Shown here one piece after another: positions 1 to 64,000 of a stretch of DNA of 64,000 nucleotides (position 1 is its first letter; each line of letters opens with the position of its first letter). Below the pieces are notes generated by a model. It saw only the letters and a program-made list of their open reading frames with translations. It searched no databases and was not told the DNA's origin. Both the position numbers and the translations under genes were made by a program. This DNA is from an uncultured Clostridia bacterium (GTDB lineage Bacteria > Bacillota > Clostridia > Oscillospirales > Acutalibacteraceae): the NCBI GenBank assembly GCA_944384985.1, contig CALWVM010000002.1, positions 185,877-249,876 on the forward strand, read 5' to 3'.

Positions 1-2
1 TC

Positions 3-248
3 GATGCTGTTTCAAATTGTATCGCGCAATATGGGCACTTTGCGCTTTCCATGCTGGAGGATTCCTTTACAGCTGAGGAAAGAAGCGCGGTGGCAGCGAT
101 CCAAACCCTGATCCCGAATCTTGCCGATACACCCGAGGAATGCCGCGACTGCATCCGTGTTTTGGCGCAGGAAAAAGCGAAGGTCGGTCTCGAAGATCCG
201 GCGTCGCTTTCGGACGATGATTTCTTAAAGCTGTTCCGGTCGAACTGA
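3..248 (+). CDS. dnaG: DNA primase, C-terminal fragment (probable)
   Basis: Open reading frame entering from the left edge and ending in TGA at 246-248; the frame is open from base 3, so the gene starts outside the window. About 81 residues are visible, acidic and helical, ending KLFRSN. This small helical tail is what the DnaB-helicase-binding end of DnaG looks like, and dnaG directly before rpoD is the classical macromolecular synthesis operon of Firmicutes. No catalytic primase motif is inside the window, so the name rests on position and general character. It ends 34 bp before the first sigma gene and is presumably co-transcribed with it. Confidence 0.55.
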   Translation, partial: DAVSNCIAQYGHFALSMLEDSFTAEERSAVAAIQTLIPNLADTPEECRDCIRVLAQEKAKVGLEDPASLSDDDFLKLFRSN

Positions 249-282
249 CTTCGGAGCTTGTATTTTTGTGTGAGGAGAGACT

Positions 283-1389
283 ATGGAGAACACAAACAAA
301 AAGTCGACTGTCACCGCTCTTTTGGAAAAAGGAAAAGCGGCGGGCAAACTGACGACGCAGGAGATCGATGCTGCAATTCTCGAAATGGATTTCGACATGG
401 AAGAGCTGGACAAGCTCTATGAAACCATTGAGGCGCAGAATATCGAGATCATCGACGATATGAACGAGTCGGCGCTTGAAGATCTGAATTTTGACAGCGA
501 GATCCCCAAAGGCCAGGAAACAGCGGAAGCGGCAGCGGAAAGCCGTACAGCCGCCATGGACGATCCCGTGAAGGTATACCTCAAAGAGATCGGGCGCGTG
601 CCGCTGTTAACTCCGGAAGAAGAGATTGAGCTTGCCATTCGCATCAGCCAGAACGACCAGCAGGCCAAACAGCGCCTTGCGGAAGCGAACCTGCGGCTTG
701 TCGTAAGCATTGCCAAGCGGTATGTCGGTCGCGGAATGCAGTTTTTGGATCTGATCCAAGAGGGGAATTTAGGCCTTATTAAAGCGGTGGACAAATTCGA
801 CTATACAAAGGGCTTCAAATTCTCGACCTATGCGACCTGGTGGATCCGGCAGGCGATCACCCGCGCGATCGCCGATCAGGCACGCACCATCCGCATCCCG
901 GTGCACATGGTGGAGACCATCAACAAGGTCAAAAAGACAAACACGCAGCTTCTGCACAAAAACGGGCGCGACCCGACGGCAGAAGAGATTGCTGCAGAGC
1001 TGAATATGCCGGTAGAAAAGGTGCGCGAAATCTTACGTGTTTCACAGGAACCGGTATCCCTGCAAACGCCGATCGGTGAGGAAGAGGACAGCCACCTCGG
1101 CGACTTCATCCCGGACGAAGACGCGCTCGCCCCGGAAGATGCCGCATCGCGGATGCTGTTGAAAGAGCAGCTTTCCGAAGTTCTCAAAACCCTGACCCAC
1201 CGCGAAGCAAAAGTGCTTTCCCTGCGGTTCGGGCTTGAAGACGGGCATCCGCGCACGCTTGAAGAAGTCGGCAGTGAATTCGGCGTCACGCGCGAACGAA
1301 TCCGCCAAATCGAAGCCAAGGCGCTTCGCAAACTGCGCCATCCGACGCGCAGTAAGAAGCTGAAAGATTATGTGGATAACTTTACATAA
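283..1389 (+). CDS. rpoD: Primary sigma-70 factor RpoD/SigA, copy 1
   Basis: RNA polymerase primary sigma factor, 368 residues. Order: a short acidic region 1.1 (about 8-60), region 1.2 ([16 protein letters not shown], near 93), region 2 with core-binding and -10 recognition ([20 protein letters not shown], then [15 protein letters not shown]), region 3 ([13 protein letters not shown]), and region 4 with the -35 helix-turn-helix ([18 protein letters not shown]). AGGAG lies 7 bases before the ATG. A second, almost identical sigma gene follows after 16 bp, so the two are surely co-transcribed. Compared with copy 2 it has a different first dozen residues, Glu in place of Ala in the region 4 HTH (VGSEFG), and a three-residue longer C-terminus. 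Confidence 0.97.
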
Positions 1390-2500
1390 GATGTAAGGAG
1401 TTTATATGGATAAGAACGATAAAAAATCGTCCCTGCACACGCTGCTGGAAAAGGGGAAAGCGGCGAGCAAGCTGACGACACAGGAGATCGATGCCGCAAT
1501 TCTGGAAATGGATCTCGACATGGAAGAGCTGGACAAGCTCTATGAAACCATTGAGGCGCAGAATATCGAGATCATCGACGATATGAACGAATCGGCGCTC
1601 GAGGACCTGAATTTTGACAGCGAAATGCCTAAAGGTCAGGAAGCCGCTGCGGCCACAACGGAAAGCCGTACAGCCGCCATGGATGATCCTGTGAAGGTGT
1701 ACCTCAAAGAGATCGGGCGCGTGCCGCTGTTAACCCCGGAAGAAGAGATTGAGCTTGCCATTCGCATCAGCCAAAATGACCAGCAGGCCAAACAGCGCCT
1801 TGTGGAAGCGAACCTGCGGCTTGTCGTAAGCATTGCCAAGCGGTATGTCGGCCGCGGAATGCAGTTTTTGGATCTGATCCAAGAGGGGAATTTAGGCCTT
1901 ATTAAAGCGGTGGACAAATTCGACTATACAAAGGGCTTCAAATTCTCGACCTATGCGACCTGGTGGATCCGGCAGGCGATCACCCGCGCGATCGCCGATC
2001 AGGCACGCACCATCCGCATCCCGGTGCACATGGTGGAGACCATCAACAAGGTCAAAAAGACAAACACGCAGCTTCTGCACAAAAACGGTCGCGACCCGAC
2101 GGCAGAAGAGATTGCTGCAGAGCTGAATATGCCGGTAGAAAAGGTGCGCGAAATCTTACGCGTTTCACAGGAACCGGTATCCCTTCAAACGCCGATCGGC
2201 GAGGAAGAGGACAGCCACCTCGGCGACTTTATCCCGGACGAAGACGCGCTCGCCCCTGCGGACGCAGCTTCTATGACGCTCTTAAAAGAGCAGCTTTCCG
2301 AAGTTCTTAAGACGTTAACGCGCCGCGAGGCAAAAGTGCTTTCCCTGCGGTTCGGGCTTGAAGACGGGCATCCGCGCACGCTTGAAGAAGTCGGCAGTGC
2401 GTTCGGCGTTACACGCGAACGAATCCGCCAAATCGAAGCCAAGGCGCTTCGCAAGCTGCGCCATCCGAGCAGAAGCAAAAAATTAAAGGATTATCTGGAT
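283..2500 (+). repeat. Tandem gene duplication (rpoD x 2)
   Basis: Bases 283-1389 and 1406-2503 form a direct duplication about 1.1 kb long, offset by 1123 bp. The stretch coding for sigma regions 1.2 to 3 is nearly base-for-base identical, including synonymous positions, while the 5' ends and the segment around 1130-1200 / 2255-2325 have diverged. Silent-site identity in the middle with divergent flanks suggests either a recent duplication or continuing gene conversion. Confidence 0.9.
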
Positions 2501-2503
2501 TAA
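1406..2503 (+). CDS. rpoD: Primary sigma-70 factor RpoD/SigA, copy 2
   Basis: Second RpoD, 365 residues, tandem to copy 1 with its own AAGGAG 7 bases before the ATG. By direct comparison there are 23 substitutions over 365 aligned residues: nine in the first 21, five around 73-84, and a few in region 4 (E/A, R/M, M/T, H/R, E/A, T/S, V/L). Regions 2 and 3 are identical except for one Ala/Val, so -10 recognition should match. The regions 4.1/4.2 differences could alter activator contacts or -35 tolerance. The reading frame is intact and ends at the transcription terminator at 2513, so this is a working gene rather than a decaying copy. Confidence 0.96.
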
Positions 2504-2512
2504 ATCCAGTTT

Positions 2513-2540
2513 GGACATCCCGCGCCGGGGTGTCCTTTTT
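2513..2540 (+). terminator. Rho-independent terminator after the sigma genes
   Basis: Stem GGACA-CCC/GGG-TGTCC around a short CG-rich loop followed by five T. It begins 9 bp after the stop of the second rpoD and closes the dnaG-rpoD-rpoD transcript. Confidence 0.9.
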
Positions 2541-2552
2541 CGTAAAATTGTC

Positions 2553-2581
2553 TTGTGTGCTGTGCATGAATATGCTACAAT
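2553..2581 (+). promoter_or_regulatory. Sigma-A promoter of the dCMP deaminase gene
   Basis: TTGTGT (2553-2558), 17-bp spacer, TACAAT (2576-2581), directly behind the rpoD terminator and 28 bp before the ATG. Confidence 0.6.
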
Positions 2582-2609
2582 AAACAAAAGGATGTCGGGA
2601 GTGATACGA

Positions 2610-3098
2610 ATGGAAAGACGGGATAAAATCAACTATTATCTGGACCTTGCTGAAGTGGTTTCCCAGCGAAGCACCTGCCTGCGCCGCCATTTCGGCGCGG
2701 TAATCGTCCAGAACGATGAAGTGATTTCAACCGGGTACAACGGTGCACCGCGCGGCAGAAAGAACTGCACCGATCTAAACTATTGCGTGCGGCAGGCTCT
2801 CCATGTCCCACGCGGCGAGCGCTATGAGCTTTGCCGCAGTGTGCATGCTGAAGCAAATGCTATCATCAGCGCCTCGCGTAAGGAGATGATCGGCAGTACA
2901 CTGTATCTCGTGGGCGTCGAGTGTGACACAGGAGATTATGTAGAAAGCGCGAGCAGCTGCCCCATGTGCAAACGGCAGGTCATCAACGCCGGCATTATGC
3001 ATGTGATTATTCGAGATACCAAGGATGATTACCGGATCATCAACGTCCAAAAGTGGATCGAAGATGACGAGTCGCTGGACGGTGCAAAAGGCTATTAA
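2610..3098 (+). CDS. comEB: dCMP deaminase family protein (ComEB-like)
   Basis: Zinc-dependent deoxycytidylate deaminase, 162 residues, converting dCMP to dUMP for thymidylate supply. The zinc site is visible: the HAE motif in CRSVHAEANAII (near residue 72) and the distal CPMC cysteine pair (near 113). The substrate loop TGYNGAPRGRKNC (near 37) is typical of the family. I chose ATG 2610 because GGGAG lies 8 bases upstream; the frame runs open further upstream but those codons overlap the promoter. It has its own promoter and is followed at 31 bp by the secreted cohesin-like gene, which may read through. It sits outside any competence cluster, so a plain nucleotide-metabolism role is most likely. 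Confidence 0.92.
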   Translation: MERRDKINYYLDLAEVVSQRSTCLRRHFGAVIVQNDEVISTGYNGAPRGRKNCTDLNYCVRQALHVPRGERYELCRSVHAEANAIISASRKEMIGSTLYLVGVECDTGDYVESASSCPMCKRQVINAGIMHVIIRDTKDDYRIINVQKWIEDDESLDGAKGY

Positions 3099-3129
3099 CG
3101 GATTTCTGTCTTCCAAGGAGATTTCAAAC

Positions 3130-4029
3130 ATGACACGCTTTCGTAAACGCTTTGCCGGCATTGCGGCGTTTTTGCTTCTGTTTTCGCTTCTGTGCTGCGG
3201 CTGTTTTTTGTCAGCCGGCGCTGCAGATAACGGTTTTTCTCTTTCTGTAGGCTCTATTGAGGACGGCGGTATGATTCGCCTGCGCGTATATGCAGAAGGC
3301 GGGCGGCATCTCGGTGGATTTTCACTTTTGCTGCATTATGATGACACGTTTCTGCGGTATGAAAGCAGTACAGTTTCCGACTGCGGCGGTGTCGCTTATG
3401 TTGCCCCGACAGAGAACGGCAGCATTGCATTGACCTTTGCAACCATACAGGAGGATATTCAAACCAACGGAGAGCCGTTTTGTGAGCTTATGTTTCAAAT
3501 TGCAGAAGGCGCTTTTGGAACGGCCGAGCTTTCTTTGGAAGTTTGTGAAGCCATCGATACAAACGACAACCCGATCGGCGGGCTTACGGCAGATCCTGTG
3601 TATATTACTGTTTCGCAAACTGCTCTGACTCTGGAAAATGCGCCAACCCAAAAGTACTATTTTTGCGGTGATGCATTAAATACGGATGGCTTGCGTGTGA
3701 CAGCCACATATCCGGGCGGTGCGCAGGAGGTGCTGTCAGAATATGCACTTAGCGGCTTTCAGTCTGATGTGCCGGGCGTTGCTACCGTTACTGTGCGCAG
3801 CGGGAAAAATCGTGTTTCCTTCCAGGTCCTTATCGTTCTAAAAGGGGATGTGGACGCGGATGAGGATGCAGACCGGGATGATTATATGTTGATTGCCCGG
3901 CAGTCAGCCGAACGTGCATCGCTTTCGGAAGAAGCGCAGTTTCGAATGGATCTCAACGGAGATGGCGCTGTTGACGGATTTGACACGATGTATGAAGATC
4001 TCCTTTTGGATGGCCGTATTGCAGAATAG
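3130..4029 (+). CDS. Secreted cohesin-like / Ig-like / dockerin protein
   Basis: Exported protein of 299 residues. An N-terminal signal peptide has a basic start, a Leu/Phe-rich core and a Cys-containing end around residues 25-33. Residues about 36-160 resemble the cohesin/carbohydrate-binding beta fold (AEGGRHLGGFSLLLHYD, then a long beta-strand pattern). About 165-238 look like a Big_3-type bacterial Ig domain (TATYPGG, VTVRSG). The last about 60 residues are a dockerin type I repeat pair: GDVDADEDADRDDY and DLNGDGAVDGFD, each a calcium-loop motif. Start ATG 3130 has AAGGAG 9 bases upstream. A cohesin-like module joined to a dockerin is the layout of a cellulosome adaptor scaffoldin, but no glycosidase or sortase is nearby, so the partner is unknown. 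The cohesin call is by pattern, the dockerin call is stronger. Confidence 0.75.
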   Translation: MTRFRKRFAGIAAFLLLFSLLCCGCFLSAGAADNGFSLSVGSIEDGGMIRLRVYAEGGRHLGGFSLLLHYDDTFLRYESSTVSDCGGVAYVAPTENGSIALTFATIQEDIQTNGEPFCELMFQIAEGAFGTAELSLEVCEAIDTNDNPIGGLTADPVYITVSQTALTLENAPTQKYYFCGDALNTDGLRVTATYPGGAQEVLSEYALSGFQSDVPGVATVTVRSGKNRVSFQVLIVLKGDVDADEDADRDDYMLIARQSAERASLSEEAQFRMDLNGDGAVDGFDTMYEDLLLDGRIAE

Positions 4030-4116
4030 TACATAAAGTTAGTAAAACAGCACAAAATTATTTGTGTTATTTCTTGCAAATTCCACAGTAATTCTCTGCA
4101 AAATCTGCATTATTTC

Positions 4117-4145
4117 TTGACAAATATGCGGAAACCGTTTATACT
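4117..4145 (+). promoter_or_regulatory. Strong sigma-A promoter of the liv operon
   Basis: Consensus TTGACA (4117-4122), 17-bp spacer, TATACT (4140-4145). Start of transcription falls near 4152, giving a leader of about 68 bases before livK. The surrounding 190-bp gap repeats the motif ATTTCTTG(A)CAAA twice (near 4070 and 4113), which could be a regulator site. Confidence 0.85.
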
Positions 4146-4219
4146 TATTCCATTCTGAAATGGTCCAATATGCAGGAATGCATTGAACTTCCTGCAAAAT
4201 TATATTGGGAGGCTTTTTT

Positions 4220-5395
4220 ATGAAGATGAAAAAAGTTCTTGCCGTGCTCATGGCGCTGACCCTTGTGGTCCTGTGCTTTGCAGCATGCGGCTCCAACAAT
4301 GCCGGTTCGGGATCTACGAACGGCGACACCATCAAGATCGGTCTGAGCGGCCCGTTAACGGGTAATAACGCGCAGTACGGTATCGGTGTTCAGAACGGTG
4401 CGCAGCTTGCCGTAGACGAGATCAACGCTGCCGGCGGCATCAACGGCCATCAAATTGAATTCAAGATGGAAGACGACGAAGCAGACGCAGAAAAAGCTGC
4501 TAATGCGTATAACACCTTGAAAGACTGGGGCATGCAGCTTTCACTTGGCACTGTGACCTCCGGCGCCTGCATTGCGTTTGAAGGCCTTGCTGAGGCGGAC
4601 AATATGTTCGTCTTGACGCCGTCTGCAACGGCCGTGGAAGCCATTTCCGGCGACAACGCATTCCGTGTTTGCTTCTCCGACCCGCAGCAGGGTGTTGAGG
4701 CGGCTGACTACATTGCCGACCACAACATTGCAACTACAGTTGCTGTGATCTACGACTCTTCCGATGCTTATTCTTCTGGTATCCGTGATCGTTTTGTCGC
4801 TGAAGCAGCAACAAAAGGCTTACAGATTTTATCTGAGCAGTCCTTCACGGCGGACACTAAGACGGACTACTCTGCACAGCTTCAGAGCATCAAGTCCTCC
4901 GGTGCGCAACTTGTGTTCCTGCCCATCTATTACACCGAAGCGTCTCTGATCATCAAACAAGCAAACGCTGCCGGTCTTGACGTGATGTGGTTTGGCTGCG
5001 ACGGTTTGGATGGCCTGCTTCGTATCCAGAACTATGACTACTCTCTGCTGGAGGGTGTTATGCTTCTGACCCCGTTCACGGCAACTTCTACGGACGAACA
5101 CACTGTGAACTTTGTGCAGAAATACACGGAAAAATATCAGGATACGTCAACGCTGAACCAGTTTGCTGCTGATGCCTATGATGCAATCTATATCATCAAG
5201 CAGGCTGCTGAACAGGCGGGCATTACGCCGGATATGTCGGCGTCCGAAATGTGCGACGCGATGAAGACCGCCATGACCAGCATCACCTTTACAGGCGTGA
5301 CCGGCCAGGGCATTACCTGGGGTGCAGACGGTGAACCGTCTAAGCCGCCCATCGTGGTCCGCATTGAAAACGGCGACTACACCGTGTTGCAGTAA
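4220..5395 (+). CDS. livK: Branched-chain amino acid ABC transporter, substrate-binding lipoprotein
   Basis: Periplasmic-binding-protein type I receptor for leucine, isoleucine or valine, 391 residues, anchored to the outer face of the membrane. A basic N-terminus, hydrophobic core and lipobox ending FAAC place the lipidated Cys at residue 23. The mature part starts with a low-complexity linker and then IKIGLSGPLTGNNAQYG, the ligand-pocket entrance of the LivJ/AmiC family, followed by the NGAQLAVDEINAAGG motif. GGGAGG sits 7 bases before ATG 4220; an earlier in-frame ATG at 4205 overlaps this site and is rejected. First gene of livKHMGF and separated from livH by 130 bp with two hairpins. The true ligand cannot be read from sequence: amides and other amino acids are also carried by this family. 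Confidence 0.93.
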   Translation: MKMKKVLAVLMALTLVVLCFAACGSNNAGSGSTNGDTIKIGLSGPLTGNNAQYGIGVQNGAQLAVDEINAAGGINGHQIEFKMEDDEADAEKAANAYNTLKDWGMQLSLGTVTSGACIAFEGLAEADNMFVLTPSATAVEAISGDNAFRVCFSDPQQGVEAADYIADHNIATTVAVIYDSSDAYSSGIRDRFVAEAATKGLQILSEQSFTADTKTDYSAQLQSIKSSGAQLVFLPIYYTEASLIIKQANAAGLDVMWFGCDGLDGLLRIQNYDYSLLEGVMLLTPFTATSTDEHTVNFVQKYTEKYQDTSTLNQFAADAYDAIYIIKQAAEQAGITPDMSASEMCDAMKTAMTSITFTGVTGQGITWGADGEPSKPPIVVRIENGDYTVLQ

Positions 5396-5411
5396 CGATT
5401 GAGTTTCATCC

Positions 5412-5446
5412 AGTATGCCGTATGGAAATCCTCCATACGGCATACT
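5412..5446 (+). terminator. 15-bp perfect hairpin between livK and livH
   Basis: Perfect 15-bp inverted repeat (5412-5426 with 5432-5446) around a 5-base loop, 17 bp past the livK stop. It is followed by TTGG then AATTTTG rather than a clean T-run, so it probably works as a partial terminator or a 3' mRNA stabiliser that lets livK be made in excess over the permease genes. Confidence 0.7.
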
Positions 5447-5467
5447 TTGGAATTTTGTGAAAACATG

Positions 5468-5510
5468 TGTGTTTTGAAAAATTGCATCTCCTGCGACTTT
5501 TCAAAACACA
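5468..5510 (+). promoter_or_regulatory. 13-bp perfect hairpin in front of the livH ribosome site
   Basis: Perfect inverted repeat TGTGTTTTGAAAA (5468-5480) with its complement at 5498-5510, enclosing a 17-base loop. The ribosome site GGGAGG begins at 5514, only four bases after the stem. Likely an mRNA end-stabilising or translation-controlling element; no known riboswitch class recognised. Confidence 0.6.
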
Positions 5511-5525
5511 TATGGGAGGATGGAT

Positions 5526-6407
5526 ATGGAATTTGTTTCCTATTTGGTTTCCGGCATCAGTCTTGGCAGTATATATGCGCTGATTGCTTTGGGATACACC
5601 ATGGTTTACGGCATTGCCAAGATGCTGAACTTCGCACATGGCGATATTATCATGATCGGCGCTTACATCATTTACACGCTGTCTACGACGGCTGGTGTTC
5701 CGCCGGTTGTCAGTGTGCTCTGTTCGATTGTTGCGTGCGCGGTGATGGGCGTTGTCATTGAAAGAGTCGCATACAAACCGCTGCGCAACGCTTCTTCGCT
5801 GGCGGTTTTGATCACCGCGATCGGCGTGAGCTACTTACTGCAAAATGCTGCGCTGCTGATTTTCGGTTCTGATACGAAAAGCTTTACCTCGGTTATCACC
5901 CTGCCGTCGATTACGCTGTTTAACGGCGCTTTGCACATTTCCGGCGAAACGATTGCTACTATTGTGGTTTCGCTTATTTTGATGATAGCGCTTACGCTTT
6001 TTATCAACAAGACAAAACCCGGAAGAGCGATGCGCGCTGTCTCGGAGGATCGCGGCGCAGCGCAGCTCATGGGCATCAACGTCAATGCAACCATTACGTT
6101 GACTTTTGCCATTGGTTCGGCGCTTGCAGCGGTTGCCGGCACGCTGCTTTGTTCGGCGTATCCGGCGCTTTCCCCAACGACCGGTTCCATGCCCGGCATT
6201 AAAGCGTTTACTGCGGCTGTGTTCGGTGGTATCGGCTCGATTCCCGGTGCTATGCTCGGTGGTGTTTTGCTCGGTATCATTGAAAATTTGAGCAAAGGCT
6301 ATATCTCCACGCAGCTTTCCGACGCAATCGTTTTTGCCGTTTTGATTTTGGTGCTCCTAATCAAGCCGACAGGCCTTCTGGGCAAAAAAATCAGCGAGAA
6401 AGTGTGA
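5526..6407 (+). CDS. livH: Branched-chain amino acid ABC transporter permease LivH
   Basis: Inner-membrane permease of 293 residues with about eight hydrophobic segments. The family signature GLNFAHGD appears here as MLNFAHGDIIMIGAY near residue 33, and the cytoplasmic coupling loop GRAMRAVSEDRGAAQLMGI (near 163-181) docks the ATPases. ATG 5526 has GGGAGG six bases upstream; the ATG at 5520 directly abuts that site and is less likely. One base separates its stop from the start region of livM, so the two permeases are translationally coupled. Confidence 0.94.
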   Translation: MEFVSYLVSGISLGSIYALIALGYTMVYGIAKMLNFAHGDIIMIGAYIIYTLSTTAGVPPVVSVLCSIVACAVMGVVIERVAYKPLRNASSLAVLITAIGVSYLLQNAALLIFGSDTKSFTSVITLPSITLFNGALHISGETIATIVVSLILMIALTLFINKTKPGRAMRAVSEDRGAAQLMGINVNATITLTFAIGSALAAVAGTLLCSAYPALSPTTGSMPGIKAFTAAVFGGIGSIPGAMLGGVLLGIIENLSKGYISTQLSDAIVFAVLILVLLIKPTGLLGKKISEKV

Positions 6408-6417
6408 GGTGATCGTC

Positions 6418-7515
6418 TTGGCATCAAAAAACAGAACGTTAAAAGCAACTACCAAAAATGACTTGATCACCTATGCCATGCTCGCCGTTATGTTTATTGT
6501 CGTACAGATTTTGACGGCGACCGGCAGCATGTCCAGCCTCTTTACAGGGTTGCTTGTTCCGCTGTGCACCTATTCTATCATGGCGGTCTCGCTGAATCTG
6601 GTTGTCGGTATTCTTGGTGATCTTTCCCTCGGTCACGCCGGGTTCATGTGTGTCGGCGCCTATGTCAGTGCATTTTTCTCTGTTACCTTTGAGCAGACGA
6701 TTCAGCCTGACTGGCTGCGCTTCCTGATTGCATTGCTGCTCGGCGGGATCTGTGCGGGGATCTGCGGCCTTTTGATCGGCATCCCTGTGCTGCGTCTGAA
6801 AGGCGACTACCTTGCAATCGTGACGCTTGCTTTCGGCGAGATCATTAAGAATATCGTAAACCTTCTGTATGTCGGTGTTGACGAAAACGGTTTGCATGTT
6901 TCCATGGAAAGCACGTCTGCGCTTGGGCTTACCGAAAACGGACGGGTGCTCATAAAAGGTGCGCTCGGCATCACGGGTACACCACGGGATTCGACCTTTT
7001 TGATCGGGTTCATTTTACTGCTTATTACCGTGTTTGTTTCGCTTAACCTGATCCATTCCCGCACGGGGCGCGCGGTTATGTCCATTCGCGACAACCGCAT
7101 AGCCGCTGAAAGCGTCGGGATCAACGTTACAAAATACAAGCTGATTGTTTTCAGCGTTTCGGCGTTTTTTGCAGGGATCGCAGGCGTTTTGTATGCGCAT
7201 AATTTGTCCTCCCTGACTGCAACAACGAAAAACTTCGGCTACAACATGTCGATCACGATTTTGGTGTTTGTTGTGCTCGGTGGTATCGGCAGCACACGCG
7301 GCTCCATTATCGCTGCTATCATTCTGACGGCACTCCCCGAGGTTTTGCGCGGGATGGACAATTATCGCATGCTCATTTATTCTATCGTCCTGATCTTGAT
7401 GATGCTTGCAAACAACAATGAGAAAATCAACCTCTTCAAAGAAAAGATCTCTATTATGAACCTACTGCAAAATAAAAAGCAGGGCAACAAATTGGATAAG
7501 GAGGCGCATTCCTGA
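6418..7515 (+). CDS. livM: Branched-chain amino acid ABC transporter permease LivM
   Basis: Second permease subunit, 365 residues from this start, with about ten membrane segments, the family motif GDLSLGHAGFM and the coupling loop GRAVMSIRDNRIAAESVGI. There is no ATG: the choices are GTG at 6409 or TTG at 6418. GAGGTGAT at 6405-6412 is an excellent ribosome site for TTG 6418 but overlaps GTG 6409, so TTG is preferred. The C-terminal tail of about 25 polar residues beyond the last membrane segment is longer than usual. Its stop overlaps the livG start (TGATG). Confidence 0.92.
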   Translation: MASKNRTLKATTKNDLITYAMLAVMFIVVQILTATGSMSSLFTGLLVPLCTYSIMAVSLNLVVGILGDLSLGHAGFMCVGAYVSAFFSVTFEQTIQPDWLRFLIALLLGGICAGICGLLIGIPVLRLKGDYLAIVTLAFGEIIKNIVNLLYVGVDENGLHVSMESTSALGLTENGRVLIKGALGITGTPRDSTFLIGFILLLITVFVSLNLIHSRTGRAVMSIRDNRIAAESVGINVTKYKLIVFSVSAFFAGIAGVLYAHNLSSLTATTKNFGYNMSITILVFVVLGGIGSTRGSIIAAIILTALPEVLRGMDNYRMLIYSIVLILMMLANNNEKINLFKEKISIMNLLQNKKQGNKLDKEAHS

Positions 7516-8273
7516 TGGCTTTGTTGGAAGTGAAAAACCTCGGTATCCAATTCGGCGGTCTTCGTGCCGTAGACGACTTTTCATTGGAAATCGAAAAAGG
7601 AGAGCTTTACGGGCTGATCGGACCAAACGGCGCCGGGAAGACTACGGTATTCAATATGCTGACCGGTGTTTATAAGCCGACAGAGGGTAAGGCTTTTCTG
7701 GACGGAAAAAGCATCGTCGGCAAAAAACAGATCGAGATCAACCGTATGGGGATCGCGAGAACGTTTCAGAACATCCGGTTGTTTCGGCAGATGTCCGTAC
7801 TGGATAATGTAAAAGTCGGGCTGCATAACCAGATCAAGTACAGCACGCTTGCCGGTGTGCTCAAACTGCCTTCCTATTTCAAGAAGGAACGGGAGATGGA
7901 TGACCAGGCGATGGAGTTGCTTTCCGTTTTTGATTTACAGGACGACGCCGATCTGCTTTCGTCTAATCTTCCTTACGGCAAACAACGCAAACTGGAGATT
8001 GCGCGCGCACTGGCAACCAACCCAAAGCTGTTGCTGCTTGACGAGCCAGCTGCCGGCATGAACCCGAATGAAACATCAGAGTTGATGAAAACCATCCAGT
8101 TCGTGCGTGAAAAGTTCCATATGACCATTTTGCTGATCGAGCATGACATGCATCTGGTCTCCGGTATTTGTGAGAAGCTGACGGTTTTGAATTTTGGCAA
8201 AGTGCTCGCCTGCGGCGAGACGTCGGAAGTGCTGAAAAATCCGGAAGTTATTACCGCGTATCTCGGCGAGTAA
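7515..8273 (+). CDS. livG: Branched-chain amino acid ABC transporter ATPase LivG
   Basis: ATP-binding subunit, 252 residues. Walker A is GPNGAGKTT (near 37), the signature loop is the LivG form YGKQRKLEIARAL, Walker B is LLLLDEPAAGMNP and the H-loop is LIEHDM. ATPases of this family work as LivG/LivF heterodimers on the LivH/LivM channel. It overlaps livM by one base and is followed by livF after 14 bp. Confidence 0.96.
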   Translation: MALLEVKNLGIQFGGLRAVDDFSLEIEKGELYGLIGPNGAGKTTVFNMLTGVYKPTEGKAFLDGKSIVGKKQIEINRMGIARTFQNIRLFRQMSVLDNVKVGLHNQIKYSTLAGVLKLPSYFKKEREMDDQAMELLSVFDLQDDADLLSSNLPYGKQRKLEIARALATNPKLLLLDEPAAGMNPNETSELMKTIQFVREKFHMTILLIEHDMHLVSGICEKLTVLNFGKVLACGETSEVLKNPEVITAYLGE

Positions 8274-8287
8274 AGGAGGGTAACGAC

Positions 8288-8998
8288 ATGGCAATGCTTG
8301 AAGTCAAGGATCTGGAGGTTTGCTACGGCGTTATCCGCGCGGTCAAAGGTGTTTCCTTCTCGGTCGAACAGGGAGAAATCATCGCTTTGATCGGTGCGAA
8401 CGGCGCCGGAAAAACTACGATTTTGCACACTATCACGGGGTTGATTCCTGCAAAAAGCGGCAGTATCGTTTTTGAAGGAAAAGAGCTTACCAAAACACCC
8501 GCGCACAAAATCGTGGCGATGGGTATGGCGCACGTTCCAGAGGGCAGACGTGTGTTTCAGCAGTTAACTGTGTTGGAAAATTTGCGCCTCGGTGCGTATA
8601 CACGCAAGGACAAAGCAGAAGTACGTGAGTCGCTTGAAAAAGTATATGCGCGCTTTCCGCGTCTTGAGGAACGCAAAAACCAGATCGCAGGCACGCTTTC
8701 CGGCGGTGAGCAGCAAATGCTTGCCATGGGCAGAGCTTTGATGAGCAATCCGCGCATCATTTTGATGGATGAGCCTTCAATGGGGCTTTCCCCGCTGCTG
8801 GTTTCTGAAATTTTCGACATTATCCGCGTAATCAGCGAGAGCGGTACAACTGTCCTGCTGGTTGAGCAGAATGCAAAGAAGGCATTAGCCATTGCAGACC
8901 GTGCCTATGTTTTGGAGACTGGCACGATTACGCTTTCCGGCAAAGCGTCAGATTTGATGCATAACCCCTCCGTGCAAAAAGCCTATCTGGGCGAATAA
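8288..8998 (+). CDS. livF: Branched-chain amino acid ABC transporter ATPase LivF
   Basis: Second ATPase, 236 residues: Walker A GANGAGKTT (near 38), signature LSGGEQQMLAMGRAL, Walker B IILMDEPSMGLSP, H-loop LVEQNA. Ribosome site AGGAGGGT lies directly before ATG 8288. It completes the five-gene transporter, and the cytidylate-kinase-like gene follows 21 bp later. Confidence 0.96.
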   Translation: MAMLEVKDLEVCYGVIRAVKGVSFSVEQGEIIALIGANGAGKTTILHTITGLIPAKSGSIVFEGKELTKTPAHKIVAMGMAHVPEGRRVFQQLTVLENLRLGAYTRKDKAEVRESLEKVYARFPRLEERKNQIAGTLSGGEQQMLAMGRALMSNPRIILMDEPSMGLSPLLVSEIFDIIRVISESGTTVLLVEQNAKKALAIADRAYVLETGTITLSGKASDLMHNPSVQKAYLGE

Positions 8999-9019
8999 AT
9001 CGAGAAAGGCATGGTGTTT

Positions 9020-9649
9020 ATGGGCGAAAATTATGTGATCACCATTGCAAGAGGATATGGCAGCGGCGGAAGAACCGTCGGCAAAATGCTGGCCGAACAG
9101 TTGAACATCCCATTCTATGACCGTGAGCTCTTTTATCTTGCTTCGGAGGACAGTGGCATCAATCTTTCGCTGTTCGGGGAATTGGATGAAAAGGTTCGAA
9201 AAGGTCTTTTTTCTCCGTCTACGCGTAAATATACAGGTGGTCTGATCCCACCGGAGAGCAGCGATTTTGTTTCCGATGAAAACTTGTTCAATTACCAGGC
9301 TAAAATCATCCGGGAGCTTGCAAACCGCCAGACCTGTGTGATTGTAGGACGTTGCGCAGATTTTGTGCTAAAGGGCTATGAGAATCTTGTAGACGTGCTC
9401 GTTTGGGCTCCGCTTGAAAACTGCGTGCAGAACATCATGGAAATTGAAGGCTTAAGCAGCAAAGAAGCAGAGCGTAAGATCAAAAAGATCGACAAACACA
9501 GAAGCGAGTATTACCACTACTACACAGGTCACGAGTGGAATGACGTGCGCAACTATTCTTTCTGCGTCAACAGCGGCCGTATTGGTTTTGACAAAACTGC
9601 GCAGGCGATCCGGCAGTTCGCGGAGATCAAACTGGGAAGAAGCCTGTAA
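9020..9649 (+). CDS. Cytidylate-kinase-like family protein
   Basis: Soluble P-loop protein of 209 residues matching the Cytidylate_kin2 type. The degenerate P-loop GYGSGGRTVG (near 11) has the GSGG-R-T core of the family instead of GKS/T. NIPFYDRELFYLAS and VIVGRCADFVL (near 106) are further family marks. True Cmk motifs for CMP selectivity are not evident, so the substrate is unknown. Start 9020 is favoured over ATG 9011 because GAAAGG is too close to the latter. It is the last gene of the liv transcript, just before a strong terminator; whether it is functionally tied to the transporter is open. Confidence 0.85.
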   Translation: MGENYVITIARGYGSGGRTVGKMLAEQLNIPFYDRELFYLASEDSGINLSLFGELDEKVRKGLFSPSTRKYTGGLIPPESSDFVSDENLFNYQAKIIRELANRQTCVIVGRCADFVLKGYENLVDVLVWAPLENCVQNIMEIEGLSSKEAERKIKKIDKHRSEYYHYYTGHEWNDVRNYSFCVNSGRIGFDKTAQAIRQFAEIKLGRSL

Positions 9650-9670
9650 AAAATTCAATTATCTGTAAAA

Positions 9671-9702
9671 AAGAGCACCGGCATTTTGTCGGTGCTCTTT
9701 TT
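9671..9702. terminator. Bidirectional terminator between the liv operon and yfhO
   Basis: GAGCACCG / CGGTGCTC stem flanked by six A upstream and five T downstream, so it can stop transcripts from both the plus-strand liv operon and the minus-strand membrane protein gene. Confidence 0.92.
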
Positions 9703-9724
9703 CATCTGCTTTTATGAAATGAGA

Positions 9725-12550
9725 TCATGGTTTAGGATTGGAATCGTTCTTTGGATCCTCAACAATAATATCCAGATCCAGATATTCCGCGATGAAGTCA
9801 TCCGTTTTATTTTTGCGTACTGGCGATGGAAGCGTCTCTTCACTTGAAAGTGAATCCCATTTTTTTGTGTATTTCGGCTTATACCAAAGCCATTCACGGC
9901 GGCGGCAGATCACGAGGAATGTTCCGAATATGATCGCAATGCAAGTTACGATGCTGCCGGTGTAAAGCCCGGCAGAAACATAGCGCAATGTGATCTCATG
10001 TTCGCCTCCTCCGATCCTGAAGCCCAAAAGTCCTTCGGAGACGGCGAGGATATCCGCATCATAAACCGGCTGGCCATCCACAAAGACCTGCCAGTTTTTA
10101 TCGTAGGGGATAGAAGTATAAACAATCTCGTTTTCACCGGCTGTCAGCGTTCCGTGTAAATACGTGTCGCTGTAAGCGTCCAGCGTCAACGCGCCGTCTG
10201 CGAGCGTTTCATATCCAGCTTCAAAAGCGGCGGTGTCCAGTGTGTATGCATAAAACTCCATGGTCCCGTCCTGCACCGAGCTTTTTAAGGAAACATCGGC
10301 ATAAATCGTTTCACCGGCGTTGTGCACACCCAGATCCAGAATATATCCCTCCGACGGGGTAACAGATTTGGAAAAGAGGTTGGATGAGAAAGTGACCGAC
10401 TCCGCATTATCGGACTGAACATAGATATAGACATTTCCTGTGGCTTGCGGCGTAAATTCTAAGGTGAAACCAGCGCCGGCAGACTCCGAAATCTTGCGAT
10501 AGGTGATGAAGCCGTTTTCCACTTCGCCCTCTAAAAATTCTTCAATGTTGTTATAGCTGATGTAATCCACATGGAGTTTCTGGAATACAGACGGAATCCC
10601 TGTTGCCGCTGCAAACCAGTTCTGCTGCGCTTCAAACGGGTCATCCGTTGTGCCGGCGTCCCAGGACGCAACATCCGCGTTGCACGCGAACGCAATCGGC
10701 AGGGCATACAGATTTTCATAGGCGGTAAAGCCTTCCGTGGAGAACAGTCGGCGATAAAACTGGGTGCTCATCTCGCTGTTATCGTTGTCTACAATGTATT
10801 TCAGCCCGAACATCGCGTTATAAACAGGCGTTTGCAGGTGATAGGTATAGCTGTTGATGTAATTGCTGAACAGCCCTACGTCGCTTTGCAAATTTGCCGT
10901 TTTTTCATATGCCATGGAAGAGAAGACAGATACACCATTGTAGTTGTACCAGCTCGGGTCCATACGCGTGCGCAGATTTGTAAGTTCCATACGGTAAAAA
11001 CCGCCGTCATATTCGTCCAACTGCGATTTCAGTTCGCGGAAATCCTGATAATCCGACGTGTAATTGGTTTTGGACTGATTCATCGAATATTTATTGGTAT
11101 CGGCAAGCGCGATCTCTGAAAGCACCGTACATAGCAACAGAACAGAGACGGCAGAAGCCGCATATTTTTTATTCTGGAATATGCGCAGAATAACCACATA
11201 GCCTACTGCAAACACAAGGCTTAACAGCAGCGAAATGTCGTCAACGTTTTTGGATGTCAATTCCTCAACGAAGATAATGAATATCACAAGCGCTACACCC
11301 GCGCCGAGGATCTGCCGCATGGAGAAAGTACGGATCTGCGTAAATGCACGATAAGCCATGCGCAGCAGAATAAACGAATACATAAACGAAAACCGGTACG
11401 GCAAATCATTCGGAAAATGAAGCCCGTGCCAGAAGAAGTTCAGGACGTTGACGTCGAAGCTCAAATATAAAAAACCGAGCAGGCAAATGTGCGCCGCCTT
11501 TTCGCGTGCAGGGATGGTTTTGCAGAACAGATACAGCGGAACAAGGATCAGGGTTAAAATACCGCAATAAACGTTCGGCAGAACGTCCGTACCGCTGCTG
11601 CGGATGGTCGGGTCGGTCGCCGCAAGGTGATTGGCAAGAAAATCGAATACGGAAAAATACTTTTGCAGTTTTTCCGGCGCTGAACCCGACGTTGCCGAGC
11701 TGGCGGACAGCACCTCGATCAGCGGGAACAGCAACACACAGCACAAGGACACGGCAAGGACCGAATAAAATGCGAATTTCCAGCCCGCACAGAAAAAGAC
11801 AGAATTTTTTAACCTTTTCACGATGGAAGGCTTCGGTTCGCCCTCGAGGACCGGGTGAAATTTTTCAGTCAGAGAATATTTCGAATAATAAAACGTCAGG
11901 AAGTAGAGCACCGCGAATATGCAGACCATATATGCCATGTAATAATTTGTGATAAAACATAGCGCCAGAGAAATGCAGTAAAGCCCGGGTTTGCCGCGGC
12001 GGATGATATTTTCAATCCCCAAAATCACCAGCGGGAACAGATACATGGCGTCCAACCACATTACGTTCCAGTAGTAGGCAACAAAATATCCGCAAAAGGC
12101 ATACAAAACGCCGAAAGCAGCAATGCTTGCGTCCTCACGCCCTGTGGTGGATTTGAGATAATATGCAAACGTGCAGGCGGATGCGACCGATTTGAGCAGA
12201 ATCATCAAAGAGATCGCTTCCGGAATATTTTCATGCCCAAAGAGGAAAATCAACAGGGTAAACGGGCTCGAAAGATAGTTGAGAAAGTTCCCGAGGAAAT
12301 TGCCGCCAAGACCCGATTCCCACGAATACAGAAGCGAGCCGCCTTCCGTAACACGGTCGTACAGTTCAGCGAACAGCGGACCATACTGGTGATACAGATC
12401 CATACGCAAAATGGTCATATCCCCAAACGGAACCAAATCAAAGCAAAAATACACAAGTGTCATAATCCCGGCGGCGCAAAGCCCCGCAAGGAACACAAAA
12501 CGGTTGCGGTAAAAAACGGATTTTTCGGTTCGCACTTTCTCTTTCGCCAT
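9725..12550 (-). CDS. YfhO family multi-spanning membrane protein
   Basis: Large integral membrane protein, 941 residues. About a dozen hydrophobic segments occupy residues 20-530; the first external loop has the family motif DLYHQYGPLFAELYDR and a nearby Asp/Tyr-rich stretch LDAMYLFPLVILG. The rest is a soluble region rich in beta-strand followed by one last membrane segment (IVTCIAIIFGTFLVI) and a charged tail. YfhO proteins are GT-C-like glycosyltransferases that decorate lipoteichoic acid or other wall polymers. Start ATG 12550 has GAGGAATG upstream; a longer frame to 12697 would run through the promoter and is rejected. Single-gene transcript, divergent from spoIIIA. Confidence 0.85.
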   Translation of the reverse strand: MAKEKVRTEKSVFYRNRFVFLAGLCAAGIMTLVYFCFDLVPFGDMTILRMDLYHQYGPLFAELYDRVTEGGSLLYSWESGLGGNFLGNFLNYLSSPFTLLIFLFGHENIPEAISLMILLKSVASACTFAYYLKSTTGREDASIAAFGVLYAFCGYFVAYYWNVMWLDAMYLFPLVILGIENIIRRGKPGLYCISLALCFITNYYMAYMVCIFAVLYFLTFYYSKYSLTEKFHPVLEGEPKPSIVKRLKNSVFFCAGWKFAFYSVLAVSLCCVLLFPLIEVLSASSATSGSAPEKLQKYFSVFDFLANHLAATDPTIRSSGTDVLPNVYCGILTLILVPLYLFCKTIPAREKAAHICLLGFLYLSFDVNVLNFFWHGLHFPNDLPYRFSFMYSFILLRMAYRAFTQIRTFSMRQILGAGVALVIFIIFVEELTSKNVDDISLLLSLVFAVGYVVILRIFQNKKYAASAVSVLLLCTVLSEIALADTNKYSMNQSKTNYTSDYQDFRELKSQLDEYDGGFYRMELTNLRTRMDPSWYNYNGVSVFSSMAYEKTANLQSDVGLFSNYINSYTYHLQTPVYNAMFGLKYIVDNDNSEMSTQFYRRLFSTEGFTAYENLYALPIAFACNADVASWDAGTTDDPFEAQQNWFAAATGIPSVFQKLHVDYISYNNIEEFLEGEVENGFITYRKISESAGAGFTLEFTPQATGNVYIYVQSDNAESVTFSSNLFSKSVTPSEGYILDLGVHNAGETIYADVSLKSSVQDGTMEFYAYTLDTAAFEAGYETLADGALTLDAYSDTYLHGTLTAGENEIVYTSIPYDKNWQVFVDGQPVYDADILAVSEGLLGFRIGGGEHEITLRYVSAGLYTGSIVTCIAIIFGTFLVICRRREWLWYKPKYTKKWDSLSSEETLPSPVRKNKTDDFIAEYLDLDIIVEDPKNDSNPKP

Positions 12551-12580
12551 AGCCACATTCCTCGAAATTAACTTGTTTTC

Positions 12581-12609
12581 AGTATACCACAGGCGGCTTT
12601 CTCTTGCAA
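12581..12609 (-). promoter_or_regulatory. Sigma-A promoter of the yfhO-type gene
   Basis: On the minus strand TTGCAA (12604-12609), 17-bp spacer, TATACT (12581-12586). The -35 overlaps a perfect 6-1-6 palindrome CAAGAAATTCTTG at 12607-12619, a possible operator in this divergent intergenic region. Confidence 0.75.
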
Positions 12610-12666
12610 GAAATTCTTGTTCTATTTCGGGACAAGTAACCATATATTGAAGTGAGGTGAACGAGA

Positions 12667-13704
12667 ATGAGCATGCAAGAGGAAACCGGGCTTTCACAGG
12701 TGCTTATGATCCTGCCGGCACGCTTACAGGAAATGCTTCGTCGCGTCAGCAGCAATATGGCTGCCTCTCTTTCAGAGATCCGTCTGCGCAGCGGTCGGCC
12801 CGTTGTGCTCGTGACACCGCAAAATCAGTATTTCCTGACAGCCGGCGGAAAAACCACCTGTATTTGCTCCGACAATCTGCCAACCGTTTCAGAAGCTGAG
12901 ATCTCCGATATTGTCGCACGCGCCTGTGGATTTTCGGTACACAGCCACCAGGAGGAACTGAAAAACGGTTTTTTAACACTGCCGGGCGGGCATCGCATAG
13001 GTGTCTGCGGCACCGCCGTGCGGCAAAACGGCAGCGTTGCGGGGCTTCGCAGCCCGACTGCGCTGAACATTCGCATTGCTAGAGTCATCCGTGGCGCGGC
13101 GCAGGAGGTCCTGCACGCCTGTTTTCAGGCAGGCCTTCAAAATATCCTTTTAGCCGGCCCGCCGATGAGCGGTAAGACCACGGTACTGCGCGATTTGGCA
13201 ATCCAGATCTCCCAAGGTTTTTCCGGACGTCTTTACACCTGTGCCGTAATCGATGCTCGCGCCGAATTGTTCCCGGAAAACATCGGCGGTGATTTGTCCT
13301 CAGCTTTCCTCGGAGACGTTTTATATGGCTACGAAAAAGCGGAAGGCATTGCGCAGGCAGTACGCACCCTTTCGCCGGATATGGTATTCTGCGACGAGAT
13401 CGGTTCGCGTGAAGACGCACAGGCAATCCTGCAAGGATGCCGCAGCGGTGTTCATTTTGCAGCGACTGCGCACGCCGAGACGCCGGAAGATCTCGAAAAG
13501 CGGGATGGGATACGGGAACTGCTTGCCGACGGCTGCATACAAACCGTTTTGTTTTTAGGGACGGGTGTGAACGTTGGCAAGATCCGCAAAACGGTTCGGG
13601 TTGGTGAACAGGATGCTCAAAGCGGCGGGACTTTTGCTGATTCTGGCAATATGCATTTGGACGGGCGCTTACTTTTCCGCACAGGTAAGCAGACGTCCGC
13701 GTGA
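12667..13704 (+). CDS. spoIIIAA: Stage III sporulation protein AA, secretion-type ATPase
   Basis: Cytoplasmic ATPase of the mother-cell SpoIIIA complex that builds the channel feeding the forespore; related to type II/IV secretion ATPases. 345 residues. Visible: the N-terminal recognition part (SLSEIRLRSGRPVVL), the glycine-rich block near 99 (LPGGHRIGVCGTA), Walker A GPPMSGKTT (near 165) and Walker B-like PDMVFCDEIGSREDA (near 238). GAGGTGA lies 7 bases before ATG 12667. The C-terminus runs about 30-40 residues past the usual end and overlaps spoIIIAB by 92 bp, an odd arrangement. First gene of the eight-gene operon. Confidence 0.95.
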   Translation: MSMQEETGLSQVLMILPARLQEMLRRVSSNMAASLSEIRLRSGRPVVLVTPQNQYFLTAGGKTTCICSDNLPTVSEAEISDIVARACGFSVHSHQEELKNGFLTLPGGHRIGVCGTAVRQNGSVAGLRSPTALNIRIARVIRGAAQEVLHACFQAGLQNILLAGPPMSGKTTVLRDLAIQISQGFSGRLYTCAVIDARAELFPENIGGDLSSAFLGDVLYGYEKAEGIAQAVRTLSPDMVFCDEIGSREDAQAILQGCRSGVHFAATAHAETPEDLEKRDGIRELLADGCIQTVLFLGTGVNVGKIRKTVRVGEQDAQSGGTFADSGNMHLDGRLLFRTGKQTSA

Positions 13705-14125
13705 AATTGAACGGTTTATCCGGCTGTTTACGGCAATCCGAAGCGAGATCGATTTTGCGCTTCGCCCAACAGGTGCGCTGCTTCAAAAGCTGGCCTCGCA
13801 AGCGGAGTTTTCGGATTTCCGCTTTCTTCAAACTGTAAACCGCCTGTTCCAGAACGGTGAGACCTTACAGCGCGCCTGGGCGCGCGCCGTGGAGGAACTG
13901 CAAAATTCCGGTGCATTACATAACGAGGAGATCGCGCTCATCCGTGCATTTTGTTCCGCTTTCGGCAGTACGGACCGCGCCGGACAAAGCGCAAATTGCG
14001 CTTATTTCATTGCGCAGCTGGAAGCGCGCGAAGAACTGGCGCAAGCAGCAAGGCGAAAGAAATCCGGGCTTTACCGCATGCTTGGCGTGCTCGGCGGCGT
14101 TTTTTTGGTGATTCTCTTCTTGTAA
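13613..14125 (+). CDS. spoIIIAB: Stage III sporulation protein AB
   Basis: 170 residues, matching the family length from this start. One N-terminal membrane segment (LKAAGLLLILAICIW), a helical middle, and a C-terminal hydrophobic segment (GVLGGVFLVILFL); it resembles the GspF-type platform protein of secretion systems. The frame is open upstream to 13574, but ATG 13613 gives the conserved N-terminus. It lies 92 bp inside the end of spoIIIAA in another frame. Confidence 0.92.
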   Translation: MLKAAGLLLILAICIWTGAYFSAQVSRRPREIERFIRLFTAIRSEIDFALRPTGALLQKLASQAEFSDFRFLQTVNRLFQNGETLQRAWARAVEELQNSGALHNEEIALIRAFCSAFGSTDRAGQSANCAYFIAQLEAREELAQAARRKKSGLYRMLGVLGGVFLVILFL

Positions 14126-14147
14126 TACGTAAGCGGTCGGAGGAAAT

Positions 14148-14342
14148 ATGGAAATCGAATTTATTTTTAAAATTGCCGCGATCGGCATTATCGTAGCTTT
14201 GCTCAATCAGGTGCTTTCCAAATCCGGACGAGAGGAATACGCTATGTTGACCGTACTTGCCGGGATCATCCTGATCGCGGTCATGCTCCTGCCGCAGTTG
14301 AGCAATCTGTATGAGATCGTGCGCTCGACATTTGATTTGTAA
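14148..14342 (+). CDS. spoIIIAC: Stage III sporulation protein AC
   Basis: 64-residue membrane protein with two hydrophobic segments (IFKIAAIGIIVALLN and LTVLAGIILIAVMLL) joined by the conserved SKSGREEYA loop. GGAGG precedes the ATG at six bases. Directly abuts spoIIIAD without a gap. Confidence 0.95.
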   Translation: MEIEFIFKIAAIGIIVALLNQVLSKSGREEYAMLTVLAGIILIAVMLLPQLSNLYEIVRSTFDL

Positions 14343-14726
14343 ATGCTTAAAATCATCGGAATGTGTACGGCGGCGCTTGCCGTCATCGTGATCTTGAAAA
14401 ATGTGCGGTCGGAATATGCGTTTTTCCTGAAGCTCGCTGTGCTACTGCTTTTGGGCATGTCCGTTGTAGGCATAGCAGCGGAAGCGGTCGGGCAGCTGCA
14501 GGAAATGGGCACGCAGGCCGGGATCGACAGCGACGTGCTCATGCTGCTTATTAAAGCGTTAGGACTTTGCCTGACCGCCCAGCTTGCGGCAAACCTCTGT
14601 CAGGACAGCGGGGAATCCGCTCTTGCAAGCGCCATAGAGCTTTTGGGACGCGGCGCAATTCTTTTGATGGCGCTTCCGCTTGCCGCGCAGCTGATTTCCT
14701 GGAGCCTTTCATGGATAGAAGTATAA
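14343..14726 (+). CDS. spoIIIAD: Stage III sporulation protein AD
   Basis: 127-residue integral membrane protein with about four hydrophobic stretches, paralogous in style to AC. Conserved blocks include MLKIIGMCTAALAVI at the start and LCQDSGESALASAIELLGR near residue 84. Begins on the base after the spoIIIAC stop and overlaps spoIIIAE by 16 bp. Confidence 0.94.
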   Translation: MLKIIGMCTAALAVIVILKNVRSEYAFFLKLAVLLLLGMSVVGIAAEAVGQLQEMGTQAGIDSDVLMLLIKALGLCLTAQLAANLCQDSGESALASAIELLGRGAILLMALPLAAQLISWSLSWIEV

Positions 14727-15850
14727 ACATGCGCATGCGAAAATTTGCGCTGGCAGCAGCCGTTGTCATTTTTTTATTAACCGCCACTGTCTTTCCTGCC
14801 TGTGCGGCGGAAAGCGAGCAGAACGAAGCAGAGGCTGTTTTTTCGGAACTTTATGATACACTGGACCAACAGACGCAAGTAGCGCTCGAGGAGATCGGCG
14901 TAACTTCCGGAAATTATGAGGAAATGGCTTCCCTTTCGCCGCGTAAGGTTATTACGGCGATCCTCGACCTGTTAACCGGTAAAGCTGCCGAGCCGCTTCG
15001 CTGTGTCGGATTTGTTTGTGCATTTCTGGTACTCGGAGCGGCGGCGGATGGTTTTTTACAAAAGAAAGCGTCCGTACGCACGGTTTTCTCCCTGTTTTGT
15101 GTATTATGGATCGTGTTGACTGTTTTGCAGCCGATCACCGAAAGCATGGTCGAAGCGTTTTCCGCCGTAGAACTGGGCGCAGATTTTTTACTGGCATACA
15201 TACCCGCCTTTACCGGCGTCATTGCTATGAGCGGGAAGCCACTGCTTTCCGCCGCATACAGTTCCATGATGCTTGGACTTTCCAATCTGTTGTCCTTTAT
15301 AAACAGCAAAGCGCTTTTGCCGCTTGTGCAGGCATTTTTTATGCTACATGTCGTTTCATCACTGCACGAAAAATATGCTTTTGACTCCATTACCGCATTT
15401 CTCAAGCGTGCCATCTGTATCGTACTCGGATTCGCTTCCACCATTTTTACAGGCCTGCTGACCATCAAAGGTGCGCTCGCGTCATCCGGGGACAGTGTAA
15501 CGGTTAAAGGCGTCAAAATGCTTGTCAGCGGAACGCTGCCCGTGGTCGGCAGCACGCTTTCGGAAGCTTACACCTCTGTGCTCGGGTCTATGGGGCTGAT
15601 TCAAAACGCCGTTGGTGTATTTGGGATCTTGGTCATTGTGCTCATGCATCTGCCGGTTATTCTGGAACTGCTGTTGTGGTATCTTGCGCTGACTTTTGCA
15701 GCAGCAATCGGCGGAGTACTCGGTCAAACGCAAGTGAAGAAATTGCTGGAGGGCATTGCCGCTACCGTTTCGCTGGTCAATATTTTTGTGATCTTCAACG
15801 GGTTTCTGCTGATTATTTCCACAGGCGTTATTTTGCAATTCAAGGGATGA
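14711..15850 (+). CDS. spoIIIAE: Stage III sporulation protein AE
   Basis: 379-residue polytopic membrane protein. The N-terminus has a signal-like segment (LAAAVVIFLLTATVFPACA), then a short external part, then about seven to eight membrane helices to the end. ATG 14711 follows GGAG; in-frame ATG codons at 14729 and 14735 are alternatives. An open frame back to 14567 lies inside spoIIIAD and is discarded. Part of the mother-cell side of the feeding-tube channel. Confidence 0.93.
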   Translation: MDRSINMRMRKFALAAAVVIFLLTATVFPACAAESEQNEAEAVFSELYDTLDQQTQVALEEIGVTSGNYEEMASLSPRKVITAILDLLTGKAAEPLRCVGFVCAFLVLGAAADGFLQKKASVRTVFSLFCVLWIVLTVLQPITESMVEAFSAVELGADFLLAYIPAFTGVIAMSGKPLLSAAYSSMMLGLSNLLSFINSKALLPLVQAFFMLHVVSSLHEKYAFDSITAFLKRAICIVLGFASTIFTGLLTIKGALASSGDSVTVKGVKMLVSGTLPVVGSTLSEAYTSVLGSMGLIQNAVGVFGILVIVLMHLPVILELLLWYLALTFAAAIGGVLGQTQVKKLLEGIAATVSLVNIFVIFNGFLLIISTGVILQFKG

Positions 15851-15854
15851 CAAA

Positions 15855-16304
15855 ATGGATACCATTCGAAGCTGGGCTGTTACGATCTGCGTTTTTTCCG
15901 TTCTGGTTTTGCTGTTCCGAATGCTGTTTCCGGCCGGAAACGTCAAGCGGGCAGGTGAAACGCTTATTGCGCTGTTGATGGTCTTTATGCTGGTAAGTCC
16001 TTTTGCAAAGCTGTTTCGCGCAGGGCAGCTGACTTTTCCCGAACTGCAGGAGGAAGATGTGTATGAAGTCGGGCAGGAACAAGTATATGCAAACGCGCTC
16101 CAAAAGACCATCACCGAGCAACTTTCCGCCGCAGGAATCGAGATCGAGGAAATCGCTTTGCAAACGGAACTGGATACGCAAAATTATCTGGTGCTTTCCG
16201 AGGTACGGCTGGTAACCGATTCTGATAAAAACGATGATGAAATCCGAGCGTGTCTGGAGAATTCTCTCGGGATACCTGAAGAAATCGTCACGATCGAAAG
16301 GTGA
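15855..16304 (+). CDS. spoIIIAF: Stage III sporulation protein AF
   Basis: 149 residues: two membrane segments near the N-terminus (VTICVFSVLVLLFRMLF and TLIALLMVFMLVSPF) and a soluble domain facing the intermembrane space. Family-typical size and gene position, four bases after spoIIIAE. Confidence 0.92.
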   Translation: MDTIRSWAVTICVFSVLVLLFRMLFPAGNVKRAGETLIALLMVFMLVSPFAKLFRAGQLTFPELQEEDVYEVGQEQVYANALQKTITEQLSAAGIEIEEIALQTELDTQNYLVLSEVRLVTDSDKNDDEIRACLENSLGIPEEIVTIER

Positions 16305-16307
16305 ACT

Positions 16308-16850
16308 ATGGAAGCGCTGCAGAAGCTGAAAACAAGATTGAAAAACGAAAAAAAGGTATGGATTCCTGTTTGTATCGGCATTTTGGGCATCGCACTGCTG
16401 GCACTTTCCGAATTTTTGCCGCAGGAACAGGAATCCTCTGTTGAAACAGCGGTCAATTCGACCGACGATGCGGCATATTGCACAGAACTTGAGAACCGCT
16501 TATCCGCAGTCATTGCCGATGTGGAAAATGTCGGGCGGGTACGTGTGCTGCTCACACTTGAAGGGTCCGCCGAAACCATATACGCCACAGACGTCAGCGT
16601 CCAAAGCGAACAGGAGGGAGATACCGTTTCGGAAAGACGGGATTCGGAATATGTGCTTATCGATGATTCCGGGGGCGATTCCGGCATGGTCCTGCGAACA
16701 CAGACGCCAAAGGTGCAAGGCGTGATCGTCGTCTGCGACGGCGCAAACCTGCCGGAGGTTGCAAGCCAGGTCACCCGGGCGGTCAGTACGGCGCTTGGCG
16801 TCGGAACAGACCGCGTCAGCGTATTGAAAATGAAACCTGAGGAGGAATAA
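16308..16850 (+). CDS. spoIIIAG: Stage III sporulation protein AG
   Basis: 180 residues: a single membrane anchor (VWIPVCIGILGIALLAL, near 20-36) and a soluble ring-building motif domain (ENRLSAVIADVENVGRVRV, then VVCDGANLPEVASQVTRAV). SpoIIIAG forms the large ring of the feeding tube in the intermembrane space. Three bases follow the spoIIIAF stop. Confidence 0.94.
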   Translation: MEALQKLKTRLKNEKKVWIPVCIGILGIALLALSEFLPQEQESSVETAVNSTDDAAYCTELENRLSAVIADVENVGRVRVLLTLEGSAETIYATDVSVQSEQEGDTVSERRDSEYVLIDDSGGDSGMVLRTQTPKVQGVIVVCDGANLPEVASQVTRAVSTALGVGTDRVSVLKMKPEEE

Positions 16851-16852
16851 AT

Positions 16853-17380
16853 ATGTCCAAAACCATCAGCAAACGCCAAATCGTTTTTTTCGGTCTGGTC
16901 ATTGCGCTCGGCGCTGCACTTTATGTAAACTGGTACTATACGCGCCCCGTAAATGAGATCCAGCAAAGCGTACAGGCTGAGACGACCGCTGAAGCAAACC
17001 TTGGGCAGGCGCAATACGTCAATGCAGAAGGCGGCGAGGACTATTTTGCAACTGCGGAACTCAACCGTTCCAAGGCACACGATGAAGCCAAAGCAACTTT
17101 GCAGGCGGTCATCGACGATGCAAACGCTGACGCAGAAAGCAAACAAGAAGCACAATCCGCTCTGGAAGAGCTTTCTGCGAATATCAAAGCGGAGGCGGAG
17201 ATCGAAAATCTGATTACGGCAAAAACCGGCGGAAAAGCGCTGGTTTCACTTGGGGACACGGCGGAAGTTGTGCTTGCCGCAGGCACGCTCAATGACACGA
17301 GCGCCGTACAGGTGAAGGAAATCGTGATCAATAAAACAGGACTGACAGCAGAAAAAATTACGATTGTTGAAGCAAAATAG
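16853..17380 (+). CDS. spoIIIAH: Stage III sporulation protein AH
   Basis: 175 residues: N-terminal anchor (QIVFFGLVIALGAALYVNW) and a C-terminal YscJ/FliF-like domain (LSANIKAEAEIENLI, then VQVKEIVINKTGLTAEKI) that pairs with forespore SpoIIQ. Ribosome site GAGGAATA leads into the ATG. It ends the operon; a separate promoter for asp23 begins at the next base. Confidence 0.94.
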   Translation: MSKTISKRQIVFFGLVIALGAALYVNWYYTRPVNEIQQSVQAETTAEANLGQAQYVNAEGGEDYFATAELNRSKAHDEAKATLQAVIDDANADAESKQEAQSALEELSANIKAEAEIENLITAKTGGKALVSLGDTAEVVLAAGTLNDTSAVQVKEIVINKTGLTAEKITIVEAK

Positions 17381-17408
17381 TTGAGTATTTTGCAGTTTGT
17401 GGTATAAT
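17381..17408 (+). promoter_or_regulatory. Sigma-A promoter of the asp23-nusB cluster
   Basis: TTGAGT (17381-17386), 16-bp spacer, TATAAT (17403-17408), starting right after the spoIIIAH stop. The first transcribed bases can fold into a nested hairpin at 17419-17448 (AACAC/GTGTT with GAAGT/ACTTC inside), probably a 5' mRNA stabiliser. The leader is about 118 bases. Confidence 0.7.
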
Positions 17409-17532
17409 AATCTCACGAAACACCACAGAAGTAAAACTTCCAAGTGTTTTAGAGAATATTGTATCATGCCTGCTTCGCGCTTGCGAGCTTGCGGAGATGG
17501 TATGATAGGGAAAAGAAAGGTGGGCTTTCCCT

Positions 17533-17907
17533 ATGCGTACAAATGAGAAAACCTCCGCCGGCGGCGAGATCGTGATTTCCAACGATGTCATCGCTTCGAT
17601 CGCGCTCAATGCCGCAAAGGATGTGGAGGGCGTCAGCGCGTTTGTTGCAAAAACGCCGGATCTGCTTTCCCGTCTGCACAAAAGCGAGAGCGGTGCGAAA
17701 GCTGTCCGCGTGTTCAATCTGGACGGCAGCATACACATTCACATATATCTGCGTGTGAAGGACGGCGCGAACATTCAAACAGTCAGCAGTGCCGTACAGC
17801 GGAGCGTTAAGAACGCTGTGCAGAGCATGACCGGTAAAATTGTCGGCGAAGTGAATGTCAGCGTGCAGGGCATTGACTTTGACGCCGACGATACGAACAG
17901 ATCATAA
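17533..17907 (+). CDS. Asp23/Gls24 family envelope stress protein
   Basis: 124-residue cytoplasmic alpha/beta protein of the Asp23 (YqhY/YloU) type. The family core is visible: GGEIVISNDVIASIALNAA near residue 10 and the closing block VNVSVQGIDF. Asp23-family members bind the membrane surface and influence lipid or envelope homeostasis. Position before nusB matches yqhY in Bacillus. AAAGGTGG lies 9 bases before ATG 17533. Confidence 0.9.
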   Translation: MRTNEKTSAGGEIVISNDVIASIALNAAKDVEGVSAFVAKTPDLLSRLHKSESGAKAVRVFNLDGSIHIHIYLRVKDGANIQTVSSAVQRSVKNAVQSMTGKIVGEVNVSVQGIDFDADDTNRS

Positions 17908-17920
17908 ACCAAACCTTTTG

Positions 17921-17950
17921 GCTCTCCGCAATTTAGGCGGAGGGCTTGTT
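17921..17950 (+). terminator. Terminator or attenuator between asp23 and nusB
   Basis: Nine-pair stem GCTCTCCGC / GCGGAGGGC (one G-T pair) with a seven-base loop, then TTGTTTGGCTTTT. Imperfect T-run, so some read-through into nusB is expected. Confidence 0.65.
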
Positions 17951-17972
17951 TGGCTTTTACAGGAGGATGTGC

Positions 17973-18392
17973 ATGACCAGAAGTGAAGAAAGGGAACAGG
18001 CGTTTGTCCTGATTTTCGAAAAAGCGTTCAATATGGATGTGCCGGAAGATGACATCATCGGCTATGCCGTTGAAGCGCGGCTTTTGGAGCCAACGGTGTT
18101 TTCAACATATCTTTTTAAACAAACCTATGAAAAACTCACCGATATTGACGCAGTGATCGAAAAATACGCGATCGGCTGGAAAAAGGAACGCATCTCCAAA
18201 GTGGCGCTTTCGGTTTTACGGCTCGCAATTTGTGAAATTCTGTTTGTGGATTCTGTTCCGAGCGGCGTTTCTGCCAATGAAGCGGTGGAGCTTGCCAAAA
18301 AATATGCCACGACGGACGACGCAGCATTCATCAACGGTATCCTCGGTACATTTATCAGAAGCAGGGAACAAGATGCTGTATCTCGGGATTGA
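17973..18392 (+). CDS. nusB: Transcription antitermination protein NusB
   Basis: 139-residue all-helical RNA-binding protein that with NusE assembles the antitermination complex on rRNA leaders. N-terminus SEEREQAFVLIFEKAF and C-terminal block GVSANEAVELAKKYATTD-F-NGILG are family hallmarks. AGGAGGATGT precedes ATG 17973. Its last 20 bases overlap the following gene, so the two are coupled. Confidence 0.93.
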   Translation: MTRSEEREQAFVLIFEKAFNMDVPEDDIIGYAVEARLLEPTVFSTYLFKQTYEKLTDIDAVIEKYAIGWKKERISKVALSVLRLAICEILFVDSVPSGVSANEAVELAKKYATTDDAAFINGILGTFIRSREQDAVSRD

Positions 18393-19323
18393 TACGAGTA
18401 ACTACACCACCTCTGCCGCGCTTTACGACAGTGTGCGCGGCACGGTCGAACAGCAGAAGCTGCCGTTACCCGTCAAAAAAGGGGAGCGGGGACTTCGGCA
18501 AAGTGACGCGGTGTTCCACCATACGGTGCAGCTGCCACAGGTGCTCGGCAAGCTTTTCGAAAACAAGACGGTCCACTTAGACGGCGTAGGCGTATCCGTT
18601 TTCCCACGCCGTGCCGAAGGATCCTATATGCCCTGTTTTTTGGTGGGGAAGTCCGCTTCGGAAGCGATCCGGCTTGCGTGCGGGATCCCGTGCGCCATGG
18701 TCTCCCATCAGGAAGGTCATATTGCGGCAGCGCTGTATTCCGCCGATGCTTTTTCGCTTGTCAGCGCGCCGTTTTTGGCGTTTCATGTGTCGGGCGGCAC
18801 AACAGAAGCCCTGCTTGTCTCACCGCATAAGAGCCGTATTTTCGCGGCCAAGTGCGTCGCACGTTCGTTGGACCTGCACGCAGGGCAGGCAATCGACCGT
18901 GTCGGCGTGATGCTTGATCTGTCGTTCCCCTGCGGCCCGGCGCTTGAAAAACTTGCCGAACAAAGCGACCGCAGTTTTAACATCAAGCCTTCCATGAAAG
19001 GAACGAATTGCTGCCTTTCCGGCATTGAAAATCGCTGTATGGCCATGCTTTCCGTCGGGGAATCGGCAGCAGACATCGCAAAATTCTGTTTGGAAAGCGT
19101 CCGCGTTTCGCTCGAGGGCATGTTACAAGCGCTGAAACGGGAATTTGGGGAGATGCCTGTGCTGTTTTCCGGCGGTGTTTCCTCCAACCGTGCACTGCGC
19201 ACCTATTTTTCTGAAAACTATGGCGCTCTCTTTGCCGAGCCGGCCTTTTCCGCAGACAATGCCGCCGGTGTAGCCGTGCTTGCCGCGCTGTATCACGAAG
19301 GATTTGAATGGAATGCTTTATAA
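18373..19323 (+). CDS. TsaD/Gcp-like M22 family ATPase-fold protein
   Basis: 316 residues of the ASKHA-type fold shared with TsaD, the threonylcarbamoyl-adenosine tRNA synthase subunit. Seen: phosphate loop GIDTSNYTTSAAL at residue 5, metal motif HQEGH (the HxxxH of TsaD), HVSGGTTEALL in place of the LVSGGHT block, GQAIDRVG, LFSGGVSSNRALR, and a closing ADNAAGVA. Several positions differ from true TsaD and the protein is shorter, so it is better treated as a paralogue. It sits where folD lies in Bacillus. ATG 18373 gives the conserved start; it overlaps nusB by 20 bp and xseA by 11 bp. Function unproven. Confidence 0.82.
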   Translation: MLYLGIDTSNYTTSAALYDSVRGTVEQQKLPLPVKKGERGLRQSDAVFHHTVQLPQVLGKLFENKTVHLDGVGVSVFPRRAEGSYMPCFLVGKSASEAIRLACGIPCAMVSHQEGHIAAALYSADAFSLVSAPFLAFHVSGGTTEALLVSPHKSRIFAAKCVARSLDLHAGQAIDRVGVMLDLSFPCGPALEKLAEQSDRSFNIKPSMKGTNCCLSGIENRCMAMLSVGESAADIAKFCLESVRVSLEGMLQALKREFGEMPVLFSGGVSSNRALRTYFSENYGALFAEPAFSADNAAGVAVLAALYHEGFEWNAL

Positions 19324-20533
19324 CACCCCGCTGGTTTTATCGGTCGCACAGCTTAACCGCTATGTGAAATCCAAAATGGATGCCGACGAAAATCTGAATC
19401 ATATTTTCTTGGTCGGGGAGATCTCCAACTTCAAGCACCACACCTCCGGGCATCTGTACTTTACCCTGAAAGATGAGGAAGCGCAGGTGCGCGCCGTAAT
19501 GTTTCGCAGCGCCGCAGCGCGTCTGCGGTTTCAGGTTTCGGACGGTATGCGGGTGCTCGTGCGCGGACGGGTATCACTTTATGAGGCAGGCGGCTCTTAT
19601 CAGGTGTTTGTGGATGATATGCAGCCTGACGGCGCCGGAGCACTCAGTCTTGCGTTTGAGCAGCTGAAAGAAAAGCTCGCGCGTGAAGGCTTGTTTGACC
19701 CTGCGCACAAGCGTGCTTTGCCGAAATTCCCGCACACCATCGGCGTGATAACATCCGAAACGGGCGCCGCCGTGCACGATATCCTGCGTATTCTGCAGCG
19801 TCGGTATCCGGCGGCACAGGTAATTTTTGCACCCGTTGCCGTGCAGGGGGAGGATGCGCCTGCACAGATGATTGCCGCTTTGGAGACTTTTAATCGTCTG
19901 CGCTGCGCGGATGTTCTGATATTAGGACGCGGCGGCGGTTCCGCCGAAGACCTGTGGGCTTTTAATGATGAGCAGCTCGCGCGCGCTGTCTATCGTTCTG
20001 AAATTCCCGTAATTTCTGCCGTTGGGCATGAAACGGATTTTACAATTTGCGATTTTGTTGCTGATCTGCGCGCACCGACGCCTTCAGCCGCAGCCGAGCT
20101 TGCCGTACCGGACCGCGCGGCGTTAAAAACACAGTTGCGACAAACGACGGCAGAACTGCAAAAAGCCATGACAGATACGCTCTCCGAGCGGCGCAGTTCG
20201 CTTGCCCTGCTGTGCAGCCGTGGAGCGTTCTCACAACCGCAGTTGTTTTTTGACGAAAAGCGGATGCGCTTGCTTACGCTTTGCAGTACCTTTCAGCATG
20301 TGCAGCAAACCGGACTGCACGCCGCTCGTGTAAAACTTGGAGAAATGGCTGCAAAATTGCAGTCGTTAAGCCCGCTTGCCGTACTTTCGCGTGGATATGC
20401 GCTGGCAAGCGATCCGGGCGGTAGACCGTTGAAATCTGTAACGAAACTGCATAAAGACGATCGCATTTGCGTACGCCTTACAGACGGAACAGCAACCTGC
20501 GCCGTTTTGGATACACAGCTTTTGACCAAATAA
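19313..20533 (+). CDS. xseA: Exodeoxyribonuclease VII large subunit
   Basis: 406 residues. Catalytic subunit of ExoVII, which digests single-stranded DNA to oligonucleotides. N-terminal OB-fold (LSVAQLNRYVKSKM, FLVGEISNFKHH-SGHLYFTLKD), then the central nuclease domain with GVITSETGAAVHDI, ILGRGGGSAEDLWAFN and ISAVGHETDFTICDFVAD, then a coiled-coil region. ATG 19313 falls within the end of the preceding gene, with GAAGG about ten bases upstream. Followed by its partner xseB after 13 bp. Confidence 0.95.
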   Translation: MLYNTPLVLSVAQLNRYVKSKMDADENLNHIFLVGEISNFKHHTSGHLYFTLKDEEAQVRAVMFRSAAARLRFQVSDGMRVLVRGRVSLYEAGGSYQVFVDDMQPDGAGALSLAFEQLKEKLAREGLFDPAHKRALPKFPHTIGVITSETGAAVHDILRILQRRYPAAQVIFAPVAVQGEDAPAQMIAALETFNRLRCADVLILGRGGGSAEDLWAFNDEQLARAVYRSEIPVISAVGHETDFTICDFVADLRAPTPSAAAELAVPDRAALKTQLRQTTAELQKAMTDTLSERRSSLALLCSRGAFSQPQLFFDEKRMRLLTLCSTFQHVQQTGLHAARVKLGEMAAKLQSLSPLAVLSRGYALASDPGGRPLKSVTKLHKDDRICVRLTDGTATCAVLDTQLLTK

Positions 20534-20546
20534 ACGAGGTATTCCT

Positions 20547-20759
20547 ATGAAAAAAATGACCTACGAACAAGCCGTTACACGGCTTGAAGAGATTGTGAAA
20601 CTTTTGGAAAGCGGCACGGCTTCGCTGGATGATTCCCTCCAGCTTTTTGAAGAAGGGACGCGTCTTGCGGCGTTTTGCAGCAAAACGCTGGACGCCGCAG
20701 AGCAGAAGATCCGCACGCTTTCCGAGGCGGAAGCAGATGCGAAGGGGGATGCGACATGA
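20547..20759 (+). CDS. xseB: Exodeoxyribonuclease VII small subunit
   Basis: 70-residue two-helix subunit with the family pattern YEQAVTRLEEIVKLLESG and LDDSLQLFEEG. Several copies coat the coiled coil of XseA. Stop overlaps the ispA start as ATGA. Confidence 0.94.
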   Translation: MKKMTYEQAVTRLEEIVKLLESGTASLDDSLQLFEEGTRLAAFCSKTLDAAEQKIRTLSEAEADAKGDAT

Positions 20760-21628
20760 CAGAGCTAAGCACCTATTTGGATGCGGTCAACCGCGCGCTT
20801 GAGACGTATCTTGCGGATGTATCCGACGGTCAGGATATTGTTCTTGAGGCAATGCGGTACAGTGTAGAAAACGGCGGAAAGCGCGTGCGCCCCATGCTTA
20901 CACTGGAGTTCTGCCGCGTGTGCGGGAAAGACCCTTCCGCCGCGCTGCCGTTTGCCTGCGCGCTGGAAATGGTGCATACCTATTCTCTCATCCATGACGA
21001 TCTGCCTTGCATGGATAATGACGATTTCCGGCGTGGAAAGCCCTCCTGCCACAAACAGTTTGGCGAGAGCTATGCACTGCTTGCGGGTGACGGACTTTTG
21101 ACGCTTGCGTTTGAAACACTCACCCGTGCAGAACTTCCCGAATCCGATATTTGCCGTGCTGTTCGGACACTTGCCGCCTGCGCAGGGATACGCGGCATGA
21201 TCGGCGGGCAGGTGCTGGATCTGCTCTCAGAGGAAAGCGCGCCGGACTATGCGCTGCTTGAGAAAATCGACCGGCTGAAAACCGGCGCGCTGATGGAAGC
21301 CGCCGTTCTGCTCGGCTGCATTGCTGCAGGGGTAACGGATGAAACCGTGCTTTGTGCGGCACAGACTTATGCACAAAGTATTGGACTTGCGTTCCAAATC
21401 GTGGACGACATTTTAGATGTGACAGGAAATGAAGCTGAACTCGGGAAACCCATCGGCAGCGATGAAAAGAACCAGAAAGTAACATTTGTGCGGCTACTCG
21501 GACTGCAGGAGTGCCAATCACTTGCGGACAAGCTCACGGCCCGCGCTGTTAGCGCGTTGACGGAAATTCCCGGCGACACGACTTTCCTTGCGAATTTCGC
21601 CAAGCAGCTTGCCGTGCGCAAGAAATAA
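20756..21628 (+). CDS. ispA: Farnesyl diphosphate synthase (polyprenyl synthetase)
   Basis: 290 residues. Condenses isopentenyl diphosphate with dimethylallyl and geranyl diphosphate to C15, feeding undecaprenyl and quinone lipids. First aspartate-rich motif DDLPCMDNDDFRRG (near 82), second DDILDVTGNEAELGKPIGSD (near 213), plus ENGGKRVRPML for diphosphate binding. Start ATG 20756 overlaps the xseB stop. With dxs downstream it makes an isoprenoid segment. Confidence 0.95.
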   Translation: MTELSTYLDAVNRALETYLADVSDGQDIVLEAMRYSVENGGKRVRPMLTLEFCRVCGKDPSAALPFACALEMVHTYSLIHDDLPCMDNDDFRRGKPSCHKQFGESYALLAGDGLLTLAFETLTRAELPESDICRAVRTLAACAGIRGMIGGQVLDLLSEESAPDYALLEKIDRLKTGALMEAAVLLGCIAAGVTDETVLCAAQTYAQSIGLAFQIVDDILDVTGNEAELGKPIGSDEKNQKVTFVRLLGLQECQSLADKLTARAVSALTEIPGDTTFLANFAKQLAVRKK

Positions 21629-21655
21629 TTTCTTTCCTGTTCGGGAGTTGTGAGA

Positions 21656-23518
21656 ATGAAGTATTTGGATAAAATACAGTCGCCGGCCGATTTAAAAAAG
21701 CTGGATTCTTCGGCGCTGCCTGATCTTGCCGCAGAAATTCGACAGGTGCTTATCGACACCGTTTCGCACACCGGCGGGCACCTGGCTTCGAACCTCGGCG
21801 TAGTAGAGCTTTCCATTGCGCTCCATCGGGTGTTCGATTCCCCGAAAGATCAGATCGTCTGGGACGTTGGGCATCAGATTTACACGCATAAATTGCTTAC
21901 AGGGCGTTATAAGGACTTTTCCACGCTGCGGCAGGAAGATGGGCTTTCCGGATTTTCTTCTCCGAGAGAGAGCGAGCATGATATATTTTTCAGCGGGCAT
22001 TCCAGTACATCGGTGTCTGAAGCGCTCGGCCTTGCCACGGCGCATTCGCTCAGCGGGGATAAGCACACGGCAATCGCAGTCATCGGTGACGGTGCATTGA
22101 CCGGCGGGCTCGCATACGAGGCGCTCAACAATGCCGGTCGTTCCGGAAAGCGCCTGATTGTAATTCTAAACGACAACGAAATGTCCATTTCCAAAAATGT
22201 GGGGTCTGTCGCGCGTTATCTGGCTGTTTTGCGTACAAAGCCGGGGTACTTCCGCCTGAAAGCCACCACGGAAAGCTTTCTGCAAAAAATACCGCTTGTA
22301 GGGCCGCAGCTTTCTTCGTTTGTGTTCAAGGTCAAAACCCGGTTAAAAAATCTGATCTACAAAAGCACATTTTTTGAAGATCTCGGGTTCCGCTATATGG
22401 GCCCGATTGACGGCCACAACATAACGCTTTTGACTGAGGCGTTGGAGGGTGCAAAAACTATCAACGCACCTGTTCTGTTGCATATCAACACGGTGAAGGG
22501 AAAAGGGTACGATCTCGCCGAAAAATCGCCGAGCACGTTCCACGGCGTTTCCAAATTCAATATCGATACAGGCGAACCGCTGTATTCCGGTGCCAATTTT
22601 TCAGCAAAATTCGGCGAGTTCCTTTGTGAGATCGCTGCGAAAGACAAGCGCATCTGTGCTGTCACTGCCGCCATGTCTCTGGGAACGGGTCTGGAGGATT
22701 TTCGAAAGACTTACCCGAAACGCTTTTTTGATGTCGGAATTGCTGAAGAACACGCCGTGACCTTTTCTTCCGGGCTTGCCCGCGGTGGGATGATCCCGAT
22801 TTTTGCTGTATATTCTACATTTTTGCAGCGCAGCTTCGACCAGCTTGTGCATGATGGCGCCATGCAGGGGCTGCATATGCTGTTTGCCATCGATCGTGCG
22901 GGTTTTGTCGGTGAGGATGGGATTTCGCATCAGGGGATTCTGGATACTGCGTTTTTAAACGCTATTCCAAATGTGACCGTATTTGCACCGTGCACATACG
23001 ACGGGCTCAAGCATGCTTTTATCGAAGGCATCTATCACCGCTCGGGCGTAGTAGCTGTGCGGTATCCGCGTGGATGTGAACGCACCTTTGAAATACAGAT
23101 TGAAGAAGAATTTTCCCCATATGAGTGGATCGGTGATAAAGACGCGCAATGCGTGCTGGTTACATATGGCAGGGTGCTTTCTGAAGCGCTGAAAGTTCGC
23201 AGCACTCTGCTGGAGCGCGGATATTCGTGCGCCGTTCTGAAATTGACACAGATCGTTCCGCTTTTGCAGTCGTCCATTGATCTTTCCGCAAAGGCCAAAG
23301 ACGTGTTCTTTTTTGAAGAGGGGATCCGTTCGGGCGGCATCGGAGAAAGCTTTGCCGCCCGGCTTTCGGAACTCGAAAACGCACCACGCTTTCATTTAAC
23401 TGCCGTGCCCGATGAATTCGTACAGCACGCGTCCGTAGACGCACAGCTTACACGATACAAGCTGGATTATGCGGGCATGCTCGGCGTTGTGGAGGAAAAC
23501 GGTTATGGCGCAGAATAA
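21656..23518 (+). CDS. dxs: 1-deoxy-D-xylulose-5-phosphate synthase
   Basis: 620 residues. Thiamine-diphosphate enzyme that joins pyruvate and glyceraldehyde-3-phosphate, the first step of the MEP isoprenoid route. Seen: GGHLASNLGVVELSIALH near 43, the TPP motif GDGALTGGLAYEALNNAG near 146, central domain with VGIAEEHAVTFSSGLA, and a transketolase C-terminal domain. ATG 21656 with GGGAG 9 bases upstream is chosen over GTG 21650. Its end overlaps tlyA by 14 bp. Confidence 0.96.
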   Translation: MKYLDKIQSPADLKKLDSSALPDLAAEIRQVLIDTVSHTGGHLASNLGVVELSIALHRVFDSPKDQIVWDVGHQIYTHKLLTGRYKDFSTLRQEDGLSGFSSPRESEHDIFFSGHSSTSVSEALGLATAHSLSGDKHTAIAVIGDGALTGGLAYEALNNAGRSGKRLIVILNDNEMSISKNVGSVARYLAVLRTKPGYFRLKATTESFLQKIPLVGPQLSSFVFKVKTRLKNLIYKSTFFEDLGFRYMGPIDGHNITLLTEALEGAKTINAPVLLHINTVKGKGYDLAEKSPSTFHGVSKFNIDTGEPLYSGANFSAKFGEFLCEIAAKDKRICAVTAAMSLGTGLEDFRKTYPKRFFDVGIAEEHAVTFSSGLARGGMIPIFAVYSTFLQRSFDQLVHDGAMQGLHMLFAIDRAGFVGEDGISHQGILDTAFLNAIPNVTVFAPCTYDGLKHAFIEGIYHRSGVVAVRYPRGCERTFEIQIEEEFSPYEWIGDKDAQCVLVTYGRVLSEALKVRSTLLERGYSCAVLKLTQIVPLLQSSIDLSAKAKDVFFFEEGIRSGGIGESFAARLSELENAPRFHLTAVPDEFVQHASVDAQLTRYKLDYAGMLGVVEENGYGAE

Positions 23519-24305
23519 GGAGCGACTTGACGCCGCCGTATTTTCGCGCGGGCTTGCCGAAAGCCGCAGCAAAGCTGCCGCCCTCATTATGGCGGGGCAG
23601 GTCTATGTTAACGGTCAGAAAGCGAGCAAGGCGGGTTTGCCGGTAGTGCCGACGGACGTGATCGACGTACGCGGCGAGAAGCTGCCGTTCGTCAGCCGCG
23701 GCGGGCTGAAACTCGATAAGGCGATCCATGTATTTTCTTTGGATCTGAACGGACTTGTCTGCATGGACATCGGTGCGTCCACAGGTGGATTTACAGACTG
23801 TATGCTGCAAAACGGCGCAAGAAAGGTCTATTCCATCGACGTAGGTTACGGTCAACTTGCCTGGAAACTGCGCACCGACGCGCGCGTGGTCAATATGGAG
23901 CGTACCAATTTCCGATACCTGACTGCAGATGATCTCCCTGAAACACCGGATTTTGCAAGCGTAGACGTCTCTTTTATCTCCTTGAAAATCATTTTGCCGG
24001 TCCTTTACACTATTCTGAAGGACGAGGGCGCCTGCGTGTGCCTTGTCAAGCCGCAGTTTGAAGCCGGCCGTGAACACGTTGGCAAAAAAGGTGTTGTGCG
24101 CGACCCGGAAGTACATCGAGACGTGCTGCAAACCATAGCTGACTTTGCTTTTGAACACGGGTTTTCCGTACTTGGTGCGGATTATTCGCCCATTCGCGGA
24201 CCGGAAGGGAATATTGAATATCTCCTGTATCTGCGCAAAGACGGCAACAAAACCTATGCGTCCGTGGATTTTAATGCGCTTGTTGCGCGCTCTCATCTTA
24301 CATAA
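23505..24305 (+). CDS. tlyA: TlyA family rRNA methyltransferase (S4 + FtsJ domain)
   Basis: 266 residues: N-terminal S4 RNA-binding domain (ERLDAAVFSRGLAESRSKAA-LIMAGQVYVNG), FVSRGGLKLDKA hinge, then a Rossmann methyltransferase domain with SAM site CMDIGASTGGFTDCML and the conserved VDVSFISL and LVKPQFE blocks. TlyA-type enzymes 2'-O-methylate rRNA. Typical dxs-tlyA-nadK order of Clostridia. Ribosome site GGAGG lies inside dxs. Confidence 0.93.
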   Translation: MAQNKERLDAAVFSRGLAESRSKAAALIMAGQVYVNGQKASKAGLPVVPTDVIDVRGEKLPFVSRGGLKLDKAIHVFSLDLNGLVCMDIGASTGGFTDCMLQNGARKVYSIDVGYGQLAWKLRTDARVVNMERTNFRYLTADDLPETPDFASVDVSFISLKIILPVLYTILKDEGACVCLVKPQFEAGREHVGKKGVVRDPEVHRDVLQTIADFAFEHGFSVLGADYSPIRGPEGNIEYLLYLRKDGNKTYASVDFNALVARSHLT

Positions 24306-24321
24306 AAGCAGGTGAATATCG

Positions 24322-25179
24322 TTGAAAATCGCATTGCTGCCCAATTTGACTCGCCGCTGTGCTTTGCAGGTCACAAACGATGTGTGCGCCTATCTTGATT
24401 CGCTCGGTGTGCGCTACGGCTTTGAAGAAACGCTGCGCGGCAAGCTGGTTGTCCGCGGCAGTTTCCTGCCGACCGAAACGCTGCTTTCCGGCTGTGACGC
24501 AGTCATTGCTATCGGCGGCGACGGATCGCTGATCCACGCCGCGAAAAAAGCCGTGGAATATGACAAACCGGTTCTCGGCGTAAACGCCGGCAACCTGGCC
24601 TTTATGGCGGGTGTCGAGAAAAACGAATTAAACCTGCTTGGGGATCTGATCTGCGGGCAGTATACCACAGACCGGCGCATGATGCTTGACGTATACAGCC
24701 GTCTCCAAGGGGAAAGCACTACGCAGTATCTCGGGCACTGCATCAACGATGTTGTCGTAGCGCGCGGCGAGCAAATCAAACTGATCGACTTGAAGGTCAC
24801 GGCGGACGGGAAGCTTGTCAACCGTTATTATGCGGACGGTATTATCCTTTCCACCCCGACGGGCTCAACGGCGTATTCGCTTTCCGCTGGCGGTCCGGTC
24901 GTGGATCCGCGCATTGAAAGCATTCTGCTCACGCCGATCTGCACGCATTCGCTGTTTGCACGTTCTCTGATTTTTGAAAGCAGTGCAGAGATTTGTGTGG
25001 AGATCCCACCGGATGGCGAGGACATTTATATTTCCTGCGACGGCGACGAATCCGTGCGCGTTGCGCCCGGCAGCACCCTGACCGTCAAGCGTGCGGAGAA
25101 AAGCGCGGAATTCATCCGGATTAAACCGGACTCCTTTATTGACGTACTCAACAGCAAGCTTTCGCAAAGGAGGGCGTAA
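24322..25179 (+). CDS. nadK: NAD kinase
   Basis: 285 residues, making NADP from NAD and ATP. Diagnostic GGDGS motif in IAIGGDGSLIHAAKKA (near 65), NAGNLAFM, and the SPTGSTAYSLSAGGPVVDP-like block (near 177-193). The start codon is TTG at 24322, supported by AGGTGA six bases upstream; no nearby ATG fits. argR follows two bases later. Confidence 0.94.
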   Translation: MKIALLPNLTRRCALQVTNDVCAYLDSLGVRYGFEETLRGKLVVRGSFLPTETLLSGCDAVIAIGGDGSLIHAAKKAVEYDKPVLGVNAGNLAFMAGVEKNELNLLGDLICGQYTTDRRMMLDVYSRLQGESTTQYLGHCINDVVVARGEQIKLIDLKVTADGKLVNRYYADGIILSTPTGSTAYSLSAGGPVVDPRIESILLTPICTHSLFARSLIFESSAEICVEIPPDGEDIYISCDGDESVRVAPGSTLTVKRAEKSAEFIRIKPDSFIDVLNSKLSQRRA

Positions 25180-25181
25180 CG

Positions 25182-25649
25182 ATGAAAAAGAAAAGACACG
25201 CGCTGATTTTGCAGCTTGTGCAGTCGCATGAAATTACAACGCAGGAGGAGTTGCTCGGGCTTCTTCGCGAAAATGGATTTGACGTAACACAAGCTACCGT
25301 TTCCCGCGATATAAAAGAATTGCGCCTTGTCAAAACACCTTCCAAAAACGGACCGGCGAAATATGCAGTCAGTGAGCGGGAAAGTGAAGGCCGTTTCGGA
25401 AAATTTTATGAGATCTTTTCGCGCTCCGTACTTTCAACGGACAGCGCAGGCAATCTTTGCGCTGTCAAATGCTATGCCGGCACGGGCAACGCGGCGGGTG
25501 CGGCGATCGACGCTATGGAACTGTCCGGCGTTGTCGGTTCGCTTGCAGGCGATGACACGGTATTCGTGCTTTGCCGCACGCCAGAGGATGCCGTACGCCT
25601 GAAAAAACAAATTGATACCATGTTAAGCGGTGAGTCGAATGCTCAGTGA
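25182..25649 (+). CDS. argR: Arginine repressor ArgR
   Basis: 155 residues: an N-terminal winged helix (LILQLVQSHEITTQEELLGL, then VTQATVSRDIKELRLVK) that binds ARG boxes, and a C-terminal oligomerisation and arginine-sensing domain (GTGNAAGAAIDAMELSGVVGSLAGDDTV). No arginine genes are nearby; the nadK-argR-recN order is simply conserved in Firmicutes. AGGAGG precedes the ATG. Overlaps recN by 11 bp. Confidence 0.95.
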   Translation: MKKKRHALILQLVQSHEITTQEELLGLLRENGFDVTQATVSRDIKELRLVKTPSKNGPAKYAVSERESEGRFGKFYEIFSRSVLSTDSAGNLCAVKCYAGTGNAAGAAIDAMELSGVVGSLAGDDTVFVLCRTPEDAVRLKKQIDTMLSGESNAQ

Positions 25650-27333
25650 ACTGCAAATTCAAAATATCGCTGTCATTAAGGAAGCTGTCCTTAACTTTAC
25701 GGACGGCTTCAACGTTATGACGGGCGAGACCGGCGCGGGTAAATCTATTGTGATTGATTCAATCAACGCCGTGCTTGGCGAACGCACTTCGCGTGAATTG
25801 ATCCGCACAGGGTGCGACAGTGCATTTGTCTCCGCGTTGTTTTTCACCAAAAACACGCGTATAAGCTCCATTTTACACGATTTAGACGTCCCGGCAGAGG
25901 AAGACGGCTCTGTACTCATACAGCGGCGGCTATTTGCCGACGGACGCAACAGTTGTAAGATCAACGGTGTCACGGTGACGGTCTCAGCTATCCGCCAGCT
26001 CGCCAAATTTCTGGTAAGCATACACGGGCAGTCGGACAACCAAACGCTGCTCTCGCCGGAATATCACTGCGGATACATTGACAGCCTTGCACAAAACGAT
26101 GCGCTGCGTGCGCAATATAAGGTAGCATATGATGCCTATTCCGATGCGAAAAAGCGTCTTGCGGCACTCAACACCGATGAAAGTGAAAAGCAGCGCCGAT
26201 TGGATATTTTAGGCTACCAGATTGCGGAACTGGAGGCTGCGGAAATCACCGAAGGCGAGATCGAGCAGTTAGAAGAGCGTCTGAATATTCTGCGCAACGC
26301 AGAGCATATTTCTGAGCTTCTGCAGCAGGCACACGCCGCTTTGAACGGCACTGAAGGGGAAGGCGGCGCGGCTTCCCTCGCTTTCTCTGCGGCGGATGCA
26401 TTGGACCGTGCAGCGGGGTTTTCTGCGGAATTTACCGAAGCCGCATCCGGGGTACGTGAAGCTGCCTATACGCTTTCCGCCTATGCGGACACCCTGCGGG
26501 ATGCCCTGTTCTCCGATGACTTTGACCCTGCCGCTGCAGACGCGATCGAGGATCGGCTGGACACGCTTTATACGCTTCGCCGCAAATATGGCGAAACCGA
26601 AGGCGAAATGCTTGCCTTCCTCGATAACGCCATCCACGAGCGTGAACAGATCGAGATGTCCGATGAAATTCGGGAGGAATTGACAACTCTCGTTGCACAA
26701 ACAAAAGCAGAGGCTGAGGAAAAAGCAAGCGCATTGTCCGAATCACGCAAACACGCCTCCGATCTGTTTTGCAAAAATGTTCGGGAGGAACTAAACTTTC
26801 TGGACATGCCCTCTGTACAGTTTTATGTGCGGAACACGCCCGGAGAATTAACTGAGAACGGCACGGATAATCTGGAATTTATTCTGTCCGCCAACGCCGG
26901 CGAAGCGCCGAAGCCGCTCGCAAAAATCGCTTCCGGCGGCGAGCTTTCCCGCATTATGCTGGCAATCAAAAGCGTCCTTGCCGAGAAAGACGAAGTCGGC
27001 ACGCTGATTTTTGATGAAGTGGACACGGGCGTAAGCGGACGCGCCGCGCAAAAAATCGCAATCAAATTGGCTGCACTTTCAAAATCACACCAAATCCTGT
27101 GCGTTACGCATTTGGCACAGCTTGCCGCTTTTGCCGACACGCATTTCCGAATTGAAAAGACCGAGCGAGACGGCCAGACGTTTACAGATATTACTGCACT
27201 CGACCACATTGGCCGAAAGCATGAGCTCGCGCGTATCCTGGGCGGCTTGACCGTAACGGAACTTCAACTGAAAAATGCGGAAGAAATGCTTGAAAATGCG
27301 GAAATTCAAAAAAACAGGTTGACAAAGCCGTAA
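25639..27333 (+). CDS. recN: DNA repair protein RecN
   Basis: 564-residue SMC-like ATPase for double-strand break repair. Walker A GETGAGKSIVIDS at residue 31, antiparallel coiled-coil middle (about 150-360), the signature motif LAKIASGGELSRIMLAIKS and Walker B TLIFDEVDTGVSGRAAQKI. ATG 25639 is chosen over GTG 25630 since GGTGAG sits six bases before it. The last 15 bases of recN hold the -35 box of the tyrS promoter. Confidence 0.96.
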   Translation: MLSELQIQNIAVIKEAVLNFTDGFNVMTGETGAGKSIVIDSINAVLGERTSRELIRTGCDSAFVSALFFTKNTRISSILHDLDVPAEEDGSVLIQRRLFADGRNSCKINGVTVTVSAIRQLAKFLVSIHGQSDNQTLLSPEYHCGYIDSLAQNDALRAQYKVAYDAYSDAKKRLAALNTDESEKQRRLDILGYQIAELEAAEITEGEIEQLEERLNILRNAEHISELLQQAHAALNGTEGEGGAASLAFSAADALDRAAGFSAEFTEAASGVREAAYTLSAYADTLRDALFSDDFDPAAADAIEDRLDTLYTLRRKYGETEGEMLAFLDNAIHEREQIEMSDEIREELTTLVAQTKAEAEEKASALSESRKHASDLFCKNVREELNFLDMPSVQFYVRNTPGELTENGTDNLEFILSANAGEAPKPLAKIASGGELSRIMLAIKSVLAEKDEVGTLIFDEVDTGVSGRAAQKIAIKLAALSKSHQILCVTHLAQLAAFADTHFRIEKTERDGQTFTDITALDHIGRKHELARILGGLTVTELQLKNAEEMLENAEIQKNRLTKP

Positions 27334-27347
27334 AAAGCCGCTATAAT
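27319..27347 (+). promoter_or_regulatory. Consensus sigma-A promoter of tyrS
   Basis: Perfect TTGACA (27319-27324), 17-bp spacer, TATAAT (27342-27347). The -35 box lies inside the final codons of recN. Confidence 0.92.
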
Positions 27348-27353
27348 CCTGCT

Positions 27354-27611
27354 ATCAGCTTTGACGGGAAGAAGTAAAGCAGACGTTTTGGCAAAGAGAA
27401 CTTTCGGTTGGTGCGAGAAAGCGCAAAGCCCTGCTTGAAATACGTCCCTGAGCCGCGGGGAAAAACGCATATGCCAGTAAGCCCCGCCGTGCGCGAGCGT
27501 TAATCGCAGAGTGATGTTGGTCACTCGCAAAGGCCTTTTCCGTGAGGAAACGGCGAACGATGAGGTGGTACCGCGTATTTTACGCCCTCTGCAAATGCAG
27601 AGGGCTTTTTT
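27354..27611 (+). ncRNA. T-box leader (tyrosine-specific) with terminator
   Basis: Untranslated leader of tyrS. The T-box core TGAGGTGGTACCGCG lies at 27561-27575, where the GGTGG bulge pairs with the tRNA acceptor end. The probable specifier codon is TAC at 27441-27443, following GAAA as usual for Stem I, which fits tyrosine. The intrinsic terminator has a nine-pair stem GCCCTCTGC / GCAGAGGGC at 27584-27605 and six T. Uncharged tRNA-Tyr would favour the antiterminator and turn on tyrS. Confidence 0.93.
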
Positions 27612-27638
27612 GTTATTATTTTTTCAGGAGGCAGAAAA

Positions 27639-28865
27639 ATGGGAGTTTATGAAGAACTGCAAGCGCGCGGACTGATTGCGCAGGTCACGGATGAGCCGGA
27701 GATCCGCGAACTTGTAAACAACGGCAAAGCGGTCTTTTATATCGGATTCGACCCGACCGCCGACAGTCTGCATGTCGGGCACTTCATGGCGCTTTGCCTG
27801 ATGAAACGTCTGCAAATGGCCGGCAATAAGCCGATCGCCCTGATCGGCGGCGGTACGGGCATGATCGGCGACCCGTCCGGTAGAAGCGACATGCGCCAAA
27901 TGATGACGCCGGAAACCATTCAGCACAACTGCGAATGCTTTAAAAAGCAGATGAGTCGCTTTATTGATTTTTCCGACGGCAAGGCGCTGATGGTGAACAA
28001 TGCGGATTGGCTGCTCAACTTGAACTATATCGAGCTTTTGCGGGATGTCGGCGCGTGTTTTTCCGTCAACAATATGCTGCGCGCCGAGTGCTACAAGCAG
28101 CGCATGGAAAAGGGACTGAGCTTTTTAGAGTTCAACTACATGATTATGCAGAGCTATGATTTCTATGAACTGTATCAGAAGTACGGCTGTAATATGCAGT
28201 TCGGCGGTGACGACCAGTGGAGCAATATGCTTGCCGGTACGGAACTGATCCGCAAAAAGCTTGGAAAAGATGCCTATGCCATGACGATCACGCTGCTTTT
28301 GAATTCCGAAGGGAAAAAAATGGGTAAGACCCAGTCCGGTGCGGTCTGGCTGGATGAAAACAAAACTTCTCCGTTTGAATTCTATCAATACTGGCGTAAT
28401 ATTGATGACGCGGACGTTCTCAAGTGTATTCGGATGCTGACCTTCCTGCCGCTCGAAGAAATCGAAAAAATGGGTGCCTGGCAGGGAAGCGAATTGAACC
28501 GTGCAAAGGAAATTTTGGCCTATGAGCTGACGGCACTTGTCCACGGCGAAGAAAAGGCGCAGAAAGCGCAGGAAGCAGCGCGCGCGCTGTTCACGGGTTC
28601 AGGCAGCAGCGAAAATATGCCGTTTGTCGAACTGCCGCAGGATGCATTTACGGATGGCAAGATCCAGCTTCTCGACGTGATGCTGCGTGCAGGGCTGATT
28701 AAATCCAAAGGCGAGGGGAGACGCCTCATTCAGCAAGGCGGTGTAACTTTGCAGGATGAAAAGATCTCCGACCCGCTTTATACCATTTCCGCCGACGCTT
28801 TTGCCAACGGCGACCTGATCCTCAAAAAAGGGAAAAAAGTATTTTACCGCGTTACACTTGCATAA
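27639..28865 (+). CDS. tyrS: Tyrosyl-tRNA synthetase
   Basis: 408 residues, class Ic synthetase of the bacterial TyrS type. HIGH-like motif HVGHF near residue 47, GGTGMIGDPSGR near 70, tyrosine-binding block QSYDFYEL and QFGGDDQWSN, KMSKS equivalent KKMGKTQSG near 226, and a C-terminal S4 RNA-binding domain from about 340. CAGGAGG precedes the ATG. Controlled by the T-box leader upstream. Confidence 0.96.
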   Translation: MGVYEELQARGLIAQVTDEPEIRELVNNGKAVFYIGFDPTADSLHVGHFMALCLMKRLQMAGNKPIALIGGGTGMIGDPSGRSDMRQMMTPETIQHNCECFKKQMSRFIDFSDGKALMVNNADWLLNLNYIELLRDVGACFSVNNMLRAECYKQRMEKGLSFLEFNYMIMQSYDFYELYQKYGCNMQFGGDDQWSNMLAGTELIRKKLGKDAYAMTITLLLNSEGKKMGKTQSGAVWLDENKTSPFEFYQYWRNIDDADVLKCIRMLTFLPLEEIEKMGAWQGSELNRAKEILAYELTALVHGEEKAQKAQEAARALFTGSGSSENMPFVELPQDAFTDGKIQLLDVMLRAGLIKSKGEGRRLIQQGGVTLQDEKISDPLYTISADAFANGDLILKKGKKVFYRVTLA

Positions 28866-28901
28866 AAAGAGACGTATTCCGCGTAAAAAGGAGGCGTACC
28901 C

Positions 28902-29387
28902 ATGTTTCGACCTATGCGGCGCAACAAACAGTCCCTGACCGATGACGAATGCAAGCAGCTCCTGCGCACAGCCACCTCAGGCGTGCTCGCTGTATCCGGG
29001 GACAACGGTTATCCTTATGCCGTACCGCTCAGTTTTGTTTTTGACGGGGAAGATAAGCTGTATTTTCATTGCGCTGCTGCCGGGCACAAGCTTGATGCAA
29101 TTCAAAAAGACCCAAAAGTTTCGTTTTGCGTTATTGTGCAGGATGATGTTCACCCCGCAGAATTCACAACGTATTTTAAAAGCGTGATCGCATTCGGCAA
29201 AGCACGCATTTTAACGGATGCTGAGGAAAAACGACGTGCGCTCAGACTGCTTGGGAGAAAATATATGCCAAACGACCCCGATGGGACAGAAACAGAGATC
29301 GACCGCTTCTTTGCACAGGTGGAAATGCTCGAGGTCCAAATTGAACATTTGACCGGCAAGCAGGCAAAAGAACTGATTGCAAAATAG
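28902..29387 (+). CDS. Pyridoxamine-5'-phosphate-oxidase-fold flavoprotein (NimA-like)
   Basis: 161 residues with the split-barrel FMN-binding fold. Family marks: CKQLLRTATSGVLAVSGDNG, YPYAVPLSFVFDGEDKLYFH near 40-60 and HCAAAGHKLDAIQKDPKV near 60-77, with the His common in NimA-like proteins. These often reduce nitro compounds or bind haem or FMN; the substrate cannot be told here. AAAAGGAGG lies upstream of ATG 28902, 36 bp after tyrS, and read-through from tyrS is plausible. Confidence 0.85.
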   Translation: MFRPMRRNKQSLTDDECKQLLRTATSGVLAVSGDNGYPYAVPLSFVFDGEDKLYFHCAAAGHKLDAIQKDPKVSFCVIVQDDVHPAEFTTYFKSVIAFGKARILTDAEEKRRALRLLGRKYMPNDPDGTETEIDRFFAQVEMLEVQIEHLTGKQAKELIAK

Positions 29388-29403
29388 TTTATAAAAAGGC
29401 GGC

Positions 29404-29443
29404 AAAAAGCGGCGCGGATACATGGGTACCCGCGCCGCTTTTT
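29404..29443. terminator. Bidirectional terminator, very stable
   Basis: Nine-pair GCGGCGCGG / CCGCGCCGC stem flanked by five A and five T. Ends both the plus-strand tyrS transcript and the minus-strand lysine operon. Confidence 0.95.
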
Positions 29444-29458
29444 ATTGCAGAAATTGCT

Positions 29459-29920
29459 TTATGCAAATTCTTTTTCGATGGCGTCCACCGTATTTTCCAT
29501 ATCTTCTTTGGCAACAAGAAGGGAAATATCCACTTCTGAAGTAGTAATCATGATGATGTCCGCATGCGTCTTTGCAACCGCTGCAAACACACGACCGGCA
29601 ACGCCAGGGCAGCCGCGCATGGCTTCGCCGAATACAGAAATTTTGCAGTGCCCGCCGCTGACGGAAAGCTTCAAGTTCGGGTTCTGTTCACGAAGTTTTG
29701 CAGAAACCGCCATCACACGCCCCATATCCTCGCCGGAAACGGTAAAGGAAATATCCGGGATATTGCGGTGCGGCGGTGTTTGCGAGATCATATCCACATC
29801 CACACCGGCTTCTGCAAGTTTCGCAAAAATATCCGCAACAGCGCTGATGTCCGCCTGCAAATCATGCAGGGAGATCACAGCGACATCTTCAACAACTGAA
29901 ATGCTTTGAACGGTTTTCAT
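29459..29920 (-). CDS. Stand-alone ACT-ACT protein resembling the aspartokinase regulatory half
   Basis: 153 residues with two ACT domains and no kinase domain. Typical aspartokinase regulatory motifs are present: LAEAGVDVDMISQTP and DISFTVSGEDM in the first half, and KISVFGEAMRGCPGVAGRVF with IIMITTSEVDISLLV in the second, the lysine/threonine-binding pattern. It is similar in content to the separately translated beta subunit of Bacillus aspartokinase II, but here has its own start: GGAGGAAA six bases before ATG 29920. Last gene of the lysine-riboswitch operon, overlapping nothing, 14 bp from dapB. It may form a regulatory subunit for an aspartokinase encoded elsewhere or sense lysine for another partner. 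Confidence 0.85.
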   Translation of the reverse strand: MKTVQSISVVEDVAVISLHDLQADISAVADIFAKLAEAGVDVDMISQTPPHRNIPDISFTVSGEDMGRVMAVSAKLREQNPNLKLSVSGGHCKISVFGEAMRGCPGVAGRVFAAVAKTHADIIMITTSEVDISLLVAKEDMENTVDAIEKEFA

Positions 29921-29934
29921 TGCGTTTCCTCCGA

Positions 29935-30690
29935 TCATTTTTCATCAATCAGTTCACGCATGGAGTAAAGCCCGGGAGCTTTCCCCTGCAAATAAAGCGC
30001 TGCATTGATCGCACCGACGGCAAACAGCTCCTTCGACCGCGCCGAATGTGAAATGGTGATAATCTCATCCAAACCGGCAAAAATCACTTCGTGCTCGCCG
30101 ACGATCGTACCGCCGCGCACGGAATGAATCCCAATCTCGTTCTTATCCCGTTTGGCGCGTTTGGAATGGCGGTCAAATTCATAATGCGGCTTTGTCTGCA
30201 GTGCATCAGATATGGTATCCGCGAGCATAAGCGCAGTGCCGCTCGGCGCGTCAATTTTCTGGTTATGGTGCATTTCCACGATCTCGATGTCAAAAGAGCC
30301 CTCCAGAACACGCGCCGCTTTGGCAGCAAGCTCTGCGATCAGGTTTACGCCGATCGACATGTTGGCGGAGAAAAAAAGCGGGATCACATCTGCTGCAGAC
30401 TTGAGTTTTTCAATCTGCTCCGGAGCATATCCGGTCGTCGCCATAACGGCAGGAATCTTTTTTTGCGTAACATACGCTAAAATCCCGTCCAGCGCCGAAG
30501 GATTGGAAAAATCAATCAAAACATCCGGCATTTCCCGAACATCTGAAAGCGTCTTGTAGACAGGGTACGCTGCTTCACCGTTGCCAATGTCTACGCCTGC
30601 GACGATTTCACAATCTTTTCGCTCGGCAACACAGCATGTGATAACATGGCCCATTTTTCCGAAACAGCCACTTAAAAGAATCTTTGTCAT
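29935..30690 (-). CDS. dapB: 4-hydroxy-tetrahydrodipicolinate reductase
   Basis: 251 residues. Reduces the DapA product with NAD(P)H in lysine and diaminopimelate synthesis. N-terminal Rossmann motif LLSGCFGKMGHVI at residue 4, and the catalytic block EIVEMHHNQKIDAPSGTALM near 143. ATG 30690 gives the standard start; the longer open frame is untypical. Third gene after the L-box leader. The product also leads to dipicolinate for spores. Confidence 0.95.
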   Translation of the reverse strand: MTKILLSGCFGKMGHVITCCVAERKDCEIVAGVDIGNGEAAYPVYKTLSDVREMPDVLIDFSNPSALDGILAYVTQKKIPAVMATTGYAPEQIEKLKSAADVIPLFFSANMSIGVNLIAELAAKAARVLEGSFDIEIVEMHHNQKIDAPSGTALMLADTISDALQTKPHYEFDRHSKRAKRDKNEIGIHSVRGGTIVGEHEVIFAGLDEIITISHSARSKELFAVGAINAALYLQGKAPGLYSMRELIDEK

Positions 30691-30722
30691 TGCTTTTTCA
30701 CATCCCGTTATAATCCAGTGCG

Positions 30723-31610
30723 TTAAATCAACTGATATTTCTGCATGACACAGCGCAGTTTTTCCGTATTCGCATCCGACATATCGCAAAGCGGCATCCG
30801 CAGCGGACCTGCATCAAAGCCCATCATACGCATCGCCTGCTTGACGGGGATAGGGTTGACGTCCATAAACAGCGCGTTACACAGTTCAAGATACTGAAGC
30901 TGTAACTTGCGGCTGGTCTCAAAATCCCCTTGAAGCGCCGCTGCGGCAATGTCGTGCGCAACTTGCGGCGCGACATTCGAGAGCACAGAGATCACACCCT
31001 TGCCGCCAAGCGACATGATTGCCGTGATCTGATCGTCATTCCCGGAATAAATCGTGAAATCCGGCTCGCAAAGCGAAATGGTTTTCGCGATGCCGGAAAT
31101 ATTACCGGAAGCTTCTTTTGCGCCGTAAATCATTTTATGCTTCGAAAGCTCAGCATAGGTTTCCGGCTGTACGTTGCACCCCGTGCGGCTCGGCACATTA
31201 TAGATAATGATCGGCGTGGATACGCGGTCGGCAAGATACGTGTAATGCCGCACAAGCCCTTCCTGCGAAGCTTTATTGTAGTAAGGCGTGACCATCAAAA
31301 GACCGTCTACACCGATTTTTTCCGCTTCATTGGAGAGATGCAACGCATAGGCTGTATCGTTGCTTCCCGTACCCGCAATGACAGGGATACGGTGCGCAAC
31401 GGTCTCCACCGTAAAACGAATCGCTTCCGTGTGTTCCTCGTGCGAAAGTGTCGCGCTCTCGCCGGTCGTCCCGCAGATAACGATCGCATCCGTACCGTGT
31501 GCGATCTGATATTCCAAAATGGTTTTCAGGGCGGGGTAGTTCACCTTGTTCTCCGCAGTAAACGGTGTAATAATAGCAACGCCCGCGCCGGTAAAGATCG
31601 GTTGCTTCAT
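30723..31610 (-). CDS. dapA: 4-hydroxy-tetrahydrodipicolinate synthase
   Basis: 295-residue TIM-barrel aldolase joining pyruvate and aspartate semialdehyde. GTTGESATL near 44, YYNKASQEGLVRHY with the catalytic Tyr relay, IIYNVPSRTGCN, and the Schiff-base Lys in IYGAKEASGNI. AGGAGG lies eight bases before ATG 31610. A second DapA-fold gene, nanA, lies at 41452 and differs in substrate motifs. Confidence 0.95.
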   Translation of the reverse strand: MKQPIFTGAGVAIITPFTAENKVNYPALKTILEYQIAHGTDAIVICGTTGESATLSHEEHTEAIRFTVETVAHRIPVIAGTGSNDTAYALHLSNEAEKIGVDGLLMVTPYYNKASQEGLVRHYTYLADRVSTPIIIYNVPSRTGCNVQPETYAELSKHKMIYGAKEASGNISGIAKTISLCEPDFTIYSGNDDQITAIMSLGGKGVISVLSNVAPQVAHDIAAAALQGDFETSRKLQLQYLELCNALFMDVNPIPVKQAMRMMGFDAGPLRMPLCDMSDANTEKLRCVMQKYQLI

Positions 31611-31624
31611 ATCGCTTCCTCCTG

Positions 31625-32707
31625 TTAATCCATATAGCCTTCTGCACACAGCAATTCAGCAAGCAACACCGCGCCGCCTGCAGCGCCACGCAGCGTATTA
31701 TGCGAAAGGCAGACAAATTTATAATCATACTGCGTATCTTCGCGCAGTCTGCCGATAGAGATCGCCATGCCGTTTTCAAGCATTCGGTTGAGCCTTGTCT
31801 GCGGCATATCATTTTCTTCAAAATAGTGCAGGAACTGTTTCGGTGCGCTGGGAAGCTCAAGTTCCTGCGCTCTGCCCTTAAAGTTCTTCCAGACAGAAAG
31901 AATTTCTTCCTTGCTTGGCTTGTTCTGGAAACGAACAAACACTGCGCCCATGTGGCCGTTTGAAACCGGCACGCGCAAGCACTGTGCCGTAAAATTCGGG
32001 GAAGTCGCGGGTTTTATCACATCGCCTTCGATCTTGCCCCAGATCTTCAATGGCTCCTGTTCGCTCTTCTCTTCTTCGCCGCCGATATAGGGAATGACAT
32101 TGTCCACCATTTCAGGCCAGGTCTCAAACGTCTTACCTGCGCCGGAGATTGCCTGATAGGTGCAGACCAAAACATCCTGCACGCCGAACGGCGACAGGGG
32201 ATAGAGCGCTGGGACATAGCTTTGCAGCGAGCAGTTGGATTTTACGGCAATAAAGCCGCGTTTTGTGCCAAGACGCTTTCTCTGCGCGGGAATGATTTGA
32301 ATATGCTCCGCGTTCAGCTCCGGAATGACCATGGGGACGTCCGGCGTGTGGCGATGCGCGCTGTTGTTCGAGACTACGGGGCACTCTGCTTTTGCATAAC
32401 GTTCTTCAAGCGCTTTGATCTCGTCTTTTTTCATGTCCACAGCGCAGAACACAAAATCCACCATGGAAGCGATCTTTTCCACATCGCCCGTTGCATCCAT
32501 CACGATCATATCGCGCACATTTTCCGGAATATCCGTATCCATGCACCATTTCTTGCCGACAGCCTCGTGATACGGTTTGCCAGCTGAACGCGGGGAGGCG
32601 GCAATCGCCTCAACCTGGAACCACGGGTGGGAGCTTAACAGCGTTAAAAAACGCTGTCCGACCATACCCGTTGCGCCGATTACACCTACTTTATACGTTT
32701 TTTTCAC
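31625..32707 (-). CDS. asd: Aspartate-semialdehyde dehydrogenase, archaeal/fungal-type
   Basis: 360 residues, catalysing NADPH reduction of aspartyl phosphate. GATGMVGQRF nucleotide site at 10, SNNSAHRHTPDVP near 113, and the active-site Cys in VKSNCSLQSYV near 158. Length and the SNNSAHR block mark the subfamily first known from archaea and yeast rather than the shorter E. coli type. Start is GTG at 32707 with GGAGGG upstream. First gene of the lysine-riboswitch operon. Confidence 0.94.
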   Translation of the reverse strand: MKKTYKVGVIGATGMVGQRFLTLLSSHPWFQVEAIAASPRSAGKPYHEAVGKKWCMDTDIPENVRDMIVMDATGDVEKIASMVDFVFCAVDMKKDEIKALEERYAKAECPVVSNNSAHRHTPDVPMVIPELNAEHIQIIPAQRKRLGTKRGFIAVKSNCSLQSYVPALYPLSPFGVQDVLVCTYQAISGAGKTFETWPEMVDNVIPYIGGEEEKSEQEPLKIWGKIEGDVIKPATSPNFTAQCLRVPVSNGHMGAVFVRFQNKPSKEEILSVWKNFKGRAQELELPSAPKQFLHYFEENDMPQTRLNRMLENGMAISIGRLREDTQYDYKFVCLSHNTLRGAAGGAVLLAELLCAEGYMD

Positions 32708-32747
32708 TTGTGTTTCCCTCCAAAACGTGTTATTCTATTTTCTGCAC

Positions 32748-32986
32748 AAAAAAGACCGGCTCAAAACCGGTCATCAGAAGCAGGGAATGCAATCACAGCA
32801 ATCTTTTGTGATTGCGATAGCACTCCACCAAATTCTGATGACAGTGACGCAGCTTTCGCCGTGCGCCCCCAAACCGATGCACACACCGACGTGCACAGTC
32901 TTCGGCAAAACGCCCTTTCACGCGCTCTTGCGGCAGTCGGCTGCCTGTAACGCGCTACTGATGCGTTTCGCACCTCTATCGCAGTT
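32748..32986 (-). ncRNA. Lysine riboswitch (L box) with terminator
   Basis: Leader of asd-dapA-dapB. Aptamer core motifs on the minus strand: AGAGGTGCG (plus coordinates 32969-32977), the AGTA loop shortly after, then a TGAAAGGGCG...GCCGAAG block, as in L-box RNAs. The closing helix leads to an intrinsic terminator, GACCGG / CCGGTC stem at 32754-32772 followed by six T. Lysine binding is expected to end transcription before asd. Ligand assignment fits the genes controlled. Confidence 0.92.
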
Positions 32987-32992
32987 ACTGTC

Positions 32993-33021
32993 ATCATAGC
33001 ATTTTTATGCGCGTTCGTCAA
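32993..33021 (-). promoter_or_regulatory. Sigma-A promoter of the lysine operon
   Basis: Minus strand TTGACG (33016-33021), 17-bp spacer, TATGAT (32993-32998); start of transcription near 32986 at the foot of the riboswitch. Confidence 0.85.
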
Positions 33022-33071
33022 TCTTTTTACAAAGATTTGTGAAGAACGCGCTGTTTGTCAGGAGAAACGGC

Positions 33072-34100
33072 ATGAAAAAGCAGGATTTTTATTATGATTT
33101 ACCAAAAGACCGCATCGCCCAGACGCCCGCTGAACCTCGTGACAGTTCGCGACTGATGGTCGTGCATCGTGATACAGGTGAACTTGAACACCGGCATTTT
33201 TACGATATTGTCGAATATCTGAACCCCGGCGACTGTCTGATCCTGAACAATACGCGTGTGCTGCCGGCGCGGCTTTACGGTGTCAAAGAGGATACGGGCG
33301 CACATGTGGAATTTTTACTCTTAAACCAAAAAGCAAACGACGTTTGGGAGGTCATCACAGGTCCCGGCAGACGCGCAAAACAAGGCGCTCGGTTTACATT
33401 CGGCGACGGGATCTTAAAAGCAGAAATCCTTGAGGTCCTGGAAAACGGCAACCGCCTTGCTCAATTCCAATATGACGGTGACAGCATTTTCCCCGTGCTC
33501 GAAAAAATCGGTGAAATGCCGCTGCCGCATTATATCACAGAAAAGCTGGAGGACAGCGAACGCTACCAGACCGTTTACTCTAAAGAACTTGGCTCTGCGG
33601 CAGCGCCTACGGCTGGGCTCCATTTCACCAAAGAGCTTTTACAGAAAATTGCGGATAAGGGCGTGCAGATCGGTTATGTAACGCTGCATGTCGGTATCGG
33701 GACGTTTCGGCCGGTCAAAGCGGAAAATATTGAGGATCACAAAATGCATTCTGAGCATTACCACATTTCCGCAGAAACCGCCAAGCTGATTCGTGATACT
33801 AAGGCAAACGGCGGGCGCGTAGTCGCCGTCGGTACGACAGCCTGCCGCACGCTTGAAAGCGTGGCATCACTTTATGGGGAGATACGGGAAGCGGACGCGT
33901 GGACCAGCATTTTCATTTATCCGGGCTATAAGTTCCGCTGTATTGATGCGCTGCTGACCAATTTCCACTTACCGGAAAGTACGCTGATTATGCTGGTTTC
34001 CGCCTTTTACGACCGTGAGAAGATTTTAGAGGCATACAAGACCGCCGTACAGAAAAATTACAGATTTTTCTCTTTCGGCGATGCGATGCTACTGCTGTAA
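33072..34100 (+). CDS. queA: S-adenosylmethionine:tRNA ribosyltransferase-isomerase
   Basis: 342 residues. Adds the epoxycyclopentane moiety to preQ1 in tRNA during queuosine synthesis. Seen: [20 protein letters not shown] at residue 5, [12 protein letters not shown] near 67, PLPHYI, and the [15 protein letters not shown] and SVASLYGEI-like blocks late in the protein. AGGAGAAA precedes ATG 33072. Paired with tgt, as is usual. Confidence 0.95.
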
Positions 34101-34120
34101 GCAAGGAGAAAAACAGGAAG

Positions 34121-35251
34121 ATGTTTCAAGTTTTGCGAACGGATGGCAATGCGCGACTCGGAAGATTTACCACCGTCCACGGAGAAGTGCAAACGCCGGC
34201 GTTCATGAATGTTGCAACGGCTGGTGCGATCAAAGGCGGGCTGTCGGCGTATGATTTGAAAGACATTGGCTGTCAGGTACAGCTTTGCAACACCTATCAT
34301 CTGCATGTTCGCCCCGGCGATGAACTGATTAAATCACTTGGCGGGCTGCATCGCTTTACCGGATTTGACGGCCCGATCTTAACAGACAGCGGTGGTTTTC
34401 AAGTCTTTTCGCTTGCAAAGCTGCGGCATATTCGCGAAGAGGGTGTATTTTTCAATTCCCACGTGGACGGGCGTAAGATTTTTATGGGACCGGAAGAAAG
34501 CATACGCATCCAGTCCAATCTCGGCTCCACCATTGCCATGGCGTTTGACGAGTGTATGCAAAACCCCGCTGAGCATGCCTACGCAAAAGAATCCTGTGCA
34601 CGGACCGCACGTTGGCTTGTGCGCTGCAAAGACGAAATGCAGCGGCTGAACGCACTCCCGGATACAGTGAATCCGCGCCAGCTTTTATTCGGTATCAATC
34701 AAGGATCCATATACGATGATTTGCGGATTGAACACATGCAGCAGATTGCGGAACTGGACTTAGACGGTTACGCCATCGGCGGGCTTGCGGTCGGCGAACC
34801 GAAGGAAGATATGTATCGGATCATTTCCGCGGTCACGCCGTATATGCCTGCGGACAAGCCGCGTTATTTGATGGGGGTCGGCACGCCCGGAAACATTCTG
34901 GAGGGCGTCAGCCGCGGCGTAGATCTGTTTGATTGCGTCATGCCCAGTCGAAACGCCCGTCACGGGCACCTGTTCACGAAACGCGGGATCATCAATATTC
35001 ACAATGAGCGGTATAAAGCCGATCTTACCCCCATTGATGAGACCTGCGGCTGTCCGACCTGCCGCCGCCATTCACGTGCATACATCCGCCACCTTTTCAA
35101 AGCAGGGGAAATGCTTGCCATGCGTCTTTGCGTGATGCACAATCTCTGGTTTTATAATACGCTTCTCGCGGAGATTCGCGCCGCGCTGCAGGCGGGAAAT
35201 TTCGACGAATACAAGCGGCAGTATGTAGATATTCTGGATACACGGATCTGA
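34121..35251 (+). CDS. tgt: Queuine tRNA-ribosyltransferase (TGT)
   Basis: 376 residues. Exchanges the guanine at tRNA position 34 for preQ1. Substrate pocket DSGGFQVFSL near residue 88, GGLAVGEPKEDMYR near 223, and the zinc site CGCPTCRRH with a later His (VMHN). AAGGAG leads into ATG 34121, 20 bp after queA. Confidence 0.96.
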   Translation: MFQVLRTDGNARLGRFTTVHGEVQTPAFMNVATAGAIKGGLSAYDLKDIGCQVQLCNTYHLHVRPGDELIKSLGGLHRFTGFDGPILTDSGGFQVFSLAKLRHIREEGVFFNSHVDGRKIFMGPEESIRIQSNLGSTIAMAFDECMQNPAEHAYAKESCARTARWLVRCKDEMQRLNALPDTVNPRQLLFGINQGSIYDDLRIEHMQQIAELDLDGYAIGGLAVGEPKEDMYRIISAVTPYMPADKPRYLMGVGTPGNILEGVSRGVDLFDCVMPSRNARHGHLFTKRGIINIHNERYKADLTPIDETCGCPTCRRHSRAYIRHLFKAGEMLAMRLCVMHNLWFYNTLLAEIRAALQAGNFDEYKRQYVDILDTRI

Positions 35252-35295
35252 AGCAAAGGACATGTGTGTATAAACTGTTAATTTTTGCATTTTGC

Positions 35296-35324
35296 TTGCA
35301 AATTGGACAAATTCTATGTATAAT
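35296..35324 (+). promoter_or_regulatory. Sigma-A promoter of yajC
   Basis: TTGCAA (35296-35301), 17-bp spacer, TATAAT (35319-35324), 33 bp before the yajC ATG. Confidence 0.8.
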
Positions 35325-35357
35325 GGGTAAGCTGAATTTTAATTTGGAGGAAAAACT

Positions 35358-35798
35358 ATGTTTGATTTGCTCACCTTGGAGGCTACTAACGCTGCTTCCG
35401 GTTCTTCGCGCAGCTCCATCAGCATGATCTTGCTGCTGGTCGTAATGGTCGTCGGTATGTATTTCCTGATGATCCGTCCACAGCGCAAGCAACAGAAAAA
35501 GGACCAGGAAATGCGCGAAAGCACGCAGGTCGGGGATGAGATTACGACCATCGGCGGTATCATGGGCCGCGTCGTAACGGTTAAAGAAGATTCGCTGATT
35601 ATTGAGACCGGCGCGGACCGCAATAAGATGAAAATTGCGCGCTGGGCGATCCAAGTGAACAATACCGCTACCGAAAAGATGCGCGCCGAACAGGAGGCTG
35701 CCAAGGCTGCCGCTGCCAAAGAGCGTGAAGAAAAAGCTGCTGCTAAGAAAAACAAGGGCAAAAAAGCAGGTAAAAAAGACGATTCCGCGAAGTCTTAA
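35358..35798 (+). CDS. yajC: Preprotein translocase subunit YajC
   Basis: 146 residues. One membrane helix (SMILLLVVMVVGMYFLMI, near 26-43), then the RPQRKQQKKDQEMRESTQVGDEI motif of the family split here as RPQRKQQKKDQ and VGDEITTIGGIMGRVV, and a Lys/Ala-rich tail. YajC assists SecDF at the translocon. Lies after tgt as in many bacteria, though secD/secF do not follow. Confidence 0.94.
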   Translation: MFDLLTLEATNAASGSSRSSISMILLLVVMVVGMYFLMIRPQRKQQKKDQEMRESTQVGDEITTIGGIMGRVVTVKEDSLIIETGADRNKMKIARWAIQVNNTATEKMRAEQEAAKAAAAKEREEKAAAKKNKGKKAGKKDDSAKS

Positions 35799-35822
35799 AC
35801 GCAAACCGCATAAAAAACAACC

Positions 35823-35860
35823 CCCCCGCATACCGATGAAATAGGTTACGGGGGTGTTTT
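35823..35860 (+). terminator. Hairpin overlapping the ribosome site of the next gene
   Basis: CCCCCG (35823-35828) pairs with CGGGGG (35849-35854), with TACC/GGTTA inside, followed by TGTTTTTA. It acts as a partial terminator after yajC. The 3' arm GGGGGTG is also the ribosome site of the gene starting at 35862, so the folded RNA would mask that site. Confidence 0.6.
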
Positions 35861-35861
35861 T

Positions 35862-36275
35862 ATGCCAAAAAGAAGAAAAAAGCGTTCCGTGCAGAGCCAT
35901 GATACGAAAAAAGGGATTCGCCAAATGCTGTTTTGTGCACTTCGCGCTGCGGGAATCTCACTGGTAGTTTTTTTGCTGCTCGTGTTGCTATCCGCCGCAA
36001 TCTATCTGAAGCAGCAGCCTTCAGACCTCTTCCTGAAAATTGCTGCAACCGGAAGCTGTGCTGCTGCATTTTTTCTTTGCGGTTTGCTCGCTTGCCGGCG
36101 CAATACGTTTCCGGTTGCACAGGTCGGATTGCTTGCATCCTTGTTTTTACTGCTGGTTATTTTAGCGATTCTTTTGCTTATTTCCAGAGGTGCATTTTCG
36201 CTGTATATACTTGTTGTTCTCGGCCTTGCGTTATTTTTGCCGATTGCTGGCGGCTTGCTCGGGAAAAGGCTTTGA
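35862..36275 (+). CDS. TIGR04086 family membrane protein
   Basis: 137 residues with a basic N-terminus (KRRKKRS) and four hydrophobic segments, including VVFLLLVLLSAAIYL and a long run near the C-terminus. Proteins of this kind regularly lie beside yajC in Firmicutes; function unknown. GGGGGTG five bases before the ATG is the only ribosome site and lies in a hairpin stem. Confidence 0.8.
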   Translation: MPKRRKKRSVQSHDTKKGIRQMLFCALRAAGISLVVFLLLVLLSAAIYLKQQPSDLFLKIAATGSCAAAFFLCGLLACRRNTFPVAQVGLLASLFLLLVILAILLLISRGAFSLYILVVLGLALFLPIAGGLLGKRL

Positions 36276-36283
36276 ACCCGTTT

Positions 36284-36312
36284 GCATGTTCTGTAAAACA
36301 GGCGCATATATA
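36284..36312 (+). promoter_or_regulatory. Candidate sigma-E promoter of spoIIM
   Basis: GCATGTT (36284-36290), 14-bp spacer, CATATATA (36305-36312), close to the sigma-E pattern (KMATATT, 14-15, CATACAMT). Start would be near 36320, leaving a normal leader to ATG 36369. The same stretch can fold as CCCGTT/AACGGG (36277-36325) around two small hairpins, which is an alternative reading. Confidence 0.4.
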
Positions 36313-36368
36313 TGCTTTGAACGGGCTTGTACGAAGCCGTAAGTGAAAAGCAAAGGAGCCTGGAACCC

Positions 36369-37028
36369 ATGAAGCGAAGAAAAAGACGCGCCACCATCAT
36401 TGCAACCGGACTGCATCGACGCAGCCGCGCCAAGCCGCCTATTCTGAAGAATCATCCAAAACTGATCCTGTTGACCGCAGTTTTGATCTGCGGTTTATTC
36501 CTGGGCGCCGTTGCGGTGCGCAATCCAAACGAACAGCTTGCCGAAGCCTTGCGAACGGTACTCGAAAATGAGATTCGCACCGGCGCAGGACAGCCGATAT
36601 GGAAAAAATTTCTGTCTTCACTCGGAACAGAAACGCTGTATATGCTCGTTGCGCTGGTTGCAGGACTATGTGTTGCGGGAGAACCGCTTTTATGGGCGCT
36701 TCCGTTGGTTAAGGGCATGGGCGTAGGACTTATTGCCGCTTATTTGTATAAGACTTATACGATTAACGGGATGTTATATTTTTCCGCCGTGTTCCTGCTT
36801 CCGTCCGTCATTGCAACGGCAAGCTTTTTGTTCTGCTGCAATGAAAGTATTTTGATGACGCGGGACTTAAACCGCATCCTTTTGAAAAATGAACATACGG
36901 GTATGGGCGGTGAAATGCTGCGGCTCTATTTTCTGCGGTACACGGTACTGTTTGCAAGCATGGTATTTTCCGCAGCGCTTGGAGCGGTGCTCGCTGCATT
37001 TTTCTCCACAAGGATCACGCTTCTTTAG
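36369..37028 (+). CDS. spoIIM: Stage II sporulation protein M (SpoIIM-type)
   Basis: 219 residues with a very basic N-terminus and about five membrane segments (LLTAVLICGLFLGAVAV, then LYMLVALVAGLCVAG and others). SpoIIM is the membrane scaffold of the DMP complex that removes septal peptidoglycan during engulfment. Key match is overall topology and SpoIIM motifs (LPLVKGMGVGLIAAYLYKT). ATG 36369 has AAAGGAG upstream. Its last 14 bases overlap the end of the convergent recombinase gene. Confidence 0.82.
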   Translation: MKRRKRRATIIATGLHRRSRAKPPILKNHPKLILLTAVLICGLFLGAVAVRNPNEQLAEALRTVLENEIRTGAGQPIWKKFLSSLGTETLYMLVALVAGLCVAGEPLLWALPLVKGMGVGLIAAYLYKTYTINGMLYFSAVFLLPSVIATASFLFCCNESILMTRDLNRILLKNEHTGMGGEMLRLYFLRYTVLFASMVFSAALGAVLAAFFSTRITLL

Positions 37029-38043
37029 AATCAGATTCGTCTGTATTCTTTTTCTGCCGTACTTTTGCAAGCGGATTCAATTTGGAAGCTTCCTGCAGTT
37101 GCTCATCAACTACATGTGTGTAAATCTGTGTCGTCCCGAGGTTTTCATGCCCAAGAATTTCTTTAAGCACAAGCACATCGACATCGCCGTAGCGGTACAT
37201 CAATGTCGCCGCCGTATGACGAAGTTTGTGCACAGACAAACCCCGATCGCCGAGGCCGCACTTTTCGAGATATGTATAAACCATATGTTGCACGGTTTTT
37301 GGGCTGATACGTTTTAAACGGCTGCTTAAGAACAGAGCGTTTTTGTCTGCTGCCGCAACGCCGTCCACCGGACGAACCGCCATATAATTTTTGATCGCGG
37401 CAACGCAAGCCTCATTCAAGTAGATGGTGCGTTGCTTGTTGCCTTTGCCGGTTACAACCAGCGTATTGTTGTCTTTAATATCCGTATAATTGATGGAAAC
37501 CAGTTCGGCAAGGCGCAAACCACAATTCAGGAAAAGCGTTAAAATACAGTAGTCGCGCTCTTTATATTTGCCATCCACAGCGTCCAAAAGCCGCAGACTT
37601 TCCTCCAAAGTCAGATACTTCGGTTGTGTCTTTTTCAGTTTTGGTGTTTCCAATTCCTGCATCGGATTCTCATCCAGAAGTTTCCTTTGCACGGACAAAT
37701 ACTTAAAAAATGCGCGAATACTGCTGGTTTTACGCGCACGCGCAGCGGCGTCGTTGTCGCGTTCCATTTTACAATAGGACAAGAACGCATAGGCGTCTCC
37801 GAGCGTTATGGAGCGAAAAAAGTCAATATCCAGATCAGAAACATCTGTTTTTTCGAGCGCCAGGGCAGGGGAAGACCCAGACCTTTGGCATTTTAAATAG
37901 CGAAAAAACAAGGTCAGATCAAGTATATATTCATCAACAGTGAGAGCAGATTTGTTTCGAATGGCATACTCATGGTTGACAAAATCCTTCAAAAGCTGCG
38001 GCAAATCCGGAGAATTGGCATATTTTAGTGGCAAATTTTTCAC
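37015..38043 (-). CDS. Tyrosine recombinase (XerC/XerD family)
   Basis: 342 residues. N-terminal SAM-like DNA-binding domain (about 15-130) and C-terminal catalytic domain with all active residues: Arg in CGLRLAELVSI (near 180), Lys in TGKGNKQRTIYL, HxxR in HKLRHTAATLM, His in LGHENLGTTQIY and the nucleophilic Tyr in that block. Length exceeds the usual 300 of XerC/D. No prophage or element genes accompany it, suggesting a chromosomal housekeeping recombinase, possibly for dimer resolution. Own promoter at 38113-38141; leader carries two perfect dyads. A dif-like repeat lies 577 bp upstream. Confidence 0.9.
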   Translation of the reverse strand: MKNLPLKYANSPDLPQLLKDFVNHEYAIRNKSALTVDEYILDLTLFFRYLKCQRSGSSPALALEKTDVSDLDIDFFRSITLGDAYAFLSYCKMERDNDAAARARKTSSIRAFFKYLSVQRKLLDENPMQELETPKLKKTQPKYLTLEESLRLLDAVDGKYKERDYCILTLFLNCGLRLAELVSINYTDIKDNNTLVVTGKGNKQRTIYLNEACVAAIKNYMAVRPVDGVAAADKNALFLSSRLKRISPKTVQHMVYTYLEKCGLGDRGLSVHKLRHTAATLMYRYGDVDVLVLKEILGHENLGTTQIYTHVVDEQLQEASKLNPLAKVRQKKNTDESDSKEA

Positions 38044-38054
38044 CTTCTTACGAT

Positions 38055-38105
38055 GTGAAACTGTTTCACGTTAACGAGACGTAACCAGAATTCATAAAGA
38101 ATTCT
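38055..38105. promoter_or_regulatory. Two perfect dyads in the recombinase leader
   Basis: GTGAAAC-T-GTTTCAC at 38055-38069 and AGAATTC-ATAAA-GAATTCT at 38087-38105, both between the promoter and the start codon of the recombinase. Either repressor operators or recombinase-binding sites. Confidence 0.5.
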
Positions 38106-38112
38106 AATTTAT

Positions 38113-38141
38113 ATCATAGCATTATTTTGGAAGTTTGTCAT
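38113..38141 (-). promoter_or_regulatory. Sigma-A promoter of the recombinase gene
   Basis: Minus strand ATGACA (38136-38141), 17-bp spacer, TATGAT (38113-38118); about 70-base leader to the ATG at 38043. Confidence 0.7.
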
Positions 38142-39029
38142 CTAAAACTGCGAAAAGGGTGAGAATATTAGTGGACAAGTTTTATAAAGCGTCAACCCTC
38201 AAAACAACAAAATTTTCACATTAAGCGAATAACCTTAATTGTGTAAAACCAATCAAAAATTTATGCTTAAAATCAATCCCGGTAGATACAAGGTAAATCC
38301 GTTTTATGAGCCAAGACGCACGTAAAATATCAAACGCAGCCGATGGAAATTTTTACGACAAAGATAGATTCGTCGGAAAGAAAAGAAAAAGCTCATTTTG
38401 CAGGAAATATCCATCTGCGTTGAAATAAAAATCTAAGCACATGCACGTAAGTAAAAAGATTAAAACGAAGCCAAAGGAATGAAAATTAAGCGATATAAAA
38501 CTATTAGCTAAAAACTCAGCTCATATGAAAAATGAACATGTATAATAAATTAGCTAAAAGCTTATGCCCAAAACCTGTTTTTCCCAAAGTTTAAGCAAAA
38601 TCGTCCAACTCCTCCCCTAAATTATACAAAATATTTCTTTTGTATAATTATTTGCGTTTCTTTAATCTACCCTATTAGTAGAAGTAAGTGAAAAAGAAGC
38701 AACTATTTGATTTTTTATCTCTGCTATGCTATTGTAAATATAGGATGCTTATTTGAAGAATACAGCACGTCAGTAAGCCAGCTGAATGACATGAACCAAA
38801 ATAAAATGAACCGCAAAACAAGTATTTACGGCATAGGCTCCGCCGTGTTGCTCTGCTTGAATTCTGTATGTGTTAGATAGTTTTTACATTACGGCTGAGC
38901 AACGAAAGTACTCAAATAAAATTCATGTTAAAACGCATAAGACGTTTATAACGCTGCATTCTAACTGCAGAAATAAAATGATGGATACTCCCCTTTTGGT
39001 TTCGTAAAATATATGAAAGGAGATTTCAA
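38142..39029. other. AT-rich gene-free spacer of almost 0.9 kb
   Basis: No supportable coding region on either strand; base composition is visibly more A/T-rich than the flanking genes. It holds a hairpin CACATTAAG/CTTAATTGTG (38217-38243), two copies of TTAGCTAAAA 46 bp apart (38504 and 38550), a dif-like 12-6-12 inverted repeat (38620-38649) and a small CTGCA/TGCAG hairpin (38954-38970). Promoter signals of the NUDIX pair must lie at its right end but none is clear. Could be the remnant of an excised or decayed element. Confidence 0.7.
38620..38649. repeat. dif-like inverted repeat (12-6-12)
   Basis: Perfect 12-bp arms AATTATACAAAA / TTTTGTATAATT separated by six bases (TATTTC). Chromosome dimer resolution sites have two 11-bp arms around a 6-bp centre, and the right arm agrees with the Bacillus dif right arm at about eight of eleven positions. 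Situated 577 bp from a Xer-type gene. Alternative: a simple RNA hairpin. Confidence 0.5.
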
Positions 39030-39473
39030 ATGCGTGCACCGTTTCAGATTCTTGCGCTTCCATACCGATTAAACGCTGAACAACGGCTTTACTGTATCTT
39101 CCACCGTGCCGACTGCGATCAATGGCAATTTGTTTCTGGGGGCGGCGAAGACAATGAATCCCCTGCCGATGCCGCAGTACGAGAAATTTTTGAGGAATGT
39201 AGCATAGAAGTCGTCGAATTGTTGCCGTTAAAATCGGTTTGCAGTATTCCAACGAACATATTCCCAGAAGAATATTTAAAAAACTGGGCGGCTGATACTT
39301 ATGTTGTACCGGAGTACGCTTTTGGATTTTTATGTGAAACAGATATTCGACTTTCCGAAGAGCATGACGCTTGTGTTTGGCTGCCCTATGAAGCGGCGCA
39401 GGAGAAACTCACCTGGGATTCCAACCGCACAGCTTTATATGAGCTGCATAAACGTTTGGAGGAAAAACAATGA
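39030..39473 (+). CDS. NUDIX hydrolase, first of a pair
   Basis: 147 residues. Nudix box G-x5-E-x7-REIFEECSI around residue 38-60, with Ser replacing the usual Gly near its end. Start RAPFQILALPYRLN resembles dihydroneopterin-triphosphate-type Nudix enzymes, but substrate cannot be assigned. AAAGGAG lies upstream of ATG 39030. Overlaps the next NUDIX gene by four bases (ATGA). Confidence 0.88.
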   Translation: MRAPFQILALPYRLNAEQRLYCIFHRADCDQWQFVSGGGEDNESPADAAVREIFEECSIEVVELLPLKSVCSIPTNIFPEEYLKNWAADTYVVPEYAFGFLCETDIRLSEEHDACVWLPYEAAQEKLTWDSNRTALYELHKRLEEKQ

Positions 39474-39934
39474 GCAAAACGGAACCCGTACTTTTTACGA
39501 ATATGTGCATGATCTCGGATGGCAAAGGCAATGTGCTTGTACAGGATCGCTTAAATCCAAACTGGCCGGGCATCACGTTTCCCGGCGGGCATGTAGAATA
39601 CGGCGAATCTTTTACGGATGCGATGGCCCGTGAGGTATTCGAAGAAACAGGGCTGACGGTTTCAAACCTGCAACTGTGTGGCTTGAAAGACTGGATGATG
39701 GACGACGGCACACGGTATATGATTCTCCTTTATAAAACCGATACGTATTCCGGAGACTTGCGCTCATCCGAAGAAGGAGAAGTTTTTTGGACGCCTCTGG
39801 AAAAATTTTTGGAATTGCCTTTGGCAGATGGTATGCCGATGACACTAAAAGTCTTTTTAGAGGACAAGCTTTCCGAACATTATTTTTACAAAGAAAATGT
39901 CAAAAAAGACAAGTGGGTCGAGTTATTGAAATAA
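39470..39934 (+). CDS. NUDIX hydrolase, MutT-like
   Basis: 154 residues. Complete Nudix box GGHVEYGESFTDAMAREVFEETGL split as GGHVEYGES (39 on) and REVFEETGLTV, of the 8-oxo-dGTP phosphatase (MutT/YtkD) style. N-terminus TNMCMISDGKGNVLVQDR is typical. Coupled to the preceding NUDIX gene and closed by a strong terminator, so these two form a two-gene unit. Confidence 0.9.
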   Translation: MSKTEPVLFTNMCMISDGKGNVLVQDRLNPNWPGITFPGGHVEYGESFTDAMAREVFEETGLTVSNLQLCGLKDWMMDDGTRYMILLYKTDTYSGDLRSSEEGEVFWTPLEKFLELPLADGMPMTLKVFLEDKLSEHYFYKENVKKDKWVELLK

Positions 39935-39945
39935 AAAGATGCTAA

Positions 39946-39985
39946 ACAACGCCCGAGACTCTTTGTTCTCGGGCGTTGTGTTTTT
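39946..39985 (+). terminator. Terminator of the NUDIX pair
   Basis: Perfect 13-bp stem ACAACGCCCGAGA / TCTCGGGCGTTGT with an eight-base loop, then G and five T. Confidence 0.95.
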
Positions 39986-39990
39986 GACGC

Positions 39991-40707
39991 TTAGGAGATA
40001 CTGGATATGGTATCCAGAAGTTGATGAAGCGCGGCAAAGCTGCCGTTTGGGAAAAGCAAAATATCCTTTTGACTGCGGTTTATCAGACAATCAGACAGCA
40101 GAAAAACCTTCATGCCGAGCGTCTCGGCAACCATATCCTCATCTACATCATTGCCAACCATCATGCATTCCGACGGTTGACAACCAAGTTTTTCGAGAAT
40201 CTCAAGATAATATTTCGGGTTTGGCTTACAAAAACAGGAATTTTCGTAAGTGGTATACAAAGCAAAATCTTTGGGGTCCAACCCCGCCCAGCGGATACGG
40301 CTTTCCGTTGCAATACGCGGGAAAACGGGATTGGTTGCAAGAACCGGCGTATAGCCTTTGGCTTTTACAAAATCGACAAGTTCTTTGGCTTTCGGCGTAA
40401 ACCCGCAAGCCTTTGCAACGTTTTGAAACTCGTTTTTGTAGTAATCTTCTAAAACGGGCTTAAGCTTTACGACCTGCTCACCGAAAATTCCGGTAAAAAC
40501 ACGCCAGAATGCTGTTTCATTGGTACATCTGCCGTCATTTTGCACCTCGGCCCCAACCGCTTTCCACAAACCGACTTCCAGTTCTTTTGGATCAAAGCCA
40601 TAAGGCAGCAGCTTTTCACCCAGCCCACAAAAATAGGCGTGAACGAAAACCTTTTGATCCATGGGCAGCAGTGTGCCATCCAAATCAAATAATACAGTGT
40701 GAATCAT
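39991..40707 (-). CDS. HAD family hydrolase
   Basis: 238 residues. HAD motif I LFDLDGTLLP at residue 6, motif II in PVLATNP, motif III Lys in CFCKPNPKYY and motif IV MMVGNDVDEDMVAE. Cap domain lies between I and II. Probably a phosphatase of sugar phosphates or phosphoglycolate type. It follows nanE by 30 bp on the same strand and may act in the same amino-sugar route; AGGAG is rather far (14 bases) from the ATG. Confidence 0.87.
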   Translation of the reverse strand: MIHTVLFDLDGTLLPMDQKVFVHAYFCGLGEKLLPYGFDPKELEVGLWKAVGAEVQNDGRCTNETAFWRVFTGIFGEQVVKLKPVLEDYYKNEFQNVAKACGFTPKAKELVDFVKAKGYTPVLATNPVFPRIATESRIRWAGLDPKDFALYTTYENSCFCKPNPKYYLEILEKLGCQPSECMMVGNDVDEDMVAETLGMKVFLLSDCLINRSQKDILLFPNGSFAALHQLLDTISSIS

Positions 40708-40737
40708 GTAAAACGGAAAATCTCCTGTTGTGGTGGT

Positions 40738-41448
40738 TTAATCTGCCTTTTCTTTTGCGCCTTCGGCAAAGCAAGCGTCTGTCACACGGCGGAAACGTGC
40801 GGTAATATCCCGCGGGCGCGTAACCGCCGATCCAATCACAACGGCATAGGGTTTTGCCGCCCAGACCTTTTTAAGCTGTTCAGCTTCCCAGATACCGCCC
40901 TCCGCGATGACTTTTGCTTTTACCGTTGCGACAAGCTGCGCAATAAAAGCAAAATCCGGGATTGCAATCCCCTTTGTCGCCGCCGTATAACTGCGCAGCG
41001 TACAGCCGATATAGTCAAAGCCGAGCGAATCCGCATATTTTGCATCGTCCAAGTCTGCAATATCCGCCATGATTTCAACCTGGGGCTTATGCGCACGAAT
41101 ATAGCGCACCAGATCTTCCAGCTTTTCACCGTTCGGACGGGCACGGCGCGTGGCATCGAGCGCGACGACCTCCGTGTCCGTTTCTTCGAGCAGCGCTTTG
41201 ACTTCCTTTAAAGTCGGCGTGATATAGACCTCGCTGTCAGGATACTCGGCTTTGATGATACCGATGGTCGGCAGATCGACTTCCGCTTTGATGCTGTTGA
41301 TATCGGAAACATAATTGCAGCGGATTCCGTCGGCGCCGCCTTCTTTCGCCGCCTTTGCCATTAGGTGCATGATATTATACCCGTAAAGCGGCTCCCCTTT
41401 TACAGCCTGGCAGCTAATAATCAGGCTTCCCGGTTTGATATGTGCCAA
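40738..41448 (-). CDS. nanE: N-acetylmannosamine-6-phosphate 2-epimerase
   Basis: 236 residues, TIM barrel. Converts ManNAc-6-P to GlcNAc-6-P in sialic acid breakdown. Block VALDATRRARPNG near residue 97 and SLIISCQAVKGEPLYG at the start are diagnostic. The start codon is TTG at 41448 with GGGGTG upstream, three bases after nanA. The ManNAc kinase nanK, deacetylase nagA and transporter are not in the window. Confidence 0.93.
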   Translation of the reverse strand: MAHIKPGSLIISCQAVKGEPLYGYNIMHLMAKAAKEGGADGIRCNYVSDINSIKAEVDLPTIGIIKAEYPDSEVYITPTLKEVKALLEETDTEVVALDATRRARPNGEKLEDLVRYIRAHKPQVEIMADIADLDDAKYADSLGFDYIGCTLRSYTAATKGIAIPDFAFIAQLVATVKAKVIAEGGIWEAEQLKKVWAAKPYAVVIGSAVTRPRDITARFRRVTDACFAEGAKEKAD

Positions 41449-41451
41449 CGC

Positions 41452-42333
41452 TTACACCCCGCTTGAAAGCATATCCGCAATTTCTTTGGCCTTTTGCTTG
41501 CCCTCCGCACTCAACGGCAGGAACGGTCTTCTGCAGCCGCCGACGTGAATGCCGAGATCATTAAGGATCTCCTTCTCCATCTGGAACGTACCGTACGGAA
41601 TGATCGCCTTTATGATCTCGTCGGCCTTTTCCTGCGCAGCCTGCGCAGCCTGAATATCACCTTTTACAAAATTGTTATAAATATCCAGAATGATTTCCGG
41701 CATAAAGTTATAGGTGCTGCCGATGCCACCGTCCGCCCCCATAGAAAGGCCGGCAACGAGCATTTCGTCAAAACCGTTGAACACAAACAGATCACGATCT
41801 AAGTGCTTAAACTGTTCCAGCTCAAAAAGATTCTGCGAAGTATGCTTGATACCGAGCAGCTTTTCATCGTGGATAAAGGAATTCACTACATCGAGCATTC
41901 CGTCAAAGCCGCCTGCGTTCGGGAAATTATACATCAGCATCGGCAGCGATGTTGCGTGCATGATGTCCCCATAATACCCTTTGATTGCCTCAAGCGGGAA
42001 CGAATAATAAAACGGCGCGACTGCGCTGACGGCATCGAAGCCGCTTTCCTCCGCAACTTTTGCCATGCGGATAGCGCTGTCCGTAGAAATGGCGCCGACG
42101 TGTGCAAACAGATTGCACTTCCCTGCCATCGCCTTGCCGACGGTGCGGAAAACTTCCATTCGCTCCTCTTCAGTCAGCAAAAAGCCCTCGCCCGTGCTGC
42201 CGCCGACATAAAGACCGGTAAGTCCCGCACCAATGCAATGTTCAGCAAGACGCACCAGCGCCTCTTTATCCAGACTGCCGTCCTCGTGAAACGGCGTCAT
42301 CAAAGCGGCATAAACGCCTTTGAAATTTTTCAT
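41452..42333 (-). CDS. nanA: N-acetylneuraminate lyase
   Basis: 293 residues, DapA/NAL superfamily TIM barrel. GGSTGEGFLLTEEER near 43, Tyr in MLMYNFPNAGGFDG near 134, Schiff-base Lys in LLGIKHTSQN near 160, and GSTYNFMPEI near 204; the last two are NanA-type. Cleaves Neu5Ac to ManNAc and pyruvate. Start overlaps the stop of the small upstream gene (ATGA), so expression is coupled to it and, further up, to radA. Confidence 0.92.
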   Translation of the reverse strand: MKNFKGVYAALMTPFHEDGSLDKEALVRLAEHCIGAGLTGLYVGGSTGEGFLLTEEERMEVFRTVGKAMAGKCNLFAHVGAISTDSAIRMAKVAEESGFDAVSAVAPFYYSFPLEAIKGYYGDIMHATSLPMLMYNFPNAGGFDGMLDVVNSFIHDEKLLGIKHTSQNLFELEQFKHLDRDLFVFNGFDEMLVAGLSMGADGGIGSTYNFMPEIILDIYNNFVKGDIQAAQAAQEKADEIIKAIIPYGTFQMEKEILNDLGIHVGGCRRPFLPLSAEGKQKAKEIADMLSSGV

Positions 42334-42581
42334 AATGTTTCCTCCATAGTTTTATGTTCCGTCTCTTCCGCAAAATACGGAGAGAGAAAGTCAACGACTT
42401 TTGGATTGCCTAATACCAATTTGTCAAAAGCATAACCGGCAAGGTGCGAGAGATCCGCACGAAACGCGCTGTATTTCTCGCCGTACTTTTTCTGAACATG
42501 TCGTGATGCCGCAGCAGTCACAAGTAGCGTAGTGCCGGCGAGCACCGCACCCTGAAAATTCAGCCATTTGGTTTTACGCAT
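42330..42581 (-). CDS. Small hypothetical protein with N-terminal hydrophobic segment
   Basis: 83 residues: a short hydrophobic stretch (GAVLAGTTLLVTAAASRH) near residues 11-28, then a charged helical part and the end AEETEHKTMEETL. No family recognised. GGGAGG lies nine bases before the ATG and the stop overlaps nanA, so it is a real translated gene. Could be a small membrane-bound partner. Confidence 0.6.
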   Translation of the reverse strand: MRKTKWLNFQGAVLAGTTLLVTAAASRHVQKKYGEKYSAFRADLSHLAGYAFDKLVLGNPKVVDFLSPYFAEETEHKTMEETL

Positions 42582-42611
42582 ACGATGCCTCCCGATTGCT
42601 TGTCCGTTTCT

Positions 42612-43991
42612 TTAAATAATCGCTTCAAATGCCTGCCGGATATTGCTGACACCGACGACCTCAATATTCGCACGAAGCGATTTTTTCAATTTCAGCAGAT
42701 TGTAACGCGGCACGACGCATTTGTGAAAGCCGAGCTTTTCCGCTTCACGGATGCGCAGTTCGCACGCGGTAACAGAACGGATCTCACCGCCAAGCCCAAT
42801 CTCCCCAAAAGCCAAAACGTCCTCCGGCACAGGCACATCCTTAAGCCCTGAAACCACAGCCAGCGCAATGGAAAGGTCACAAGCAGGTTCATCGATTTTC
42901 AAGCCGCCTACAACATTTACATAGCAGTCCATGTTGCCGACAAAATACCCTGCACGCTTTTCGAGCACAGCGAGCAGCATAGAAACGCGACCGTAGTCCA
43001 CACCCGTCGCCATACGGCGGGGCGTTCCGAAGCCCGTAGGCGTCACAAGGCTTTGCACTTCCGCCATGATCGGACGTGAACCTTCCATAATGCAAGCAAC
43101 ACACGAACCGGACACATTTTTCGGCCGTCCTGAAAGCAGCATCATAGACGGGTTCTCGACTTCAACAAGCCCCTTGTCCTGCATTTCGAACACGCCGATC
43201 TCGTTGGTTGAACCGTAACGGTTTTTAACGGCACGCAAAATACGATAAGAGAGGTTTCGGTCCCCTTCAAAATACAGAACCGCATCCACAATGTGCTCGA
43301 GCACTTTCGGCCCCGCAATGTTTCCGTCTTTGTTGACATGCCCGACAATGACGATCGGAATATTCAGTGTCTTTGCCGTACGCATAAAAAGGTTGGTTGT
43401 CTCACGGACCTGTGTTACGCTGCCGAATGAAGAATTGAGTTCCGGAATGTTCATGGTTTGAATAGAATCCACCATCACGATGTCCGGCTTTTCGGAAGCG
43501 AGCACTTCGCAAATATACTGCGCGTCCGTCTCACAAAGCAAAGAGAGGTTGTCCGTTGTGACGCCGAGCCGCGCCGCACGCAGTTTGAGCTGATGTGCCG
43601 ACTCCTCGCCGGACACATACAGCACGCGCATAGATTTCCCCAAATGCTCGCAGATCTGCAAAAGCAACGTCGATTTCCCGATGCCGGGGTCACCGCTCAA
43701 AAGCACAAGCGAGCCTTTGACCAACCCGCCGCCGAGTACACGATTTAACTCGTGCAGCCCCGTGTCGAATCGGTGTTCGGTGTCCGCCGTAATTTCCGAA
43801 AGCTTCTGCACAACGCTGCGGCTCGTCCGTGCAGCGGCTGCTCCGCGTCGCTTCGTCGCAGGTGTCGACGGTGCGCGCAGTTCTTCCTCAAGAGTATTCC
43901 ATTCTCTGCACGACGGGCACTGCCCGTACCACTTGGAGGACTCATACCCGCAAGCAGAGCAAACATATACGGTTTTTGCGGAAGCCGACAT
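42612..43991 (-). CDS. radA: DNA repair protein RadA
   Basis: 459 residues. N-terminal zinc finger (CSACG ... CPSC near 11-30), RecA-like ATPase with Walker A GDPGIGKST near 93, the KNRYG variant of the KNRFG motif near 254, and a Lon-like C-terminal domain with GGLKIDEPACDLSIALA. Branch-migration helicase for recombination intermediates. Follows cwlD after 17 bp. Confidence 0.96.
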   Translation of the reverse strand: MSASAKTVYVCSACGYESSKWYGQCPSCREWNTLEEELRAPSTPATKRRGAAAARTSRSVVQKLSEITADTEHRFDTGLHELNRVLGGGLVKGSLVLLSGDPGIGKSTLLLQICEHLGKSMRVLYVSGEESAHQLKLRAARLGVTTDNLSLLCETDAQYICEVLASEKPDIVMVDSIQTMNIPELNSSFGSVTQVRETTNLFMRTAKTLNIPIVIVGHVNKDGNIAGPKVLEHIVDAVLYFEGDRNLSYRILRAVKNRYGSTNEIGVFEMQDKGLVEVENPSMMLLSGRPKNVSGSCVACIMEGSRPIMAEVQSLVTPTGFGTPRRMATGVDYGRVSMLLAVLEKRAGYFVGNMDCYVNVVGGLKIDEPACDLSIALAVVSGLKDVPVPEDVLAFGEIGLGGEIRSVTACELRIREAEKLGFHKCVVPRYNLLKLKKSLRANIEVVGVSNIRQAFEAII

Positions 43992-44008
43992 ACATCATTC
44001 CCCTGTTG

Positions 44009-44722
44009 TTAAGCATTTAGATATTCCAAAATTCCGGCAGCGATACAAAACGAAAGCTGCTTTTGATAGGTTTCATCCTTCAAATTCGCTGTTTCTTCCG
44101 CATTGGAAAGAAAGCCGCATTCTACAAGCACCGCCGGCTTTTTGGCATAATATAAAAGATAGATAGAATTTCCGGACTTTTTGATCTCTCGTTCGTTTTC
44201 AGGCTGCAACAGCGTGTGGACGCTGGTTTGGATTGACTGCGCCAGCTGTGCGCTCGCCGTGGTATTCGGCGAATAAAAGACCTGTGTGCCGTGTAAAGAA
44301 CTGTCAGAATATTTGTTTTGATGGATGCTTACAAAAATACAGGGATCCGTTTCCTCCATCATGCGCATCCGGTTATGGATATCCGATACTTTTTTCTCAC
44401 GGATGGTCTGTGCGCTGCTGTCGTGGATGGAATCATCCGTCGTGCGCGTCATAGCGGTTTTCACGCCCATAGCATCAAGCTGTTTCTGTAAAAGCTCAGC
44501 GATCTGCAAATTGATATACTTTTCTTCCGTCCCATCACCCGCAACTGCACCGCCGTCCACCCCGCCGTGCCCGGCGTCAATAAGAACCGTTATGTCCCCA
44601 GAGGGGTCCGTGGATTCGGAAGAAGCGATGTTCGCAGCGTGAAAAGTATATAGAAAATAAGAAAAGCCGATGAGCAGCAAAAGCACTGCCGCAGCCATTT
44701 GCAAACGTGCTTTTTTCCGCAT
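44009..44722 (-). CDS. cwlD: N-acetylmuramoyl-L-alanine amidase CwlD-type
   Basis: 237 residues: N-terminal membrane anchor (MAAAVLLLLIGFSYFLY) then an Amidase_3 domain with all zinc ligands and catalytic residues, His in LIDAGHGGVDGG, Glu in GTEEKYINL, His in FVSIHQNKYSD and Glu in VECGFLSN. CwlD makes muramic lactam in the spore cortex, needed for germination. Own sigma-A-type promoter at 44763-44791. Confidence 0.9.
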   Translation of the reverse strand: MRKKARLQMAAAVLLLLIGFSYFLYTFHAANIASSESTDPSGDITVLIDAGHGGVDGGAVAGDGTEEKYINLQIAELLQKQLDAMGVKTAMTRTTDDSIHDSSAQTIREKKVSDIHNRMRMMEETDPCIFVSIHQNKYSDSSLHGTQVFYSPNTTASAQLAQSIQTSVHTLLQPENEREIKKSGNSIYLLYYAKKPAVLVECGFLSNAEETANLKDETYQKQLSFCIAAGILEYLNA

Positions 44723-44762
44723 AGAATCACCCCGAAAATACTATGCGGTCAACGTTTAAATT

Positions 44763-44791
44763 ATTATAGACGATTGTATCGCAAAAGACAA
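44763..44791 (-). promoter_or_regulatory. Sigma-A promoter of the cwlD-radA-nan operon
   Basis: Minus strand TTGTCT (44786-44791), 17-bp spacer, TATAAT (44763-44768). This is the first clear promoter upstream of six closely spaced minus-strand genes. Confidence 0.8.
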
Positions 44792-44833
44792 GAGATTCAT
44801 AGGAAAAAACCGCCGGGCATTAAATTTTTCCGT

Positions 44834-44867
44834 AAAAAAGCAGCACACGCAAACCCACGTGTGCTGC
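44834..44867 (-). terminator. Terminator of tsf
   Basis: Ten-pair GCAGCACACG / CGTGTGCTGC stem followed on the minus strand by six T; 16 bp past the tsf stop. Confidence 0.93.
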
Positions 44868-44882
44868 AAGGATCCTAACGCT

Positions 44883-45809
44883 TTATTTCATCATGCTGGC
44901 AACTTCTTCAGCGAAATTGTCTTCTCTTTTTTCCAGGCCTTCGCCCTTTGCATAGCGGATAAAACGCGTCACTTTGATGTCAGCCCCGAGTTCTTTCGCC
45001 ACAGAGGCAACATATTTCGCGACCGACAGATCTCCGTCTTTAACGAACGCCTGATCCAGCAGGCAGTTTTCCTTATAGAACTTACCGATCTTACCATCGA
45101 CGATTTTTGAAAGGACCTGCTCGGGTTTGTTCGCCATTTTGGGATCTTCGGCAAGCTGGGCCTTCAAGATGGTCTTTTCATGCTCCAGAACATCGGCGGG
45201 CACGCTTGCTTCGTCCAGATACGCCGGGCTCATCGCGGCGACCTGCATGGCAACGTCCTTGCCCATGGTCTTAAAAGCGTCCTTTGCTGCGGTTGCGTCA
45301 TCGGTATCAAACACAACCAGCACACCGACGGTGCCACCGCCATGGATATATTCCACAGCAATCCCCTCCACGCGCTCAAAGCGGCGGATCTTCATATTTT
45401 CGCCGATGGAAAGGACCATATCCTGCAGGTTCTCCTGCACGGTACGGGTATCACCCGAAAGCGGTGTAGCAAGAAGTGCATCCACATCAGCGGGATCGGT
45501 CTCTGCGATCGTTTTTGCGACTGCGGCAACATAGTTGACAAATTTTTCGTTCTTCGCCACGAAGTCGGTCTCCGAGTTGACCTCTACAAGCACACTAACT
45601 TTCTTTGCCGGATCCGTATACGCATAAACAATGCCTTCAGCGGCAATTCTACCTGCCTTTTTGGCAGAAGCGGCAAGACCCTTTTCACGAAGAACGTCGA
45701 TCGCCTTTTCCATATCGCCGTCGGCTTCGGTCAAAGCCTTTTTGCAATCCATCATCCCGACGCCCGTTTTCTCGCGAAGCGCCTTGACATCTGCTGCGGT
45801 AAACGCCAT
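44883..45809 (-). CDS. tsf: Translation elongation factor Ts
   Basis: 308 residues. Guanine-nucleotide exchange factor for EF-Tu. N-terminal UBA-like part ALREKTGVGMMDCKKAL at 10, EVNSETDFVAKNEKFV near 78, and the long dimerisation core. ATG 45809 has GGAGG upstream; an ATG two codons earlier (45815) is too close. Follows rpsB as usual. Confidence 0.96.
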   Translation of the reverse strand: MAFTAADVKALREKTGVGMMDCKKALTEADGDMEKAIDVLREKGLAASAKKAGRIAAEGIVYAYTDPAKKVSVLVEVNSETDFVAKNEKFVNYVAAVAKTIAETDPADVDALLATPLSGDTRTVQENLQDMVLSIGENMKIRRFERVEGIAVEYIHGGGTVGVLVVFDTDDATAAKDAFKTMGKDVAMQVAAMSPAYLDEASVPADVLEHEKTILKAQLAEDPKMANKPEQVLSKIVDGKIGKFYKENCLLDQAFVKDGDLSVAKYVASVAKELGADIKVTRFIRYAKGEGLEKREDNFAEEVASMMK

Positions 45810-45842
45810 AATCAATTCCTCCGAATCTAAATCTTTGTAAAG

Positions 45843-45873
45843 CTGCCCGTACTACTGAAATACGCACGGGCAG
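45843..45873. other. Hairpin in the rpsB-tsf spacer
   Basis: CTGCCCGT (45843-45850) pairs with ACGGGCAG (45866-45873). On the minus strand it is not followed by a T-run, so it is likely an mRNA-processing or attenuation hairpin. On the plus strand five T follow, but no plus-strand gene precedes it. Confidence 0.6.
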
Positions 45874-45884
45874 TTTTTGATTTC

Positions 45885-46628
45885 TTATTTCTCTTCTTCT
45901 GCGGTTTCGGGAGCCTCTTCCGCTTCTTCAGCGGCAGCGCCCTGCATACCCTGCTTACCTTCAAGGACGGCATCCGCCATTGCGCCGGAAATCAGCTTCA
46001 CGGCACGGATTGCGTCGTCGTTGCCGGGGATCACGTAGTCGATCTCGTCGGGGTCGCAGTTGGTGTCCACAATCGCGATAATCGGGATGCCGAGCTTTCT
46101 GGCTTCCGCAACGGCGATGCGCTCTTTACGCGGGTCAACGATGAACATTGCAGCGGGCTGCTTTTTCATTTCGGTAATGCCGCCGAGGAATTTCTCAAGC
46201 TTTTCGATCTCGAGTTGCAGTTTGGCAGCTTCCTTCTTCGGCAGAATGTCAAACGTGCCGTCCTCGCGCATAGCCTGCAACTGGCCGAGACGTTTGATTC
46301 TCTTTTTGATGGTAACGAAATTGGTCAACATACCGCCGAGCCATCTTGCGTTGACATACGGCATGCCGCAGCGGGTCGCTTCATCCTTAATGGACTCCTG
46401 AGCCTGCTTTTTGGTGCCGACGAAAAGAATCTCATCGCCGTTCGCCGCGATGTCACGGACGAACATATAAGCTTCATCCAGCTTCTTAACCGTTTTTTGC
46501 AGGTCGATGATGTAGATCCCGTTACGTTCGGTGAAGATGTACGGCGCCATTTTGGGGTTCCATCTTCTGGTCTGGTGCCCGAAATGCACACCGGCTTCGA
46601 GCAGCTGTTTCATGGATACGACTGACAT
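45885..46628 (-). CDS. rpsB: Ribosomal protein S2
   Basis: 247 residues. Start [21 protein letters not shown], then [18 protein letters not shown] near 92 and [20 protein letters not shown] near 190; acidic C-terminal tail. ATG 46628 has AAGGAGG upstream; the much longer open frame would run across its promoter. Leader of about 95 bases. Confidence 0.97.
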
Positions 46629-46730
46629 AATTTTCCTCCTTATTTGTACCTCCGCGCAGATCAGCTTGACGGCAAGACACAAAAGCGTGCAATTTTGCCG
46701 CAATCCCCACGCGTGCGAATTGCGTATAGG

Positions 46731-46759
46731 ATTATACCATTGAAAGGCCCGGAATGCAA
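46731..46759 (-). promoter_or_regulatory. Sigma-A promoter of rpsB-tsf
   Basis: Minus strand TTGCAT (46754-46759), 17-bp spacer, TATAAT (46731-46736), just behind the DUF3006 gene. Confidence 0.85.
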
Positions 46760-46767
46760 GCCTTTTT

Positions 46768-46992
46768 TTACCTGTTTTCGAAGATTTTTTTCGTAAGCGC
46801 CTCAAGTTTTTTGCGGCGTTTTTCGGTTTCTTCCGGCAGGACGGAAAAACTGCCGTCCTCTTCCTTTTTGCATACATCGCCCTCGCGCGCCTGTGTGTGA
46901 AACAAGCAACGCGGGATACCGACAAATTTGCCCTGCGGCGTCTCAAGAATCACGGTGTCGCCCTCTGTGCGATCTACAATCCAAAGCTGCAT
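46768..46992 (-). CDS. DUF3006 domain protein
   Basis: 74 residues with the DUF3006 pattern [20 protein letters not shown] followed by a charged tail. Such small proteins are commonly found next to or fused with ComEC-like metallo-hydrolases, as here. GGAGAAG precedes ATG 46992. Role unknown. Confidence 0.8.
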
Positions 46993-46993
46993 A

Positions 46994-47926
46994 TCACTTC
47001 TCCGTCTGGACGCCGACTTTGCTGCCGTCGCTTGTAACCACAATCGTACCGTTTCGATCCGTCCGTCGATAGTCGATCCCCATTGCGTCTAACCGAACCA
47101 AGGTCTCGGCGCTCGGCAGGTTATAGCTGTTGCCCGCCCCGCAGGGAATTACGGCAAGCTTCGGATGAACGGCGGTTAGGTATTCTTCACTTGACGAGGT
47201 CTTAGAGCCATGGTGGCCGAGTTTTATAACATCCGCCTGCACAGGAAGACCGGTCTTCAAAATATCTTCCTCGGATGCGGATTCGGCATCACCTTGGAAT
47301 AAAAACGCAGTATCTTCATAAACCGCACGCACCACAACGGAAGTGTCGTTGAGCTCTGTGTAGTCACGATTCGGCGCAAGCACAGTAAAGCAAAAGTCGC
47401 TCAGTTCATAGGTTTTGCCCGGTTCTGCCGCAATGGCCCTTGCACCGCTTGCATCCAGCGCATACAAAAGGTCCTCATACACCTGCGTCGTCGGCATATT
47501 CTTCTCCGTATAGCGCGGCATGATTACATTTTCGACCTTATAGTTTTTCAGGACTTCGTCTGCGCTCCCGATATGGTCTGCGTGCGCATGGGTCAAAATC
47601 AGGTATCGAAGCTCTGTGATATTCTGAGATTGCAGATATGCATCGATCGTGCGATATGCATCTACGTCGCCTGCGTCGATCAAAACCGCATCGTCGCCGC
47701 AGACAATCAGACTGCAATCCGCCTGGCCGACGTCTATGTAATGCACAGAAAAGGGGTATTCTTCGGCGGAGACAGTTTCATTAAGCCCTGTCGCTCGAAA
47801 GATCTCATTCCAACTCGGAAGGCCAAGCTGCGGGAAAAATGAAATCAGTGCCGAAACCAGCAGCAAACAAGCAATAACAACCGTCGATACGATTCGAATC
47901 GGCTTCGGCAGTTTTCGCTTAGCCAA
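46994..47926 (-). CDS. ComEC/Rec2-like metallo-beta-lactamase-fold hydrolase
   Basis: About 310 residues: an N-terminal membrane anchor (VSTVVIACLLLVSALISFF) and an extracellular MBL domain with HYIDVGQADCSLI near 62, LTHAHADHIGSAD near 112, FLFQGDAES near 210 and KLGHHGSKTSSS near 234, the nuclease-like metal-site set of ComEC C-terminal domains. TTG at 47926 has AAAGGGG upstream and is preferred over TTG at 47947. It follows ftsK closely. Likely a secreted or surface nuclease, but not the ComEC channel itself. Confidence 0.85.
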   Translation of the reverse strand: MAKRKLPKPIRIVSTVVIACLLLVSALISFFPQLGLPSWNEIFRATGLNETVSAEEYPFSVHYIDVGQADCSLIVCGDDAVLIDAGDVDAYRTIDAYLQSQNITELRYLILTHAHADHIGSADEVLKNYKVENVIMPRYTEKNMPTTQVYEDLLYALDASGARAIAAEPGKTYELSDFCFTVLAPNRDYTELNDTSVVVRAVYEDTAFLFQGDAESASEEDILKTGLPVQADVIKLGHHGSKTSSSEEYLTAVHPKLAVIPCGAGNSYNLPSAETLVRLDAMGIDYRRTDRNGTIVVTSDGSKVGVQTEK

Positions 47927-47950
47927 ACGTGCTCTTCCCCTTTCCAATCA

Positions 47951-50449
47951 TCAAGATGTCGCATCCGGTGAATCTGCCCCGGGAGCAGGAGTTTCCTCTG
48001 CAGAATAATCGCGTCCTGCGCCCCCTTGTGCAAGCGCATTCATTTCATACCACTGCTGTTTGGAAATCAATACCTTGCGCGGCTTGCTGCCCTCGTACGG
48101 ACCGATAATGCCGCGCTCTTCCAAATTATCGATAATACGCGCGGCACGCGCATAGCCGAGTTTGAGTTTGCGCTGCAAAAGTGTTGTTGACGCCATTTGC
48201 GCATCTACCACAACTTCGATCGCCTTCGGGATCATCTCATCGGCTTCGGAATCATCATCGGCATCGCCTGTCACAGCGCCGCCGTTTTTCTTTTTCTCCA
48301 TGGCCGCCTGCCGCTCGATCTCCTGCATGACATCGTCATCATACGCCGACTGCTGCTGCCCTTTAATGAAGTCAACGACCTTTTCGACCTCGCTATCGGA
48401 AAGATAGCACCCCTGTACGCGAATCGGTTTTGCAATGCCGACGGGGTAGAACAGCATATCGCCGTTGCCCAGTAGCTTTTCCGCACCGGCGGAATCAATG
48501 ATGGTTCGCGAGTCGATCTGCGACGATACTTTCAGCGAAATACGGCTCGGAATATTCGCTTTGATAAGCCCTGTAATAACATCTACGGACGGACGCTGCG
48601 TGGCAATGACCAGATGCATGCCCGCCGCACGCGCCATCTGTGCGAGACGGCAGATGGAGTCCTCCACCTCGTGTGGCGCCGCCATCATCAAATCGGAAAG
48701 CTCGTCGATAAAAATTACGATCTGCGGCATTTTCTTTTCGCCGATGCTCTCGCAAATGCTGTTATAGCCGCTGATATCACGTACGTTATTGTCAGAAAAC
48801 GCTTTGTAGCGCGTCAGCATTTCCGTCACCGCCCACGCAAGCGCACCCGACGCTTTACGCGGATCGGACACAACCGGAACGATCAGATGCGGAATCCCGT
48901 TATAGACTGTGAATTCTACCTGTTTCGGGTCGATCATCAAAAGTTTGACCTCGTCAGGCGTAGCGTTGTAAAGCAAGCTTACAATCATGGAATTTAAGCA
49001 GACCGATTTACCGGACCCCGTCGTGCCAGCGACAAGCAGGTGCGGCATTTTGGCGAGGTCGGCATATGTACAGTTGCCTGCAATATCCTTACCGAGCGCG
49101 ACAAACAATTTGGATTTCGCACTGCGGTATTGATCGGTGTCAATGATCTCGCGCAAAGTGACCGTCGCTCGGTTTTTGTTCGGCACTTCAATGCCTACCG
49201 CCGCCTTGTTCGGAATCGGTGCTTCAATGCGCAGCCCGCCGGCGGCGAGGTTGAGCGCAAGGTCATCGGTCAGATTTGTAATGCGGCTGATTTTAACACC
49301 GGCTGCGGGTTGAATCTCGTACCGCGTGACCGATGGGCCGCGGCAGATATCTACAATACGCGTTTCGACGCCGAAGCTTTTGAGCGTATCCACTAACTTT
49401 GTGGCATTCGCTTTCAGCTCATCCTCATACTTTAAATTGCGCGTAGCCTTAGGCGGCGCAAGGCAATCCAGCGGGGGCTTAACATAGGTTTTCGCCTGTG
49501 CCTCGCTTTCCGTCTCGGCTTCGGCAGGATTTTCAGGCTTATCGGTGCCGAATTTTTCCGCCGAAATCGGAACGATGCCGTCTGCCGGCAGCTTCGGTTC
49601 TGGCTCTTTCATCTTATTGATAATGTCATCCAGCAAAACAGGTTTCTTTCCGGTATCCTCTGCCGGCTCTTGCAGCGATTGCTCCTCATCCGTAACCACC
49701 TGAGAAACAACGGGTTCGTCCTTTTTGCGCGCATGCTTCTTTTTGGTGGTGTTTTCCGTCACGGGTTCGGGTCCGAGGTCCACATCCACATTGTATTCCC
49801 GCTCGCGCTTTTGCGCGAGTTCCTCCAGTTTTTCCTCACGGTACTCGCCCGCTTTTTGCACCGGTTTCGCCACACCGCGGAAGAGTTTTATTAACGTAAG
49901 TCCCGTCATCAGCATTACGCAAAGGAAAATCAGAATCAAAACGATCGCTATCGCCGCAGCCTTACCACTGCCGGTTGCAAGCAGGATAAGCCCGCCAAAT
50001 ATTGCGCCGACCGCGCCGCTGCCCGTAAAGGAATCCTCCAAGCGAAATGCATTGAATGCATCCACGACGTCCTGCCCAAAATCGACAGTTCCGGAGAAAG
50101 AAAAAATATGTATGGCGGAGGCAATCAGCACGATCAGCATGCATGCCTCCGCGACCTTCGCGCCGACTTTTGCATTGGCTTTGTCCAAGGTCGCCATGAC
50201 CGCGACATATATCAGCAACAGCGGGAAGACAAACGAGCAGAAGCCAAACAGCCCGAATAACCCGCTACGAAGCGCGCCCCAAAGCCCACCGCCAGGGATA
50301 AAGCAAAGGCACAAAAGCAACAGCGCCACACAAAACAAAACGACTGCGGCAATCTGCTTTTGCGCATATTTTCGTTGCTCGTTTGCGCGCTGTGCGGCAG
50401 ATTTCTTGCCGGAAGCCGTATTTCTTTTTTTGCCGGATGGTGCAGCCAT
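47951..50449 (-). CDS. ftsK: FtsK/SpoIIIE DNA translocase
   Basis: 832 residues. Four or so N-terminal membrane segments (40-200), an acidic/proline linker (about 200-350), then the motor: Walker [17 protein letters not shown] near 490, [16 protein letters not shown] (Walker B), [12 protein letters not shown], and a C-terminal winged-helix gamma domain ([17 protein letters not shown]) reading KOPS/SRS. Pumps chromosome ends through the division or sporulation septum. ATG 50449 with GGAGGG upstream. tepA-ftsK order matches Bacillus tepA-spoIIIE. Confidence 0.94.
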
Positions 50450-50465
50450 CAAATTCCCTCCAAGG

Positions 50466-51236
50466 TTATTTAGGCGCGGGATCTCCCGACGCACGCTTTA
50501 GAATCATGGAATATAAACAATCGAGCGCATCCGAAAGCCCGCCAAGGCAGTCGATCATGCCGGATTCCACTGCCTGCTTGCCTTCGAGCACCGTGCCAAC
50601 GTCTGTGGCAAGTTCCCCGGTTGCCAGCATATATTCCCGAAACCGCTTTGGCGGCATATTGGAATTGCGTGCAACGAACTCCACGATGCGCTCCTGCATT
50701 TTTTGAAAATAAGAAAATGTCTGCGGCACACCCAAGACCAAACCGTTCATTCGCACGGGATGGATCGTCATCGTTGCCGACGGAACAATAAAAGACCGTT
50801 TCGCGGCAACTGCGAGCGGAACGCCTATGGAATGGCCGCCGCCGAGCACCAAAGAAACCGTCGGCGTCTGCATCCCGCTGATAAGCTCCGCGATCGCAAG
50901 CCCGGCTTCAATATCACCGCCGACCGTATTGAGGATCACAAGAAGTCCTTCGATCTCGCTGCTCTCTTCGATCGCGACAAGCTGCGGAATCACATGCTCA
51001 TATTTCGTAGTCTTATTTTGAGCAGGAAGGATATAATGTCCCTCGATCTGCCCGATCACGGTCAGGCAGTGGATCAGGTGACCGTCTTTGGAAACGGTAA
51101 TGGAACCCGTTTCTACGATCTCACGGATCGGCGAAGTCTCCTCATGTTCCTGGCTGTCCTCTTCCGCAGCGGGCGCTTCGGACGAAGCTACCGCCATCAT
51201 CGTTTGAAACAAACTCGACTGTTTTTTGGTGCGCAT
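50466..51236 (-). CDS. tepA: ClpP-fold serine protease TepA
   Basis: 256 residues. ClpP/crotonase fold with catalytic Ser in [11 protein letters not shown] near 146 and His in [10 protein letters not shown] near 170; [19 protein letters not shown] near 108 is the oxyanion-side helix. TepA is a signal-peptide-peptidase-like enzyme linked to protein export. ATG 51236 follows GAGGG; an ATG at 51254 is an alternative. First gene of tepA-ftsK-MBL-DUF3006. Confidence 0.9.
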
Positions 51237-51308
51237 ACTTAGGTACCCTCGCATTTCTGTTTTTATCCATAGTATGCGCAGCGCACATGGGTTTTATTGC
51301 GCGCAAGT

Positions 51309-51337
51309 ATTGTAGCACAAACGCGAAAATGAATCAA
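51309..51337 (-). promoter_or_regulatory. Sigma-A promoter of tepA-ftsK
   Basis: Minus strand TTGATT (51332-51337), 17-bp spacer, TACAAT (51309-51314), 73 bp before the tepA ATG. Confidence 0.75.
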
Positions 51338-51446
51338 TCCCCCACCCGTTCTCCCGAAAAAATAAGCAAATACAGCGTGCTTTCTTGTGTATTTTACGAA
51401 GACGCTTTATTTATTCATTTTTCTTCTTAAAATCTTTGATGATTCA

Positions 51447-51475
51447 TTGACAAACTTATGCGCAGGTATTAAAAT
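51447..51475 (+). promoter_or_regulatory. Sigma-A promoter of acn-icd-rex
   Basis: TTGACA (51447-51452), 17-bp spacer, TAAAAT (51470-51475); 48 bp before the acn ATG. No complete Rex operator was seen overlapping it. Confidence 0.8.
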
Positions 51476-51523
51476 ATGACCGTAAGATTGTTAAAAATTT
51501 GAAAAAGTTAGGAGACTCAGATA

Positions 51524-53455
51524 ATGGGATTGACAGTTGCACAGAAACTGATTCAAAGCCATCTTGTTTCGGGCGATATGACGCCGGGCAGCGAGGTTGG
51601 GCTTCGCATTGACCAGACGCTGACACAAGACGCCACCGGTACGATGGCATATCTGGAATTTGAAGCAATGGGCATTGAGCGTGTGCGTACGGAGCTTTCC
51701 GTTGCATATATCGATCACAACACGCTGCAAACCGGCTTTGAAAATGCAGACGACCACCGCTTTATTCAATCGGTTGCCAAAAAACGCGGCATCCGCTTTT
51801 CGCGCCCGGGCAACGGCATCTGCCATCAGGTTCATCTGGAGCGTTTCGGCAAGCCCGGTAAGACGCTGATCGGTTCGGACAGCCATACCCCCACGGGCGG
51901 CGGCATCGGCATGCTCGCCATGGGCGCGGGCGGCTTAGACGTCGCGGTTGCCATGGGCGGCGGGACTTACTACATCACCATGCCGAAGATTGTCAACGTA
52001 CATCTTACCGGCAAGCTTTCACCCTACGTTGCGGCGAAAGATGTGATTTTGGAAGTCCTGCGCCGCATGACCGTGAAAGGCGGCGTCGGCAAGATCATTG
52101 AATACACGGGCGAAGGCGTCAAAACGCTTTCTGTCCCCGAGCGTGCGACCATTACGAATATGGGTGCGGAGCTTGGCGCAACGACCTCCGTGTTTCCGTC
52201 CGATGAAGTGACCAAGGCGTTTTTGGAGGCACAGGGACGTGCCGAAGACTGGTCGGTCTTGGAAGCAGATGAGGACGCCGTTTACGATGAAACGATTGAA
52301 ATCGATCTCTCCGCGCTTGCACCGATGGCTGCTATGCCGCATATGCCCGACCGTGTGAAATCCGTCACCGAGATCGGCCCGATCAAAATCGACCAGGTCT
52401 GCATTGGTTCGTGCACGAACTCTTCTCTGATGGATATGCTGAAGGTCGCCGCTATTTTAAGAGGTAAGACCGTTTGCCCCACCGTCAGCCTTTCCATTGC
52501 ACCCGGTTCTAAACAGGTGCTCAATATGCTTGCCAGAGACGGCGCGCTTGCCGATATGATCGATGCCGGCGCGCGCATCCTGGAAAGCGCCTGCGGTCCG
52601 TGCATCGGCATGGGACAATCACCGAATTCCGGCGGTATTTCTCTGCGCACGTTCAACCGCAACTTTGAAGGGCGCTCCGGTACAGCGGATGCGAGCATTT
52701 ACCTTGTGAGCCCCGAAGTTGCCGCGTATTCGGCGCTCACAGGCGTACTTTCTGACCCGCGCGAGCTCGGCGAGCCGCTGCACATTGATATGCCTGAAAA
52801 ATTCGATATCAATGACAATATGATTGAGCTCCCCGCCTCCCCCGAAGAAGCAAAAGACGTAAAAGTGCTGTACGGGCCGAACATCAAGCCGTTCCCAACG
52901 ACGGAAAAACTTCCCGATTCAATTGAAGCGAAAGCCGTACTCAAGGTCGGCGACGACATTACGACCGACCACATCATGCCCGCCGGCGCAAAAATTTTGC
53001 CTTATCGTTCCAATATTCCTTATCTTTCGCAATTCTGCTTCGCGGTCTGTGACAAAACGTTTGCAGAACGCTGCAAAAAAGAAGGCAAGGGCATCATCAT
53101 CGGCGGTGCGAATTATGGGCAGGGCTCTTCTCGTGAGCACGCTGCGCTCGTTCCCCTGTATCTCGGCGTTAAAGCGGTCATCACCAAATCGTTCGCACGC
53201 ATCCATTGCGCAAACCTTATTAACGCCGGTATCCTGCCGTTGAACTTCCAGAACGAAGCGGATTATGACAAGATCTCGCAGGAAGACGTATTGAGTCTCC
53301 CGAACATCAAAGAAGAACTGCAAAGTGGCGCTCCCGTAACGCTGGAAAACAAAACGACCGGCGAACGCTATACACTTACCTATTCGCTTTCCGAGCGGCA
53401 GAAGGATATTCTGCTCGCAGGCGGTCTGCTGAATTATACGAGAGAATCCTTATAA
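51524..53455 (+). CDS. acnA: Aconitate hydratase
   Basis: 643 residues, the shorter form of aconitase found in Clostridia. Interconverts citrate and isocitrate with a 4Fe-4S cluster; cluster cysteines in IGSCTNSSLMD near 297 and ACGPCIGMGQSPNSGG near 357. Domain 4 has GDDITTDHIMPAGAK and ANYGQGSSREHAALVP. Ribosome site AGGAGA precedes the ATG. Feeds icd 16 bp downstream. Confidence 0.95.
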   Translation: MGLTVAQKLIQSHLVSGDMTPGSEVGLRIDQTLTQDATGTMAYLEFEAMGIERVRTELSVAYIDHNTLQTGFENADDHRFIQSVAKKRGIRFSRPGNGICHQVHLERFGKPGKTLIGSDSHTPTGGGIGMLAMGAGGLDVAVAMGGGTYYITMPKIVNVHLTGKLSPYVAAKDVILEVLRRMTVKGGVGKIIEYTGEGVKTLSVPERATITNMGAELGATTSVFPSDEVTKAFLEAQGRAEDWSVLEADEDAVYDETIEIDLSALAPMAAMPHMPDRVKSVTEIGPIKIDQVCIGSCTNSSLMDMLKVAAILRGKTVCPTVSLSIAPGSKQVLNMLARDGALADMIDAGARILESACGPCIGMGQSPNSGGISLRTFNRNFEGRSGTADASIYLVSPEVAAYSALTGVLSDPRELGEPLHIDMPEKFDINDNMIELPASPEEAKDVKVLYGPNIKPFPTTEKLPDSIEAKAVLKVGDDITTDHIMPAGAKILPYRSNIPYLSQFCFAVCDKTFAERCKKEGKGIIIGGANYGQGSSREHAALVPLYLGVKAVITKSFARIHCANLINAGILPLNFQNEADYDKISQEDVLSLPNIKEELQSGAPVTLENKTTGERYTLTYSLSERQKDILLAGGLLNYTRESL

Positions 53456-53471
53456 GCCAAGGAGGACAACC

Positions 53472-54641
53472 ATGACAGAAGAAAATTTGCAAAAAGCGCT
53501 CAAATCCTTTGAAGCGCTGGTTCGTGAACAGTCGGCGCGCTCCGACCGCATCAAAGCCGAAAAGGATTTTGTTGACTTTGAGAAACTTGACAAGATCATC
53601 ATCGGCGTCTGCGGCGGCGACGGCATCGGCCCGATCATCACAAAAGAATCCGCACGCGTGCTCGCCTATATGCTTGCGGACGATGTAAAAGCCGGTAAAG
53701 TAGAATTCCGCAATATTGACGGGTTGACCATTGAGAACCGCGTCGCGGCGATGAAGGCGATTCCCGACGATGTGCTTGAACAGCTGAAAGCCTGCCACGT
53801 CATCCTGAAAGGCCCGACCACCACGCCGCAGGCGGGCGATCCATGGCCCAATATTGAGAGCGCAAACGTCGCCGTGCGCAAAGCGCTGGACCTGTTTGCA
53901 AACGTCCGACCGGTCAAAGTACGGGAACTCGGCATCGACTGGACGTTCTTCCGCGAAAACACAGAAGGTGCGTATGCTGTCGGCTCCAAGGGGATCGAAG
54001 TGGATGACGACCTTGCAATGGATTTTGTCGTCACCACAAGCGAAGGTACGGAGCGTATTGCTCGACTTGCCTATGAATATGCGCGCAAGAACGGCAAAGA
54101 CCGTGTATCCATTATCAACAAAGCGAACGTGATTAAAACTACGGACGGCAAATTCCTGCGCATCTGCAAAAAGGTCGGCGAAGAATATCCCGAGATCACT
54201 ACAGATGAATGGTATGTGGACATTACCACAGCTAAGCTGATCGACGAAAAACGCAGACGCGACTTTAAAGTATTTATTCTTCCCAATCTGTACGGCGACA
54301 TCATCACGGACGAAGCTGCCGAGTTCCAAGGCGGCGTCGGCACGGCGGGCAGCGCCAACCTCGGCAAACGATACGCCATGTTTGAAGCGATCCACGGCTC
54401 TGCGCCGCGCATGGTGCGCGAAGGGCGCGCGCAATACGCGGATCCCTGTTCCATGCTGCGCGCAAGTGTAATGCTGCTGTCACACATTGGCAAGCAAAAA
54501 CAGGCAGACCTTTTGGAACGTGCTCTGGACATCTGTATGTTTGAAGAAAAGAAATTGCAGATCACCGGCCGCGAGGACGGTGCAACCTGCAGTGCGTTCG
54601 GCGATTATGTGATGGAAACCGTTCGGCGTCTGAGCGAATGA
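53472..54641 (+). CDS. icd: Isocitrate/isopropylmalate dehydrogenase family protein (probable isocitrate dehydrogenase)
   Basis: 389 residues. Beta-decarboxylating dehydrogenase fold with GVCGGDGIGPIITKE near 39, LKGPTTTPQ near 116, FFRENTEGAYAVGSKG near 157 and NLYGDIITDEAAEFQGGVG near 275. Gene order after aconitase favours isocitrate as substrate, giving 2-oxoglutarate for glutamate. The cofactor preference cannot be fixed by eye. GGAGG precedes the ATG. rex follows after 10 bp. Confidence 0.9.
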   Translation: MTEENLQKALKSFEALVREQSARSDRIKAEKDFVDFEKLDKIIIGVCGGDGIGPIITKESARVLAYMLADDVKAGKVEFRNIDGLTIENRVAAMKAIPDDVLEQLKACHVILKGPTTTPQAGDPWPNIESANVAVRKALDLFANVRPVKVRELGIDWTFFRENTEGAYAVGSKGIEVDDDLAMDFVVTTSEGTERIARLAYEYARKNGKDRVSIINKANVIKTTDGKFLRICKKVGEEYPEITTDEWYVDITTAKLIDEKRRRDFKVFILPNLYGDIITDEAAEFQGGVGTAGSANLGKRYAMFEAIHGSAPRMVREGRAQYADPCSMLRASVMLLSHIGKQKQADLLERALDICMFEEKKLQITGREDGATCSAFGDYVMETVRRLSE

Positions 54642-54651
54642 GGTGAGATAG

Positions 54652-55281
54652 ATGCCAAAAAACGACGTTTCACTTTCGGTCATCAAGCGGCTCCCCCGCT
54701 ATTACCGGTTTTTGGGTGAAATGAAGAAAAACGGCCTGCAGAGGATCTCCAGCAGTGAGCTTTCCAAACGGATGGGCTTCACAGCCTCGCAGATCCGTCA
54801 GGATCTGAACTGCTTCGGCGGCTTCGGTCAGCAGGGATACGGTTATAACGTCAGCCAACTGTATGCGGAAATCGGCAAGATCCTCGGTGTCAACAAAAAA
54901 GCCAAAACTGTGCTCATCGGCGCAGGCAATCTCGGCCGCGCCGTTGCCGCGCATATGTCCTTTGAGGAACGCGGCTTCAACCTGATTGGGATCTTTGACC
55001 GCAATGAAGCCCTCGCCGGGCAGCTGGTACGGGGTTTGCCGATTCGGCAGATCGATGGATTATATGATTTCTGCCGTGAAAATTCCCCGACTGTCGCGGT
55101 CCTGTGCATTCCGAGCGAAAGCGCCGCCGACGTAACGCAGGAACTTGTTGAGCTCGGTGTGAAAGGGTTTTGGAATTTCACGCATTATGACATCTCGGCA
55201 AATTATCCGAACGTCGCAGTAGAAAACGTTCACCTTTCCGACAGTTTGATGACGCTCAGCTACCATCTGAATAATCTGTAA
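54652..55281 (+). CDS. rex: Redox-sensing transcriptional repressor Rex
   Basis: 209 residues. N-terminal winged helix (VIKRLPRYYRFLGEM, SSSELSKRMGFTASQIRQDL, FGGFGQQGYGYNV) and a Rossmann domain with GAGNLGRAVA near 87 for NADH/NAD. Rex releases DNA when NADH rises, turning on fermentation or reoxidation genes. GAGGTGA lies before the ATG. Position as third gene of acn-icd-rex links redox sensing to the NAD(P)H-making step. Confidence 0.95.
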   Translation: MPKNDVSLSVIKRLPRYYRFLGEMKKNGLQRISSSELSKRMGFTASQIRQDLNCFGGFGQQGYGYNVSQLYAEIGKILGVNKKAKTVLIGAGNLGRAVAAHMSFEERGFNLIGIFDRNEALAGQLVRGLPIRQIDGLYDFCRENSPTVAVLCIPSESAADVTQELVELGVKGFWNFTHYDISANYPNVAVENVHLSDSLMTLSYHLNNL

Positions 55282-55292
55282 AGTACATCCAA

Positions 55293-55329
55293 AAGGACCG
55301 TATAGATTTTGTCTACACGGTCCTTTTTT
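55293..55329. terminator. Bidirectional terminator between rex and abrB
   Basis: AGGACCGT / ACGGTCCT stem, with TAGA/TCTA continuing inside, flanked by four A and six T; ends both rex (plus) and the AbrB-like gene (minus). Confidence 0.92.
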
Positions 55330-55348
55330 GTACAATTATGTCCTTTTT

Positions 55349-55639
55349 TCAGCTTTCGCTGTTACCGGATTCGGCATCCGGCGGCAATTCTTCTGCAAGT
55401 TGGTTGAGTTTATGCAAGCAGTCTCTACAGATTTTCATGCCGTGGTACTCCACCGTATTGTCCGCGCTGTCGCAAAAAATACAGGCAGGCACATATTTCT
55501 TCAAAATAACACTGTCGGCTTCGGTGTAAAATTCCACATAGCTTTTGTCGTCTATCAAATGCAAAAGCTTCCGAATCTCCATAGGCAACACGATTCTGCC
55601 CATTTTATCCAGCCCGCGGACAATCCCGGTTGATTTCAT
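55349..55639 (-). CDS. AbrB/SpoVT-family regulator with zinc-ribbon-like tail
   Basis: 96 residues. N-terminal swapped-hairpin DNA-binding domain (GIVRGLDKMGRIVLPMEIRKLL) and a C-terminal pair of Cys motifs CIFC ... CRDC, 22 residues apart, which look like a zinc ribbon. GGAGGTG precedes ATG 55639. Transition-state and sporulation regulators share this fold. Divergent from spmA with overlapping promoters, which suggests control of spmAB or itself. Confidence 0.9.
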   Translation of the reverse strand: MKSTGIVRGLDKMGRIVLPMEIRKLLHLIDDKSYVEFYTEADSVILKKYVPACIFCDSADNTVEYHGMKICRDCLHKLNQLAEELPPDAESGNSES

Positions 55640-55679
55640 CGACGCACCTCCATTTACAAATTGAAATTGCTTTCGTATC

Positions 55680-55708
55680 ATTATTGCATTTTTTGACATT
55701 TTTGTCAA
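55680..55708 (-). promoter_or_regulatory. Promoter of the AbrB-like gene
   Basis: Minus strand TTGACA (55703-55708), 17-bp spacer, AATAAT (55680-55685). The -35 box is one half of a perfect palindrome shared with the opposite promoter. Confidence 0.7.
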
Positions 55709-55721
55709 TATTAGCATAATT
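55693..55721 (+). promoter_or_regulatory. Promoter of spmA-spmB, overlapping the AbrB-like promoter
   Basis: TTGACA (55693-55698), 17-bp spacer, ATAATT (55716-55721). TTGACA-TTTT-TGTCAA at 55693-55708 is a perfect dyad in which each half is the -35 box of one direction. Confidence 0.6.
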
Positions 55722-55758
55722 TCATTGCCGGAGAAATAGACTATACCGGTGATGCAGC

Positions 55759-56337
55759 ATGATGAATACCATCTGGGCGGGCATGATTTTACTCTCAATT
55801 GTCTTTGCCGTTTTCAGCGGGAATACACAAGCCGTATCGAACGCTGTATTTTCTGCCGCGGAGGATGCCGTCAGCGTAACGCTCAAAATGCTCGGCATGT
55901 TCTGCCTATGGGGCGGCTTGATGCGTGTTGCACAGCAGGCCGGTTTGACCGACCGCATCGCAAAACTTCTCTCTCCCCTTTTAGACCGCCTGTTCCCCGA
56001 AATCCGAAATGATGCGGCTGCAAAAAGCGCCGTCTCCATGAACATCACAGCCAACCTGTTCGGGCTTGGAAACGCCGCAACGCCGCTTGGGATTGAAGCC
56101 ATGAAGCGTTTAAGAAGACACGCCCCGTTCGCGGACACGGCGAGCAATGACATGATTTTGTTCGTTGTGCTGAATTCTGCCTGCATTCGCCTGATTCCTA
56201 CCACCATCGCCTTGCTGCGGTATGAAAGCGGATCGAACGCGCCGATGGAAATTTTACCGGTAACGCTTTGTGTGTCTCTGCTCGGTTGCACAGGCGCCGT
56301 GCTTTTGGCAAAAATTTTAGGGAGAAAACGTGGATGA
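55759..56337 (+). CDS. spmA: Spore maturation protein A
   Basis: 192 residues with several membrane segments and the nucleoside-recognition (Gate) domain: LKMLGMFCLWGGLMRVAQ near 43, AAAKSAVSMNITANLFGLGNAATPLG near 83-108 split around the NATPLG-like core. SpmA and SpmB act together in late spore dehydration. GGTGAT lies before the tandem ATG codons at 55759 and 55762. Overlaps spmB as ATGA. Confidence 0.92.
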   Translation: MMNTIWAGMILLSIVFAVFSGNTQAVSNAVFSAAEDAVSVTLKMLGMFCLWGGLMRVAQQAGLTDRIAKLLSPLLDRLFPEIRNDAAAKSAVSMNITANLFGLGNAATPLGIEAMKRLRRHAPFADTASNDMILFVVLNSACIRLIPTTIALLRYESGSNAPMEILPVTLCVSLLGCTGAVLLAKILGRKRG

Positions 56338-56855
56338 ACAAGATCGGCACTTATATCCTGCTAAGCTGTATCGGCGGGATCCTGATATATGCCGCATGCA
56401 AGCGTGTTCGGGTATTTGATGTGTTTTTGGAAGGCGCAAAGGAAAATATATCGTGTGCATTTTCCATTCTGCCCGCTTTTGTCGGTTTGCTTCTGGCCGT
56501 ACATATGCTGACTGCCAGCGGCGCTGCCGATGCACTGACTGCGGCGCTCGCACCCCTGCTTTCCAAAATCGGCTTTCCGGCAGAGGTTTTGCCGCTTTGC
56601 ATTCTGTCTCCCATCTCCGGCAGCGGCTCCCTGAGCGCCTTTCAAAGTCTGCTTGCGAAATACGGTCCTGATTCTTTTATCGGCCGAACTGCTTCCGTTA
56701 TTGCAGGATCCACAGAGACTACATTTTATACGGTTACAGTGTATTACGGTGCAGTCGGCGTCAAAAAAATTCGGCACACGGTGCTTTGTGCACTGTGTGC
56801 CGATGGAATCAGCTTTTTGCTGTCCGCCATATTTGTACGATTATTTTTCGATTAA
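56334..56855 (+). CDS. spmB: Spore maturation protein B
   Basis: 173 residues, Gate-domain membrane protein with ISGSGSLSAFQSLLAKYGPD near 104 and IAGSTETTFYTVTVYYGAVG near 130, both SpmB hallmarks. Starts within the stop of spmA. Its final 15 bases overlap the end of the convergent gpmI gene. Confidence 0.93.
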   Translation: MNKIGTYILLSCIGGILIYAACKRVRVFDVFLEGAKENISCAFSILPAFVGLLLAVHMLTASGAADALTAALAPLLSKIGFPAEVLPLCILSPISGSGSLSAFQSLLAKYGPDSFIGRTASVIAGSTETTFYTVTVYYGAVGVKKIRHTVLCALCADGISFLLSAIFVRLFFD

Positions 56856-58376
56856 CGAAACACCCGTCATCTCTTTGGGCTGTTCAAGACCCATGATATC
56901 CAACATCGTCGGCGCAAGGTCGCAAAGCCTACCGCCGGAAGGTTTGAGCTTGCATTCCTTGCCCACCACAATCAACGGTACAGGATTAGTGGTATGCGCC
57001 GTGAACGGCGAGCCGTCCTCCGCATACATCTGATCGGCGTTACCGTGGTCAGCCGTAATCAGGATCACACCATGCATCTGCATCACGGCATCCGTTAACT
57101 TTCCGACACAAGTATCCACAGCTTCTACCGCTTTAACCGCCGCATCGAAAATCCCGGTGTGCCCAACCATGTCGCAGTTCGCATAGTTAAGGATCACAAC
57201 GTCATATTTCCCGCTGAGGATCTCTTTGCAGGCTGCGTCACAGACCTCATAGGCACTCATTTCGGGCTTGAGATCGAACGTGGAGATCTTCGGAGAGTCG
57301 ATCAGGATCCGGTCTTCGCCCGGATATACCTTTTCCTCACCGCCGTTAAAAAAGAACGTAACATGGGCATATTTCTGCGTTTCGGCAATGCGCAGCTGTG
57401 TTTTTCCGAGTTTGGAAAGGTATTCGCCAAAGGTGTTGACAAGCTGTTCGGGACCGAAAGCGACGTGCACATTCGGCATTTCCTCATCGTACTGCGTCAT
57501 GCAGACAAAGTAAAGCGGGAAATATGCTTTTCGCGCAAAGCCGGTGAAATCAGAATCCACAAATGCACGAGTGATCTCACGGGCACGATCAGGACGGAAA
57601 TTGAAGAAAATGACCGAATCGTTTTCCGAAATCGGCGCACCGCCTTCTATTACAGTCGGCATTACAAATTCGTCGGTCAAGTGTTTGCCGTCGCCGTCAA
57701 TCGTTTCATAGGACTTCTCCACCGCCGCAACGGCATCCTGCGCCTGAATCCCCTCACGGTTAGCCATGGCGTTGTATGCCATGCCGACGCGATCCCAGAT
57801 GTTATCGCGATCCATGGCATAAAAACGACCCATGACGGTAGCAATTTTGCCGACACCGATCTCCTGCATTCTTTGCTGCAATTCACGAATATATTCGACA
57901 CCGGATGACGGCGGCACATCTCTGCCATCCAGGAAACAGTGCACATACACATCGGAAAGTCCGCTATCCTTGGCGAGCTTTAAGAGCGCATACAGATGCG
58001 TGTTATGGCTGTGTACGCCGCCGTCGGACAAAAGCCCGATCAAATGCAGCGCCGTACCGTGCGCCTTGCAGTTGTTCACAGCGCCGAGGAACGCCTCGTT
58101 TTGGTAAAAGTCACCGTCCTGAATGGATTTTGTAATTCTCGTCAGATCCTGATAAACGATGCGGCCTGCGCCGATATTGGTGTGACCAACTTCGGAGTTA
58201 CCCATCTGCCCGTCGGGAAGCCCGACATCCAGGCCGGAAGCCCCGATATAGGTCATGGGATTGTTTTGCATCAATTCGTCCAAACGCGGCGTTTTCGCGG
58301 CGCGAATGGCATTGCCGTAATCGGACGGGTTGTAACCGAAGCCGTCCATGATGCACAATACTACGGGTTTTTTCAT
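56841..58376 (-). CDS. gpmI: 2,3-bisphosphoglycerate-independent phosphoglycerate mutase
   Basis: 511 residues, alkaline-phosphatase superfamily. Phosphoserine motif PDGQMGNSEVGHTNIGAGR near 55, HSHNTHLYALL, GRDVPPSSG, FNFRPDRAREI near 257, and metal site NYANCDMVGHTG near 398 and ITADHGNADQM. GAGGAAG precedes the ATG. Third gene of pgk-tpiA-gpmI in the lower glycolysis unit. The manganese-sensitive enzyme is common in sporeformers. Confidence 0.96.
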   Translation of the reverse strand: MKKPVVLCIMDGFGYNPSDYGNAIRAAKTPRLDELMQNNPMTYIGASGLDVGLPDGQMGNSEVGHTNIGAGRIVYQDLTRITKSIQDGDFYQNEAFLGAVNNCKAHGTALHLIGLLSDGGVHSHNTHLYALLKLAKDSGLSDVYVHCFLDGRDVPPSSGVEYIRELQQRMQEIGVGKIATVMGRFYAMDRDNIWDRVGMAYNAMANREGIQAQDAVAAVEKSYETIDGDGKHLTDEFVMPTVIEGGAPISENDSVIFFNFRPDRAREITRAFVDSDFTGFARKAYFPLYFVCMTQYDEEMPNVHVAFGPEQLVNTFGEYLSKLGKTQLRIAETQKYAHVTFFFNGGEEKVYPGEDRILIDSPKISTFDLKPEMSAYEVCDAACKEILSGKYDVVILNYANCDMVGHTGIFDAAVKAVEAVDTCVGKLTDAVMQMHGVILITADHGNADQMYAEDGSPFTAHTTNPVPLIVVGKECKLKPSGGRLCDLAPTMLDIMGLEQPKEMTGVSLIEK

Positions 58377-58400
58377 GGTATCTGCTTCCTCTTTCCGATT

Positions 58401-59168
58401 TTATTTCGATGCGGCGGCAACAATAGCAGCAAAATCGGGTGCTTTCAGTGAAGCGCCGCCGATCAGCCCGCCGTCTACGTTTTCTTTTGCAAGCAGTTCC
58501 TCAGCGTTGCCCGCGTTCATCGAGCCGCCGTACTGCACCGTCAAAGCCTGTGCGGCTTCCTCGCCGTAGACTTCCGCCACAGCAGCACGGACAAAGCCGT
58601 TTCCTTCATCCGCCTGATCTGCCGTTGCGGTAACGCCCGTACCGATCGCCCATACCGGCTCATATGCAATGATAACATTTTTAAGCTGTTCTTTTGTCAC
58701 ATTGGTAAGCGCCATTTTCGTCTGGAATTTGAGCAGCGTCTCCGTATAGCCGAGTTCGCGCTGTTCCAGCGTCTCGCCGACACAGACAATGGCTTTCAGT
58801 CCGGCATTCAGCGCCGCAAGCGTGCGCAGGTTGACGGTCTGATCTGTCTCGCCGAAATAGGTTCTTCTTTCGCTGTGACCGATCACAACATATTCTACGC
58901 CGGCTTCTGTGAGCATTTCTGCAGAAATCTCACCCGTATATGCACCGGACGCCTTAAAGTGGACATTTTCCGCGCCAATCTTGATATTCGAGCCTTTGGC
59001 GGCTTCCACAGCGGCGGGCACATCGATAAACGGCACGCACAGGACCACATCGCAGCCCGCGTCCTTCACAAGCGGTTTCATTTCTTCGATCAGCGCCTTC
59101 GCCTCGGAAGGGGTCTTGTTCATTTTCCAGTTGCCGGCGATGACCGCCGAACGTTTTGCTTTATTCAT
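58401..59168 (-). CDS. tpiA: Triosephosphate isomerase
   Basis: 255 residues. AGNWKMNKT at residue 11, catalytic His in VIGHSERRTYFGE near 95 and Glu in IIAYEPVWAIGTG near 167, phosphate loop QYGGSMNAGN near 212. AAGGAG precedes the ATG. Between pgk and gpmI, 63 and 24 bp from them. Confidence 0.97.
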   Translation of the reverse strand: MNKAKRSAVIAGNWKMNKTPSEAKALIEEMKPLVKDAGCDVVLCVPFIDVPAAVEAAKGSNIKIGAENVHFKASGAYTGEISAEMLTEAGVEYVVIGHSERRTYFGETDQTVNLRTLAALNAGLKAIVCVGETLEQRELGYTETLLKFQTKMALTNVTKEQLKNVIIAYEPVWAIGTGVTATADQADEGNGFVRAAVAEVYGEEAAQALTVQYGGSMNAGNAEELLAKENVDGGLIGGASLKAPDFAAIVAAASK

Positions 59169-59231
59169 GTTACATACTCCTTATCTGAAATGGAGATACA
59201 GGTGAGCGCAAGCACCCACCTGTATTTTTGT

Positions 59232-60428
59232 TTAGTCTTTATCGTCCAGCGCAGCGATGCCGGGCAGTTCTTTGCCCTCCAAGAATTCCAGAGAAGCGCC
59301 GCCGCCCGTAGAAATGTGCGACATCTTATCGGCAAAGCCGAGCTTCTCGATCGCAGCAGCGGAATCGCCGCCGCCGATGATGGAAATCGCGCCGCTTTCT
59401 GCAATAGCGGTCGCCACTGCAATGGTCCCCGCGGCAAAGTTGTTCCACTCAGAAACGCCCATCGGCCCGTTCCAGATGACCGTGCCTGCCCCCTGAATGG
59501 CATCTGCAAACAGTTTCTGCGTTTTGGGACCGATATCAAGACCCATCCAGCCGTCCGGGATCTCGTCGGAATTTACAACCATCGCTTCCGTGTCGGGCTT
59601 ATATTCCTTACCGACCTTGTTGTCCACAGGGATCAGGAAATTTATACCCTTGTCTTTTGCCTTTTGCATCATTTCGGCTGCAAGTTCAATTTTATCCTCT
59701 TCCAGCAGCGAATTGCCGACGTTGTGACCGAGAGCCTTCATAAAGGTATACGCCATGCCGCCGCCGATAATCAGCGTGTCGCATTTGTCAATCAGATTGG
59801 TGATAACGCCGATTTTATCAGACACCTTCGCGCCGCCGAGGATTGCAACCAGCGGCCGCTTCGGATTTTCCAGTGCGCCGCCGATGAACTGGATTTCTTT
59901 CTGGATCAGATAACCGCACGCGGACGGCAGATATTCCGCGACGCCCGCCGTCGAGGAGTGGGCTCTGTGCGCAGAACCAAACGCATCGTTGACATAGAGG
60001 TCCGCAAGCGCTGCAAACTTCTTGGAAAGCTCGGGATCGTTTTTCGTTTCGCCGGGTTCAAAGCGAACGTTTTCAAGAAGCATCACTTCGCCGTCTTTGA
60101 GCGACGCCGCAAGCGACTGTGCACTTTCGCCAACCACGTCTTTGGCAAGCTTTACGGGCTGACCCAAAAGCTCAGACAGACGCTCAGCAACCGGCTTCAT
60201 GGAAAATTCGGGATTATACTCGCCTTTCGGTCTTCCGAGATGCGAGCAAAGAATGACTTTGGCGCCATGTTTGATCAAGTACTGAATGGTCGGCAGAGAA
60301 GCAACAATTCGCTTGTCGCTGGTAATCACACCGTTTTCCATTTTGACGTTGAAGTCGCAGCGTACAAGGACCCGTTTGCCTTTTACGTCGAGATCTTCAA
60401 TCGTTTTCTTGTTCAATACACTACTCAT
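59232..60428 (-). CDS. pgk: Phosphoglycerate kinase
   Basis: 398 residues. [16 protein letters not shown] near 17, [13 protein letters not shown] near 56, [18 protein letters not shown] near 154, and C-terminal nucleotide block [18 protein letters not shown] 60428 is chosen since AAAGGATG sits eight bases before it, while ATG 60437 abuts that site. Leads the pgk-tpiA-gpmI operon; gap and enolase are not present here. Confidence 0.97.
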
Positions 60429-60475
60429 ATTTTTCATCCTTTCCGATTTATAGCGGGCTTTCCGCAACCTTGATT

Positions 60476-60504
60476 ATTTTATAACAATCTTCCATATTTT
60501 GCAA
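60476..60504 (-). promoter_or_regulatory. Sigma-A promoter of the glycolytic operon
   Basis: Minus strand TTGCAA (60499-60504), 17-bp spacer, TAAAAT (60476-60481), 48 bp before the pgk ATG. Confidence 0.75.
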
Positions 60505-60565
60505 GTGCCAGACCGGACAATGCGTTAAGATTCGCAGGGAATTTTTGTCTATTGTGCACAAGCGT

Positions 60566-61561
60566 TCAGATTTTATACACGCTTTCAATCTCCTGTGCCT
60601 TATCGAGCAGCATCTTTTTTAAATTTTCCGGCTTTTTGACGCGGATTTTCGAGCCAAACTGCATGATCCATGCGGCCAATCCGTCGTTGACAGCGGCCTG
60701 CGTTCGCAGGCCGAATTTCTCTTCCCCGGCACGGTAAAGACGTACATCTTCTCCAAAGCGGTCTAACACCTGCTCAATGAGATCATTTTGACAAATCAGT
60801 TCCACATTTTCAGGTGTGCCAGAAAACATATGAAAATGCCGCTTTGCATAATCCGCCGAGTCAAAGGAGGTTTTATACGGCGACACCTCGGAAAACGGGC
60901 GCACGCGCGTACCCTCAAGCACTTCCAGCTTTTTAATGCGGTCAATGCGCAGGACCATCAGATTGTTGTATTTTGCCTTATTGCAGACCAAATAGTAGTG
61001 GTCATCCGCCCAGATCATGGCATAGGGACTGACGACGTGCGCTCGTTCGTCATATTCCACTTCGTTTTGGTCGGTGATCTTGCGGTGACGATAAAGCGCC
61101 TGCACCTGCCAGCCGTTTTGAATCGCACGGTTGAGCTTGTCCACGTGATAATAAATCTCTTCATTTGCAGATTTCGGGCGGTTATCCACATAGACCTGGC
61201 TTTTGATCTGCGCCGCCTGCGGGGCACTCAAAAGTGTGAGAATCTTGTCGATAAGCTGTCGGCTCTTTTTCAGCGAGATAAAGCCGGCCGCCTGCACTGC
61301 GTCGCACAAAAGGCGGATCTCGGCGGTCTCAAATTCACGTGACGCAAGGAAATACCCACCCGAAGCGCCTTTGCTCAGCAAAATATCAAAACCGAAATCC
61401 TTAAGCACCGCAATATCGCTGTAAACAGATTTACGTTCACATTCCAGATTATGATTGCGCAGATACAACAGGATGCGATCCGTATCCACCGGATTATTTT
61501 CGTCGCTTTCTTTGTAAAGCAGTTCCAGAATATATAGCAGCTTCAGCTTGGAATTCGCCAT
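60566..61561 (-). CDS. WYL-domain transcriptional regulator (YafY type)
   Basis: 331 residues. N-terminal helix-turn-helix (KLLYILELLYKES, then ERKSVYSDIAVLKDFGFDI) and a WYL ligand-sensing domain (VSPYAMIWADDHYYLVC near 177, then NLMVLRIDRIKKLEVLEG) plus a C-terminal extension. WYL domains bind nucleic acid or small ligands. It lies 22 bp behind the GH2 gene on the same strand, and is likely its local regulator. Confidence 0.88.
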   Translation of the reverse strand: MANSKLKLLYILELLYKESDENNPVDTDRILLYLRNHNLECERKSVYSDIAVLKDFGFDILLSKGASGGYFLASREFETAEIRLLCDAVQAAGFISLKKSRQLIDKILTLLSAPQAAQIKSQVYVDNRPKSANEEIYYHVDKLNRAIQNGWQVQALYRHRKITDQNEVEYDERAHVVSPYAMIWADDHYYLVCNKAKYNNLMVLRIDRIKKLEVLEGTRVRPFSEVSPYKTSFDSADYAKRHFHMFSGTPENVELICQNDLIEQVLDRFGEDVRLYRAGEEKFGLRTQAAVNDGLAAWIMQFGSKIRVKKPENLKKMLLDKAQEIESVYKI

Positions 61562-61583
61562 ATGTACCCCCTCCTATGCAGGT

Positions 61584-63332
61584 TTACAGCGTCATCTGCC
61601 GGTTGAGTTCCTGCACGGTCTGTTCATCCAGTTTCAATTCTGCACGGTCATAGGTATACATCCCGTTGACCTCGTTTTCCACATCGCTCAACTGGGTGTA
61701 GATCGTACCGGAAAGCCCTTTTTTGATCAAAGGGATCACCTGCTTACGCAAAAGCTTTGCATATGCGTCGGTCAGCTTTTCTTTATCTGGGAACATCAGA
61801 TAGCCGAAGGCCTTTTTCGGGTTCCAGGTGTGCCCTTCGACCTTGCGCGAATAACCGCCGAACTCCGTAATGACAAACGCACGGTTGTCAAGTTTACGCA
61901 TGCGGATCGGCAGAATATACTTATGCATACTTTGGATATCGCCGCCGCCCTGGTCGTACCAACCGCTTGCATGATCAATAACGCGGCTTGGATCCTGTTT
62001 GCGCACCCGGTCACAAATCTCCAGCGCATCGAACTGCCCCCAAGCCTCGTTGAAGGGGACCCAGGCATACAGCGAAACCGTATTGTAAAGCAAGTCGATC
62101 ATCTCAGAAAGCTCGCGGCGGAAATCCTCGCGCCATTCAGGCTTTGTGCGTTTGAACCGGGCGTAGTTTTTGTTGTCCTTTACATGCAATATGCCGATGT
62201 TCGGCAGCACACCCGCATAAAAATTGCCGATATACTCCCCACCGCTGACCATATCCTGCCAGACAAGCATACCGAGCCGGTCACAGTGGTAATACCAGCG
62301 CAAGGGCTCCACCTTGATATGCTTGCGCAGCATGTTAAAGCCCAGGCGTTTCATTTCTGAAATGTCGAAAATCATGGCTTCGTCCGTAGGGGGCGTCAGC
62401 CCGCCATCCGGCCAATAGCCCTGGTCGAGAAGCCCTTTCTGGAAATAGGGCTGATTGTTGAGGAACAGACGCGGAATGCCTGCGGAATCCTTTGCTACAT
62501 GGAACTTGCGCATTCCAAAATAGCTTGTGACGGTATCCGTGCACACGCCGTTCCGGTAAACCTCAAGCTTGATGTCATACAGATTCGGTTCCTCCGGACT
62601 CCAAAGCTTAGCGTTCGGGATCGCAAGCACAGCATCCATCGAAATATCGCCAGAGAACACCGGTTCCCCGAGGAAAGTCACGCTGGCTTTGAGAGTTGCG
62701 CCATCTGCATCGTTGAGTTTGGCTTTTAAAGAAAGCGTACCCTTATCAATATCCGGCAGCAGTTTAACGGACTCTACATAACAGTCGCTGACCGCTTCCA
62801 GCCAGACCGTCTGCCAGATGCCCGAAGTCGCGGTATACCAGAAGCCGTGCGTTTGGATCACCTGCTTACCGCGCTGCTGCCAACCGTTGTCCGTCGGGTC
62901 ATAGACGCCGACAACCAGTTCGTTTTCCCCGGGCTGCAAATACGGCGTGATATCAAAGGTAAACGCGCAGTATCCCCCAACATGTTCGCCGACGGCTGCG
63001 CCGTTAATAAACACGCGGCACTTCCAATCGACAGCGCCGAAATGCAAAAGGATGGTTTTTCCGGCCATACGTTCGGGCAGCGTAAACCGCTTTTGATACC
63101 AAAGCCGCTCATTCGGAAGCAACGGCCTTTCAACACCGGAGAGCAGAGACTCCACGGCGAAAGGGACCACGATCTCACCGTCGTAATGCTCCGGCCACTG
63201 CTGTGACTGCGGCAGAATGGCATAGGAAAATGTACCATTTAAATTAAGCCAATTCTCCCGCACCAGCTGCGGACGGGGATATTCCGGCAGCGGGCAGGTT
63301 TTGTCAACCTTGTCAGTCCAGACGGATTTCAC
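61584..63332 (-). CDS. Glycoside hydrolase family 2 protein
   Basis: About 582 residues: sugar-binding jelly roll (FAVESLLSG ... LWYQKRFTLPE, to 180), Ig-like domain (180-275) and TIM barrel (from 275). Acid/base Glu in WVPFNEAWGQFD and nucleophile Glu in VITEFGGYSRK are visible. Shorter than LacZ; closest in plan to beta-galactosidase/beta-glucuronidase-like cytoplasmic enzymes. There is no signal peptide, so it likely hydrolyses imported oligosaccharides. No ATG at the start: GTG 63332 is preferred with AAAGGAC upstream, GTG 63341 is too close to it. Confidence 0.9.
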   Translation of the reverse strand: MKSVWTDKVDKTCPLPEYPRPQLVRENWLNLNGTFSYAILPQSQQWPEHYDGEIVVPFAVESLLSGVERPLLPNERLWYQKRFTLPERMAGKTILLHFGAVDWKCRVFINGAAVGEHVGGYCAFTFDITPYLQPGENELVVGVYDPTDNGWQQRGKQVIQTHGFWYTATSGIWQTVWLEAVSDCYVESVKLLPDIDKGTLSLKAKLNDADGATLKASVTFLGEPVFSGDISMDAVLAIPNAKLWSPEEPNLYDIKLEVYRNGVCTDTVTSYFGMRKFHVAKDSAGIPRLFLNNQPYFQKGLLDQGYWPDGGLTPPTDEAMIFDISEMKRLGFNMLRKHIKVEPLRWYYHCDRLGMLVWQDMVSGGEYIGNFYAGVLPNIGILHVKDNKNYARFKRTKPEWREDFRRELSEMIDLLYNTVSLYAWVPFNEAWGQFDALEICDRVRKQDPSRVIDHASGWYDQGGGDIQSMHKYILPIRMRKLDNRAFVITEFGGYSRKVEGHTWNPKKAFGYLMFPDKEKLTDAYAKLLRKQVIPLIKKGLSGTIYTQLSDVENEVNGMYTYDRAELKLDEQTVQELNRQMTL

Positions 63333-63367
63333 ACAAAACACGTCCTTTCACGAATTCTTTTATATGT

Positions 63368-63396
63368 ATTGTATACCATGCGGCGGTTTTTGTCTA
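63368..63396 (-). promoter_or_regulatory. Sigma-A promoter of the GH2-WYL pair
   Basis: Minus strand TAGACA (63391-63396), 17-bp spacer, TACAAT (63368-63373). Confidence 0.65.
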
Positions 63397-63417
63397 TCCA
63401 AAACTTGGAATTCCATG

Positions 63418-63446
63418 TTGAAAATTGAACACGGATTTGTTATAAT
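63418..63446 (+). promoter_or_regulatory. Promoter of tRNA-Leu
   Basis: TTGAAA (63418-63423), 17-bp spacer, TATAAT (63441-63446), 17 bp before the mature 5' end. Confidence 0.85.
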
Positions 63447-63462
63447 ATCTGCACAAAGATCT

Positions 63463-63545
63463 GCGGATATGGTGGAATTGGCAGACACGCAAGATTTAGG
63501 ATCTTGTGCGCAAGCGTGCAGGTTCAAGTCCTGTTATCCGCACCA
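63463..63545 (+). tRNA. tRNA-Leu (anticodon UAG)
   Basis: Folds as a class II tRNA: acceptor GCGGATA / TATCCGC, D arm GTG/CAC, anticodon stem CAAGA / TCTTG with loop TTTAGGA (anticodon TAG), a variable arm GCG-CAA-GCG-like, T arm GCAGG TTCAAGT CCTGT, discriminator A and encoded CCA. Reads CUA and by wobble other CUN codons. Confidence 0.95.
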
Positions 63546-63591
63546 GATTATGACGTCGTCTATGGATATCGCATAGCGGCGAGGAATTATA

Positions 63592-63628
63592 GGACACCCC
63601 TGTAAATAACGGGGTGTCCCATTTTTTT
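63592..63628 (+). terminator. Terminator of the tRNA-Leu transcript
   Basis: Nine-pair GGACACCCC / GGGGTGTCC stem with a ten-base loop, then CA and seven T. Confidence 0.93.
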
Positions 63629-63694
63629 GCACTCTTTTAGATTATTTCAGGCTTTGCTTGGAGATCAGATTGCACCAATGGGGAAAATGAGAGG

Positions 63695-63720
63695 AAAAAG
63701 GCCAATTCTAATAATTGGTC
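63695..63720 (-). terminator. Possible terminator of the right-edge transporter gene
   Basis: Minus strand GACCAATT / AATTGGCC stem with one mismatch and a five-base loop followed by five T, about 190 bp beyond the stop at 63909. The 63721-63908 stretch between them shows no gene I can support. Confidence 0.55.
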
Positions 63721-63908
63721 TACAACACCACTTTTGACACAGAAGGTTCTCCCCGCACCGCTTTTTCTTAGAAGTGACACGGGTGTTTTTTGCACAATAG
63801 AAAAAGCACTGCGGAGCAACTTGAGGCGCTTATTGATACGCCATAAAGAAATCTCCCATTTTTCCCTCTGATGCAACTGGTAAATCTTACCTCGGACAGC
63901 ATAGTTGA

Positions 63909-64000
63909 TTACGGCCTTGCTATTGCCTTGCGGTAAACACAAATGGAAATGATCGCAGTAATCACCTCCGTGATCCAAAACGCATTCCAGACGCCAACCG
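63909..64000 (-). CDS. MATE-type efflux transporter, C-terminal fragment (probable)
   Basis: The minus-strand frame entering from the right edge reads about 29 codons to TAA at 63909-63911 and ends GVWNAFWITEVITAIISIC followed by a short basic tail. The Gly-Val-Trp start, an acidic residue in a last membrane helix and a short cytoplasmic end are the standard C-terminus of MATE multidrug exporters. Only the tail is visible, so the family call is provisional. A 113-residue frame overlapping here in another phase is a shadow. Confidence 0.5.
   Translation of the reverse strand, partial: VGVWNAFWITEVITAIISICVYRKAIARP

Follow-up and report, generated by a model that had tools for sequence, protein, structure and literature searches.

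A tandem pair of rpoD genes with a homogenised core and paralogue-specific ends in an uncultured Clostridia bacterium

Why would a bacterium carry two complete genes for its primary sigma factor side by side, and what keeps them alike or different? We addressed this question on a 64,000-nucleotide stretch of DNA from an uncultured Clostridia bacterium (the window), in which copy A denotes the first rpoD gene and copy B the second. G000 is the window's own genome (2.12 Mb in 26 contigs, 97.67% complete), while G018 and G019 are two further species of the same genus. The original prediction described two intact, full-length RpoD copies separated by 16 nt and both preceded by a good ribosome site, and both the coordinates and the Shine-Dalgarno sequences agree with it. 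The gene order is dnaG, rpoD A, rpoD B and a terminator-like hairpin, with 34 nt from the end of the dnaG open reading frame (ORF) to the start of copy A. The features of the locus are as follows.

3..248, + strand: 3' end of dnaG (DNA primase), an open frame; the whole gene lies in the contig just beyond the window
272..277, + strand: Shine-Dalgarno sequence of copy A, GAGGAG (sequence)
283..1389, + strand: rpoD copy A, 368 aa, with the derived C terminus VDNFT (ORF, domain and family matches, residue survey)
283..345, + strand: paralogue-specific N terminus of copy A, codons 1-21, start of region 1.1 (A/B and three-species alignment)
730..965, + strand: 236-nt A/B-identical stretch, conversion-tract core, copy A side (alignment, shuffles)
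1135..1389, + strand: region 3 end and region 4 of copy A, paralogue-specific at E285, R290, M291, H306, E332, T355, V364 and the NFT tail (alignment, ends tree, residue survey)
1381..1389, + strand: TTTACATAA, the final codons of copy A (sequence)
1395..1400, + strand: Shine-Dalgarno sequence of copy B, AAGGAG (sequence)
1406..2503, + strand: rpoD copy B, 365 aa (ORF, domain and family matches, trees)
1406..1468, + strand: paralogue-specific N terminus of copy B, codons 1-21 (A/B and three-species alignment)
1853..2088, + strand: 236-nt A/B-identical stretch, conversion-tract core, copy B side (alignment, shuffles)
2258..2500, + strand: region 3 end and region 4 of copy B, tail absent, paralogue-specific at A285, M290, T291, R306, A332, S355 and L364 (alignment, residue survey)
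2513..2540, + strand: intrinsic-terminator-like hairpin and T run, stem 2513-2535 (hairpin scan)
2610..3098, + strand: dCMP/cytidine deaminase gene, the downstream neighbour (PF00383)

The 81-aa piece of dnaG inside the window gave no family match of its own in the profile search, whereas the full 588-aa ORF matches TIGR01391 at 428.9 bits (cut-off 283.6). The hairpin at 2513-2535 has 10 pairs, 7 of them G-C, and is the longest stem among the 7 matches found in positions 1-3300 by a scan that is weak by itself (7 found versus 4.7 expected in shuffles). No promoter-like match was found between the copies, in a scan that is likewise weak since it found none before copy A either. Copies A and B may be co-transcribed with dnaG as far as the terminator-like hairpin. 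Judged by ORF order, an ORF with the start of the deaminase (MERRDKINYY) also lies 3' of rpoD in G019 and in the relatives G024, G003 and G025. Further 3' of the deaminase gene, positions 3130-4029 of the window encode a secreted-looking protein with a Big_3 Ig-like domain, and ORFs that start like it are found downstream of rpoD in G018, G019, G025 and G059. Elsewhere, the window holds a tyrosine recombinase of the phage integrase family PF00589 (37015-38043, minus strand) and a 532-aa ORF without a Pfam match at E 1e-5 (58875-60473).

Both copies are group 1 (primary) sigma-70 factors of the RpoD/SigA type by their regions, their equivalog matches and the dnaG-rpoD position. Regions 1.1, 1.2, 2, 3 and 4 are present in each, with five Pfam domains over the cut-off. 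The two proteins score 577.7 and 576.7 bits against the RpoD equivalog NF006666 (cut-off 572), 400.9 and 402 bits against TIGR02393 (cut-off 354), and 42 and 38.6 bits against PF03979, the region 1.1 domain (cut-off 22.5). Group 2 sigma factors are defined as being without region 1.1; as both copies keep it, an RpoS-like sigma was rejected. Loss of region 1.1 is stated for RpoS in the cited part of PMC7527412. In the G000 genome, A and B are the sole two RpoD-protein matches at E 1e-60, and a Sigma70_r3 search retrieved A, B and two sporulation-type sigmas, namely a SigG (above the NF006071 cut-off, below that of TIGR02850) and a SigF-like protein (below the SigF cut-off).

The two proteins are identical at 342 of 365 aligned residues (94%); our recount of the 23 differences returned the number predicted. 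At the nucleotide level 90 of 1095 aligned positions differ, and copy A carries an extra three-residue C-terminal tail, NFT. The clustering that had been claimed for the amino-acid changes holds for 9 of them in residues 2-21 and 7 in residues 285-364, but not for the 7 found elsewhere (F37L, I74M, T80A, E82A, A84T, A85T and A133V). A133V is the single difference in region 2, and R337, E338, R341 and Q342, which face the -35 element by alignment and which we take to contact it, are identical in A and B. E. coli numbering is obtained as n+247 (residues 371-612 of 4jk1 aligned to 124-365), which makes residues 306, 332 and 355 equivalent to 553, 579 and 602. Synonymous divergence along the gene, a comparison that the original prediction had called for, turned out to be a mosaic: dS between A and B falls from about 1.28 in codons 1-30 to 0 in codons 151-210, and reaches 0.69, 0.36 and 0.77 in the 30-codon blocks starting at codons 271, 301 and 331.

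The tandem pair was found in 3 of the 39 genus genomes searched (G000, G018 and G019), so that its absence from every close relative, the outcome said to count against it, was not observed. At E 1e-60, 37 of the 39 genomes have an rpoD match, 3 of them with two copies and 34 with one, including the truncated gene of G032; no match was found at this threshold in G012 and G060. G018 and G019 share with G000 the 16-nt gap, the NFT tail and dnaG 34 nt upstream, with rpoB identities of 91.3% (G000/G018) and 95.1% (G018/G019). Species trees join the three two-copy species (dnaG, 100/100; rpoB+gyrA, 94/97, with partial gyrA from G013 and G025 and partial rpoB from G013, a genome with a long branch), and both place the single-copy G025 and G059 as sisters of the trio. 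Because the trees unite the two-copy species, a single gain in the trio is the simplest history. On contig C83 of G025 (L190), gyrA appears as two side-by-side matches in different open frames, either a frame break or a sequencing error. As the junction, with its 16-nt gap and NFT tail, is common to all three species, the duplication predates their split, and a recent duplication was rejected; the dS of about 1 between A and B at the N-terminal end, computable in two of the species, agrees with this. Thus, the "recent event" of the original prediction applies to the last conversions only.

How, then, are the copies so similar? Trees of the gene middle and of the ends were built with 19 rows, comprising the six copies and 13 of the 34 one-match genomes. 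For codons 30-280, G000 A groups with G000 B, and the copies of G018 and G019 fall into one group. A clade of A copies was rejected by 199 log units (p-AU 5e-8) and a clade of B copies by 201 log units (p-AU 3e-67), with the identical G018 rows left free in both tests. The longest A/B-identical run is 794 nt in G018, 236 nt in G000 and 127 nt in G019. Across 535 polymorphic columns, the longest run of A/B agreement reached 84 (G000), 370 (G018) and 59 (G019) columns, compared to shuffle maxima of 70, 101 and 55, and none of 20,000 shuffles in any of the three genomes reached the observed run. Among 36 control pairs between single-copy genomes, none reached p 0.001 and 4 reached 0.05. Of five between-genome pairs tested one by one, including two from the 36, G000A/G024 gave 21/5000 and the other four looked random. 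The grouping of the middle by genome, together with agreement runs beyond those of shuffles, strongly supports gene conversion that homogenises the middle of A and B within each genome, in line with the original prediction. With paralogues closer than orthologues and a duplication older than the species split, this part of the gene shows concerted evolution.

The homogenisation is not uniform as in genes of the tuf kind. There are 15 columns with one state in every A copy and another in every B copy; 13 of these fixed columns change an amino acid and 2 are silent. The 13 fall in codons 4, 5, 10, 11, 285, 290, 291, 306, 332 and 355, and thus within codons 1-20 and 282-365. By comparison, 82 columns separate the species in both copies, and only 11 of them are amino-acid-changing (13/15 versus 11/82; Fisher p 4e-8). 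Pure dosage, one of the purposes originally suggested for the pair, fails to explain amino-acid differences that are kept apart with hardly any silent ones. In codons 282-365, the paralogue pattern is found in 8 coding and 2 silent columns, the species pattern in 0 coding and 13 silent columns (p 9e-5), and the crossed pattern in 1 coding and 3 silent columns. Silent columns follow the species pattern more often than the crossed one (13 versus 3, p 0.02). This suggests that conversion also ran through region 4 after the G000 line had split off, which would need short mosaic tracts.

Substitution rates in codons 282-365 point in the same direction. Within a genome, dS between A and B is 0.64-0.84, compared to 1.04-2.14 for G000-G018/G019 orthologues (one of the four comparisons was not computable), whereas dN is 0.049-0.052 between A and B and 0.005-0.011 between the same orthologues. 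Thus, amino-acid divergence of the paralogues in region 4 is about 5-10 times the orthologue level while their silent divergence is lower, and the low orthologue dN indicates that the A and the B version are both conserved. This crossing of dS and dN is our main reason to believe that selection keeps the copies different; the sample of three species, two of them close, amounts to about two independent lineages. Two housekeeping sigmas with different contacts, as had been proposed, thereby gain indirect support from paralogue-specific residues conserved in three species. Positions 290, 291 and 306 vary among relatives, so some of the A/B differences may be mild.

An explanation without selection is that conversion tracts seldom extend to the homology ends, which would leave two equivalent sigmas and a pair that serves dosage. 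The ends are indeed where conversion is least expected, and they may diverge by geometry alone; the protein cores are near identical, and region 4 of G018 and G019 is almost without conversion. No conversion is visible there since the split of these two species, as their orthologue dS in region 4 (0.12 for A and 0.40 for B) lies below the A/B dS, and only one species-pattern column (codon 346) follows codon 282 in them. An edge effect cannot, however, set silent apart from coding changes, and between G000 and G018/G019 the silent sites of region 4 are mostly species-specific while its amino-acid sites are paralogue-specific, as counted above. It also sits badly with the conservation of both versions, and we consider this neutral explanation unlikely. 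From codons 282-365 alone, neither a G000A+G000B clade (p 0.258) nor the corresponding A+B clade of G018/G019 (p 0.232) was rejected. In the tree of the joined ends, the A copies form one clade (100/97), and the A+B grouping of G018/G019 was rejected (p 0.018), while that of G000A and G000B was not (p 0.077).

To see which copy departs from its relatives, we compared the differing residues with those of 32 single-copy genus genes and 79 RpoD loci of other organisms, the latter of unchecked copy number. The survey was compiled without G032 (truncated), L035 (same contig as G003) and G061, with G042 and G051 taken from the pair set; one G148 copy (G148_1) entered both it and a quick protein tree as a 225-aa form whose start was chosen too late. 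At positions 285, 290, 355 and 364 and in the tail, copy A is the departing one. R290 occurs in 0/32 genus singles and 0/79 other loci, V364 in 0/32 and 1/79, T355 in 0/32 and 4/79, and E285 in 2/32 and 1/79; M291 is present in 3/32 genus singles. None of the 32 singles has the NFT tail, and an extension of some kind is present in 2 of the 79 other loci. At residue 306 both copies are unusual (His 0/32 and 0/79; Arg 2/32 and 0/79). Residue 332 behaves otherwise: the Glu of copy A is common (19/32 and 68/79), while the Ala of copy B occurs in 2/32 and 0/79 and is shared with G025/G059. The predicted Glu-to-Ala difference in the -35 helix-turn-helix is therefore real, but its direction is reversed, the Ala of B being the unusual residue.

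The leader region also distinguishes the copies. Of 33 single-copy genus genes, 22 carry TACATA within the 45 nt upstream of rpoD, at a distance of about 20 nt (329/16,500 in shuffles; noted in the related loci L118, L121-L127 and L135). TACATA precedes all three B copies and none of the three A copies, and in the trio its letters come from the final codons of gene A (ACA TAA, closing the NFT tail). The motif may mark mRNA processing or act as a leader signal between dnaG and rpoD. Given the rarity of the A residues among relatives and TACATA before B only, copy B looks like the ancestral gene with the ancestral leader, and copy A like the copy that changed in region 4. It is plausible that V364 and the NFT tail derive from the former spacer between dnaG and rpoD: TTTACATAA is shared and the G024 and G003 spacers hold GTGGAT, whereas those of G025 and G059 lack it. 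A transfer of copy A out of one of the relatives sampled found no support, because R290, H306, T355, V364 and NFT occur in 0/32 genus singles; dnaG upstream of the pair in all three species also counts against transfer. Among 38 rows comprising 36 members of pairs and 2 family singles, E285 occurs in 6, T355 in 6 and R290 in 4, compared to 3, 4 and 0 among the remaining 111, made up of the 32 singles and the 79 loci of other organisms, which shared ancestry or fast evolution can explain.

The ends of copy B are closest to the single rpoD of the sister species. The ends tree joins the B copies with G025 and G059 (87/93, not starred), and the quick protein tree joins G000B, G018B, G025 and G059 with an SH-aLRT of 99. 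Such a grouping would mean an older duplication followed by loss of A in G025 and G059; an A+B clade was not rejected in the ends tree (p 0.177). In the tree of the gene middle, G025 and G059 fall beside G018 and G019 (90/90), in conflict with the species trees. The affinity of B to these single genes and its TACATA leader would also suit a division in which B is the true housekeeping sigma and A a condition-specific one, set apart mainly by regulation, for which the C. difficile sigA1/sigA2 pair with its growth-phase roles offers a precedent in the cited part of PMC7438776. However, B follows A by 16 nt with no promoter-like match between them (a weak argument, as none was found before A either), so that separate regulation would be hard to arrange, and such a division does not need homogenisation of the core; we judge it improbable. 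An assembly artefact or strain mixture, with two alleles of one gene set in tandem, is highly improbable and was rejected: near-identical repeats can be misplaced in draft assemblies, but the same junction, gap, tail and paralogue-specific residues appear in three genomes of different species, and G018 was assembled with both copies despite its 794-nt identical run.

The explanation that we favour, with some reserve, joins one tandem duplication, recurrent conversion of the core and selection for copy-specific ends into a system of two distinct housekeeping sigmas. A single tandem duplication would have created dnaG-rpoD(A)-rpoD(B) before the three species separated. Recurrent A/B conversion would keep the rest of region 1, region 2 and most of region 3 alike in each genome, while selection would stop it from erasing the copy-specific start of region 1.1 and would also preserve six to seven residues and the three-residue tail in the region 3 end and region 4. 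Both proteins would be made, and with region 2 differing by A133V only and R337, E338, R341 and Q342 unchanged, they are expected to share core RNA polymerase and to recognise identical -10 and -35 boxes. Differences would lie in the contacts made by the N terminus, the surface of region 4 or the C-terminal tail, with activators, anti-sigma factors and the beta flap as candidate partners. Thus, two housekeeping sigmas that read DNA with the same parts but have different N termini and region-4 surfaces are probably maintained by selection. A bolder version, possible but rather doubtful, is a two-headed system in which conversion keeps a shared engine for DNA reading and core binding and selection maintains alternative region-4 and N-terminal faces. 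The cell could then split all of its housekeeping transcription between two holoenzymes, distinguished only by the regulator or phage protein able to grip them. Dosage alone, an unexpressed copy, or growth-phase separation as in C. difficile are possible alternatives.

Two RpoDs in one genome are not peculiar to this genus. We sampled 297 genomes of the order, each at least 90% complete, and counted RpoD-type matches at E 1e-80: a single match was found in 265 and none in 7, while two were found in at least 25, a lower bound because no more than six candidates per genome were scored. Complete match positions were available for 23 of the 25, and sequences were extracted from G000, G018 and 18 others (all but G194, G264, G283, G308 and G315). 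Thirteen of the pairs are adjacent (<100 nt), 5 are spaced by 334-841 nt and 7 are on different contigs. Besides G000 and G018, the adjacent pairs are those of G042, G069, G083, G051, G088, G148 (counted as adjacent from match positions), G168, G176, G173, G270 and G306. The 16 other linked pairs (11 adjacent and 5 wider-spaced) consist of paralogues that are 53-67% identical, compared to 94% in the window. Wherever two genomes of a genus could be compared, orthologues were more alike than paralogues, and on the quick protein tree, which gave long-branch warnings, most of these pairs apparently fall in separate places. Second RpoD genes, at times right beside the first, thus seem to arise repeatedly in the order, whereas the homogenised pairs, among the pairs compared (the others judged by overall identities), are only those of G000, G018 and G019. 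Strongly diverged RpoD pairs, adjacent or nearly so, occur in several other families of the order (L119, L120 and L137-L150).

The statement of the original prediction that bacteria normally carry one RpoD is therefore too strong, the more so as pairs are published for C. difficile and Burkholderia. Duplication of a primary sigma gene has also given rise to secondary sigmas, such as mycobacterial SigA/SigB and the Streptomyces Hrd proteins, which are truncated or strongly diverged. RpoS likewise arose from RpoD by duplication, as described in the cited part of PMC7527412; unlike the members of these systems, both window copies keep all regions, including 1.1. C. difficile 630, like the window, has two group 1 sigmas in one Clostridia genome, sigA1 (CD1455) and sigA2 (CD1498), with exponential and stationary roles. 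According to the cited passages of PMC7438776, their identities to B. subtilis SigA are 65% and 56%, a clear divergence that the window pair, with its 342 shared residues, does not show; the locus numbers place the two genes apart, a SigH promoter is given for sigA2, and conversion is not mentioned in those passages. Two RpoD genes per genome are also typical of Burkholderia, where the essential copy is usually on the second replicon (PMC13316101), and are found as rpoD1 and rpoD2 with distant locus numbers in Cupriavidus (PMC7563307); in the cited parts of both sources the pairs are not described as tandem. The adjacent pairs elsewhere in the order resemble the window in having two genes <100 nt apart, but differ in their much lower identity. 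In the open-licence PMC papers searched, no tandem, conversion-homogenised RpoD pair was found, and the available main text of a survey of 26 genes (PMC6053082) has 0 occurrences of "rpoD" or "sigma factor". The closest likeness in process is to the tuf (EF-Tu) duplicates, which are copies of an important gene homogenised by conversion (cited parts of PMC6053082 and PMC5485169). For most of the 26 genes silent and coding sites are both highly similar, as reported in the same part of PMC6053082, whereas in the window pair conserved amino-acid differences survive conversion. Two RpoDs per genome are thus already known, and what is new is a homogenised core with paralogue-specific ends. The contrast between converted and unconverted sites is a natural experiment, residue by residue, on a primary sigma factor, in which residues 285, 290, 291, 306, 332 and 355 and the ends are kept different while the remainder is free to homogenise. 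The question of why some bacteria keep two housekeeping sigmas becomes directly testable on a pair of proteins with 23 differences over their aligned length.
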